From positions 3,211,001 through 3,275,000 of the forward strand of contig NC_061790.1 of NCBI RefSeq assembly GCF_022458985.1: DNA of 64,000 nucleotides, in the 5' to 3' direction. Under the pieces are notes generated by a model. That model did not search any database. It was not told where the DNA came from and saw only the letters and a program-made list of their open reading frames with translations. The position numbers and the translations under genes were made by a program. Positions 1 to 64,000 of this stretch are shown in pieces (positions within the stretch are counted from its first letter, which is position 1; every line of letters begins with the position of its first letter). Source of the DNA: Mugil cephalus (taxonomy: Eukaryota > Chordata > Actinopteri > Mugiliformes > Mugilidae).

Positions 1-150
1 GTTATTCTGATGATTACTGATGATTTACTAAACAAAAGTTCCTTAGAGGTAAGAGGAGACACTGTCTAGGTGTTTGATGCCTAAAAGCCTTTTCATAGTG
101 AACGAAAAATTTGTGGGCCGATTACCCCGGCACTTTATCAACTTGGCTCG

Positions 151-505
151 GCTCGGCCTCCATGTGAACAGGAATGCTGCATTGACCCGCTAATTTACAC
201 AGTGATGTTGATGTACCTGCCTGTTAGATTTTAGACGGCCTGTTAGGCTCTGTCTTTGTAGAAGCTCCAGGGCTGCGAACAGCTCAAAAGCAGAGCAAAG
301 TTTTGGTATGCCCTTGAAAGGTCGGTCTCTTATGAGAGTGGAGATTTTTGTCCATTTTTTCAATCAAATGTGTAGTTACATGATCGTTTGCTGTGTTTTT
401 TGAGCTCCTCGCAGCTTTCAGCTCAAAAACAGAGCAGGTACATCAACGTCATGGTATAAATTAGTGGGTCAACACAGGATGCCCGGTCACATTGAAGCCC
501 AGCGG
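151..505. repeat. Long inverted-repeat (foldback/MITE-like) element
   Basis: Two arms of about 75 bp, near 151-225 and 431-505, are imperfect reverse complements of each other. The shared core reads as TTGACCCRCTAATTTA followed by GTTGATGTACCTGC on one strand. The spacer contains a further pair of related GCTCAAAARCAGAGCA segments. This structure is typical of a non-autonomous DNA element. The superfamily cannot be told by eye, and no coding sequence is visible. Confidence 0.55.
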
Positions 506-1039
506 AGTCATTTGACCAGCGTCAAATGTTTTTCTGGTTATGGAAAGGACCATTTTTTCTATTTTTTTGTGTGATAAATTGTTACAGGAATGTAGCCTAG
601 TTGTGGATTAAGAATTATAGTCATCTTCATGAGCATTTATGTGTGTGGACATGTGTACAGTCAATCGCATGACAAACTCTGTAAACATTATAAGAGATAA
701 ATGTTTCTCCATTGTACCTCTTTGAAAGGTACAGTGGTCTCCTATTGTAATTACAATATACTGTAATTGTAGGAGCCAGATTGTTAATTCTTCATTTCTT
801 GTGGGTGTTATGCATGTTTGTGCCAGTAGGTGACAGTATGTTTAGGCCCATGGTTTTCTGTCTATACAGTGAGGTGGGTTAATCAGCGCAGGTGCACACA
901 AGGACATGTAGCCTATTGTTCTGCTAAGTTTATGCTGGTTTATTTGAGACACAATAACTTGTTTGCATAAAGAAATTAGGAAATGTTTGGACAATTTGGC
1001 TATTTTACCTTGCCTCTAAATTCACTAGATCCCAAACTG
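506..1039. other. Intergenic, nothing recognised
   Basis: AT-rich sequence with no convincing exon, repeat array or RNA gene. If the ITIM gene ending at 1599 has its transmembrane and Ig exons close by, they lie to the left of the window, because none was seen here. Confidence 0.5.
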
Positions 1040-1230
1040 ACCAAGTATCTGTGGGATGATCCGCAGAGGCCCCTCTCCTCAATGTTACCAGACACCACAG
1101 GACACCATCAGAAGGCCCATGCCCATTCCCTGATGAGTCACAACTCTTTTACAGGCACAAGGCAGACCTACACAGTATTAAGAAGGTGGTCATAATGTTA
1201 GGCCTGATTGGTGTATATCCATACATACTG
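1040..1230 (+). repeat. 3' end of an interspersed (probably non-LTR) repeat
   Basis: The stretch ends in GGTGGTCATAATGTTAGGCC followed by TGATTGGTGTATAT, a terminus I recognise from abundant fish interspersed repeats. The 70-codon open frame across it has no domain features and is taken as chance. Family assignment is from memory of the terminus only. Confidence 0.4.
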
Positions 1231-1267
1231 AGAAGTAATTATGTTGTGTTTACTGTGTACGCCCAAG

Positions 1268-1599
1268 GATCATATTCACTACGCCTCCATCAGATACACC
1301 AAAAAGGCCGAGGGTAAAGCTACAGTCATGGTAAGTTTTCTAATGGATCATAGTGGAGATGTTAAGGATTCAATCAGGACTTTATGTTGTGTTAAGATTG
1401 AGAGCATGAAATGTGTCCTAATGTTCTACACTAGAGTTGTGATGATGATGATGATGGTGATGATGACCATGAAGATGGCACTGTGACCTACAGCACTGTG
1501 AAAGTGTCCTCCTCCTCCTCCTCCTCCTCCTCTTCTTCTCCTGGATTTTCCACTGACCCCAAAGACCTCTATTCTACCGTCAACAAACCAAAAATATAA
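1268..1599 (+). CDS. 3' end of an ITIM-bearing Ig-superfamily receptor (partial)
   Basis: Only the last two coding exons are in the window: 1268-1330 and 1435-1599 (stop TAA). They match the two terminal exons of genes F and H. The first encodes IHYASIRYTKK, whose IHYASI fits the ITIM consensus [SIVL]xYxx[IVL]. The second encodes an Asp run (GAT repeat), then VTYSTV (a second ITIM), a run of about 12 Ser (TCC repeat) and DLYSTV. Both exons are phase 0 and in frame. The acceptor used by the paralogues (TGTGTAG) reads TGTGTAC here at 1254-1260. An AG eight bases further on (CCCAAG|GAT) restores phase 0 and drops the first few residues. Upstream exons (Ig domains, membrane segment) lie outside the window. 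The product would be an inhibitory tail able to recruit SH2 phosphatases, inferred from the motif. Whether the gene is still active is unclear. Confidence 0.65.
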
Positions 1600-1639
1600 A
1601 ATATTACTTAACATTTAAACGACGATTGGTAGCGTCCAG

Positions 1640-2620
1640 AACATAGATTTAAAAGGAAGGAATATTTTCTTGTCTCGATCTTCTTCTCTTCTTGTCTTAT
1701 CTGGTCTTTTCTCTTCTGGTCTTATCCCTTCTTGTCTTGTCTCGTCTCATGTTCTTCTCTTCTTGTCTTATCTGGTCTTATCTCTCCTGGTCTTGCCTTA
1801 TCTCTTCTGGTCTGGTCTTATCTCCTTTGGTCTAGTCTGGTCTTGTCTTGTCTCCTCTGGTCTTATCCCTTCTGGTCTTGCTTTGTCTCCTTTCAACTTC
1901 TCAGAAGTTATACTTGTGGCCTTCGATTTCCTCAGCCCAGTCGCAGGCTCTCATTTCTCTTCATTTGACCAATGAACAACTGTGCTCCAACCACAGATAG
2001 ATGTTTGTTTGGATCACACTTTGAGATTATCTCTTTTGGCCTAGTCTGGGCTCCTGTTGTCTCTTCTGGTCTTATCCCTTCTTGTCTTGTCTTGACTTGT
2101 GTCTTCTTCTTGTTTAATGGCTGGTTGGCGAACAACTATTAGCTACATTACCGCCACCTTCTGGACTGGAGTGTGGAGCATGGCATCTTAAAAATCTGTG
2201 TTAATTCAATTCTGTTGATAATCCTCATTCTTTGCAAAAAACTAAATATAACCCTGTAATCTACATCTCCTGAACTTTTCCTTAATAAGTTGGTCTTATT
2301 TAAAGTGACCTAAACCTGTAGCATGTTTCTTATGCTCCTTTGTGATGTATAGTGTACTGTTTACTCTTCTTTTTTCGGCTCCTATGACTTCTTCAACTTT
2401 CCTTTGAATATATATATATATATATGCATGTCCACCCTTACTCCCTCAATCTCATTATTCCTGCCATTTCTTCTTTATTTTTGTTTTGATTACACATTTT
2501 AATCTCATCTTGTCTTGTCTCTTCTGGTCCTTGTCCCTGCCCTTCTTGCCTTGTCTTGTCACATTTTGGCTTATCTCTTCTTGTCTTTTCCTATTTATCT
2601 TTATATTTTTGTAACGTGAT
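1640..2620 (+). repeat. Degenerate TCTTGTCTTATCTGG pyrimidine-rich tracts
   Basis: Two tracts (about 1670-1890 and 2040-2110, with a weaker one at 2500-2600) are built from shuffled TCTTG, TCTTATC and TCTGG units, apparently a decayed relative of the clean TTATC satellites elsewhere in the window. A short TA dinucleotide run lies at 2406-2425. The open frames crossing these tracts are repeat artefacts. Around 1900-1975 is one unit of the CCAAT-containing repeat described at 13.2 kb. Confidence 0.6.
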
Positions 2621-2653
2621 CATCAGACTACCTTAATACCTTATCAGCATCAG

Positions 2654-2740
2654 TTCTATGAGACATGAATATATTGAGAGAGTAGAGACTCCCTCTAGAG
2701 GTGAGAGTGTCAGACAGACTGTGTACTGTCCTCTTTTGAT
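2654..2740 (+). repeat. Copy 1 of the conserved 3'-flank block (ATGAGACATGAA...)
   Basis: The block ATGAGACATGAAT...GAGAGAGTAGAGACTCCCTC followed by CAGACAGACT...TACTGTCCTC recurs near 12.44, 17.77, 18.14, 45.24 and 60.36 kb. At the left end and behind genes B, C, F and H it follows the 3' end of a receptor gene, so it marks the boundary of the duplicated gene unit. Function unknown. Confidence 0.75.
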
Positions 2741-3728
2741 GAAAAAAAATTGTCATTTTATTGTTGTTTTTTTAATCAATGTTACTTTCCGATCATTAAA
2801 TCTGATTAGCAATAGTCATCTGCGTTGCTCTCAGTTCCTTTTCTCTCTGGCCTTTTAACTTCTCAGCAGTTATACTTGTGGCCTTCGTCAGGCATTCCTC
2901 AGCCCAATCACAGAATCTCAGATCTCTTGATTTGCTCATACTTTGAGATAGCTAGTTGCAGTTTCAGCTCTCTCAGGAAGTCATTAAGAGGTTTGAGGCT
3001 GTTTTTAGTAACCAAGATGGCTTCTGAAGGCAGATGTTAAGGGGGTAAACAGACCTATATCCTTTATGTTTATGTGCCCTCATGTTTATTAACTCAAGTT
3101 ATCATAAAACCTTGTTTTTTTTCTTTTTCATTGAAGTGTTTGACTCTATTTTTGAAAATAATAAGTGATTAAACAACTGAATGCTTACATGACCACTAAC
3201 AAAGTGGCAGAACATTGTGCAGGTCAATTATTTTGTAGTGACGTCAACTAAAATGGGTTTGAAGCTTTTGCGATTCTTTCAAGGCAGATCAAGCTCTGTT
3301 TAACTTTTCCAGGTTAATGTTGAGACATCTCAACTCAAATATTGATTTGTCTTCTGATTAAACTTTGGATATTTTTTGGGTACAGTTTAAAAATAAAGAA
3401 CCAAAAAGAACCTAACCACTTGTTGCTGCTCTGACATTTACAAAAGTGGAGCAACCAACAGAAACTAACTCACTGACCGCTGATAGACCAGCGAAGCCTC
3501 GCACATGACATCATATGTCAAAGCCAGCTGGACTGTCTAATTTACCATGGTGCATTAAATACAGTAGTATGAATGTGTAGTCTCAAACCCATGTCTTCTT
3601 TTTAATGGTTTTAATGGCAACAATACTGTAAAACCAATGAAGTATGGCACAAATGCATTTCAAGCCATCTAATTCGCAATAGATGCAAACACAGCTGAAA
3701 AAATACCACACCCTGACAAAGTTTCTAT
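2741..3728. other. Intergenic between the left ITIM gene and gene A
   Basis: No exon found. At 2850-2940 is another unit of the CCAATCACAG repeat (CTTCTCAGCAGTTATACTTG then CCTCAGCCCAATCACAGAA). The rest is AT-rich with no recognisable element. Confidence 0.5.
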
Positions 3729-3856
3729 GAGGAAGTGACCTAACTCACCTCATGAGTCACATGTTATATTTATCTATAAGTAGAAACCTCTTTAGAGACT
3801 GTGTCATTCGTCAACGTGAGGACAAGAGAAGAGGACGAGAGAGACAGAGAAGAACA
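3729..3856 (+). promoter_or_regulatory. Gene A promoter and 5'UTR (ETS-like plus AP-1-like module)
   Basis: GAGGAAGTGACC (purine-rich ETS/PU.1-like core GGAA) is followed within about 25 bp by ATGAGTCACAT (perfect AP-1 core TGAGTCA). Then come an A/T-rich stretch, TAGAAACCTCTTTAGAGACT, and a purine-rich leader GAGGACGAGAGAGACAGAGA up to the ATG. The same order precedes every MVEFRWIQ-type leader exon in the window. Motif names come from consensus knowledge. Binding is inferred. Confidence 0.55.
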
Positions 3857-5553
3857 ATGGTTGGATTCAGATGGATTCAAATATCTTTATTCCTGATGAT
3901 GATGCTTCAGTTTCCAGGTAAGGATACATAGAGAACACTTTCAATTCCATCACTGCATTAATATCACTAATGTTAAGACACGAGCCTGTCTAAATTTCAC
4001 AATACACCAATATCTACTTCTTACTGCTGGAACATTCTGTGCCTACATGAAAGGAAGTTGGATTATGCAAAAATCATCTGACAGTCCAATGAGAGCCGAC
4101 AAGTAACAACACGGCAATAAACCTGTGTCCCACTAGTTGTTGGTGTATCGTGACCTTTGATGCTCACACTAACTCTGAACATAACAGTCATTTTCATGTT
4201 ACACTTGATTTTTAACATTTTTGTCTTTTTGTCTCAACAGCAGCAACTGGACAATATTCATCCACCACAGTCAGAGTTGGACAAGACGTCACTTTGTCTT
4301 GTGGAAATGTGACAGATGGACAGAACAACTGTGACAGTATTATCTTGTTGTTCAGTCATTCGCCAGACACATCAGTTGTAGAGCTGGTTAGGCTTGGGCA
4401 GATCAAATCAGACAAACTGAGAGTTACAACAAACTGTTCACTGGTTATAAAGAAGGTCACAGATGATGATGCTGGTCTTTACACCTGCAGACAGTTCACA
4501 TCTGGACAACAACAAGGAGCAGACTTTCAGGTTCATCTGTCTGTTATCACCAGTGAGTATTTCCATCATAATGTTTCCAGGTGAAACTGTCTCATTAGAA
4601 CAACATAGTGAAACATGACAATAATTATGATCGCAGTGATGAAGTTCATTTTCCTCTTGTTGTTTTTCTCTCTCAATATCTCCATCTTCTCCAGTGACTG
4701 AACATGAGGACAATGATACAGTCGTCTTGTCCTGTTCTGTGTTCGAACATGATCACTGCAGACATGAAGTAGAGTGGGTGTATGAGGGTAAAGAGGAAAT
4801 ATCAGACACAAAGATATCATTACATTCCTGCTCTGCGAATGTGACTTTTACAACACCTCACCTTAATCAAATGTTTCATGAGTTATTTAAGTGTAAAGTG
4901 ACCAGTGGATACTGTGATAAAGTTCAGCTGTTTACATTCAGCCCTCAGTTTTTCAATGAGGAAACAGGTGAGAAAATGATTTTCTGTTTAAAATCACCTC
5001 AGACTAATAAAAGTTTAAATATCAAACCAGATTATGTCATCTATAATGTAACGGTAACATGGAGTAATGTGTGTTTCCACATCCTGTTATTCTGTATGCT
5101 GTGTTTCTTCAGATGATGATACAACAACAGCCACAAGAATTAAATGCACAAGAGTGATAACGGAATGGACAGACGAAACAACATCTACGTCCAACAATGA
5201 GCCACCAAGTCAAGGTAATGCATCTACAGTCCTTTAAGTGAAGGGAAAGTGTATTTCTTACATTTTTATATTCAGAACAAAAGGCACTTGTGTTTTTCTT
5301 GTTTCCAGATTCTTCTCATTTGTTGAGATCCATCATTGCGTCTGTGGGTTTAGCAGCACTCTTAATATCTGTTGTTACAGTCCATATGTGGATTAAAACT
5401 GAAGGTGAGAACATTCATAGATGAAAGTTTTAGTCAGAAAAAGCTTTTGATGAACCTGGAGTTTGGCTGTTGAAGCTAAAGTGGACTCTCTCGTTTGTCT
5501 TTTCAGGGAACAAGACACAGATTGAAGAAAACACGGAGATGATGCAATGTTGA
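3857..5553 (+). CDS. Gene A: two-domain Ig-superfamily receptor with truncated tail
   Basis: Coding exons: 3857-3917, 4241-4552, 4695-4967, 5113-5214, 5309-5404 and 5507-5553 (stop TGA), 296 residues, all phase 1 up to the last. Residues 1-20 are a leader (MVGFRWIQISLFLMMMLQF). Residues 21-124 are a V-type Ig domain with LSCGN and LYTCRQF cysteines, an extra NNC, and the TTNCSLVIKK motif, where NCS is an N-glycosylation sequon. Residues 125-215 are a second, different Ig domain (VVLSCSV...VEWVYEGKEE...FKCKV). Residues 216-249 are a Thr-rich stalk. Residues about 258-278 are a membrane helix without Lys or Arg. The tail is only about 15 residues and has no tyrosine. Paralogues splice from AACACT|GTGAGT into a final tyrosine exon. 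Here that donor reads AACACGGAGATG, so translation runs into TGA and the old last exon (5618-5734) is bypassed. It is probably a surface receptor without its own signalling motif. Ligand unknown. Confidence 0.8.
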
Positions 5554-5617
5554 GATGAACCTGTGCAACGATACTATGACCTGAGGGTTAACACAGAACA
5601 TGTGTTGTTTTCCACAG

Positions 5618-5734
5618 GAGCAGAAGGATGTAGATGAAGATAAAGTTACAATGATTTATGGAACCATTGGAGAGCCTTCTGTTTCTGTCATACTCCACTC
5701 AACATCAACTCACCACAGAGATGAGTTCCATTAA
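5618..5734 (+). pseudogene. Orphaned tail exon of gene A
   Basis: An intact acceptor (TTTTCCACAG) precedes a 39-codon open frame (EQKDVDEDKV...MIYGTIGEPSVSV..., stop TAA at 5732-5734), homologous to the last exons of D, E and G. It would be in frame with exon 5507-5553 if that exon still had its donor. IYGTI is close to an ITIM but has Met, not I/V/L/S, at -2. It now probably lies in the 3'UTR. Confidence 0.6.
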
Positions 5735-7590
5735 ACATCATCTCATCACATTTTATATCAGTTGAAAACTTTTAAACGTCTTTGTTTTCATCACAGCTGA
5801 AACTTTTCCCTTTCATCAGCAGCTCATATAAAAAATGCTGGATCTTGCTAAAATATAACTCATTATTATGTGTCGTATTTTTTTCATTCAGAATTTTAAA
5901 ATGACTTTGAGGTGTCTGGGAGGTAGTTCAGTTGAGGTAGTTCAGTTGAGGTTACTCAACTGAACTGCTACGCAGATCATAGTTTGTTCTGTCTTTCATC
6001 GTCATTTCCTGTTTTTTTAGTGCCCTACTTTCAGCCCCTTCTAAGTGTCACATCTTTGGTATATTATGTCTTGTATCTCAATGCACCCTTCACCCTGAAC
6101 CTTCACTGGTTTTCTTGTAATTTTGTTTTGTACTTGACAGTTTTTTTGGGTGTCTCCTCCAACACTGACTAGTGTACCAACTCTGTTTCATGTAGTAAAG
6201 ACTACCTTTTATATCTTATCTCTTGTGTTGTGTTGTTGAGTCTTTCCTCTGTTGGTTGCCACGATACAGTCTTGTCAACACCATGTACTAAGCCAACCTA
6301 GTCGATGTGATTGACTCAAGGGTGTTTTGGCAGCTAAATCTCAAGAAAATAGACAAGCACACATACGCCTGTTCCAAGATAAGGCTAGAATGGGCTAAAG
6401 CCATAGTGATAGCTAGCTAGTTAACTTCAAGCTAGCAAGACGCTCATATATACAAAGCTGTTTGTCAAAGGAATGGTAACTGTTGGCGAGTATTAGTAAT
6501 ATTCAGGCCTACGTAATGTTAGTTACCTTTGACCTTTTGCGAAAGGTCAAGTCTTTCACCATAGTTACAGGATTCTAGAAGACTTTTCTGCCATAGCCTA
6601 GCTAGCATAGCATAGCTTTCATCCTTCTCCTTCTAAAAGCCTCTATTGTTTTGGCAGATCACACCTCCAAGACTGTGGGCCGCCTTCATGCTTACTACCC
6701 CAACCACCAGTGCACCGCTCAGTCAGCAACTAAAAAAAGCACTGTGTTGTTACCCTATACTCTCTCTGTGAGGGTTGTTTCCCCTGACCTACCTAGACTT
6801 GTGTGGTTTCAGTTATTTTTATTATTATTATTTATATCTGATAGAAACTCAGTCTGACAAATGTTGCACCTTGGTATAAAAACAACAGCATTAAAAAAAT
6901 AAATAAAAAGAATCACACGATCACGAAACCACAGATAAATCCTGACTGACAAAGATAATAGGGGAAGGTTCTCACAGGCCTGACATTTTTAGCAGGTCCA
7001 CTCAAACCCCTTTGGTTGTGACGGCTGTTTTTCCAGCACAAATGAAATTCTGTAGAGCATCTCATATTCGGACTTCCCACCTCAAATTTGTTTTTGTTTT
7101 CTGACATCAAGAGTTTGTGTCAGGGTTGTCTTGAACTTTGCACAGAAAAAGAGAAACCATCAGACCAGGTGCTGCTGTTCAAGTGAAGCTGCAAAAATAA
7201 ACCTAACACCTTGACAACCACAGGCACAGCAGCAAGATGTCTGTGATGACATCATGTCATAAAGGCCAGATGGTCTGTGCTCTTTACCTCAGTGCATAGA
7301 ATGATATAAAAGCATTAATAAAATCCTATCTTTTTTTTAAGGTAGATGGTAGGTCTTACATGGTTTTAAAATGAACTGATGAGGATTGATGTGAGTTAAT
7401 CACAGATGTTTTCTATGAAGTTAATCTACAATGGAATGGTGCAAACACAAACATTCAGTCATATTGTCTTAAAATCATGAACCCCAAATATATATCTAAC
7501 TTGTGAAATTGCATGTTGGCATATGTAACTTGAATGAAAAACCAAAATAAAAAAATAAAAAAAATCATCTAGCCATGACAAAGTCTCTAT
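5735..7590. other. Intergenic between genes A and B
   Basis: No Ig exon is present. A short direct repeat (GAGGTAGTTCAGTT, twice) lies at 5928-5951 and is followed by its partial inversion. The rest is AT-rich, with no transposon frame I can name. The open frames at 5984-6172, 6651-6857 and (minus strand) 6913-7110 have no recognisable features. Confidence 0.5.
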
Positions 7591-7736
7591 GAGGAAATGA
7601 CAGCTCACTGACCTCATTAGTCACATGGCACCTTTATCTTTAGGAACAAACCTCTTTAGAGTGCGTGTCTCATTTTGCGTGTCTCATTTGTCAACGTGAG
7701 GACGAGAGAAGAGGACGAGAGAGACAGAGAAGAACA
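7591..7736 (+). promoter_or_regulatory. Gene B promoter and 5'UTR
   Basis: This is the same module as gene A: GAGGAAATGAC, then CATTAGTCACATG (AP-1-like with one change), then AACCTCTTTAGAG and the purine-rich GAGGACGAGAGAGACAGAGA leader. A 17-bp CTCATTTTGCGTGTCTCAT segment is locally duplicated at about 7668-7690. Confidence 0.5.
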
Positions 7737-10700
7737 ATGGTTGAATTCAGATGGATTCAAATATCTTTATTCCTGATCCTGATGCTTCAGTTTACAGGTA
7801 AGGATACATAGAGAACCCATGCAGTTCCATCACTGCATTAACATGACTAATGTTAAATCATTCAGTGTTCTTCCTGTAACTCAGACAGACATGTTTTGGT
7901 TGGAACTTGGTGACTTTAGTTGACTCTTGAAAACCAAAGACGAGACACAAACTTGTGTTGAATACTTGAATATTTCAAATGTTTTAAAATTACATGACTG
8001 TACGGTGAACCGAGAGTGAAAAGCGTTATGCTCTCACACCACACAGGAAATCAAGCTATGATTGACAGCACTCTGATCTAATGGTGCGAGTCCCTGATAG
8101 GCTGACAGTACTGTAGTCCAATGGCATTTGAAGGGGCTCCAGGGAGAGGCTGTCGTAATTCAGGGGGGTAGGTGGCACCCTATGCAAGCCCTTTAGACGC
8201 ACCCCTGCATTCATGACGTTCCTAAACTTAGTCAAAGTGATCGTTTTTATGCAGTTTTTATGTTCTGGTGTTAATAAAAATAATAATAATAATAACATAT
8301 CCATCATTCGCTATTCTTCCATTAACTGCGGTGGTCTGTCTCTTTGTCTCAACAGCCGCACCTGGACAATTTTCATCTGTCACTGTCACAGGTGGACATG
8401 AAGTCACTTTGTCTTGTGGAAATGTGATAGATGGACAGAAGAACTGTGACAGTACTACCTGGATTTTCAGTTCAACAAGAACATCATCATCAGTAGAGCT
8501 GGTTAATCTTGGTCAGATCAGATCTGAACCAGACAGACTGAGAGTTACATCAAACTGTTCTCTGGTTATAAAGAAGGTCACAGATGATGATGCTGGTCTT
8601 TACGCCTGCAGACAGTTTGACAAATCAGGACAACAACAAGGAACAGACTTTCTGGTTGATCTGTCTGTTATTACCAGTGAGTATTTACTATATTACTATA
8701 TATAATAATATTTTGAACTCGTTTTTTGTTGTTGTTGTTTTATTTTATTTTGTTGACATTACTATCAGTTTCTTTCTTCTGAACAGAATCAACTGGACAA
8801 CGTTCATCTCTCACTGTGACTGCTGGACATGACGTCATTTTGCCTTGTGAAAACGTGATAAATGGACAGAAGAACTGTTATGATACTACCTGGCTCTTCT
8901 TTAAGTCAAGAAACACAGCAGTGGTGTTGGTTAGTGATGGGCAGATTAAATCTAAACCAGCCAGACTGAGAGTTACCACAAACTGCTCTCTAGTTATAAA
9001 GAAGGTCACAGTTGACGAGGACGGTGAGTACGCCTGCAGACGGCTTATATCGGGAGGACAAAACCAAGATGTACTATTTGCTCTGTTTGTTATTAACAGT
9101 GAGTATTTACATGATCATTTTTTCAGAGTTTTTGAAATTGAGCTTCTCATGTTCTTTTTTCATAATGTTGTCTCTACATCTACCACTACTACTATTGCCT
9201 GCTGTCTGTCCAGCAGTACAATGTCCAGTTGGTTAGCCATGACTAGCCTGTCATACCTTTTACTTGTGCTGCCAGGTGCTCATGGAGTGCAGTTAGCATC
9301 TTCATGTCAGGGCCTTCATACTTGATATCTTTTCTTGGATGCCTGCTATTGTGATTGTTGCTGGACCTTCTCACAGAGGTTACTGTGTATTATTCAGTAT
9401 TGTTCAGGCTTCAGCCTTGGTGGGTCTGATCTCATATAAATGTGTTGCCATTGACAGTAGACTGCAGATGGTTAAGTGGAGAATATCCTGCTTATTCACC
9501 CAGATTCTAGCTTTCTGGTGTACCTCTAAGGCGGTTCGCCAGGACCGTGAGTGTTTGCCTAGCAGTCTCTCAGGCCACAAGTGTGGAACGCTTATTGTGT
9601 TTCTTGGGTATCCTCTTCTTTTGTCGTACCTTTCTGAAGTTCTGATGGATGGCTAACTTCTTCCTGCATTGCCTTGATCTTGGCCTCCAGTTTCTTTCAC
9701 CATGGAGGACACTGCTTCTTGTCATTGGGGTTCGACTTGTAGCCGAACTTCTCAAGGGTCACTGGTACAGTGGCATACACACATAATGCCTCATTGGTCT
9801 TTTAGTAGACTAACAGAATTCACATAGTGTCTGGTGTTGATCTGGGAAGGGCTTCTTATTGGTGCTTAGTACCCAGTATGGTGGTGACATTATGTAGCAT
9901 TTCAGTCTACAGTACCGATAGCAGTTGCTGTTTGCAGATATTGAAACACTGAGTTACTAGTTGTTTCAATCTAAATCTTGATGTTGGGTTTCAAAAGTTC
10001 CATTGGTCCTACATCGTTCACATATGATCCCACTCACTAGGGTAGCATTCTATCAAATCTTTGTTCTCATCTCTCATCCATAAATGAGGTGCTAATCTTG
10101 TTTAATTTTGCTCAGCATTTTCAGACATGAGGAGGGCAGATAGAAAGTAGTGCTGAGAACTTTGCATTAAGAACTCGAATCCTAGTGTCCTATGATACTA
10201 CACTGACTACACCTTGGGTGGGACTCGAACCCTGCTCTCTTATAGTTTCTCCGCCCAGTGGGTGTATATTTAGATTTTGAAGTTTCCACTGGAAAATTTG
10301 CAGTTTGGATAGTTTGCACCATTGTTGTTACATGAAGTATGATCTCATAGTACAGACTGCTTTATTATGTTTTTTTAGGCACTGATGCAGCAAAACAAAC
10401 AACAACCTCAACAACACCACCACCAACAGCAGCAGCGGCAACAACCACATCAAGAGCAAACAATAATCCTGAAAATCAGCCATCAAGTGAGTGAATCACT
10501 CTCATCTTCTATCTTTTATCTTGGCTCTGGGTGTATGAGATTTTCTCTGGTTCAGTCTTAGTCTTCAAACTTTTTGGTCTTCACAACATCCGAGTCATCA
10601 TCACAAAGCCGGAGACAGTTTAATTATTTAAACTTCCTTTTCCAGCTTGGTCGGTGTGGTGGTACATTTGTGTTCCTGTGGGTATAACAGCCATCTTAGC

Positions 10701-11309
10701 AGGTGTTCTGGTGATCATTACATGGATGCAAAATAAAGGTGAAAACATTCACAAATTAAATATGTCTTTAAGCTCAGATCTTACCATATAGTATGAAAAA
10801 TCAAAGTAACCATATAACTTTTCTATATATTTTTAACAGTGGTCTATTAGAACCACTTGACTTCCGTAGTAGCAGTGAGCAGTTTATAAAATAAACCAGG
10901 TGAATTTGAGAATGTGAAGTTTGCTGTTTAAGTTCAACACATGCATTCCTGCAGCTCCACTTTTCTGTATGTGTGTATTAGAGACACAACTGCATTTTCC
11001 GAAGCTAAATTCACCTCTTTTGTCTTTTTAGGAAATGAAACCGAGACGACTGAATCTCAGGTACATTTTCTAGTACATTTCAAATCATGATGTTCAGAAC
11101 TCCTGCCAGGTTGTGTTGTGTTAGGTTTGTGTGAATGACACATTTGTGACTGTGACATTTCCTTTCAGGGTCCTGATGATGGCAATAAGAATGACGATTG
11201 TGATGATTGTGGCGATGTGGTCTATGACACTGTGGGGGATTTATCGTGTTATGCTGGATTTTCAACTGATGCCAGAGGCCTCGATTTCACATTCACGACC
11301 CCTACATGA
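7737..11309 (+). CDS. Gene B: receptor with two V-type Ig domains and one ITIM
   Basis: Coding exons: 7737-7797, 8356-8676, 8787-9098, 10379-10486, 10646-10738, 11032-11060 and 11169-11309 (stop TGA), 354 residues, in frame throughout. Residues 1-20 are the leader. Residues 21-127 are V domain 1 (LSCGNVIDGQKNCDSTTW, TSNCSLVIKK, LYACRQF). Residues 128-231 are V domain 2 (LPCENVINGQKNCYDTTW, TTNCSLVIKK, EYACRRL). Residues 232-267 are a Thr/Ala/Pro stalk. The membrane helix lies at about 275-294 (ICVPVGITAILAGVLVIITW). The tail is Asp-rich, and VVYDTV (Tyr about 327) fits an ITIM. The V2 exon lies only 110 bp from V1, so it probably arose by tandem exon duplication. The 1.28-kb intron before the stalk exon carries an antisense non-LTR relic. 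Likely an inhibitory leukocyte-type surface receptor, inferred from the ITIM. Ligand unknown. Confidence 0.85.
9205..9780 (-). mobile_element. Degraded non-LTR retrotransposon ORF, antisense in gene B intron
   Basis: Read on the minus strand, several frames give pieces of a fish non-LTR polyprotein upstream of the reverse-transcriptase core: KKLEAKIKAMQEEVS, then RYTRKLESG, ISRIFST, VYCQWQ and RSDPPRLKPEQY. Stops and frame changes interrupt it, so it is dead. A tRNA-like B-box (GGTTCGAGTCCC on the minus strand) lies further along at about 10215-10240. Family assignment is from memory of similar fish proteins. Confidence 0.55.
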
Positions 11310-11413
11310 CTGTTTGGATCATAGATTTAAAAGGAGAATGCAGTAAGAGCAATACAAAATATCCAAACAGCGCTTTTTAAACTGATGTTTATTTAGTGGA
11401 CAGGCTTTTTTTC

Positions 11414-12330
11414 CTCATCTCATCTCATCTCATCTCATCTCATCTCATCTCATCTCATCTCATCTCTCGTTTCACCCTATTTGGTACCTCTGCTCACCAC
11501 TTCTCATTCCATCTCCTTTCACCTTGTTCACCTCACGTCACTTGCCATTTTCTCATCTCGTCTCACCTAACCTCATGTGATATCAACCTTATCTCATCTC
11601 ACCGTATTTTATTATATCTCACATCACTCCACCTCTCCTTATCCTGTCTCCGTTCTTCTCTTTTTAATCGCATCTCATCTCATCTCATCTCATCTCATCT
11701 CATCTGTGTTTTATCCCAACCTTGTCACATCTCACATCGTCTGGTCTCATCTGTTATCATCTCACCTCATTTCATTACGTGTCACTTTATTGTGTTTTTG
11801 TCATGCCTGTCTATGTCATGTTTTGTGTTTCCTGTTTTATTTTGTTAAGTTTTGGATTTCCTGTCTGTGTTTCCTAGTGTGTCCCTTGATTTTTAATTGG
11901 TTTCTCCTGGTGTCATTACCCTGATCCGTCTCATCTGTGTCTTGTCGTCTCTCAGCCCTTGTGTATTTATAGCCCTGCTTTCCCTTTGTTCCTTGTCGTG
12001 TCGTTGATGATGTTACCTGATGTTACCTCGTGTTACTTCCCTAATCGTGTCTCCACACCATGTCCATGATTCTTTCTTTGATTTTTGTCTTTGGATTTTC
12101 CTGCCATACGCAGCGTCTTTTGTTCATTATTAAATACCTTTTGTTTGAACTCCGGCCTCTTCTTTAGTCCTGCATTTGGGTCCTACACCTCTACACCTTC
12201 TGACAATCTCATCTTGTCTCACCTCATCCTGTCTCACCTTGTCTCATCACCTGGTCTCATTGGCTCTCATCTCTTCACCTCACATCACTTGCCCTTTTCT
12301 CATCTCATCTTATCTCATCTCAACTAATTT
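11414..12330 (+). repeat. CATCT pentanucleotide arrays and decayed derivatives
   Basis: Clean (CATCT)n runs occur at 11414-11467 and 11670-11705, with degenerate TCATC-rich sequence between them and again at 12205-12330. Long open frames here (e.g. 11396-11848) are repeat artefacts. Between 11780 and 12180 there is AT/GT-rich sequence without recognisable content. Confidence 0.75.
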
Positions 12331-12434
12331 TATCTCATCTCGGGTTATTTTATTATATGTATCTTACCTCACCCTCCTCATCCTATCTCCTATCCTGTCT
12401 ATATCTATATATCTGTCTATCAGTTTACCTTTAA

Positions 12435-12545
12435 CAGTATCAGCTACATGAGACATGAATTGACTGAGAGATTAGAGGCTCCCTCTAGAGGTGGACAGTG
12501 AAACTGTATACTGTCCACTTTAGAGTGTGTCGTCACATGTACAGG
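12435..12545 (+). repeat. Copy 2 of the conserved 3'-flank block
   Basis: Same block as at 2654: TATCAGCTACATGAGACATG, GACTCC-like CTCCCTCTAGAGGTGGACAG, then TATACTGTCC. It is more diverged than the later copies. It lies behind gene B. Confidence 0.65.
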
Positions 12546-13190
12546 TGAGGTAAATTCTTGCTCATTTTGTTTTCTGCGGATTTGTTCAGAGCTAAAAATG
12601 ATCTATTATCCATTTTTTGTGCTTAGAGAATCCCCGCATTAAACTTTAGAAACGACATTCTCTGATTTCTTTGCATTTTTTTTTCAACTAAATATTTTTC
12701 AAATATTGTTAATTCATTTGCTTCTATAGTTAATGGTAAAAAGGGATGGTAAAAAATACACAACTGCCTGATGATGTTGAGACAATTCAGTTTTCATACA
12801 TAAAACTTATATGTAAAAGGAGAAACAGTATCTCAATCCACAATCTTATCTTTGTTGTCCATCTCTTGTTCTTTCCCTCACCTTTAGTAGGAAACCATTG
12901 TTGCTTTAATCAGCTCTGCCCCCTCTGAATGCTTCATTCACACTTATGTCATTTCGCCCTTCACCTCTCATTTCCTTGTCCACAATGTTTCCATCTCCCT
13001 ATTTTTACATTTCTGTGTAGGTGTCAGCCACTTTGCCTTTCTGCTGTTCACACGGTGATAACCGTTCATCTCAATGGTCTGCTTAGTACCTTTGCCTGTA
13101 GGTTCTGAGGTGTGGCATGTTTTTAATTACAATTTCTTATCTGACGTTTTATCCCTAGTTGTAAAATGTATTGCTACAATCCTTGAATTC
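12546..13190. other. Intergenic, nothing recognised
   Basis: AT-rich sequence without a receptor exon or a named repeat. A 60-codon open frame at 12746-12928 shows no features. Confidence 0.5.
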
Positions 13191-13194
13191 AGTA

Positions 13195-13850
13195 TTTGAT
13201 TTGGAATTCCTCTCTCCAAGATCTGGTCCTCAGCTTTCCTTCAAGCCTTAGGACTTCTGTAGTGACTAACACAGTAGTACTGGATTTTCATTTTGAGTCT
13301 ATTCCCTCCCTCTGGCCTTTATTTAACTTAAGTCAATCTAAGCATCTACTTGTTCAACATCTGTCCTTTGATGTCATTCTATCAATCAGCCACAACCAGT
13401 TGCGTCAGTGTTGCCTCTCTGCCCTCTTATGTATGTAACCTCAAGCCAATGACAGAGACTCTTTTCATGAGAATTATCTTCCTCCTCTGGCCTATAATGT
13501 CCTCAAGTCAGTCACAGACTACCTGTTTATTCCTATTACATCCTTTGTTGGCCAATAAAAGGCGCTACTTTATTTCCCTTTGGTCAGCAATGACCTCAAC
13601 CCAAACAGAATCTCTTAGTTTTGACTGCATGGGCTTCAATGACCTTATGCCAATCACAGACTCTCCTTTCTCTAGCCTTTGTTGTCCTCACAGGATCCTG
13701 AACAACCTTGAGCCGATCAAAATCTTTCTTTATTCATCCATCCAATCCAAAGACAGACACTCTTTTCATTACCTTGTGGCGTTCCATGGCATTTAGCCAA
13801 TCACAAGCTCTCATCTATGTTTATCTAACCAATAATGGTCAGGTCAGAAC
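13195..13850 (+). repeat. Degenerate minisatellite with CCAATCACAG units
   Basis: About ten diverged units of roughly 55-75 bp share the pattern CCT(T/C)AAGCCAATCACAGA followed by CTCTTTTC and CCTTTGTTGTCC. Examples are AGCCAATGACAGAGACTC, GTCAGTCACAGACTACC, GCCAATCACAGACTCTCC and AGCCAATCACAAGCTCTC. Solitary units also occur at about 1900-1975 and 2850-2940. The open frame at 13350-13796 is a by-product. Many units keep a CCAAT pentamer. Confidence 0.6.
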
Positions 13851-14189
13851 CTTGTGGAGCCAAACTAGAACTGTGACTAAATTTAGAGTAAAATAGGTCC
13901 ATAAGGCAGATGTAATTGGAAACTGTAGTTCTCACAGCTGAGAAAAGAAACACAGGAACTGACCACTGATACACCTTCACATTTCACATGACATCATGTC
14001 TGAGAGCCACCTTAAGTTGAGCACTAGTTATTCATGATGTTGATATAAAACTAAACAAATATATAATAATAACTCCATCAAAATGTGCAGTTTATCAGAA
14101 AAACAATATATATTAAAACTTATGAAATCAAATGTTGAATGTATGTAGTAAACAGAAATAAACTCTAACAAAGTCTCTAACATATTCTC

Positions 14190-14320
14190 TATGGGGAAGT
14201 GACCTCACTAACCTCATGAGTCACATGATATATTCATCTTTAAGTAGAAACCTCTTTAGAGACTGTGTCATTCATCAACGTGAGGACGAGAGAAGAGGAC
14301 GAGAGAGACAGAGAAGAACA
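14190..14320 (+). promoter_or_regulatory. Gene C promoter and 5'UTR
   Basis: GGGGAAGTGACCTCACTAAC, CATGAGTCACATG (AP-1 core), ATATTCATCTTTAAGTAGAA, CCTCTTTAGAGACTG and the purine-rich leader occur in the standard order. The ETS-like site has GGGGAAGT where other copies have GAGGAAGT. Confidence 0.55.
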
Positions 14321-17300
14321 ATGGTTGAATTCAGATGGATTCAAATGTCTTTATTCCTGATCCTGATGCTTCAGTTTCCAGGTAAGGACACATAGAGAAC
14401 ACATTCAGTTCCATCACTGCATTAATATCGCTTATTCAGTGTTCTTCCTCCGTTGGTAATAGTCGTCTTTTTCATGTTACACTTTATTTGTCACATTTCG
14501 GTCTCTTTGTCTCAACAGTAGCAACTGGACAACTTTCATCTGTCACTGTCAGAGTTGGACATGACGTCACTTTGTCTTGTGGAAATGTGATTGATGGACA
14601 GTGCTACAGTACTACCTGGCATCATGATGTTAAAAACAAAGTTACATTGATCATTGAGAATGGACAGATCAAATCTAAACCAGACAGACTGAGTTTAAAA
14701 ACAAACTGTTCTCTGGTTATAAAGAAGGTCACAGATGATGATGCTGGTCTTTACACCTGCAGACAGTTCATACCAGGACAACAACAACGAGCAAGCTTTC
14801 AGAGTGATCTGTCAGTTGTTACCAGTGAGTATTTCCGTGATAATGTTTCCAGGTCAAACTGTGTCATTAGAGCAACACACTGAAACATTCTAGTTATCTT
14901 TCTCTCATAGTATATGTTTTTGTTGGTTGGTATAATTACAAAATGAAGTTATATTTCTATCTTTATTTTGCTCATATTTATAATAATTTGTTTTTCCAAA
15001 CAGACAACATTCATCGTCACAAGTTAATTTTCCCTTTAGAGTAAACAAACATATACAGTACATATATATGTCTAAATCATTCAAGTTTAAATATGACTGG
15101 TTTTCTCTCATATTGTTGTAAAGGGAACATGGAGGATGTTCTCACTGTGCTGATGATTTCATGTCATTATTCTATGTTTTAGGCAATGATCCAACAACAA
15201 CAACAACAACAACCACCACCACACCAACAACAACTCCAACAACAACCACCATAACGACAACTCCAAGAACAAAAGCCACCACAACAACAACTCCAACAAC
15301 ACCAACCACCACAACAACGACTACAATGGCAGCAGCAACTGGACAATATTCATCTGTCACTGTCAGAGTTGGACATGACGTCACTTTGTCTTGTGGAAAT
15401 GTGATAGATGGACAGAAGAACTGTGACAGTACTAGCTGGTTGTACGGTTCGACAAGAACATCAACAGTTGAGCTGGTTGAACTTGGACAGATCAGATCTA
15501 AACCAGACAGACTGAGAGTTACAACAAACTGTTCTCTGGTTATAAAGAAGGTCACAGATGATGATGCTGGTCGTTACACCTGCAGACAGTTCATATCAGG
15601 ACGACAACAAGGAGCAGACTTTCTGATTGATCTGTCTGTTACTACCAGTGAGTATTTCCATCATAATGTTTCCAGGTCAAACTGTGTCATTAGAGCAACA
15701 CACTAAAATATTCTAGTTATCTTTCTCTCACAGTATATGTTTTTGTTGGTTGGTATAATTACAAAATGAAGTTATATTTCTATCTGTATTTTGCTCATAT
15801 TTATAATAATTTGTTTTTCCAAAGAGACAACATTCATCATCACAAGTTAATTTTCCCTTTAGAGTAAACAAACATATACAGTACATATATATGTCTAAAT
15901 CATTCAAGTTTAAATATGACTGGTTTTCTCTCATATTGTTGTAAAGGGAACATGGAGGATGTTCTCACTGTGCTGATGGTTTCATGTCATTATTCTATGT
16001 TTTAGGCAATGATCCAACAACAACAACAACAACAACCACCACCACAACAACAACAACAACAACAACTCCAACAACAACCACCATAACGACAACTCCAAGA
16101 ACAAAAGCCACCACAACAACAACTCCAACAACACCAACCACCACAACAACGACTACAATGGCAGCAGCAACTGGACAATATTCATCTGTCACTGTCAGAG
16201 TTGGACATGACGTCACTTTGTCTGGTGGAAATGTGATAGATGGACAGAAGAACTGTGACAGTTCTAGCTGGTTGTACAGTTCGACAAGAACATCAACAGT
16301 TGAGCTGGTTGAACTTGGACAGATCAGATCTAAACCAGACAGACTGAGAGTTACAACAAACTGTTCTCTGGTTATAAAGAAGGTCACAGATGATGATGCT
16401 GGTCGTTACACCTACAGAGAGTTCATATCAGGACGACAACAAGGAGCAGACTTTCTGATTGATCTGTTTGTTACTACCAGTGAGTATTTCCATCATAATG
16501 TTTCCAGGTCAAACTGTCTTATTCGAGATATATTGAATATACTGTCATAATGACACAGAACAGAAAACATATATAGTTTTGTCATGTGTCTAACAACAGC
16601 AGAACCAACTATTAAACCACCAACAACAAGAGAACAACTGAAGTCAGTGACAAGGGGCACATCTAAATCCGACAATAATCCTCTAAATCATCATGGTAGT
16701 GACCAAACTCATCTCATCTGTTAAATGGGTGGAGGTTTTCTCTAATTCAGTCTGATCATCACAGTTAAAACTTCTCTCTCCAGGTTGGACGTTGTTGTTG
16801 TCCGTTATTGTCTCCGTGTGTTCAGCAGCACTCCTAGTAACGGGTGTTGTGACCATCGTATGCAATAAAATGAAAGGTGAGAACATTCTCTCACCTTTTG
16901 CAGCTCCTCTTTTCTTGACCTGTTGATGATCAGAAAGCAGACTAACTAACCTCAACTGTTTTTATCTTTTCAGAAAACAAAACCCCGATGGAAGACAACA
17001 CTGTGAGTTTTAACACAAAAAAATTCTATCAGTATCAGTAATGGTCTTACATAACAAAATAAAATGGTTAAGTACAAATCCCGAGTTTAGACTGAGCTCT
17101 ACTATGTCAGCTGAGTCCTTATGAAACACAACTTCTCCAGAGAATGAGAAGGAGGTGCGATGTTAGCAGTAAAATCATGATTCCTGTCAGGTTGTGCTGT
17201 TTTAAGTTTGTGTATATTAAATGTAAGTATCTGTGTTTTATTCGAGGTCCCTAACGATAACCTTGACGGATATGCTATGATCTACAACTTATTGGAAGCT

Positions 17301-17366
17301 CCCACATCCTTTGCTGAATTTCCCACTGAGTCAACAAATCTCTCTACTTTTATGAATGTTGACTGA
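14321..17366 (+). CDS. Gene C: receptor with three V-type Ig domains and internal mucin-like stalks
   Basis: Coding exons: 14321-14381, 14519-14824, 15183-15647, 16006-16479, 16600-16695, 16784-16876, 16974-17002 and 17247-17366 (stop TGA), 547 residues, in frame. Residues 1-20 are the leader and 21-122 are V1. Residues 123-277 and 278-435 are each one exon coding a Thr/Pro stalk of about 50 residues fused directly to a V domain. Residues 436-467 are a stalk, and the membrane helix lies about 472-493. V2 has both canonical cysteines (LSCGN, YTCRQF). V3 has LSGGN and YTYREF, so both are lost, while KNCDSSSW and TTNCSL remain. The stalk-V exons belong to an 823/832-bp tandem duplication. The tail has GYAMIYNLLE, which is not a canonical ITIM (Met at -2). 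Probably a long, O-glycosylated surface receptor; the signalling type cannot be told. Only the frame, the splice sites and the V signature are directly seen. Confidence 0.8.
14825..16479 (+). repeat. 823-bp tandem duplication inside gene C
   Basis: Unit 1 is 14825-15647 and unit 2 is 15648-16479. Each holds an intron and a complete stalk-V exon. Landmarks in the two copies are 823 bp apart. Unit 2 is longer by three ACA-type codons in the Thr tract. Intron sequence is almost identical between copies, so the event is recent. Confidence 0.9.
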
Positions 17367-17607
17367 TTGTTTGTGTCATAGGTTCAAACGTTTGAGAATT
17401 CAGAGCAAGACAAAATATATAAGCAGCAAAGCTTTTAAAATGGCTGAGAACTGATGTCAGTCATTGTGGACAGAGACTCTGAAAGGTCTCATCTTATCTG
17501 GCCTTGTCTTGTTAGCTTAGAAACTTAGCTTGAATTAACTTTTTCTTATCTTGTCTTGTTTTGTCTCATTTTTGTCTCACTTCATCTTGTCTCATCTTTT
17601 ATATTTT

Positions 17608-17885
17608 GTCTTATCTTATCTTATCTTATCTTATCTTATCTTATCTTATCTTATCTTATCTTATCTTATCTTATCTTATCTTATCTTATCTTATCTTATC
17701 TTAATACAGACAAACCATCATCAGATCACCTTAGGGTTAGGTAGGGTTAGGGTTATACAGTATCAGGTGTATGAGACATGCATTCATTGAGAGAGTAGAG
17801 ACTCCCTCTAGAGGTGGAGAGTGTTCATAGGGAGGTCAGACAGACTCTATACTGTCCTCTTTATGATTTGTCCTCACATGGACAC
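17608..17885 (+). repeat. TTATC satellite, TTAGGG repeats and conserved block, copy 3
   Basis: A clean (TTATC)n run at 17608-17702 is followed by short telomere-like GTTAGG/TTAGGG units at 17730-17755 and then the ATGAGACATG block to 17885. The same three-part cassette occurs behind genes F and H. The open frames at 17551-17790 are repeat artefacts. Confidence 0.85.
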
Positions 17886-18059
17886 AGTATTTAAACATCT
17901 ATTTTATAACAGATATGCAAATGTATTGCCTTCTATGGTTCAACAAATGTTATGTAAATCATTTCCCAGTATTTTGTGTTTTCAGACCTGTCACATATTC
18001 TGATGTAAAGAATGTGCTAATGATTATCTTATATATAGACAAATCTACAAATCATCATC

Positions 18060-18250
18060 AGATCGCCTTAGGGTTAGGGTTAGAGAGAGGGTTAGATCTT
18101 ACAGTTAGGGTTAGGGTTGGGGTTATACAGTATCAGGTCTATGAGACATGAATTCATTGAGAGAGTAGAGACTCCCTCTAGTGGTGGAGAGTGTTCATAA
18201 GGAAGTGAGACAGACTCTTCACTGTCCTCTTTAGACCTAGTCCTCACATG
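18060..18250 (+). repeat. Second adjacent cassette: TTAGGG repeats and conserved block, copy 4
   Basis: A longer run of telomere-like TTAGGG and GGGTTAGAG variants (18066-18126) is followed by TATCAGGTCTATGAGACATG and the rest of the block. It is a local duplicate of the 17728-17885 segment without the TTATC array. Confidence 0.75.
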
Positions 18251-19377
18251 CAAAGAATGAAGGTTTGGTAGAAATGCTTATTCCTGTTATTTAAGCAGAT
18301 TAAATTCATAATGAATAATGTTAAAATGGCACCAAAGTAAAAATAGGTGTAATTTTAACATTATTCATCATGAATTCAATGTACTTTTAAAATTAATTAA
18401 TCACTTCTGTTTATTAAATTTGATCAACATTATTCACTGTGTTCTGCTTCTTGTTTGTGTTGAAGTTTGAAGTAAACAACAAACCACCAGACCTCTGCAC
18501 CAACAGAAACTAACACCTCAGAGACACCGACATGACGTTTCACATGACATCATCTGTGAAGTTGATCGTTGTCATTTAGCTTAGCATCTTCATATTAATT
18601 TTAGATGGTTTTATATTTCACCTTCCTACGTTTTCAAGTCCCTACACAGAACATTTCATGGCAGTAATGGATATAAGGAGCAATCTGTATGACTGGCAGC
18701 AACTTTGAAGAGACCTAGAGGGTCATTGGGTTGATTTATTATATGTAGCCCTTAGTTCGGCAGCTACAGGAGCTTTTTCGTTTTCTGTTTTGCATGATGT
18801 TACATATTTGCTGATCCTCAGACTAAACCTGCCTAGTAAATATAAAGGAACTTTCTGCATGCCAACCATTAATATCAGGCCTACTCAAATGTTCTTGTAG
18901 AGACACATTTAATCAAATCAATGAAAAATCCTACAACTACTGTATATCTCGTTTTCTTAACAGATTCTTGACTGTTCAGTTGTTTATCATAAATGATTAC
19001 AAATCATCATTATTTTTCCCCTTGGGAGTTTAGTAAATGTGCGTTTGTGTGTCAGGTGTTTGCTCATAGACCCTCAGCTCAGTGACCTCATGGTGTTAAA
19101 GCTACTTTTCTAACCACCAGTCCTCAGCTCGCTTTTGACGTATATTGTGTCTACCGCAGTTGCACATTTTTAAACTTAAAGAAAAGATAGTAACCCACCA
19201 CACCTCTGCTGCTGCTGCTGTTCCCACTTTCACAGGTTAGGCTGCAGGTAGAAAAGAACACCTCACTGACCACTGACACACCAACACTATGTTTCACATG
19301 AGATCATGTCTAGAAGCTGGTTAATCATTCTTGTTTATAATGTACATTAAATTAATATACAAGAGACAAAGTCTCTA
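18251..19377. other. Intergenic between gene C and pseudogene D
   Basis: No exon recognised. A small inverted repeat (AATAATGTTAAAAT / GTAATTTTAACATTATTC) lies at about 18314-18365. The remainder is AT-rich unique-looking sequence. Confidence 0.5.
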
Positions 19378-19545
19378 TGAGGAAGTGACTTCACTAACCT
19401 CATGAGTCACATGTTATATTCATCTTTAAGTAGAAACCTCTTTAGAGACTGTGTTATATTCATCTTTAAGTAGAAACCTCTTTAGAGACTGTGTTATTCA
19501 TCAACGTGAGGATGAGAGAAGAGGACGAGAGAGACAGAGAGGAAC
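19378..19545 (+). promoter_or_regulatory. Pseudogene D promoter region with a 44-bp tandem duplication
   Basis: GAGGAAGTGACTTCACTAAC and CATGAGTCACATG are intact. After them, the segment GTTATATTCATCTTTAAGTA through GAAACCTCTTTAGAGACTGT occurs twice in tandem (about 19413-19500). No other leader promoter in the window has this. Confidence 0.6.
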
Positions 19546-21089
19546 TTGGTTGAATTCAGATGGATTCAAATGTCTTTATTTCTGATCCTGATGCTTCAGT
19601 TTCCAGGTAAGGATACATGTACATACACACTAATGGACTCTTTCTACCTTTGCAGCACTTTGACGTTACTGTTGACTCTAGTACTGCACTAGTGATGATT
19701 TCTTTTTTTTTTCTTTCTTTGGTTCTATAATGACCCTGATGTTAGTTGAACCTTTTAGAGAAATAACAGGATTACTAAAAAAATGATCATCTTCCTGAAC
19801 ACATTCAGTTCCATCACTGCATTAATATTACATCACTAATGTTACTTCATTCAGTGTTCTTCCTTTACCACAGACAGACATTTTTTGGTTGGAACTTGAT
19901 GACTTTGGTTGACTTTTGGAAACCAAAGATGAGACATGTGTTGAATCTAAAATGATCTCCACACTAACTATCATAGACTAGAAGAGAGGTAGATGCCAAG
20001 ACAGCTCCTTTAAAGTGAAGGCAAAGCACTTAGAGCTCCCCCTGGTGTATATTTCCATCAGTGTAACAGTACTACCTGGATATACAGTTCCACAAGAACG
20101 TCATCATCAGTAGTGCTGGTTAATCTTGGACAGATCAGATCTAAACAAGACTGACTGAGAGTTACAACACACTGTTCTCTGGTTATAAAGAAGGTCACAG
20201 ATGATGATGCTGGTAATTACACCTGCAGAAAATTCATATCAGGACGACAACGAGGAGTAGACTTTCTGAGTGATCTGTCTGTTATTACCAGTGAACGTTC
20301 CTGTGCAGTGATGATGTTTTTCTGTTAAAGTGTACAACTAAATATCAGCCTAGTTCTACCAGCAGTTGTTGCAAAGTTAACGTGGAGGATGTTCACACCA
20401 TACAGACTGTTTAATTTCATTATGTTATTTTAGAGGAAATGATGCAAAAACAAAATCAGCTAGTGCGACTATTACCACAAAATCACCAACAACAGCAATC
20501 AAACCAGCAACATCAGTCAGACTAAAGACAACAGAAGATTGACACGGTAGGGACTCCACCATCCTTTAAATTCTAAAATCTGAACTGTACATAGCTATGA
20601 AATAAATATCAAAAAACAAAGATGTACAACGAAGTGACACAGCTCATTGAGATTCAGATTATCTGATTATCAAATTACTTATGAAGCCAAAATATTTTTT
20701 CTTGTTTCCAGATTCTTCTCATTTGTTGAAATCTGTCGGTGTGTCTGTGGGTTTAGCAGCTCTTTTAATATCTGCTGTTGCAGTCAACATGTGGATTAAA
20801 ACTAAAGGTGAACATTCACAGATGAAAGTTTTAGTCAGAAAAAGCTTTTGATGAACCTGGAGTTTGGCTGTTGAAACTAAAGTGGACACAGATGGAAGAA
20901 AACACTGTGAGTTTAAACTCTGAACATTCAAACATTTGTACAGGTCCAACTTGACAAAGTAAAACCAGTGTTTGTGATGTTTGTTGGTGGTATTGTTTTC
21001 CACAGGTGCAGAATGATGGAGGTGAAGGTGAAGGTTCAGTGACCTATGAAAACTCTGGAGACCCTTCTGCTTCAGTCAGACTCCACTGA
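19546..21089 (+). pseudogene. Pseudogene D: single-V receptor relic
   Basis: Recognisable parts are the leader 19546-19606, the 3' half of a V exon (about 20057-20290), a stalk (from about 20436), a membrane exon 20712-20807, a remnant of the small cytoplasmic exon (about 20886-20909) and the tail exon 21006-21089. The defects are independent. The start codon is TTG where paralogues have ATG. The first half of the V exon (A to C strands) is missing. An in-frame TGA replaces AGA in the SKPDRLRV segment (AAACAAGACTGACTG). The stalk frame also reaches a stop. A deletion removes the acceptor of the small exon. The tail exon still reads GSVTYENSGDPSASV. It cannot encode the receptor. Confidence 0.85.
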
Positions 21090-21584
21090 TCAACAACTTC
21101 AACATCAACTCACCACAGAGACGAGTCCACTGCTGTTAAACATCATCTAATCACAGTTAACTTGAGCAGAAAACTGTGGATGACAAAGTGTTCTTTTCTT
21201 GTTTTCACCATGCATTGGTTATTTTGTATTTTACTCACATCTTGTTCCAACCATTTAAAGAATACTGTCTTTTTTGTTGTGTCTTTTTCATGTGCAGATT
21301 ATTTATACATTCAGTTGCAGCATTTAAGTTGTTATATTTAGCATCACTTGCTTGTTTTTTTTGTTTACCTCTTTCAGACAAACTGAATTTAATATCAAAT
21401 AATAATAATAATTAATATCAAACATTAGTTTGACAGTCATGATTGTCAAATCTTAATCTTAATGTTATTAGTACCAATTTACCATTGTCATAACTAAAGA
21501 TAGCTAAATATAAACGTATTTAGATGACCACTTTTACAATTATATTTGTGTTTTTCTCCTCTTTGACACACAACAGATACAGAT

Positions 21585-22090
21585 CTGGAGATGCATAAAA
21601 GTCTGTTTCTACGCAGATGACATTCCACTATATTTATCTGTGAAGCTAAAAGGAACAAATCAGTTTGTCAAACATTGAGCATGTGTGTACAACAAGGCAC
21701 AGATGACTTCCAACTTCATGTTTCTGTACACAGAAAAAAATAAAATCTGTAGTTATTGTATTTGGATCTAAACATTTCAGACACACAACATCAAATCAAC
21801 CATCAATACAAAATGGGAAAAAAAAGCTCTGGGTTGTAAAACTCAGAAATGACTGCTTCCAAAATAAGTATCTGCTGCACATATTTTAATGTTCAGGAAA
21901 CAGTGACAATATACCAAACTTATCTTTTATCCTTCGAGTTAACCTGTTATGTGAACACTATGATATCCGAAAGTCCGAAATTTCTTAGTTGGAATATACA
22001 ATTCCTAGTTTTACTGAAGGCATCATCTGCAAGAAAATGTGTCCAAACTACAAAGAAGGATTCAAGAATAGTAAAAATAATAATGACTAA
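21585..22090 (+). mobile_element. Non-LTR retrotransposon fragment (reverse transcriptase C-terminal part)
   Basis: The plus strand reads FYADDIPLYLSVK, containing the YADD catalytic box of reverse transcriptase. It continues with several stops into LINE-like sequence ending near 22090. It has no intact frame. It lies about 0.5 kb behind pseudogene D. Confidence 0.6.
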
Positions 22091-22489
22091 TAGAAATTTT
22101 TAGGATATAAAGTTTGCAGTTTAGTTTAGTCCTATTTCTCATAATAGTGAATTTATTTTCTTTCTTTTTTTTTTGGTGGGGGGTATATTCTTATACCAGT
22201 TGAGTCGAGTGTGAGTTAGTTGTTTGATGGTGTACCTTCCAAAAAAGATCTCCCCTGTACAAAATAACCTCTCTTGTTTTTAACATATGACAGAAAGAAG
22301 CATTTACACTAATAACAAACATAATAAAGACAAGATCTTCCTGTAACTCTGAGGAACCCTCGTCTCTCTAAAGTCCCTGTTGGTGGGTGGAGGGAAATAG
22401 TTGGGGCCCTCCTTAGTGATGTAGTAGCTGACCTACTGGTGCGCCCCATGTCCATTAATGAGTCCAACATTACTATTCCGTTCAGTCAG

Positions 22490-22830
22490 TGGTTTACAGT
22501 TATGCTAACAAATTTTTTTAATGTGAGGAGAGAGTGGATATGTGGTTAGCACCAATGCCTCTCAGACTCAGGTCTTTCTGGGTGGAGTTTGAATGCTCTC
22601 TCCGTGTCTGCATGACTTTTCTTCAGTTTCCTCTCATCTCCAAAGACATGCTCCGTAGATTATTTGGTGACTCTAAATTGAGTGTGAAGGGTTGTTTGTC
22701 TCTGTGTTAGCCCTGAGATAGACTGGAGACTGCCTCTCGCCTCATTTCAGCTGGGATAGGCTCCAGCTACCTCCATGACCCTAGTGAGGATAAGAGGTAG
22801 TAGAAGATGCGATGAGAGAGAGTAAAACAA
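22490..22830 (+). repeat. Common fish interspersed repeat (GTGGTTAGCAC...GGGATAGGCTCCAG)
   Basis: GTGGTTAGCACCAATGCCTC, GAGTGTGAAGGGTTGTTTGT and CAGCTGGGATAGGCTCCAGC occur in order, a pattern I know from high-copy fish repeats. It is non-coding. Confidence 0.6.
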
Positions 22831-22958
22831 AGCATCTCACCTCCCTTGTGTTCCAGTCCACTCTCATGCTGTTTTGTATGTTTTTTAGGGCTTTTCACCC
22901 TGGGACCACTGTCTAAACTCTTCTTGTGTATCCATCTGTTTTCCTCCGTCTGCCTCTA

Positions 22959-22972
22959 GTTGCCATGGAAAC
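22959..22972. promoter_or_regulatory. RFX-type X-box upstream of allantoicase
   Basis: GTTGCCATGGAAAC is an imperfect palindrome that fits the RFX X-box consensus (RYYNYY, spacer, RRNRAC) at every position. It lies about 870 bp upstream of the allc start codon. Whether it belongs to the allc promoter is not shown by the sequence. Confidence 0.4.
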
Positions 22973-23843
22973 AGCCTCAGTATCTTCTTCTCCAAATTGG
23001 AGACTCCATCCTCTTTGACAGAGTGCACCTGCACCCCTCTGACCCTCAGCTCATGTACAGTCTGACAAGTGTCTTCTTAGGTCTGTGGGTCAGTGCTCCA
23101 GTGGATTCAGATCGTCATGAATGGGGAAACGAATGCCCTTTCCTTTCAGCGCCTTTTTCATTCCCTTAAAGAATATTTTTTTCATCACATCATGTGCACA
23201 GTCATGAATGAAAAAAACAATAAACCGTTGTTGAGAGGAATTTTCTTTTTCCACACCAGCTTTACTGACTGTACAATGAATGACATGTGTTCCTGTCATT
23301 GATTTTAATCATCAGTTAATCACAGAGAACATCTGAACTGGTCGGACATATTTGATCAACTTGACTCTGTGTTGAACTGTTTCCTGTTACGAGTCTCAGG
23401 ACTGAAGCTTGTTTTCTAGATGGTTCCAGAGTATTAGTGGCTGCTCAGTCATCAAACCAATACACTCTGATATTCATTTGTGTTTAAAGGTGCAAACACA
23501 CACCTTGAATTCTTTACTAAAACTAGTTTTGAGCTCAACTCTAAAACTACAATAAACTGTTGATGAGAAAAATAAAGAAATAAACTGGAAAAGATGTTCA
23601 GCAGCTTCTTCATGTTCCTCGTTTCTTAGTTAACCGAACAATACACACTCTATGACATGTCCATACACATTAGACGCACACATTAACACACACATCTGCA
23701 AGCACAGTCTGAACAAACAGTTGCTGCCGTCGACTGAGCAGTCAATGAACTTTGAGCTCCAGGTTGGAGTCGCCTCTGGTTTCAGGCTTCAGCTCAACCA
23801 GCGTCTTCTCCGTCTCCAGTAGAAACTCCAGAAAACCCTCAGC

Positions 23844-29795
<5,952 letters not shown>

Positions 29796-29903
29796 AGTTC
29801 TGGATTCATGTGATAATGCCTTCACAAGCTCATTGGGTTCTTTCCTTTTGTATCTGTTGTTACTAATAGACAATACTTTGGAGCTACTGTTCATGTTCTG
29901 ACC

Positions 29904-29909
29904 AATAAA
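29904..29909 (+). terminator. allc polyadenylation signal
   Basis: AATAAA lies 109 bp after the allantoicase stop codon, within ACCAATAAAATGAACAAG. This is the canonical hexamer at a plausible distance, giving a short 3'UTR. Confidence 0.6.
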
Positions 29910-30009
29910 ATGAACAAGTTGAGTTTTAGGGTCGGCTCCAGATCTGTCCACAGTCAGAGGAAAGTCTTGTCCTAAAGGCCTCATACTAAAAATAGAATAC
30001 AAAATTTTT

Positions 30010-30555
30010 CAAACGTGTACTGCTCAGGCTACTTTCACTTACAGACTTCATTTAAACTTCACAATGTAGACACAACCCTTGTATTGGTGTATTAATCCAT
30101 GTTTTGATAGGTCATATAGTTTTTGATCAATCACTGTTCAATGACCATGATCATGTTCATAATAGAGTGGGGGACATCATCAGTTAGAGTGGGGGAAGGT
30201 GTCTGAAATTGTCTGAAACTTTTCTCTTTCCATGCTCATCCCGGCCACAATTTACACACTTGACAGTTGAAGACAAACTTGTTGTGCCCCTCACAGTGTG
30301 CTCGTCAAAGCAGTGAGACTTACAGAATTTAAACTGTGAACCTCTGAGTGTGGTCATGTCTGTCTCTGCTCTCCATTGACTTTAATGCAAAGATTTTCCG
30401 ATAGAAGCAGAAGGGACCCCTGTTTAAAACTTGCATGTGTCTCCAAAAACTATTGAAAGAAAAATAACATATCAAAGTTTTCAGGAAGGTCTTGCGACGC
30501 CTACGGTCTGCGTGTTTTGACTGATATGAGCTACTATTTTGTTACAGTAAGCAGT
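30010..30555 (+). repeat. Interspersed repeat, copy 1 (shared with 39.5 and 54.9 kb)
   Basis: GTCTACTGCTCAGG-like start, TTTACACACTTGACAGTTG, GACAAACTTGTTGTGCC, CAGTGAGACTTACAGAATTT and GCGACGCCTACGGTCTGCGT line up in order with 39540-39970 and partly with 54890-55080. It is non-coding and its transposon class is unknown. From 30560 to 31020 nothing was recognised apart from a poly-A run at 30841-30857. Confidence 0.65.
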
Positions 30556-31021
30556 GCAGAGGAAAAAAATCATCCTTTTCGTCTCTGCCCAGCACGCCTC
30601 TGTCGTCATTGACAACCACCTCAAGTTGGTATGAAAACCACAAATCCTCAGGACAGAGATACAGGCGAGACCAATTCATTAATCAGGGACGCCTCTGATG
30701 TCTCTGCTGTTAATACTGCTGACCCGTCTCCCATACAGGTTACAACACACACCAACCCCAGGGACGCCTGGTCGTAGTCGTAGCGTAGTCCTGGGCAGGA
30801 CTACACTCTGAAACATGTTTCACATGAATCAGCTTCACATTAAAAAAAAAAAAAAAAGATGCCAGTGCCACCTACTGATACAATTAAATAATACACTATG
30901 TTGAGAATCTGTTGCGGCTGTAGTTACTCCACCATGAAGACACAAATGCCTGAATGAGACAGGGTGTTCCTAATTTTGACTTTATTACTCAGGTGGAAGA
31001 AAGCATTCCTTGTGACCTGCT

Positions 31022-31312
31022 TTATGTGAGAATTAAAGAACATATCCTGGTCAAATATAACACCAAGGTTTTCACAGTACTACTGAAGGCCAAGGTAATA
31101 CCATCCAAAGAAACCGGGTGACTAAATAATGAATCTCTGTGATATTTGGGGCCAAATAAAATGACTTCTGTTTTGTCTGAGTTTAAAAGTAGAAAATTAC
31201 AGGTCATCCAAGCCCTTATGTCTTTAAGACATAAGGGCTTGGATGCCAGCTGAATAACCAGTTTCATAGAACTCCAGTTCTCCCAACAAAAAGGCAGGAG
31301 AAAAATGTTCAA
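31022..31312 (-). mobile_element. Non-LTR retrotransposon fragment, antisense
   Basis: The minus strand reads CLKDIRAWMTCNFLLLNSDK, TEVILFGPKYHRDSL, HPVSLDGITLAFSSTVKTL. This is the post-catalytic region of L2/CR1-like fish reverse transcriptases (NFLLLNSDKTEVI...G). It is an 96-codon open frame, a fragment only. Confidence 0.75.
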
Positions 31313-31941
31313 ATATGTTTTATTTTAATAAAACCCCTAATTTTTAGATCTAAAATATAAAGTTAATGACAGTTTTCTTATAATATAAAGTTAATGACAG
31401 TTTTCTTGTAATGCTTACCCTCATAAATTGATCCATAGTTGGTCCATTCTCAAACACAAAACTTCTCAGAAACTATAATCAGTTAAGATTATCACCAGGT
31501 CAATTTGACCCAGAAGGACAGGTGTGAATAGATCTAATTGCTGCCAAATAGTCACACTGAACATTGACATAAACCATTTTGTGTTAATGAATCAACATAT
31601 TTATCTCTGCTCATAACCAGAGAGAAAATAATTCAGATTTTTTTACTCGAAATTTATTTGCAATTTTATGTGCATTGGGTATATCACACAATACATTACA
31701 CAAATAAATGACAGTAAATGTTCTACATAAATACTATCAGAAATATTTCTTGTTGGTTGAAGCTGAGATCAAACAGTGTTGATGTGATTTAGCTGAAGAC
31801 TCTAAATGTGTTGTCATGTTGTTGATCCACAGTATTAAAATGATCTTGTGCTTGTGTTGTTTTCTGCTCATGTTAAATGTGATGAGATGATGTTTAAGCA
31901 GTGGACTCGTGTCTGTGGTGAGTTGATGTTGAAGTCGTTGA

Positions 31942-34900
31942 TCAGTGGAGTCTGACTGAAGCAGAAGGGTCTCCATAGTTTTCATAGATCACTGAACCTT
32001 CACCTTCACCTCCATCATTCTGCACCTGTGGAAAACAACACCACAAACAAACATCACAAATACTGGTTTGACTCTGTCAAGTTGGACCTGTACAAATGTT
32101 TGAATGTTCAGAGTTTAAACTCACAGTGTTTTCTTCCATCTGTGTCTTGTTCCCTGAAAAGACAAATGAGAGAGTCCACTTTAGCTTCAACAGCCAAACT
32201 CCAGGATCATCAAAAGCATTTTCTGACTAAAACTTTCATCTGTTAATGTTCTCACCTTTACTTTTAATCCACATGTTGACTGTAACAACAGATATTAAGA
32301 GTGCTGCTAAACCCACAGACACAATGATGGATCTCAACAAATGGGAAGAATCTGGAAACAAGAAGAACATGAATGACTTTTGTTCTGAGCAGAAAAACAT
32401 TGTCAAGAACAGTAATATTGAAATTACTTAATAACTGAAATAGATGTAAGGCAAGGAACACTGAACATTTTACTACTCAAAGATAACTGACAGAGTCAGT
32501 CTCTACCTTGTTGATTTGGTGGCTCATTGATGGTTGGAGATATAATTGTCACTGATCTTATTGTAGTGGTTATTGATGCTGTGGTTGATTTTCCAGTTGT
32601 TGCTGATTTATCTGTTGTTATTGCAGTTGTTGTTGTTGTTGTTGTTGTGGTTGGTGATGTTGTTGTTGTGGTTGTTGTTGTGGTTGGTGATGTTGTTGTT
32701 GTGGTTGGTGTTAGAGTTGTTGGATCATTGCCTAAAACATAGATTAATGTCATGAAACCATCAGCACAGTGAGAACATCCTCCATGTTCCCTTTACATCA
32801 ATAGATTAGATTCAGAACCTCTAAATGAAGAAACTATCTGGGTAAATACTGTCAGAGAAAGACAACAAGAGTAAAATGAGCTTCATCACTGTGATCATAA
32901 TTATTGTCATGTTTCACTATGTTGTTCTAATGAGACAGTATGACCTGGAAACATTATGATGGAAATACTCACTAGTAATAACAGACAGATCAACCACAGA
33001 GTTCATGTACTGTTGCTGTTGTAGTGAACTGCACAAGTATTGACCAACATCCTCCACCGTGACCTTCTTTATAACCAGAGAACAGGTTGTTGTAATACTC
33101 AGTCTGTCTGGTTTAGATCTGACCTGTCCAAGATCAACTAGCGTCATCAATATTCTTCCTTTTATATCATTGAAGTACCAGGTTATATTGTCACAGTTCT
33201 TCTGTCCATCTATCCGATTTCCACAAGACAAAGTGGCGTCATCTCCAACTCTGACAGTGACAGATGAAAGTTGTCCAGTTGTTGCTGTTGAGACAAAGAG
33301 ACAGAAATGTGAAAAAATAAAGTTTAACATGAAAAATGTACTCCTCCTCTTATCTAACACTAGCATCCCGGGGTAAGGGTGGTGCCTATACGCTGTGTAT
33401 TTATCACGGTTCTTTGGCACCACTTCACAAAGTTGTTGTCTTGGCAACTGTTATGACTTCATTTTATTTATCATGACATCACATCCTGTTTTTATAGCAT
33501 CCAAAAACTTCAATGAAACTTTGCAGAACACTTGGTCGCACCGCTGCATTATATTAACGACATAAAATGAGAGAAACCATCCTTAAAAAGATTTATTTAA
33601 CATGTACTTTACTCTTTACTGTTTTAGTTTGACTCAAATCTCATCCACTAAAATGGGGAGGCGGGACTTATGACCTATAGAGGGTATGCATTGACATCAC
33701 TGCTGCCTGGGGCAACGCCCCCTGAGTGGCAAAAACATGGTGAAATGTAACAGTACACACAGAGACCGGGAAAATGTGGATTATCATACTTTTCCTTATT
33801 TGGAAAAGCAGATTACCCTCAGTTTCAGTTAGTTTTAGTTCATTTCTGTTATGATAAATGTGGCCAAATAAAAGATGCTAACGCTAAGAGCTTTACTGAT
33901 AAGTAAAGATGACGAGGAGTGATCACAAATATTTCTTGTTGCTTCTTGTTATTTATTGTTGTAACTGAAGTAGTTATTGTTAACCTTAACTACGCCAAAA
34001 CAACAACATCTACACACTTATCCGACAGCCCTCCAGAACGTGACTTAAGACGTAACTTAAGGTTTGACTTCATCAATAAATACAGCATAAATTAACATTA
34101 CCTGACACTAAATGTGAACCACAACATCAGGTTTCTGTGCCTGGATTCCAGTTGTTTCTTTGTGATGATGCGTTTCTCTTTTCTTTGACAGATATCTGTA
34201 AAAATATATCTCTGACTGCTTTTCAGATCTTTTGTTTCAGTCAATCACACAGCTTGCTGTGACATCACATACATTCTCTCTATACTGCAGCCAGACACCA
34301 GGGGCAGCTCTAAATGCTTTGCCTTCACTTTAGAGGAGCTGTCATGGCGTCCACTTCTCTTCCAGTCAATGATATTTAGTGTGAGGATCATATTAGAGTC
34401 AGCACTAGTTTGTGTCTCATCTTGAGTTTCCAACAGTCAACTAAAGTCACCAAGTTCCAACCAAAACATGTCCGTGTGAGTTAAAGGAAGAACACTGAAT
34501 GATGTAACATTAGTAATAATGGGGTGATGAAACGGCATACAGGGGGGAAGTTCAGAGACTGGAGCCACAGTGTTCTACAAACAACCTAATGTTGAACATT
34601 ACGCCCCGCTACAGGTCAGCAGCTTCTGTGTGGAGAGCTATTGTCAAAAAACAAACAAACAAACAAAAAAACAAAAAAACAGAATCGACTGCATGTTTTA
34701 AAGTACCAGTCCACAGTTGAAAGCATCATGGTGTGGTTAACAAGCTGCACATAGCGTGATCAAAGCGGCCCAAAACATATCGTCAACTACCCCCTGCCCT
34801 CCCTGGAAGATATTGCCACCTCCCTTGGCCTCAGCGGAGAAAAGAAAATCTGCAGAAGTCACACGTGGGGGGCAAACTGCTGAGATGTACAATGACAATA

Positions 34901-35079
34901 CAGTCAATATATTCTATTCTATTCTATTCTATTCTATTCTATTCTATTCTATTCTATTCCATTCTATTCTAATATCAGTGCAGTGATGGAACTGAAAGTG
35001 TTCTCTATGTATCCTTACCTGGAAACTGAAGCATCAGGATCACGAATAAAGACATTTGAATCCATCTGAACTCAACCAT
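31942..35079 (-). CDS. Gene E: single-V receptor with long Thr stalk and YENY tail
   Basis: Minus-strand coding exons in order of translation: 35079-35019, 33284-32973, 32731-32507, 32351-32256, 32153-32125 and 32025-31942 (stop TGA), 268 residues, in frame. Residues 1-20 are the leader (MVEFRWIQMSLFVILMLQF). Residues 21-124 are a V domain (LSCGNRIDGQKNC, TTTCSLVIKK, QYLCSSL); the usual TTNCS sequon is TTTCS here. Residues 125-199 are a mucin-like stalk that is mostly Thr and Pro. The membrane helix lies about 208-228 (SIIVSVGLAALLISVVTVNM), without a basic residue. The tail GSVIYENYGDPSASVRLH has Tyr about 255 in a YxN context, the Grb2-SH2 consensus, and is not an ITIM. The 1.7-kb first intron contains a non-LTR 3' end and an ATTCT satellite. 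A possible polyadenylation signal on this strand lies at 31653-31658. Likely a surface receptor or mucin-like co-receptor. Confidence 0.82.
34690..34971 (+). repeat. Non-LTR 3' end with ATTCT satellite in gene E intron
   Basis: Plus-strand text includes KYQSTVESIMVW, NYPLPSLEDIATSLGLS-like frames, and ends in TGTACAATGACAATA followed by (ATTCT)n at 34911-34971. Fish LINE 3' ends commonly finish this way. The class call is by eye. Confidence 0.5.
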
Positions 35080-35215
35080 TGTTCTTCTCTGTCTCTCTCG
35101 TCCTCTTCTCTCGTCCTCACGTTGATGAAAGACAGAGTCTCTAAAGAGTCTTCTACTTAAAGATGAATGCAACATGTGCTCTGTGTGGTTTGTGAGGTCA
35201 CTTCCTCACAGAGAC
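35080..35215 (-). promoter_or_regulatory. Gene E promoter and 5'UTR (minus strand)
   Basis: Read on the minus strand: GTGAGGAAGTGACCTCACAA (ETS-like), then ACACAGAGCACATG where other copies have TGAGTCACATG, so the AP-1 core is lost. The rest is TTCATCTTTAAGTAGAAGAC, CTTTAGAGACTCTGTC and the purine-rich leader. Confidence 0.45.
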
Positions 35216-35810
35216 ATCACGTTTTCTCAAGTTACTCGTTTGCAACATTCGGTGACAATATTACCTTTGAATCATTCATATATCAAATGAGTTAAAACAC
35301 CGTAAAAAGTAACAGTTTATGTCTGTGAATGTTCTCAGTCATCCAGGTAATCCAGTAGTTTATCTTTGATGCATTAAATAACTCTCATCTTTTTTAGTGT
35401 TTTGTAACGACACAAACAGTTCACAGTGTCTTAATTGTCAGTGTAACAGAGGAAGTGGAATGTGTCAAAAAGGTTTGTGTGTACGTTTGCACCGATCCAG
35501 TTCTTCTTTTCTGTAAATACTGTTTGTTATTAAAAAACGAAAAAATAAAAAATAATAATAAAAAAAACAAGCAATTTATAGAGACGTTTGACAGCACACA
35601 TGAACAGACAGGTGAAGACATATAGAGAAAGGACACAGGTATGTCTTGGTGGTCTGAGACCTGTTGGTTCCTTATTGCAACTCTGAAGTCACTGTTTCCT
35701 GAGATGTCAATGGGAAGTGTTTGGTAAGAACGTAAGTACACCAGTGTTACGTCTCTGAGTATGTCTGTTTGTTTAATCTGCCTCAATCGGACCTGGACAA
35801 CTTCAGCTTC

Positions 35811-35940
35811 CTGGGGTCCGTTGCACAAAACCAGGAGAAGGGATTAAGCCGGGATATGTTGGTTATCCTGGATGAACTTATCCATGATAAAGTTGTGCAG
35901 GATCATGGATAAGTGGGATATGTTATGACGGATGGATGTT
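35811..35940. repeat. MITE-like fragment (GGGGTCCGTTGCACAAAACC)
   Basis: GGGGTCCGTTGCACAAAACCAGGAGAAGG is followed by GGTTATCCTGGATGAACTTA and TTATCCATGATAAAG. This is the head of a fish MITE type. It ends abruptly inside a V-exon remnant at about 35935. Confidence 0.5.
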
Positions 35941-36370
35941 GTCCAGTTGCTGCTCTTGAGACAAAGGGAGAGAAATGTGAAAAATAGTTAAAACATGAAA
36001 ATGAGTGTTACATTCACATTTAACACACAAGATAAAATATACTTACAGTCAGACACCAGGGGGAGCCTCTACTAGCTTTGCCTTCACTTTAGAGGAGCTG
36101 TCATGGCTTCCTCTTATCTTATCTTCCAGTCTACGATAGTTGGTGTGATTTTAGAGTCAACACACATCTTTAGTTTCCAACAGTCAGCTAAAGTCACCGA
36201 GCTCCAACCAAAACATGTCTGTGTGAGTTAAAGGAAGAACACTGAATGATGTAACAATAGTGATATTAATGCAGTGATGGAACTGAATGTGTTCTCTATG
36301 TATCCTCACCTGGAAACTGAAGCATCAGGATCAGGAATAAAGACATTTGAATCCATCTGAATTCAACCAC
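35930..36370 (-). pseudogene. Relic of a minus-strand receptor 5' end
   Basis: The first bases of a V exon (minus strand GCAGCAACTGGACAAC, about 35935-35957) are cut by the adjacent MITE. A leader exon lies at 36310-36370. The leader is intact except that its start codon is GTG (CAC on the plus strand at 36368-36370). No other exon remains. Confidence 0.65.
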
Positions 36371-37320
36371 TGTTCTTCTCTCGTCCTCATGTTAAAGGAA
36401 TGACACGGTCTCTAAATAGTAGTTTACCTTTATCTTTGATGCATTAAATGACTCTGAAAAGTGTTTTGTAGTGACACAAACAGTTTACAGTTTCTCAATC
36501 TTCAGTGTAACAGAGAAAGTAGAATATGTGAAGATTGTCCATCCCGGCTCAAAAAGCTGCAAAAAAAAGGAACGGGAGGAAGATGGGCTTCAACGAAACT
36601 GATACGTTTATTTACATGAAGTAAGAAATTAGGTAATAAAAAGAAAAGAAGTGGTCGAGCAGTGCTGTGGTGTCCTCATGGACGGTGTGAATGGAGACCA
36701 GAGAGCAGCGAGTGAATGCCAGCCTTTAGGGGAACATGATGACGGTCCCTCCTCCACACAACCAAGCAGCAACTCACAACCACACACATCTCCACTAAAA
36801 AGGGACGAGTCATCACAGTTTGTGTAAATGTTCATGCAGTTCTTCTTTTCTATAAATAAACTTATTGCACATCCGAAGTCACTGTTTTCTGAGAAATGAA
36901 GGGGAAGTGTTCTGGTGCAGCAGCAGAGCTCTGGAGGTTTGAGCCTCTAGTGACGACCAGATAAACACCACAAACACAAACTGTTAACACTGATGACAGT
37001 GACTGTGTGTGTGTTGTCTAACATGGATAGGTTTGATGAAACCAGAAAAGAAGCACTAATGCATTTATCTCAACCAACAATCTTCACACATTCAACTTCC
37101 TCTATTGTGTTGATTAGCAACAAGTTTTCTGTTCTTGACCTCCCTCTAAAACACTGTAGTAAAGAGTCAGCAAAATACATCAAACGTAAAAATGAAAACA
37201 TAAAGTTTAAAACAGTGTTCATTCTTTATCTATGTACAGAAAAGACAAATGTAGAGAGTTGATGTCAACAACTTCAACGAGGGACAGAGGTGAGAAAACA
37301 TGGGCTGAAGTCTCTGTGAG
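36371..37320. other. Intergenic with an unclassified repeat at 36560-36840
   Basis: The 36560-36840 stretch (TTTATTTACATGAAGTAAG... CACAACCAAGCAGCAACTCA) has the look of an LTR or other mobile-element end, but no terminal repeats or frame support this. Nothing else was recognised. Confidence 0.35.
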
Positions 37321-37430
37321 GAAGTGTTACCTCATTAACATGTTCCTCTTTAAGTAGAAACCTCTTTAGAGACTGTGTCTTTCATCAACGTGAGGACGAA
37401 AGAAGAGGACAAGAGAGACAGAGAAGAACA

Positions 37431-37491
37431 ATGGTTGAATTTAGATGGATTCAAATGTCTTTACTCCTGATCCTGATGCTTCAGTTTCCAG
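37431..37491 (+). pseudogene. Orphan leader exon (plus strand)
   Basis: Intact leader exon (ATG, MVEFRWIQMSLLLILMLQF, donor CAG|GTAAGG) with the usual 5' leader and a weakened promoter (GAGGAAGTGTTACCTCATTA, no AP-1 core). No V exon follows before the opposite-strand leader at 37939. Confidence 0.65.
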
Positions 37492-37878
37492 GTAAGGATA
37501 CATGTACATACACACTAATGGACTCTTTATGTCTTTGCAGCACTGTGAGGTTCATGGTGACTCTAGTGGTACCCTAGTGATGATTTCTTTTTTCTTTTCA
37601 TTGGTTCTTTAATGAACCTCTTTCTTGTTGAACCTCTTAGAGAAATAACCCACAGGATTATTGAACATTTTACCATCTTCCTGTAACAACACAGTGTCTA
37701 CACCATACGTTCTAGTGTCTTCAAGCTTACAGTCAGCACTGGAGCACAACAACAAAACTGCTCTGACTGAATCAAACTTTTAGAACTCACTGCTCCAAAC
37801 AAATAGACAAGAAGGGCTTATTAGGCAGTAAGAGGTGATATAGTGATGGAACTGAATGTGTTCTCTATGTATCCTTAC

Positions 37879-37939
37879 CTGGAAACTGAAGCATCAGGAT
37901 CAGGAGTAAAGACATTTGAATCCATCTGAACTCAACCAT
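37879..37939 (-). pseudogene. Orphan leader exon (minus strand)
   Basis: Intact minus-strand leader exon of the MVEFRWIQ type with donor and promoter-like upstream sequence (about 37940-38070). It points towards the plus-strand leader at 37431, 387 bp away. No V exon lies between the two. Confidence 0.65.
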
Positions 37940-38661
37940 TGTTCTTCTCTGTCTCTCTCGTCCTCTTCTCTCCTCCTCACGTAGATGAATGACAGAGTCT
38001 ATAAAGAGGTTTCTACTTATAGATGAATATAACATGTGCTCTGTTTGGTTTGTGAGGTCACTTCCTCATCATGTCTCCAGTCTGTGTTTTCTTAGCTCTG
38101 TCATTTGTTGGAGAAATTAACAAAAATAAGTTTAAACCATTGAAATGTTGAAAGCAACAAAGTGTGAGGGCAGAGTTGAGGTTCTAACTTTTATATTTTC
38201 TCCATTTTGCTGATTCTCTTCTCGACCGTGTTTGACAGCGACGGTCGACAGTTTCTACGTCATCAGTAGAACTGAGGAAGCTGAATTTGTGAAAACTGTC
38301 ATACGTTGCTGTAAACAATGTTTATTCTAACCAACAATGTTTTCATTGTGATGTTTGAAGGTATGTGGAAGGATGTACATCCACAACAACCTACTAGTTT
38401 CTCTGGGTCAGTAATTTTTATCATCACATGTCACTCTTCATCCATGTGAATCCTATGTGTCTACAAAAGAACATGGATGTATATCACAGTCTCTTTGTGA
38501 TAGAAGTGGCAGTTTTCATTTTGGTAAAGACTATTTATATGTTATAAATGAATAGTAAAGGTCACAGAGTCAAACCCTGCATCACTGCCTTTTATGCAAT
38601 GAGGAAGTTAGAAGCGTTACCTTCTTTCTGCACACACTAAAAAGAGACTAGCAGTCAATAT

Positions 38662-38769
38662 GAGGAAGTGACATCACAGAGCGTCAACGCTGTGTTTCTC
38701 TACAAGGAGAGCTATTTTAGACAGTGAGACATTTACAAGAATGAGGAAGACGGAGAAAGACGGACAAGC
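38662..38769 (+). promoter_or_regulatory. Promoter of second leader type
   Basis: GAGGAAGTGACATCACAGAG combines an ETS-like core with a CRE/ATF-like TGACATCA. It is followed by GTCAACGCTGTGT, TATTTTAGACAGTGAGAC and GGAAGACGGAGAAAGACG. Near-identical copies precede the leaders at 41250, 54149 and 56317. Confidence 0.55.
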
Positions 38770-39209
38770 ATGATGGATGAATTCAAATGGATTAAACTGT
38801 TGTCACTGATGATACTGATGCTTCAGTTTACAGGTAAGGATTCATTTACTTGAAAACTTGTACATAAAACATGGATGATATGAAGAGTCTGTAAAAGGTC
38901 TCTAACAATTAAGTTAATTGTCTCATATATTTGAGATTCTACATGTGTCTAAAAATAAGTATAGACTCATTGTGTGATACAGATCCATTCAAGTGTAGGT
39001 GATTTGATTAATTTGGAATAAATGCTTCAGTCAGATGAATTGAAATCCTTTAAATTAAGATTTAAATATGTGAACTTTCTTCATGTGGTTTCCAGGTGTA
39101 GAAGGTTCATCATCTTCTTCATTTATGTCAGTTTGTGTTTGGTCTCAGTCTGGTGATGAAAACAATCTTTCTCTGCATATTCAAAGTAAATGTCATTTAA
39201 ATTCATAAA
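38770..39209 (+). pseudogene. Leader plus truncated V-exon relic, copy 1
   Basis: Leader exon 38770-38833 (MMDEFKWIKLLSLMILMLQF) has a good donor. The next exon starts at 39096 (GVEGSSSSSFMSVCVWSQSG, then DENNLSLHIQSK) and stops at TAA in 39207-39209. It resembles the start of a V domain up to about strand B and then diverges into repeat sequence. There are no membrane or tail exons. Either a broken gene or, less likely, a short secreted product of about 59 residues. Confidence 0.6.
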
Positions 39210-39234
39210 TATATGAAGAACATACGAAGTCATA

Positions 39235-40410
39235 TGAACCCTCGTGGTGTTGATTCAGTGGTCAGAGAGGTGTTAGTTCCTATTCACAGTTCAACCCCTT
39301 CAGCCTCTGTTGTCTCACCTCTGGCACTAGTTAGGGGCTACGGGGCAGCGCCGAGCCTCCAGTCTACAGCAGCAAGCTGTAGGACGAGCTATATATCAAA
39401 ATGTGCGGCTTGATTGGGATCGTGTCCTATTACTTTTCTTTATGAAATACGAATTTTTCGCAACTGCAATAAATTTCCCATTGTAAATGAATGGGACGGT
39501 CGAAGAAAAACACGCAAAAAAGACAGTTTTTCAAAGGTCTACTGCTCAGGCATACTTTCACCCACAGACTTCATTTGAACTCTCACTTAGAGTGAGACAC
39601 CGTGTGTGAAATCGCCTTAAATTTTTCTCTTTCCGCGCTCGTCCCAGCCACACTTTACACACTAGACACATGATTTTTTTCACAGTTGTAGACAAACTTG
39701 TTGTGTCTCTCACAATGTGCTCAGCAAAGCAGTGAGATGTACAGAATTTAAACTGCGAGCCTTTGTTCCCGGTAAAGTACCTGTCTGCTCTCCATTCACT
39801 CCAATGTAAAGATTTTCTGAGAAAAGGAGAAGCACCTTTATGTTTAACTCGCGAGTGTGTCCAAAATATTTGCTCCAGGAGGACCAAAAACATATCAAAG
39901 TCTTCAGAAAGGGCTTACGACGCCCACAGTCTGCTTGTTTTTCTGATAGGAGCTACCGTTTTGTCACAGTAAGCCCAAATGTGAGACCAGTAAAAAGGTA
40001 ACTTTGTGATGACAGTGACACACACATGCGCGCACATGCTTAAGCTCAGCAGTAGCAGGATGTACAAACATGTGGGCGAAAGCGTGCATTACTCTCTCAC
40101 ACACAGACTAACTGTGCTAAATGTAGGCTAACTGTGCTAACCGTATGCTAACTGTGCTAAATGATGGTTAAGTGTGCTAACTGTGTGACATGTGGGTCAA
40201 GTGTGCGACATGTGGTTTGACTGAACCAAATGTAGCCTAACTATGCTAACGTAAGCTAACTGTGCTAAATGTGCATTAAGTGTGCTAACTTTAAGCTAAC
40301 TGTGCTAAATGTAGGCTAACTGTGCTAACTCCCATGTTGACAGAGACAGTACCCCCGCCATTAGCTCCCATAGCTCCTTCAAAATTTCCCAGAGGGAATT
40401 TTCTAGTTAG
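39235..40410 (+). repeat. Composite interspersed repeat with 20-bp minisatellite, copy in unit 1
   Basis: The repeat runs from about TTAGGGGCTACGGGGCAGCG to CTTCAAAATTTCCCAGAGGG AATTTTC. It contains the 39540-39970 segment shared with 30.0 kb and a minisatellite of about 20-bp units (TAACTGTGCTAAATGTAGGC) at 40090-40335. A second copy is at 54.7-55.46 kb. It sits exactly where the V exon of the 38.8-kb relic breaks off. Confidence 0.65.
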
Positions 40411-41142
40411 AATTTAAAATGTTGATATATAAATAAAATATACATTTTAAGTTTTTATATGTCATATATTTTTTCTGACTCTCCTATCAACAGAGTTCTA
40501 CAGTGAGATCAGTCCAGTTTGTTGACCAGTAATAGAACAGAGGAAGATGAGAATGTGAAGATCAACACACTCAGGTCTCATAAAATAACCATGACTTCAG
40601 AGGTCCAATGAGAGCTGACAAACGTCATCATGAAACCTGCTTGGTTTCCTCTAATAATAAAACAGTGTGAACAGAGAAGCACAGATGCATTTATCTCAAC
40701 TAACCATCTTCACACATCAACCTTCCTCTGTTCTGTTCTATAGTTCACCTCCCTCTAAAACACTGTAGGAAAGAGAGTCAGTTTAAAACGGTGTTTATTC
40801 TTAGTCTGTCCACAGAAAAGACAAATGTAGAGAGTTGATGTCAACAACTTCAGTGAGGGACAGAAGTGAGAAAACATGGACTGAAGTCTCTATGAGGAAG
40901 TGATACCTCACTAACCTCATTTTTCTTCTTATTGTGGTTTTCTAGTCATAGTAATATGCTCCTTCACTCAGCTACTGAAGATCATTCTTTAGTTTAGACA
41001 CAAAGCTGTATATCACAGCCTCAATTTTCATTTTGTTCCAGAGTGTTTCTATGTGTCAAATGAAGAGTAGAGGTCACAGAGTCAAACCCTTCATCACTGC
41101 CTTGTACGCAAGGAACACTAGAAAGAGACTAGCAGTCAATAT

Positions 41143-41249
41143 GAGGAAGTGACATCACAGAGTGTCAACGCTGTGTCTCTCTACAAGGAGAACTATTTTA
41201 GACAGTGAGACAGTTTTAAGAAGGAGGAAGACGGAGAAAGACGAAGAGA
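41143..41249 (+). promoter_or_regulatory. Gene F promoter and 5'UTR
   Basis: GAGGAAGTGACATCACAGAG, GTCAACGCTGTGTCTCTCTA, TATTTTAGACAGTGAGACAG and AGGAAGACGGAGAAAGACGA precede the ATG. This is the second promoter type, shared with gene H and the two relics. Confidence 0.55.
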
Positions 41250-44200
41250 ATGATGGATGAATTCAAATGGATTAAACTGTTGTCACTGATGATACTGATG
41301 CTTCAGGTTACAGGTAAAAATCAACAAAAATTCAATCAATTGAGTCACATATTTGAGATTCAACATGTGTCTTAAAATAAATATAGACCTATTGTGTGAT
41401 ACAGATCCATTCAAGTGCAGGTGATTTGATTAATCTGGTATCAAATGCTGCAGTCAGATGAATTAAAATCCTTTAAATTAAGATTGAAAATGTAAATTGA
41501 TTCTCACCATTGTCTTCACATCTTAACAACTGTTTTACTGAGTGTTATAAACAGGATGTTGTGGTTGTTGTCAGTCATGGTTTAGTGCAGCATCAAACCA
41601 AACCACAGATAGAGTTAGAAAGATAAACTCATTCATGTTGGTAGTTTTAGTTCCTGGTTTCCCTCCGTGACTGAAATAGTTTCCATGTCAGTGTAGACTG
41701 ATGTTTTTTGGGTTAATGTTCAGGTTTAGATAATGTTCTGCATTAATGGCACTTATGGTGTTCCATACTTTGTGTTTGTCTGGACGGGTGACACACACTT
41801 CATGAGGGTTTCAAGATTCATATTTTACTACACTTCATCAAGTCAAAGTTCCTGGAATTAATCCTTATTTTTCTTGTGTGTCTTGCCAAAACATTAGATA
41901 CACTGGTGAAAACAGTCCTGCATCTTATCTCATGAGGTGACTGTGGCAATGTCATTTCACAGTGGTGTGAAAAAGTGTTTGCACCCTTCCTGGTTTCATG
42001 TTTTTATGCATGTTTGTCACAACTAAATGTTTCAGATCATCATCAAATGTAAATATCAGTCAAAGATGATACAAAAAAACACAAAATAAAGGTTTTTGTT
42101 ATCAAGAGAAAACTAAATCCCAGCCTACATGGCCCTACAAGTCTACAAAACTTTCATTTAAAAACTGTATTTAGTGTTTACTTGTGTTATCTTTGTCTTA
42201 TATTTTATTTATTTTGTCTGATGATCTGTGATATTTAGGTGTTTATGTAAAAACATGAGAAATCAGGAAGGGGACAACATTTTTTCACACCACTGTACAT
42301 TCAATGGAGTTCATGAAATGTGTGTTGTGAGGAGTGTAACTCTTCACTCGTTTGTTCATGTGTGCTGTCAGAATCTACATAAAGTGTGTACTATAAGAAA
42401 AACTATTTAAAGAAAAGAAGAAGAGCGTTACTGCAAACATTTTTCTCTGGTGATGTTGGTAGTTCAGACTTGATATCTGCAGATGACGTCTTCACACATT
42501 CCAGTTCAATAAACTGTCTATTGTTGGTCTGATCATGAAACACTGTAGAGAGTCCTTAAATGCACCCAATATTAACATTTAAAATCTTGACACAATATTG
42601 GACAATGAAAAGTCCAATATTGTGACTTGTGACTCCACAAGCGAAAGAAGTGATAAAACATGGACTAGAGTCTCTGTGAGTAAGTGACTTCACAAACTGT
42701 TCAAAGCACATGTTATATTCATGTTTAAGAAGAAACCTCTTTAGAGTCTGTGTCAGACACAGAAGAACAATGGTGATGTCTTTTCAGATGTATTGCAGTA
42801 GTACTTTAGTTGTATTTCAGTACTGACATGTCACGGTAGTCTGGGCTTCATCTTTAGTGAAGTATTTCCACACACTTGATGAACTGCTGCTAGTTTGCTG
42901 CAACCACCCACTGGACTCCTCACCTGTCTTCTAGGAGGCGTCCATGTTGTTATTGTCACATGATCAGTGACTAGTCGACATGATGATTAAAGCGTAATAG
43001 CACCTCACTCTAAATATTTTCATTTACATTTTATTTTTAACATTTCTGTCTCTTTGTCTCAACAGCAGCAACTGGACAACATACATATGACACTGTCAGA
43101 GTTGGACATGACGTCACTTTGTCTTGTGAAAATGTGATCGATGGACAGAAGAACTGTGACAGTACTACCTGGTTGTTTTATGGTTTAAGAGACAGATCAT
43201 TAGTAGATCTGGTTGAACATGGACAGATCAAATCTAAACCAGACAGACTGAGAGTTACAACAAACTGTTCTCTGGTTATAAAGAAGGTCACAGATGATGA
43301 TGTTGGTCTTTACACCTGCAGACAGTTCATACCAGGACAACAAGAAGCAGACTTTCAGGTTTATCTGTCTGTTATTACCAGTGAGTATTTCCATCATGAT
43401 GTTTCCAGGTCAAACTGTCTCATCAGAACAACATAGTGAAACATGACAATAATTATGATCACAGTGATGAAGTTCATTTTCCTCTTGTTGTCTTTCTCTC
43501 TCAATCTTCTCCAGTGACTGAACGTGAGGACAATAAAGTCGTCTTGTTCTGCACTGTGTTGGATTATGATGCATGTAGATACAAAGTGGAGTGGCTGTAT
43601 GAGGGTAAAGAGGAAATATCAGACATCGAGATATCATCACCTTCTTGCTCTGCCACTGTGACATTTACATCATCCCACCTTAATCAGAGGATTTATGAGT
43701 TATTGAAGTGTAAAGTGACAAATGGTTACACTAAGAAAGTTCAGCTGTTTACCTTCAGCCCTCAGTCCTCAGGTGAGAATCAAACCAGTTTCTATCATCT
43801 ATAAAGTAAAGGTAACATGGAGTCTGTTTCACTGTTCAGATTGTTGTATGTTGTTTTTTATTTAATCAGGTGAAGATGCAACAAAGAAGAAAGTGAAATC
43901 AACAATTAAACCAACAGCAACAAGTAAAAAAATGACAACATCAGTGAAACTCGCCTCATCAGAACACACAATCAACAACAATCCATCAGATCATCAAGGT
44001 AGAGACTGAATCTCTCTCATCTTGTTAACTTGATTTTCTCTGATTCATTCTCAGTCTTCATCATTTTTGTTCTTCTCAACATCCAGCTCATCACCTCAGA
44101 CCCAGAGACTCTTTAATCATTTAAACTTCTCTCTCCAGGTTGGTCATGGTGGTATATGATTGTTCCTGTGGGTTTATTATTACTCTTGATATTTGTCATC

Positions 44201-44917
44201 ATCATCATCAGATGGAGGAAAACTAAAGGTGAGAACATTCACAGACCAACATTCTGGTGGAACTTGAATTTTCATTGTAGAAGTTAAACTCAACTCTTTG
44301 ATATTTTCAGGAAAGAAAACACAGATGAAAGAAAACACTGTGAGTTTAAACACTGAATAATGAAATTCTTGTACAATGGCAACTGTGTAATGATATAAAT
44401 AATTGCATTAACACAGAATGTCCCTCAACTGTATTTGTATAGGAACTGAACTTAAACTCTGCAGAGACTCAGTCTGGTCCAGAAACCAGTCAGGACACGG
44501 TGAGATCACAAACTACACCCAGTACAGAGTTACACTCACTGATAGAGCAGATGTAGAGTCATTATGTTGTGTTCTTTATGTTGTGTTCACTGTGTAGGTT
44601 CAACCTGAGGATGGTGTTTGCTACGCCTCCATCAGCTACACCAAGAAGACCAAGAGTAAAGCTAAAGCCGAGGTAAGATCTCTAACGGATCATAGTGGAG
44701 ATGTTAACAGAACAATCATGATGTTAAGAACTCCTGTCAGGTTGTGTTGCGTTAAGATTGAGTGGATGAAATGTGCTGCAATGTATCCTGTTAGGAACGT
44801 GATGATGATGATGATGATGATGAAGGTGGCTCTGTGGTCTACAGCACTGTGAAAGCTTCCTCCTCTTCTGCTGATCCCAGAGACTTCTATTCTACCATCA
44901 ACGAACTAAACAAATAA
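41250..44917 (+). CDS. Gene F: two-domain Ig-superfamily receptor with two ITIMs
   Basis: Coding exons: 41250-41313, 43066-43380, 43515-43772, 43870-43998, 44139-44228, 44311-44339, 44443-44499, 44598-44672 and 44795-44917 (stop TAA), 379 residues, in frame. Residues 1-21 are the leader. Residues 22-126 are a V domain (LSCENVIDGQKNC, TTNCSLVIKK, LYTCRQF). Residues 127-212 are the second Ig domain (VVLFCTV, VEWLYEGKEE, LKCKV). Residues 213-255 are a Lys/Thr stalk. The membrane helix lies about 261-279 (IVPVGLLLLLIFVIIII), followed by RWRKTK. Tail motifs are VCYASI (Tyr about 323) and VVYSTV (Tyr about 355), both ITIMs, plus DFYSTI (about 371). A seven-Asp GAT run opens the last exon. The first intron is long (1.75 kb) and contains a decayed MVEFRWIQ-type leader at 42770, so the leader choice is the least certain part. 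Likely an inhibitory receptor acting through SHP-type phosphatases, inferred from the motifs. Confidence 0.83.
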
Positions 44918-45100
44918 GAGGTTAAATCTGTTAAATGGAACATGAAAGCACCAAGAGGAACCTCACGTCCTCTCTTATCTTATATTATGTGTAATATATC
45001 ATATATCCTATATCGTATCATATTTAGTTTTTTTGTCTTATGGTATCATATCACATCATGTTGGATCACATTTTGTCATATGTTATGTTGTGTATAATAT

Positions 45101-45352
45101 ATCTTATCTTATCTTATCTTATCTTATCTTATCTTATCTTATCTTATCTTATCTTATCTTAATACATTCAGACAAACCATCATCAGATCACCTTAGAGTT
45201 AGGGTTAGGTAGGTTTAGGGTTATAAAGTATCAGGTGTATGAGACATGGATTCATTGAGAGAGTAGAGACTCCCTCTAGTGGTGGAGAGTGTTCATAGGG
45301 AGGTCAGACAGACTCTATACTGTCCCCTTTAGACTTTGTCCTCACATGGACA
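45101..45352 (+). repeat. TTATC satellite, TTAGGG repeats and conserved block, copy 5
   Basis: (TTATC)n covers 45101-45161, short GTTAGGGTTAGG units 45197-45225, and the ATGAGACATG block 45238-45352, all behind gene F. The same cassette is at 60243-60476. From 45353 to 46020 the sequence matches 60477-61150 and holds no exon. Confidence 0.85.
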
Positions 45353-46019
45353 AATTATTTTAGCATCTATTTTATAAAATAGATGCAAATGTATTTCCTT
45401 CTGTGGTTATTTTCCAGTATTTCGTGTTTTCAGACCTGCCACATATTCTGATGTAAATAATGATCTAATACATTTAAATTAAAATGTCTCCCTGTCGTAA
45501 CACCTGTGTCACATGATTCATTTATTTGTTTTTTTGTTTTTTTCATGCAACTTTCACCTTAGTCATAAATCCATTAAACGTTGGAGAATACTCAGGTGGA
45601 TTTATTCCTAAAGGAGGGGAAACTGGTGACATTAACAACTACACGTCTAACATTTAAGCTGTCTGGTCTTCAGTACTTTTAACAATGAGGTCAAGAGTAG
45701 AAAGGTTGTTGACCAGTAATAGAAGAGAGCAGGTGCAATGAGTGAAGACTATAGCTGAGGAAAATATCCTTTTTCTTGGATTGTGTTCATTAGAAGACAA
45801 ACAAAGTCCTTATAAGCAGATTATACCCACTGTATATTCTGTCCTATGAGTTCCCAGTGAAGGTGATTTTCTTCAGCAGACTGATCACCACGCCCGTTAA
45901 AGGATAGATTGGTTGGGGGTTCCCATTTAAATGTCATGGTACCATCACTCTGGGGCAACTGGAAGCTCTGCTGTAGTTTCCCTAACAACTGTAAACCTTG
46001 CTTACTTCAACTCCACCAT

Positions 46020-46280
46020 TTATAAAGTAACTGAGTACTTTTACTCTAGTACTGGATTCCACCGTTAATAAAGTAACTGAATACTTTTGCTCAAGGAATA
46101 GACTCGACCTGTAATAAACTGAGTACTTTTACTCGACTACTGGACTCCATCATTAATAAATTAACTGAGTACTTTTACTCCAGTACAGGACTCCACCGTT
46201 AATAAAGTACCTAAGTACTTTTACTGTAGTACAGGACTCCACCATTAATAAAGTAACTGAGTACTTTCACTCTACTACTG
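46020..46280 (+). repeat. Minisatellite, about 60-bp units
   Basis: About four to five units carry AATAAAGTAACTGAGTACTT, TTACTCTAGTACTGGA and CTCCACCGTT with small differences. It is non-coding. Confidence 0.8.
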
Positions 46281-46417
46281 CTGTAACCATGGTTACAAAA
46301 ATCACACGCACAGAGGAGCTCACAGCAATGGAGGAGGAGGGAGGATCTCATAGTGACAGCATCATATAGGGAGGAGGGTCTAATTAATAGCAGGTGTGTA
46401 CCTGCTCATGATGTTTG

Positions 46418-47220
46418 CTGCAGTACCTAAGGAGGGGGGGTTTCATGAACACAACAGTTGTGTACCTGCTGGCCATCACGACGTAACACTAAGTCACTCA
46501 CACCGCCAAATCATTATGACCACTTTAGACATGGACGGAGAAGGAGAAGGAGGCCAAATCTCACTCCACAGACACCCCACTGTAGCTTATGACCACGTGC
46601 TCCTTCCACACACCCAACTGAGCAGTCAACCCCGACCCCACACTCAAATATGTCTGCCAAAACATTATGACCACCCAGGCCATTACAGCAGGTGACTCAC
46701 TCCATTTTTTTCAAATTATTAGGAACACCTTACACATCCATCATAATGAAGAACGACAGATCTGAGATTTGCAGAACTACCTAAGGAGGGAGGCTTTCAG
46801 TAACACAACAGCTGTGTACCTGCTCAATATGGCTGCTCACTGCTGAGTCACCAAGTTGGCCATATTATTAGTAACACCTTACACATCCATTGTAATGAAG
46901 AACAGCAGATCTGACATTTGCAGCAGTAACTAAGGAGGGAGGCTTTCATTAACACAACAGCTGTGTACCTGGTGGTCATCACGATGGAACGCGAAGTTAC
47001 TCACAAAGCCAAATCATTAGGACCACCTTAGACATGGACAGAAAGGGAGAAGGAGGCCATATTTCACTCCACAAACACCCAACTGTAGCGTATGACCACG
47101 TGCTCGTTCCGCACATCCGAACGTGCACCCATCACTGACAGCACATTCAAATAAGCCTGCCAAAACATTATGACCACTCAGCTCTGCAGTGGCCTGATAA
47201 GGACACACTCATGTTCCCCG
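46418..47220 (+). repeat. Diverged tandem repeats of mobile-element origin
   Basis: The motif CTAAGGAGGGAGGCTTTCA with ACACAACAGCTGTGTACCTG recurs at about 46425, 46780 and 46930. The motif AAATCATTA(T/G)GACCAC with ACATGGACRGAAAGGGAGAA recurs at about 46510 and 47010. No intact frame exists. An AAAAC pentanucleotide run lies at 47325-47353. Confidence 0.6.
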
Positions 47221-49530
47221 AGGACCAGGATTGTGAAACACTGGGTTGAATCATACCATAAATTATAACAATAAATGTAAAATTCATATTGATATGTTGG
47301 AAACAACTTCACAACAAAGGTGAAATAAAACAAAACAAAACAAAACAAAACAAGAATATATATGTTGCTTTATATAAACAGTCAAAACACACATGGTCCA
47401 ATTGACCCTGGAGGACAAAAGGTGTGAAGACAACACGAAGGCAGAGGAAAGTTTGTGTTGTGGTCTACAACACACACTGGAAATTCATCATCAATAAATG
47501 CTTCATTTTCTAGGAGTCATATTAACGTGAGCAGTGGCAAAGAAGAATCAGTTACAGATAACATTAAGATTTTAAAGCTCAGTAAAGTCAAACATTCAAG
47601 ATTAAAAATATTAAAGACAGTAAATGTTCTACATAAATACTATCAGAAATATTTCTTGTTGGTTGAAGCTGAGATCATGTGATTTAGCTGAAGAATCTAA
47701 ATGTGTTGTCATGTTGTTGATCCACAGTATTAAAATGATCTTGTGCTTGTGTTGTTTTCTGCTCATGTTAAATGTGATGAGATGATGTTTAACAGCAGTG
47801 GACTCGTCTCTGTGGTGAGTTGATGTTGAAGTTGTTGATCAGTGGAGTCTGACTGAAGCAGAAGGGTCTCCAGAGTTTTCATAGATCACTGAACCTTCAC
47901 CTTCACCTCCATCATTCTGCACCTGTGGAAAACAACACCACAAACAAACATCACAAACACTGGTTTGACTCTGTCAAGTTGGACCTGTACAAATGTTTGA
48001 ATGTTCAGAGTTTAAACTCACAGTGTTTTCTTCCATCTGTGTCTTGTTCCCTGAAAAGACAAATGAGAGAGTCCACTTTAGCTTCAACAGCCAAATTCCA
48101 GGTTCATCAAAAGCTTTTTCTGACTAAAACTTTCATATGTGAATGTTCTCACCTTTAGTTTTAATCCACATGTTGACTGTAACAACAGATATCAAGAGTG
48201 CTGCTAAACCCACAGACACGATGATGGATCTCAACAAATGAGAAGAATCTGGAAACAACAATCGTCAAGAACTAATATTAATATAATCTAACTTTAAGAC
48301 CTTAATTTAAACTTTAAAATGTGACAGAGATCCAGACTCTACGTTGTTGATCTGATGGATTGTTGTTGATTGTCTGTTCTGATGAGGTTAGGTTTACTGA
48401 TGTCATTTTTTCACTTGTTGGTTTAATTGTTGTTGATTTTGTTTTCTTCTTTCTCTTCTTTCTCTTTACGTGATTAAATAAAACACCAACATATAACAAT
48501 CTAAAACAGACTCTATGTTACCTTTACTTTATAGATGATAGAAACTGGTTTGATTCTCACCTGAGGACTGAGGGCTGAAGGTAAACAGCTGAACTTTCTT
48601 AGTGTAAACATCTGTCACTTTACACTTCAATAACTCATAAATCCTCTGATTAAGGTGAGATGATGTAAATGTCACAGTGGCAGAGCAGGAAGGTGGTGAT
48701 ATCTCCATGTCTGATATTTCCTCTTTACCCTCATACAGCCACTCCACTGTGTGAATACATGGATTATAATCCAACACAGAATAGCAGAACAAGACGACCT
48801 CATCATTGTCCTCATGTTCAGTCACTGGAGAAGATGGAGATATTGAGAGAGAAAGACAACAAGAGGAAAATCAACTTCATCACTGTGATCATAATTATTG
48901 TCATGTTTCACTATGTTGTTCTAATGAGACAGTTTGACCTGGAAACATTATGATGGAAATACTCACTGGTAATAACAGACAGATAAACCTGAAAGTCTGC
49001 TCCTTGTTGTCGTCCTGATATGATCTGTCTGCAGGTGTAAAGACCAACATCATCATTTGTGACCTTCTTTATAACCAGAGAACAGTTTGTTGTAACTCTC
49101 AGTCTGTCTGGTTTAGATCTGATCTGTCCATGTTCAAACTGCTCTACTGTTGCTTACTCTACCATTGAAGTACCAGGTGGTACTGTCACAGTTCTTCTGT
49201 CCATCGATCACATTTCCACAAGACAAAGTGACGTCATGTCCAACTCTGACAGTGACATATGAACGTTGTCCAGTTGTTGCTGTTGAGACAAAGAGACAGA
49301 AATGTTAAAAATAAAGAGTAAAAAAAAGATGACTGTTACAATTTTAAAATGGAACAAAGCGTCTCCACTTTCTTCCATTGGTCAAACTGACGCTAGTATC
49401 CAGGAATATTATCAGTTTCACCATCTGTTGAGTTTGCAGCCAGAGTCTGATCAGTTCTGTCTGAGAGTGTTGACACATTAATGATGACCCACCACTTCCT
49501 CTAGAATTAATACTCTACCTCCAACATTTA

Positions 49531-49905
49531 AGATAAGATAAGATAAGATAAGATAAGATAAGATAAGATAAGATAAGATAAGATAAGATAAGATAAGATA
49601 AGATAAGATAAGATAAGATAAGATAAGATAAGATTATACAGATCGGCTATGGCTCAGTAGGTAGAGCGGATTGTCCATGAACCGAAGGGTTAGCGGTTCA
49701 ATCCCCCGAGTGTGCCATATGCTGAAGTCTCCTTGAGCAAGACACTGAACCCCCAGTTGCTCCCAGTGCAACTGGCGCTGGTGTGTGAATGTGTGTGTGC
49801 TTGTGTGAGTGAATGGGTGGATGTGTCTCTGACTGTAAAAGTGCTTTGAGTACCTTTGAGTAGGTAGAAAAGCGCTATATAAAAGCAATACCATTTACCA
49901 TTTAC
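49531..49905 (+). repeat. AGATA satellite followed by a tRNA-headed interspersed repeat
   Basis: (AGATA)n, the complement of the TTATC arrays, covers 49531-49634. It is followed by GGCTATGGCTCAGTAGGTAG with GGTTCAATCCCCC (A- and B-box-like), TTGAGCAAGACACTGAACCC and AAAGCGCTATATAAAAGCAA, a pattern typical of high-copy fish repeats. The head does not fold as a functional tRNA by eye, so it is not called as one. Confidence 0.7.
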
Positions 49906-50199
49906 AGAAAGAACAAGTATGAAAACAAAGAAATGTTGGATGCTAAAAAAGCAAGATGTGATATCAAATAGGGGAAAAGTACAGCATATAATCCCATAAA
50001 TTAAATGAAATTTATCAAAAAAAGTGAGCATTTGTGAGCAAGTGAGGGAGAGCATTTGAACAAACATTTAATTAACTACCAAAAATAACAGAGCATACAA
50101 AACTATATACTTATTTTGTATGTTTTAGTTTGACTTAAATCCCATTCACTAACATGGAGGGCACAGATTAATGACCTATACTGCAGTCAGACACTAGGG

Positions 50200-52240
50200 G
50201 GAGCTCTAAATGCTCTAAGACTTTAGAGGAGCTTTCAGTCTCAAGACCACGCTTGGTTGGATAATGAGTACATTTCAGCCACATTAAAGGAGAGGGAAAG
50301 ATGGGTCGTGGATCGGAAAGAGCGGAGGGATCGAGAGGAAGTAATAGAGGGATTAAGGGTCGAGGGGAAGAGATGGAGGGATCGAGGGGGAGAGATAGAG
50401 GATCGAGGGTGGAAGAAACGGGGATGAAAGGGTTGACGAAATGACCTGATGAATGGCGTAGTATCGATCGTGCGTGGTCTGCCGAAGTGTGGATGCTGGA
50501 ACCCAGCATGTGAGATTCAGGGTGGGGGCATATCTCTGGAAGCGCCGGCTCTTTGACCCCCAAAACAATTCGTAGAGGCAAGTTGGAGATGGGCTCTTCC
50601 AATGTCGTCGGGATGGTTGTGAATGTGGCTGTGGTAGCCTCAGGATTTCTATCTGGAACTAGAACCAGAAACGTGTGACTATTTCACCTGATTTGCTAGT
50701 GAATAATGGAACTCAGGGGAATGTGTGTCAGGCTAGTTGGGCGTTCACGTGGTTTTGCGAGATTGAGATTGAATTAAGATTGAACACGATAGTATCCAGC
50801 GGGTGGAAGGAAATGTCAGATAGGCTGGCGTGCCGGGATGGTTATATGAAATTGAAGAAGATGTCAATTCGGAACATCGGAGGAACCCGAAGAATGTCAA
50901 GAGGAACAGCTTTGAGCGTGGAATCGATTGAGGGGGTCAGGTAACCAACTTGAAGGGAATGGATGCAACAAGCTAGGAGAGTTGCTGTGAGAGGGAGCTG
51001 CTTTAGAGCTGTCTGTGGTTCTGATTAGCATACTTACGTGTGGTGGGGAAATGGAAGGACAAGGAATTCTGATTATCAGTTTAGTGAAGAAGCTGATGCC
51101 ACTGATGTAGACCTGGATGGTAGATGTTTTGATCTTTTCGATGAAATGGGGCGTACCTGATGAAACTAGTGAGGGAGGCAATGTCAAGTGAAGGGAAAGG
51201 CAGTTGCAGGGATGCTTGGAAGGCTCGTAGTAGCCTTCTCACAGCCGTAGTAGTGAGAAGATAGTGTGGCAGGTGAAGGACTGTTTAGGATGGTCGATTG
51301 TGAAGCGGAGGCGAGGAGGTGCTTCTTCAGGAGGAATGAGGGGTGGAACAAAAGTGGAGGATGGTTGGGGAAAGGAAATTGGGTTAAGGATGGGGAGGCA
51401 GGATGAGAGGGATGGGCCTGTAGAAAATGGATTAGACTGATGAAATTGGTTGCTGGAATGGAGGTGTTGGAAAAGAGTGAGGATGGAGGGACTATGGAAA
51501 CCGACGGCACTGCATTCATAACGGCTGAAGGGAGGGAAGAGGGAAAGACACTGGGAAGATGGGGAGTATGGGAAAGGGAAGAGATGAAGGATGAGAACAA
51601 GTTAAACAAGTGCGGTGTAGGTTGGATTGATACGACCTGGCCCTGGAGGGAGATGGCCGGAGAATATGAGTCCCTTACTGCTGCCAAGGGCTGCATGCTG
51701 GCGTCGGCATGTGCACGCTAGTGGAGACGTGCTGGGACAGCTCCGGTGGATCCAGGCCTCCTCCTGCTGCTTCTGGCTGCGTGGAGACGTTGGCTCGTGC
51801 CACCGTGGTGACGAGTCGAGGACTAACCAGAAGACCAGGGTCGGCACGTGTTGTTGATCTGGTGGTGGAGATGGAGTTTTGGACGAGTTGGAAAAGTTTG
51901 GCCTTGTTATCAGTGCGGTGGAATCGAATGCCCTTCTCTGTAAGGGCGTGCTGGAGGCGAGTGATTGTCCTGTCTGTTACAGTAGTCAGGTGTGGAAGGG
52001 TTCTGGCCGGAGGGGAAGTGATGGCAGAAGACCGGCTAGAGCAGAGCCTTGTTGCCGGCTGGGCTGTGCCGGCTTCTGGATGGACGTCGTTCGAGTGAGC
52101 GGCGCCGGGTACGGCCTCTCCCGGTATGTGATGGAGGAGGTGAAGAACAATGCTCGGAGTCGCTGGATGGGGGTTAATGAACGATGTTATGGGGTATCTG
52201 GACTATGGAGCGTAGTCGGTGGAGGTGGTTAGTGTAATTA
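50200..52240 (-). mobile_element. Degraded element with tyrosine-recombinase-like remnants
   Basis: This region differs from its surroundings in GC content and strand composition (purine-rich on plus). Minus-strand frames give, in order: TVTDRTITRLQHALTEKGI then FHRTDNKAKLFQLVQNS (SAP-like spacing), Pro/Ser-rich linkers, then SLVSSGTPHFIEK, STIQVYISGISFFTKLI and IPCPSIS, which resemble the N-terminal domain of Crypton/Ngaro-type tyrosine recombinases. Decayed catalytic-domain-like pieces follow near 50.5-50.9 kb. Many stops and frame changes are present. The class call rests on remembered family patterns. No termini were identified. Confidence 0.4.
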
Positions 52241-52275
52241 AATGAAGTGGAGACATGTAGTGATACTCTATTTCA

Positions 52276-52615
52276 GGGCTGGCCAACCCGCGGCTAATGA
52301 GCCGCATGCGGCTCTTTGCCCAGTTCCATGCCGCTCTTACGTTCATATCGAAGTTTCGCTTCGCTTCGCTTGAGTTCAATATGGTATTTTCATCCGACGC
52401 GCATGTGCGTTGGATGAAAATACCTCAAAGTTTCCCAGTAGGAGCAAGATCATTTGAGTAAATTTGTGTCAAGTTCGCTCTCAAAAAGGCAGGGAAAAAA
52501 TGCACAGCAAAACGAAAATATGAAGATGAACACAGGACGTTTTTAACAAAGTGGGAGAGTTTATATCTTTTTGTTAAATGTAATGGCAAGCCAAATGTGG
52601 CTCTTGGGCTCTACA
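52276..52615 (+). mobile_element. hAT-type element 5' end with transposase N-terminus
   Basis: It begins CAGGGCTGGCCAACCCGCGG, a typical hAT terminal sequence, and continues GCCGCATGCGGCTCTTTGCC. A near-perfect hairpin lies at about 52380-52425 (GTATTTTCATCCGACGCGCA / TGTGCGTTGGATGAAAATAC). The frame then reads KRKYEDEHRTFLTKW and ESLYLFVKCNGKP, like the N-terminus of hAT-derived GTF2IRD2/ZBED-like transposases. The rest is absent. Confidence 0.6.
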
Positions 52616-52860
52616 GAGAGTGGCCATCATAGTGGGTGACACAGCTCTCGCCGGAGTTATGGGAGCTCATTACAGTGACACAGATCATCCCCAAGGTAAA
52701 TGTGTTAAACTAAGAAATATTGTCATTATACTGGTCGTACAATAGGCTGTTCACCATACACATAGCTCGTGCGTGAAGCTGCCTGAAGCACGTTGACTCA
52801 TGTGCAATGTTCAATTTTTGTTAATTTTTATTTCTGACAATTCTAAACAGTTTTGTCTGT
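52616..52860 (+). mobile_element. PIF/Harbinger accessory-gene fragment, copy 1
   Basis: GTGGGTGACACAGCTCTCGC and CAAGGTAAATGTGTTAAACT, followed by ATTGTCATTATACTGGTC, line up with 62930-63080 inside the larger element at the right end. It is interrupted by the hAT piece on the left and meets the pseudogene G leader region on the right. Confidence 0.5.
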
Positions 52861-53260
52861 GTGAGTTAAAGGAAGAACACTGAATGATGTAACAATAGTG
52901 ATAAATGCAGTGACAGAACTGAATATGTTCTCCATGTATCCTTACCCGGAAACTGAAGCATCAGGATCAGGAATAAAGACATTTGAATCCATCTGAACTC
53001 AACCATTGTTCTTCTCTCGTCCTCACGTTAAAAGAATGACACGGTCTCTAAATAGTAGTTTACCTTCATCTTTGATGCATTAAATGACTCTGAAAAGTGT
53101 TTTGTAGTGACACAAACAGTTTACAGTTATTCAATCTTCAGTGTAACAGAGGAAGTATAATGTATGAAGTTTGTCCATCTCGGCTCAAAAAGGTTTTTCT
53201 ATAAACGTATTGCACCTCTGAAGTCAGTGTTCGGATGTTTTTGTAGCCAGGACAGTCAGG

Positions 53261-53402
53261 CCTTTTCTTTTCTTTTCTTTTCTTTTCTTTTCTTTTCTTT
53301 TCTTTTCTTTTCTTTTCACAAAGATAAAGTTGAGTTAAGGCCAGTTTTTGTTGTAATTTGTCTATTTTATTTAGCATTTAGGATCCATCTGAATTCAACC
53401 AT
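53261..53402 (-). pseudogene. Partial leader exon behind a TTTTC satellite
   Basis: A (TTTTC)n array at 53261-53317 lies just before a partial minus-strand leader. The ATG is at 53402-53400 and is followed by the codons for VEFRWI, after which the exon breaks off at about 53383. Its 5' flank (to about 53540) is a good promoter-type sequence. Only about a third of the exon is left. Confidence 0.6.
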
Positions 53403-54148
53403 TGTTCTTCTCTGTCTCTCTCGTCCTCTTCTCTCGTCCTTTGACGTTGATGAAAGACACAGTCTCTAAAGAGGTTTCTACTTAAACATGAATATAACAT
53501 GTGATTCATGAGGTTAGTGAGGTCACTTCCTCATCATGTTTACAGTCTGAGAACAGTAAAACCACTGACCCGAGTTTCTGTTGTACATCCACAACAACCT
53601 AACTAGTTTTTATGGGTGAGTAGTTTTACTCTTCACTTGTCAGATTAAGAAACATTAACCAACAAAAGAGTGAGGGCTGCATTTTTGCATGTATTTATCT
53701 TCACTAACAATGTTCACACATTTGTCTTCTTCTTCTTTTGAGACCTCAAACACGTGACCACCACAAATGCACCATGGGAGTGGAGACCGTGTGCACTTGT
53801 TGTTCTTATTGTGGTTTTGTAGTCACACCAATATGCTGCTTCACTCAGCTGCTAAAGATTTTGCTTCAGTTAGAGCTGTATATCACAGTCTCGTTGTAAT
53901 TTTGGTAAAGACTATTTATATATTATAAATTAATAGTAGAGGTCACAGAGTCAAACCCTGCATCACTGCCTTGTACACAATGAGGAAGTTAAAGGTGTTA
54001 CCTTATTTCTGCACACTAGAAAGAGACTAGCAGTCAACATAAGGAAGTGACATCACAGAAAATCAACGCTGTGTCTCTCTATACGGAAAACTACTGTAGA
54101 CAGTGAGACAGTTCTAAGAAGGAGGAAGACGGAGAAAGACGGACAAGA

Positions 54149-54590
54149 ATGATGAATGAATTCAAATGGATTAAATTGTTGTCACTGATGATACTGATGC
54201 TTCAGTTTACAGGTAAGGATTCATTTACTTGAAATCTTGTACATGAAAAGTGGATGATATGAAGAGTCTCTAAAAGGTCTCGAACAATTCAGTTAATTGT
54301 CTCATATATTTGAGATTCAACATGTGGTTTAAAATAAATATAGACTCATTGTGTGATACAGATCCTTTCAAGTGCAGGTGATTTGATTAATCTGGAATAA
54401 ATGCTGCAGTCAGATGAAATACAATCCTTTAAATTAAGATTTGAATATGTGAACATTCTTCATGTGGTTTCCAGGTGTAGAAGGTTCATCGTCTTCTTTA
54501 TTCATGTCAGTTTGTGTTTGGTCTCAGTCCGGTGATGAAAACCATCTTTCTCTGCATATTCAAAGTAAAGTCATAAGTAAGTAAGTCATT
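54149..54590 (+). pseudogene. Leader plus truncated V-exon relic, copy 2
   Basis: This is the duplicate of the 38.8-kb relic. Leader exon 54149-54212 reads MMNEFKWIKLLSLMILMLQF. The next exon starts at 54475 (GVEGSSSSLFMSVCVWSQSG, then DENHLSLHIQSK). The sequence differs after SK (VISK then stop), so the termination point is not conserved between copies. Its promoter (54041-54148) has AAGGAAGTGACATCACAGAA. Confidence 0.6.
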
Positions 54591-54719
54591 TAAATTCATA
54601 AATATATGAAGAACATATGAAGTCATGTGAACCATCGGGTATTGATTCAGTGGTCAGAGAGGTGTTAGTTTCTATTCACAGTTCAACCCCTTCAGCCTCT
54701 GTTGTCTCACCTCTGGCAC

Positions 54720-55460
54720 TAGTTAGGGGCTACGGGGCTTCACCTGAGGCACAGCCCCTACAGCAGCAAGCTTAACCCCGAGGCCCCTATTGTTATCCCG
54801 CGTGTTTCTTCTTTTTATTAGGGGCTATAGGGCAACACCCGAGCCTCCAGTCTACAGCAGCAAGCTGTAAGACGAGCTATATATCATCAAAGGTCTACTG
54901 CTCAGGCATACTTTCACCTACAGACTTTATTTGAACCCTAAAAAGTAGACACGAGCCTTGAGTATTGGTGTATTAATCCTCGCTTTGATAGAAATCGCCT
55001 TAAATTTTTCTCTTTCCACGCTTGTCCCAGCCACAATTTACACACTAGACACATGATTTTTCCCACAGTTGTTGACAAATTTGGATGTACAAACATGTGG
55101 CCGAAAGCGCGCATTACTCTCTCACACACAGGCTAACTGTGCTAACTCTAAGCTAACTGTGCTAACCGTATGCTAACTGTGCTAAATGTTGGTTAAGTGT
55201 GCTAACTGTTCGAAATGTGGGTCAAGTGTGCGACATGTGGTTTGACTGAAGTGAATGTAGGCTAACTATGCTAAATGTAGGCAAACTATGCTAACGAAAG
55301 CTAACTGTGCCTAAATGTGCATTAAGTGGGCTAATTGTGGGTTAACTGTGCTAACTGTGCGCTAACTGTGCTAAATGTAGGCTAACTGTGCTAACTCTCA
55401 TGTTGACAGAGACAGTACCCCCGCCATTAGCTGCCATAGCCCCTTCAATATTTCCCAGAG
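54720..55460 (+). repeat. Composite interspersed repeat with 20-bp minisatellite, copy in unit 2
   Basis: Counterpart of 39330-40410. The TTAGGGGCTACGGGGC head is duplicated (54723 and 54820), the shared segment lies at 54890-55080, and the GCTAACTGTGCTAA minisatellite covers about 55130-55400. It ends CCTTCAATATTTCCCAGAGG GAATTTTC. Confidence 0.65.
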
Positions 55461-56208
55461 GGAATTTTCGAGTTAGAATTTAAAATGTTAATAGAATAAA
55501 TAAAATATACATTTAACGTTTTTATATATCATATATTTTTTTCTGACTCTCCTATCTACAGAGTTCTACAGTGAGACCAGTCCAGTTTCTTGACCAGTAA
55601 TAGAACAGAGGAAGATGAGAATGTGAAGATCAACACACTCAGGTCTCATAAAATAACCATGACTTCAGAGGTCCAATGAGGGCTGACAAACGTCACCATG
55701 AAACCTGTTTGGTTTCCTCTAATAATAAAACAGTGTGAACAGAGAAGCACAGATGCATTTATCTCAACTAACCATCTTCACACATCAACCTTCCTCTGTT
55801 CTGTTCTATACTTGACTGCCCTCTAAAACACTGTAGGAAAGAGAGTCAGTTTAAAACGGTGTTTATTCTTAGTCTGTCCACAGAAAAGACAAATGTAGAG
55901 AGTTGATGTCAACAACTTCAGTGAGGGACAGAGGTGAGAAAACATGGACTGAAGTCTCTATGAGGAAGTGACCTCACTAACCTCATTTTTTTTCTTATTG
56001 TGGTTTTTTAGTCACAGCAATATGCTCCTTCACTCAGCTACTAAAGATAATTCTTTAGTTTAGACGCAAAGCTGTATATCACAGCCTCACTTTTCATTTT
56101 GTTCCAGAGTGTTTCTATGTGTCAAATGAAGAATAGAGGTCACAGAGTCAAACCCTTCATCACTGCCTTGTACGCAAGGAACACTAGAAAGAGACTAGCA
56201 GTCAATAT

Positions 56209-56316
56209 GAGGAAGTGACATCACAGAGTCTCAACGCTGTGTCTCTATACAAGGACAACTATTTTAGACAGTGAGACAGTTTTAACAAGGAGGAAGACGG
56301 AGAAACACCGACAAGA
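56209..56316 (+). promoter_or_regulatory. Gene H promoter and 5'UTR
   Basis: GAGGAAGTGACATCACAGAG, then TCTCAACGCTGTGTCTCTAT, TATTTTAGACAGTGAGACAG and AGGAAGACGGAGAAACACCG up to the ATG. It is nearly the same as the gene F promoter. Confidence 0.55.
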
Positions 56317-59300
56317 ATGATGGAAGAATTCAAATGGATTAAACTGTTGTCACTGATGATACCGATGCTTCAGTTTACAGGTAAAAATCGATAAAAAATC
56401 AAAAACACATATTTGAGATTCAACATGTGGCTTAAAATAAATATAGACCTATTGTGTGATACAGATCCATTCAAGTGCAGGTGGTTTGATTAATCTGGAA
56501 TCAAATGCTGTAGTCAGATGAATTAAAATCCTTTAAATTAAGATTTAAAATGTAAATTGATTCTCACCATTGTCTTCACATCTTAACAACTGTTTTACTG
56601 TGTGTTATTAACAGGATGTTGTGGTTGTTGTCAGTCATGGTTTAGTGCAGCATCAAACCAAACCACAGATAGAGTTAGAAAGATGAACTCCTTCATGTTG
56701 GTAGTTTTAGTTCCTGGTTTCCCTCCGTGACTGAAATAGTTTCCATGTCAGTGTAGACTGATGTTTTTTGGGTAAATGTTCAGGTTTAGATAATATTCTG
56801 CATTAATGGCACTTATGGTGTTCCATACTTTGTGTTTGTCTGGACGGGTGACACACACTTAATGATGATTCATATTTTACTACACTTCATTAAGTCAAAG
56901 TTCCTGGAATTAATCCCTATTTTTCTTGTGTGTCTTGCCAAAACATTAGGTACAGTGGTGAAAACAGTCCTGCATCTTATCTCATGAGGTGATTGTGACA
57001 ATGTCATTTCACAGTGGTGTGAAAAAGTGTTTGCATCCTTCCTGGTTTCTTATTTTTATGTATGTTTGTCACAACTAAATGTTTCAGATCATCATCAAAT
57101 GTAAATATTAGTCAAAGATAACCCAAGAAAACACAAAATGAAGGTTTTTGTTATCAAGAGAAAACTAAATCCCAGCCTACATGGCCCTACACGCCTACAA
57201 AACTTTCATTTAAAAACTGTATTTAGTGTTTACTTGTGTTATCTTTGTCTTATATTTGATTTATTTTGTCTGATGATCTGTAATATTTAGGTGTTCATGC
57301 AAAAACATGAGAAATCAGGAAGGGGACAACACTTTTTTACACCACTGTACATTCAACAGAGATCATGAAATGTGTGTTGTGAGGAGTTTAACTCTTCACT
57401 CATCTGTTCATGTGTGCTGTCAGAATCTACATAAAGTGTGTATTATAAGAAAAGCCTTTTTAAAGAAAAGAAGAACAGCGTTACTGCAAACATTTGTCTC
57501 TGGTGATGTTGATAGTTCAGACTTGACATCTGCAGATGCGTCTTCACATATTCCAGTTCAATAAACTGTCTTCTGTTGGTCTGATCATGAAACACTGTAG
57601 AGAGTCCTTAAATGCACCCAATATTAACATTTAAAATCTTGACACAATATTGGACAATGAAAAGTCCAATATTGTGACTTGTGACTCCACAAGTGAAAGA
57701 AGTGATAAAACATGGACTAGAGTCTCTGTGAGTAAGTGACTTCACAAACTGTTCAAAGCACATGTTATATTCATGTTTAAGAAGAAACCTCTTTAGAGTC
57801 TGTGTCAGACACAGAAGAACAATGGTGATGTCTTTTCAGATGTATTGCAGTAGTACTTTAGTTGTATTTCAGGACTGACATGTCACGGTAGTCTGGGCTT
57901 CATCTTTAGTGAAGTATTTCCACACACTTGATGAACTGCTGCTAGTTTGCTGCAACCACCCACTGGATTCCTCCCTGTCTTCTAGGAGGCGTCCATGTTG
58001 TTACTGTCACATGATCAGTGACTAGTCGACATGATGATTAAGGCGTAATAGCACCTCACACAAATATTTTCATTTACATTCTATTTTTCACATTTCTGTC
58101 TCTTTGTCTCAACAGCAACAACTCGACAACATTCATATGTCACTGTCAGAGTTGGACATGACGTCTCTTTGTCTTGTGGAAATGTGACAGATGGACAGAA
58201 GAACTGTGACAGTACTACCTGGTACTTCAATGGTTTGAGAGACACACTACCAGTAGCACTGGTTGAACATGGACAGATCAGATCTAAACCAGACAGACTG
58301 AGAGTTACAACAAACTGTTTTCTGGTTATAAAGAAGGTCACAAATGATGATGTTGGTCTTTACACCTGCAGACAGATCATATCAGGACGACAACAACACA
58401 CACACTTTCATGTTTATCTGTCTGTTATTACCAGTGAGTATTTCCATCATAATGTTTCCAGGTCAAACTGTCTCATTAGAACAACATAGTGAAACATGAC
58501 AATAATTATGATCACAGTGATGAAGTTCATTTTCCTCTTGTTGTCTTTCTCTCTCAATATCTCCATCTTCTCCAGTGACTGAACGTGAGGACAATGATAA
58601 AGTCGTCTTGTTCTGCTCTGTGTTGGGTTATAAATTCTGTATTCACACAGTGGAGTGGCTGTATGAGGGTAAAGAGGAAATATCAGACATGGAGATATCA
58701 CCACCTTCCTGCACTCACCCTGTGACATTTACATCATCTCACCTTAATCAGAGGATTTATAAGTTATTAAAGTGTAAAGTGACAGATGGTTACATTAACA
58801 AAGTTCAGCTGTTTACCTTCAGCCCCCAGTCCTCAGGTGAGAATCAAACGAGTTTCTATCATCTATAAAATAAAGGTAACATGGAGTCTGTTTCACTGTG
58901 CTGATGGTTTCATGTCATCATTTTATGTTTTAGGCAATGATCCAACAACAAGAACAACAACCACAACAACAACTAGTACTACTACTACCACCACATCTAA
59001 ACTAACCTCATCAGAACAGACAATCAACAACAATCCATCAGATCAACAAGGTAGAGACTGAATCTCTCTCATCTGTTAAAGTCTTAATGTCAAACTGACT
59101 CTTGATTTTCTCTGATTCAGTCTCAGTCTTCATCCTTTTCTTTCTTCTTAACATCGAGCTCATCATCTCAGACCCAGAGACTGTTTAATCATTTCAACTT
59201 TTCTTTCCTCCTCTGTATCTTCCATCCACGTCCACCATTCTCAGTGTCTAACGTCATAAGTCAATGTTGATCTGAGCACTTTCTTGTCTTCTCTCTCCAG

Positions 59301-60058
59301 GTTGGTTGTGGTGGTGGTACATTTTCATTCCTGTGGGTTTAGCAGCAGTCTTAATTGTTGTGGTGATCATCAGATGGAAGAAAACTAAAGGTGAAATTAA
59401 AGTTTTGATGAAGCTGGAGTTTGGCTCTTGATGCTCCAGTTGACTCTGATTTGTCTTTTTTATGTTTTCAGGAAACAAGACACAGGTTGAAGAAAACACT
59501 GTGAGTTGAAACCCTGAACACTTTGATATACATCAACTTATTTTTACAACAATGTTGTTGTGGGTTTTTTTGGTATCATCAAATGAATGTGATTGACAGT
59601 AGCACTTGAAAGAGACAAGGAATCTTATCACCACTAGTACAGACAACAAACACTCATAAGAACAAATGATAACAAGCTCTGAATTTATGTTCTGAATAGA
59701 TTTGAACGTCATTATGTTGTGTTCTTTATGTTGTGTTCACTGTGTAGGCTCAACCTGAGGATGGTGTTTGCTACGCCTCCATCAGCTACACCAAGAAGAC
59801 CAAGAGTAAAGCTAAAGCCCAGGTAAGATCTCTAATGGATCATAGTGGAGATGTTAACAGAACAATCATGATGTGAAGAACTCCTGTCAGGTTGTGTTGT
59901 GTTAAGATTGAGTGGATGAAATGTGCTGCAATGTTTCCTGTTAGGACCGTGATGATGATGATGAAGTTAGCTCTGTGGTCTACAGCACTGTGAAAGCTTC
60001 CTCCTCTTCTGCTGATCCCAGAGACCTCTATTCTACCATCAACGAACTAAACAAATAA
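56317..60058 (+). CDS. Gene H: two-domain Ig-superfamily receptor with two ITIMs (duplicate of F)
   Basis: Coding exons: 56317-56380, 58116-58433, 58576-58836, 58934-59050, 59301-59390, 59472-59500, 59748-59822 and 59945-60058 (stop TAA), 355 residues, in frame. The leader reads MMEEFKWIKLLSLMIPMLQF. V domain residues 22-127 have LSCGNVTDGQKNC and LYTCRQI; the TTNCSL motif reads TTNCFL, so this sequon is lost. The second Ig domain (128-214) has VVLFCSV, VEWLYEGKEE and LKCKV. The stalk (215-253) is a poly-Thr type, unlike the Lys-rich stalk of F. The membrane helix lies about 261-278, followed by RWKKTK. ITIMs are VCYASI (Tyr about 302) and VVYSTV (Tyr about 331), with DLYSTI at 347. Compared with F it lacks the 57-nt exon ELNLNSAETQSGPETSQDT and has four Asp in the GAT run where F has seven. 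Likely an inhibitory receptor. The leader choice has the same caveat as in F, because a decayed leader lies in intron 1 near 57822. Confidence 0.83.
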
Positions 60059-60242
60059 GAGTTTAAATCTGTTAAATGGAACATGAAAGCACCAAGAGGA
60101 ATCTCATGTTCTCTCTTTTCTTATCTTATGTGTCATATATCATATATCCTGTATCGTATCATATTTTGTTGTTTTGTCGTATGGTATCATCTCATATCAT
60201 GTTGGATCACATTTTATGTCATGTTATATTGCATATGATATG

Positions 60243-60270
60243 TCTTATCTTATCTTATCTTATCTTATCT

Positions 60271-60301
<31 letters not shown>

Positions 60302-60476
60302 TGGACAAACCATCATCAGATCACCTTAGGGTTAGGTAGGGTTAGGGTTATACAGTATCAGGTGTATGAGACATGGATTCATTAAGAGAGTAGAGACTCC
60401 CTCTAGTGGTGGAGAGTGTTCATAGGGAGGTCAGACAGACTCTATACTGTCCTCTTTAGACTTTGTCCTCACATGG
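60243..60476 (+). repeat. TTATC satellite, TTAGGG repeats and conserved block, copy 6
   Basis: (TTATC)n covers 60243-60300. GGGTTAGGTAGGGTTAGGGT follows at about 60326-60350, and the ATGAGACATG block runs 60364-60476. It is the counterpart of 45101-45352. Confidence 0.85.
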
Positions 60477-62280
60477 ACACAATATTTTAGCAACTTTTTC
60501 ATAAAATAGATGCAAATGTATTTCCTTCTGTGGTTAAACACATTTTATGTCAAATTATTTTACAGTATTTCGTGTTTTCAGACCTTTCACATATTCTGAT
60601 GTAAATAATGATCTAATACATTTTAATTAAAACGTCTCCCTGTCATAACACCTGTGTCACATGATTCATTTATTTGTTTTTTTGTTTTTTTCATGCAACT
60701 TTCACCTTAGTCATAAATCCACTAAACTTTGGAGAATACTCAGGTGGTTTTATTCCTAAAGGAGGTGAAACTGGTGACATTAACAACTACACGTCTAACA
60801 TTTAAGCTGTCTGGTCTTCAGTACTTGTAACAATGAGGTCAAGAGTAGAAAGGTTGTTGACCAGTAATAGAAGAGAGGAGGTGTAATGAGTGAAGACTGT
60901 AGCTGAGGAAAATATCTTTTTTCTTGGATTGTGTTCATTAGAAGACAACCAAAGTCCTTATAACTAGATTATACCCACTATATATTCTGTCCTGTGAGTT
61001 CCCAGTGAAGGTGATTTTCTTCTGCAGACTGATCACCACGCCCATTGAAGGATCGATTGGTTGGTGGTTTCCATTTAAATGTCATGGTACCATCACTCTG
61101 GGGCAACTGGAAGCTCTGCTGTAGTTTGCCTGACAACTGTGAATCTGTGCTTATTGTTCTTTGGAATATGCTTCTGAACTTGTTGGTCTGTGAAAATTTA
61201 AACATTTTTTTGGTCATTCTGGATAGATCTTGTTTGCATAGACACGTTAAGGTTTGGGGGTGTAGTTTGTTGACGTGTTTTGATTTTGGTTAGGTTTGGT
61301 AGGGTTTTCCTTTGAGATTTAACTTTTAACAAGAACTTGAACTAATTATCTAGTTTTGTTCTGTTAATTCTTGTGATTTATTCAGATGCCTTTTATAGGA
61401 TGAGCAGCACACCCTGAAAAAGAGCCTTAATGTTGCCAGACGGCAGTGGAAAGAAAGTTCCTGTTTTCACTCTTGTGGATCTCCTTGTTGTTGTGAGGAT
61501 GAAGAAAATTGCACATACAAACAGAAGGTTCCTTTTTTATCTGACTCCAGTTCTACCAACAAGAAGGAAGGAGAAAAAAACTTCCGATATGTTTCATTTT
61601 GTACAAACTTCTCATTTTTAGATGTAAAATATAAAGTTAATGACAGTTTTCCTGTAAATGTAACACATTTCTAAGTTGGTTTGCACTGATTTTCTATTCA
61701 ATATTTATTTATTTTCAAAGTCAAAGGTCAAAAGAGGAGTTTTAAAATAAATGCTGAACTTTGCAAATTATATTTATATTCTCAGTCAGATTTGACCTGG
61801 GGGGTCCTGGCTGATGTTACACATTTACTAATCAGTGCATTTCATGTAAATCAGGTTTATCTTCATGTTACAGCTTGAGTGCCGTTAGTAGTTGTTGTGG
61901 TGTGTTTTTGTGTGTCTCTTTCCACTCTCCTTCCTCCAGGTGATGCTCCTCCTCCAACCTGCAGCTGGTTCCACTCAGGTAATCAGCTGATCCTGGTTAA
62001 AGAGTGGAGGAGAGGGGGGCCTGGAGAGAGAGACAGTGGTGGAAGTTTGATGCTGCTTTGTTCAACAGTTTGTTGCTACTCTTCTTGTTGGTGACGTCCT
62101 GAGTACTGTTTTCAGTGGAACAGAGGGTGATTAATCTGTTTTGTTATTTCCCCGAGAGTGGCAGCACTTTGAGTTTGTTGGTGGTCGTTGGTCCTGGTCT
62201 GATTTAAGGCCAGCATTTTCAGTTAAGATTTTCTTTTGAAATATTCTAAATAAAGATTTATTTTACACATGATATCCAAT
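60477..62280. other. Right flank of unit 2 and possible start of another unit
   Basis: 60477-61150 matches 45353-46000. After that the sequence diverges. 61565-61650 (TTTTTAGATGTAAAATATAA, AGTTAATGACAGTTTTC) resembles 31320-31410 at the start of unit 1. 61920-62280 (GATGCTCCTCCTCCAACCTG ... AATAAAGATTTATTTTAC) has the appearance of an LTR or other mobile-element end with a polyadenylation signal, but no second copy is in the window. No Ig exon was found. Confidence 0.45.
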
Positions 62281-62799
62281 CTGTTGTTTTCCTAGCCCAT
62301 GAATATATTCTTTAGTTTTCTTCCCTTCATCCCCTCGTTAACACCTGGGGAGGTAACACTTCATAAATACAGGCATAAAAGAGGATTTGTGGGAGTGAGT
62401 TGTAATGAAGTTGGCTAAAACTATATAACACAGAATGATGTGATCATGTTACACGGTATGTTTTATTACCAGTTCAACCACATCAGGGGCCTCATGTACA
62501 AAGACTTGCATGGATTTCCCACTGAAACATGACGTCCGCTAAAATCAGATGTGTCAAAGTAATTTGCATGGATCCAAGGACTTTTCCTTTGTACATCCCA
62601 ATCAACGTGGAATTGAGCGTACGTGTTTTATATTGCACTTTTCCAGATGCTGCAGGCACTTAGAATTGTATGCATTATTCATTCACTCACAGTCACACCC
62701 TGGTGGTGGTAAACTACCTTAGTACCTACCTGGTGGTAAACTACCTGGGGCAGGCTGATGGAAATGTGGCTGTCAGTTTGCGCCTACTGCCTCTGACCA

Positions 62800-63720
62800 C
62801 CACCAACACCACTCAATGGTGTTGGTGGACAGACTAGGCATAGGGTGTAATCACAAGTGAAGTGGTGGAGTTCAGCCCACCGGTGAAACATGACTGCAAC
62901 TCTGCACAACTTTGACCAGAGAGTGGCTACCCTAGTTGGTGACAAAGCTACGATGAGAGCTGTGTCACCCACTGGGCATCCCCAGGGTAAATGTGTTAAA
63001 CTCAGAAATACTGTCATTATACTGGTCACACAATAGGCTGCTCACAATACAAATAACTCGTGCGCGAAGTTGCCAGGATATAAAAGGCATTGACCCATTT
63101 TTAGTCACTTCATTTTTTTTTTTTTTAATTTATTTCTAAATAGACAATGAACCAGGAGAGGGCACCTCCACCAGTCCCACCAGCTCCACCTTCTCCACCA
63201 GCAGCATGCGCCCTGGCGTCTCCATATCAGCTGCTTACGTCCGCCCGACTAGCCGTGTCCTCAAGTCACAAAAACGAAACTGTTAGAGCTATGCATGGCA
63301 TTAATGATCAAATAATTACCACCCATGGCGATATTAGCAATGCCAGAAATGCACTTGTGAATAAGAAGCTAAATTGTGTCCTTGCCTCTTTACATGGTTG
63401 AAATGACATGCTGCTGGCCCATATCGATTCTCGGGTGGCTCGAGGTTGATGGTTCCGGCATCTGGTTCCTCTGGTGGGAGGATGTGCTCTGGCTGTGGTA
63501 TGCGATGGCAGTTTGCCACCTTGTACAGGACACCACAGGCCATTACAGTGCAGCACACCTTCTCTGGTCATAGAGCAGCAGTCCTCCCAACCTGTCCAAG
63601 CAGTGCCAGTGTTCCTTCAGAGTCTGGGAATGGAGGTCATTGTACCTCCTCTCTTGGTCAGTGCTGCCACGATCTCAGGGGGTAGCCATGGTGCCCTGGT
63701 GTCAAATGAAGGCAGAAAAC
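62800..63720. mobile_element. PIF/Harbinger transposon relic
   Basis: Two convergent coding remnants are visible, as expected for PIF/Harbinger elements. On plus, about 62890-63400 carries an accessory (Myb/SANT-like) gene remnant, including a spliced-looking 63147-63401 frame (MNQERAPPPVPPAPPSPP..., then ISNARNALVNKKLN). On minus, 63700-63370 gives pieces of the transposase C-terminus: ERRYNDLHSQTL, HWHCLDRLGGLLLYD, and in a shifted frame HRIPQPEHILPPEEPDAGTI. Frame changes and stops show it is inactive. The terminal repeats were not found. Confidence 0.65.
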
Positions 63721-64000
63721 ATGTGAAATTTGCTTTCTTTTGTTCATACACCAGTTGAATGAATCACACCAACTTTTTTCTAAGTATTATAGGTGCTTTA
63801 TCGGGAAACAAAGACAAAGGACAAAACAACTTTATTGCAAGTATTGAGAAGACTGATGACTTTTATTAATGACTGCAAAAGTGCGCTGTGGCTGATACAC
63901 TGGGACATTTCCAACTTTACACACACATTTAATAACACACTACTGAACACAGGGAGACAATACAGGACTTGTTAGAAAGCCCTGCAACTCTAATTTCACC
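63721..64000. other. Right edge, nothing recognised
   Basis: AT-rich sequence with no exon or repeat that I can name. A 60-codon open frame at 63793-63975 has no supporting feature. Confidence 0.5.

Follow-up and report, generated by a model that had tools for sequence, protein, structure and literature searches.

The third V domain of gene C (V3) has lost both canonical immunoglobulin cysteines in an exon that remains open. V3 is probably a redundant, membrane-proximal duplicate under relaxed constraint on its fold, and the absence of both residues may reflect elimination of an orphan thiol. The window analyzed here is a stretch of 64,000 nucleotides (C21:3211001-3275000), and a genome of 635 Mb in 24 contigs was searched for related sequences. 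The original prediction placed the third-V-domain exon exactly, at 16006..16479 and with an open frame. Comparison with the second V domain (V2) also confirms what it had claimed about the residues: TGT has become GGT and TGC has become TAC at the canonical sites, while a second cysteine pair is kept, with Cys at both codon 33 and codon 69.

Gene C appears to belong to a tandem family of teleost-type V-set receptors. In the gene model it has eight exons on the forward strand and a joined frame of 547 residues, encoding in order a signal peptide, V1, a Thr-rich linker with V2, a Thr-rich linker with V3, a stalk, a transmembrane segment, and a tail (Table 1). All seven introns of the model have a GT donor and an AG acceptor. 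The transmembrane exon is 45-52% identical over 29 residues to four other transmembrane stretches of the window. Fusion of a linker to a V domain in one exon, defined as a Thr/Ser/Pro-rich stretch of more than 30 residues that is continuous in frame with the V domain, was found only in V2 and V3 among 50 V stretches. The second Ig domain found after the V domain elsewhere in the window has no match in gene C. The genome search found no second copy of the predicted tail (17247-17363), and for this reason the call of exon 8 is tentative; the tail may be private to gene C, or the exon may have been called wrongly. The gene model stops two bases into the TGA codon.

Table 1. Coordinates of gene C exons, diagnostic sites in V3, and repeated exons in the window
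Feature	Position	Strand	Basis or remark
Exon 1, gene C: start codon and signal peptide	14321..14381	+	open frame, GT donor
Exon 2, gene C: V1	14519..14824	+	four cysteines all present; gene model
Exon 3, gene C: Thr-rich linker fused to V2	15183..15647	+	four cysteines all present; gene model
Exon 4, gene C: Thr-rich linker fused to V3	16006..16479	+	open, canonical splice sites, phase 1 to 1
Exon 5, gene C: stalk	16600..16695	+	gene model
Exon 6, gene C: transmembrane segment	16784..16876	+	gene model
Exon 7, gene C: cytoplasmic	16974..17002	+	gene model
Exon 8, gene C: cytoplasmic tail, tentative	17247..17366	+	stop TGA 17364-17366; sequence and gene model
Strand-B cysteine site, codon 23: GGT (Gly) in V3	16224..16226	+	TGT in V2 at 15392-15394
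Strand-F cysteine site, codon 86: TAC (Tyr) in V3	16413..16415	+	TGC in V2 at 15581-15583
First extra cysteine, residue 33, kept in V3	16254..16256	+	B-C interval, five residues ahead of Trp38
Second extra cysteine, residue 69, kept in V3	16362..16364	+	just before strand E
9-nt in-frame insertion, V3 linker relative to V2	16044..16052	+	pairwise alignment; exact place within the repeat is arbitrary
Signal-peptide exons	3857, 7737, 14321, 19546, 37431, 38773, 41253, 54152, 56320	+	sequence match
Signal-peptide exons	35079, 36370, 37939, 53006	-	sequence match
Second Ig domains after V, window	4676, 43484, 58524		domain match
Second Ig domain after V, window	48825-48532	-	domain match

The substitutions that separate the V3 and V2 exons all change the protein, and most can be placed on the V3 side. 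The V3 exon is 474 nt long and in phase 1 at both ends. Its acceptor (...tctatgttttag) and donor (gtgagtat) are identical to those of the V2 exon over 12 nt and 8 nt, respectively. Apart from the insertion in the linker, the two exons differ by seven substitutions, seven of seven amino-acid changing and six of them in the V part, where codons are numbered from 16158 in V3. Besides the cysteine changes, a T to S and a G/S difference lie on either side of the core Trp, the first two residues ahead of it and the second three residues past it; the others are an S to F close to where the V domain ends, a Q to E, and a P/T in the Thr linker. The 16 close copies other than V2 and V3 all have TGT at the strand-B site and TGC at the strand-F site, so both cysteine changes are placed on the V3 side. 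The T to S, Q to E, and S to F changes are placed there as well because most of these copies carry V2's base (15, 14, and 15 of 16); at the S to F site one copy has V3's base. The remaining change in the V part, G to S, more probably belongs to the V2 side, as 12 of the 16 copies have V3's base. V3 thus has five changes of its own in the V part, and the linker substitution is left unplaced.

Loss of both canonical cysteines was found in no other member of the family. The genome search gave at least 50 related V matches. Fifty V stretches were read from the fetched DNA and the window, and 44 of these were open after the removal of six with stops, frame breaks, or truncation inside the stretch. 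The stretch at window 8789-9091 was retained, its trimmed stop being upstream of the acceptor. The strand-B cysteine is present in 42 of the 44 open V domains, the exceptions being V3 and L026, and the strand-F cysteine in 43, with V3 as the exception. Both extra cysteines are present in every one (44/44 and 44/44), so they are conserved more strictly than the canonical pair. L026 (501-806, minus strand; C21:1347262-1347567) is an open V exon in which the strand-B cysteine has become His and the strand-F cysteine is kept, and its gene has a stop-free second-domain match downstream of the V domain. Since this one among the other 43 open V domains has lost the B cysteine only, a lone cysteine is not forbidden. 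The six dropped stretches have Cys at every canonical site that survives, suggesting that the canonical cysteines are not usually the first residues to decay. Gene conversion from a Cys-less donor into V3 was considered and rejected. Among the 44 open V domains, V3 alone has Gly at the B site and V3 alone lacks Cys at the F site. The DNA that best matches V3, apart from V3 itself, is V2 (98%), which also counts against such a donor.

The divergence of the V2 and V3 exons is close to that of the adjoining intron, which on these counts looks like an absence of net purifying selection. The V2 and V3 copies of the duplicated intron differ at 7 of 321 sites (2.2%), and the exons differ at 7 of 333.5 nonsynonymous sites (2.1%) and at none of 131.5 synonymous sites. 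The probability of no synonymous change among seven is 0.098. The V3 branch is about ten times as long as the V2 branch (0.0179 versus 0.0018), and the split of five changes to one is not significant alone (p 0.22). A comparison of dN and dS between the two copies had been proposed as a check on the original prediction; it was computed, but there is no synonymous change with which to scale dN. Among 18 close V exons on C21 (the window and loci L009-L017; 153 pairs), the median dN/dS is 1.57 over pairs with dS above zero. In the 30 closest pairs the ratio exceeds 1 in 27 and is 0.77 in one, while two, V2/V3 being one of them, have no synonymous change. As other close copies tend to have dN above dS, an exon with only nonsynonymous changes is normal in this receptor family, and rate alone cannot separate relaxation from diversification. 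The dN/dS ratio was therefore set aside as a test of relaxation. Exon dN exceeds the divergence of flanking DNA in four of eight compared pairs, the deeper ones, and does not clearly do so in the other four. The excess of dN over dS across the close V exons of C21 is in itself a hint of diversifying selection on the receptor cluster.

The location of the changes within the V domain favors relaxed constraint, since those of V3 strike the conserved core while other copies differ at variable positions. The five V3 changes have a mean conservation rank of 26.2 of 107, whereas the pooled differences of other close pairs (1,537 in all) average 76.4. Five draws from the pooled differences match the conservation of V3's changes in 0.00007 of trials, in a test that is partly circular because the ranks come from the same family minus the compared pair and the pooled pairs share sequences. 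A more careful Fisher test, although its control pairs and rank-45 cut were chosen after the table had been seen, compares the 45 most conserved ranks: they contain 5/5 of V3's changes versus 3/24 in three non-overlapping control pairs (p 0.0005), or 5/6 when the sixth V2/V3 difference is counted (p 0.002). Two of the five ranked changes are the cysteines that drew attention to the exon. Five random positions match V3's conservation in only 0.019 of trials, so drift alone fits imperfectly, but this figure arises largely from those two cysteines. Some selection may also have acted on the V3 cysteines.

Chance alone would rarely remove both canonical cysteines, and elimination of an orphan thiol may therefore have contributed. 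When the 321-nt V part receives five random substitutions, as many as were placed on the V3 side, the canonical pair disappears in 0.00097 of open outcomes and either cysteine pair is lost entirely in 0.0022. Given at least one canonical loss, the other follows in 0.0137. These figures were calculated after the fact and overstate the surprise, because the pattern was chosen by visual inspection among the roughly 50 exons of the family; with that many exons the odds are still suggestive. The original prediction had reasoned that a single remaining cysteine leaves a reactive thiol. The excess of the double loss over chance agrees with this argument, but L026 goes against it, since its lone F cysteine indicates that such a state is not forbidden.

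Domain scores and predicted structures describe V3 as a weakened V-type domain but say little about its stability. Against the Pfam V-set family (PF07686, cut-off 26 bits), V1 scores 41.1 bits, V2 35.9, and V3 17.5, so V3 falls below the curated score. The B-F cysteine pair typical of this family is absent in V3, which has Gly and Tyr, and a V-type beta sandwich is predicted. On the 98% DNA identity, V3 is tied to the V-set family by descent from the exon of V2. The original prediction suggested modeling the fold, and AlphaFold models were made for V2 and V3. The V3 model has strands B at 19-21 and C at 36-42 and another at residues 71-73, with strand letters assigned in the present analysis. 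Mean pLDDT is 79.9 for V3 and 74.9 for V2 with shallow alignments (9 and 8 rows), and the five models of each range from 76.7 to 79.9 for V3 and from 35.6 to 74.9 for V2. AlphaFold was rejected as a test of stability because it does not separate V3 from V2, which has its cysteines and yields a similar model. A search against solved structures gave weak matches, the best at E 1.4e-05 (Titin) for V2 and 0.15 for V3. CD2 appears in the V2 results from E 0.029 onward, while the eight V3 matches at E up to 1 include no CD2 chain.

The evidence can be combined into a history of duplication followed by decay of the fold. The two intron copies indicate that the fused linker-V exon was duplicated together with the preceding intron, and unequal exchange is the likely mechanism. 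V3, adjoining the membrane, would then be redundant with V2, and relaxed constraint on its fold would let changes accumulate at about the intron rate and reach into the core, with both canonical cysteines among the sites hit. Once one of these was missing, the other could have gone by drift; it is somewhat likelier, given the odds above, that an unpaired thiol was harmful in a secreted domain. If translated, V3 would be a weakened V-type module of intact length, pinned only by a putative extra disulfide that joins the BC loop to the beginning of strand E. It may be at most a spacer while V1 and V2 bind ligand. Several results count against relaxed constraint: the frame is open, the splice signals still match those of V2, neither extra cysteine has been lost, loss of both canonical cysteines by chance is improbable, and random drift rarely reaches positions as conserved.

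Selection and neglect of the V3 exon are the biological alternatives to relaxed constraint. The original prediction offered relaxed constraint in a spacer domain or selection for a disulfide-free Ig fold. Relaxed constraint is supported by the rate near that of the intron, the conserved positions of the changes, and the longer V3 branch, with the role of spacer a mere possibility, while selection for a disulfide-free fold has found no direct support, there being no synonymous change to scale dN and no information in the predicted structures. Under such selection V3 would still fold and work as a V domain, stabilized by the extra disulfide, and loss of the canonical bond would have been favored as in CD2-like V domains, with flexibility, redox insensitivity, or a new surface as the proposed gain. 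This is quite unlikely. There is no change in excess of the intron rate, the changes avoid the variable positions where the receptor family diversifies, and the similar V2 model leaves no evidence of stability. In a disulfide-free core small hydrophobic replacements are expected, and the Gly in strand B and Tyr in strand F of V3 are unlike these. A related idea, also unlikely, is that V3 represents the birth of a disulfide-free V domain in which the canonical bond was swapped for the pre-existing disulfide and the orphan thiol was selected away. If this is true, the invariant extra pair (44/44) was a pre-adaptation that made the canonical bond dispensable. It is unlikely that V3 is instead a dead exon, skipped in mature transcripts and free to change neutrally. 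Its symmetric phases mean that the frame survives skipping, and its change at about the intron rate agrees with this, but the acceptor and donor are still identical to those of V2, and the double cysteine loss has a probability of 0.001 under exactly such a neutral model.

An error of assembly or sequencing is very doubtful as the source of the pattern. Either substitution, both of them, or the whole V3 copy could be erroneous, or two alleles could have been merged; near-identical tandem repeats are prone to error, the analysis is based on a single assembly, and all seven exon differences change the protein, as errors often would. On the other hand, V3 has no frame break and there are no N bases in the window. 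The differences between the intron copies and the 3' flank of V3, which departs from that of V2 from 16518 onward, show that V3 is a sequence of its own.

Other V domains without the canonical bond resemble V3 only in part. V3 is like CD2 in being a V-type sandwich with neither canonical cysteine, the state that characterizes CD2/SLAM-type domains. The disulfide-free state of CD2 is old and fixed, whereas that of V3 followed a duplication whose intron copies are about 2% diverged, and V3 differs also in keeping a second cysteine pair. PMC12051499 mentions CD2 as a V domain in which the B-F bond is exceptionally absent. The natural antibody ABPC48 likewise can do without the canonical bond in one of its V domains. 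ABPC48 binds levan, and its lost residue is the strand-F cysteine, changed to Tyr. In that antibody one cysteine is missing, while V3 lacks both in the germ line. The missing VH cysteine of ABPC48 and a disulfide-free scFv are both cited in PMC5734687.

Tandem teleost families with V-type receptors are also similar to the family of gene C. Both NILT and NITR are such families, and NILT receptors have extra cysteines as gene C's family does, with a spacing of CX3C, CX6C, or CX7C (PMC3022915). None of these spacings is found in V2 and V3, where the extra cysteines (residues 33 and 69) have 35 residues between them. For NITRs, PMC2442602 describes single conserved cysteine losses in the I domains of NITR22 and NITR23 and a J or J-like motif (FGXGTXLXV) ending the V and/or I domain. 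By eye, no J-like FGXG motif was seen to end any of the 44 V domains or any of the window's four second domains.

V2 and V3 form a natural near-isogenic pair: their V parts differ at six residues, and of the two only V2 has the cysteines for the canonical disulfide. The pair could show whether an Ig domain with an extra disulfide can do without its canonical one, and whether loss of one canonical cysteine tends to bring loss of the other. If V3 is simply in decay, it is an unremarkable stage in the birth-and-death turnover of receptor exons.

The window contains other incomplete or unexpected sequences. There are 13 copies of the signal-peptide exon, including that of gene C, plus one fragment of seven residues. 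Six of the copies (37431, 38773, 54152, 36370, 37939, and 53006) are not followed by a V stretch in the next 3 kb of the same strand and are either remnants or parts of genes with other domains. Broken V copies lie at window 20062-20289 and 48968-49280; one is truncated, with an in-frame TGA and the donor gtgaac, and the other is split by a frame break. Two allantoicase-type stretches (Pfam PF03561) lie inside the receptor cluster, at 28476-28829 (45.9 bits) and 29331-29795 (39.8 bits).
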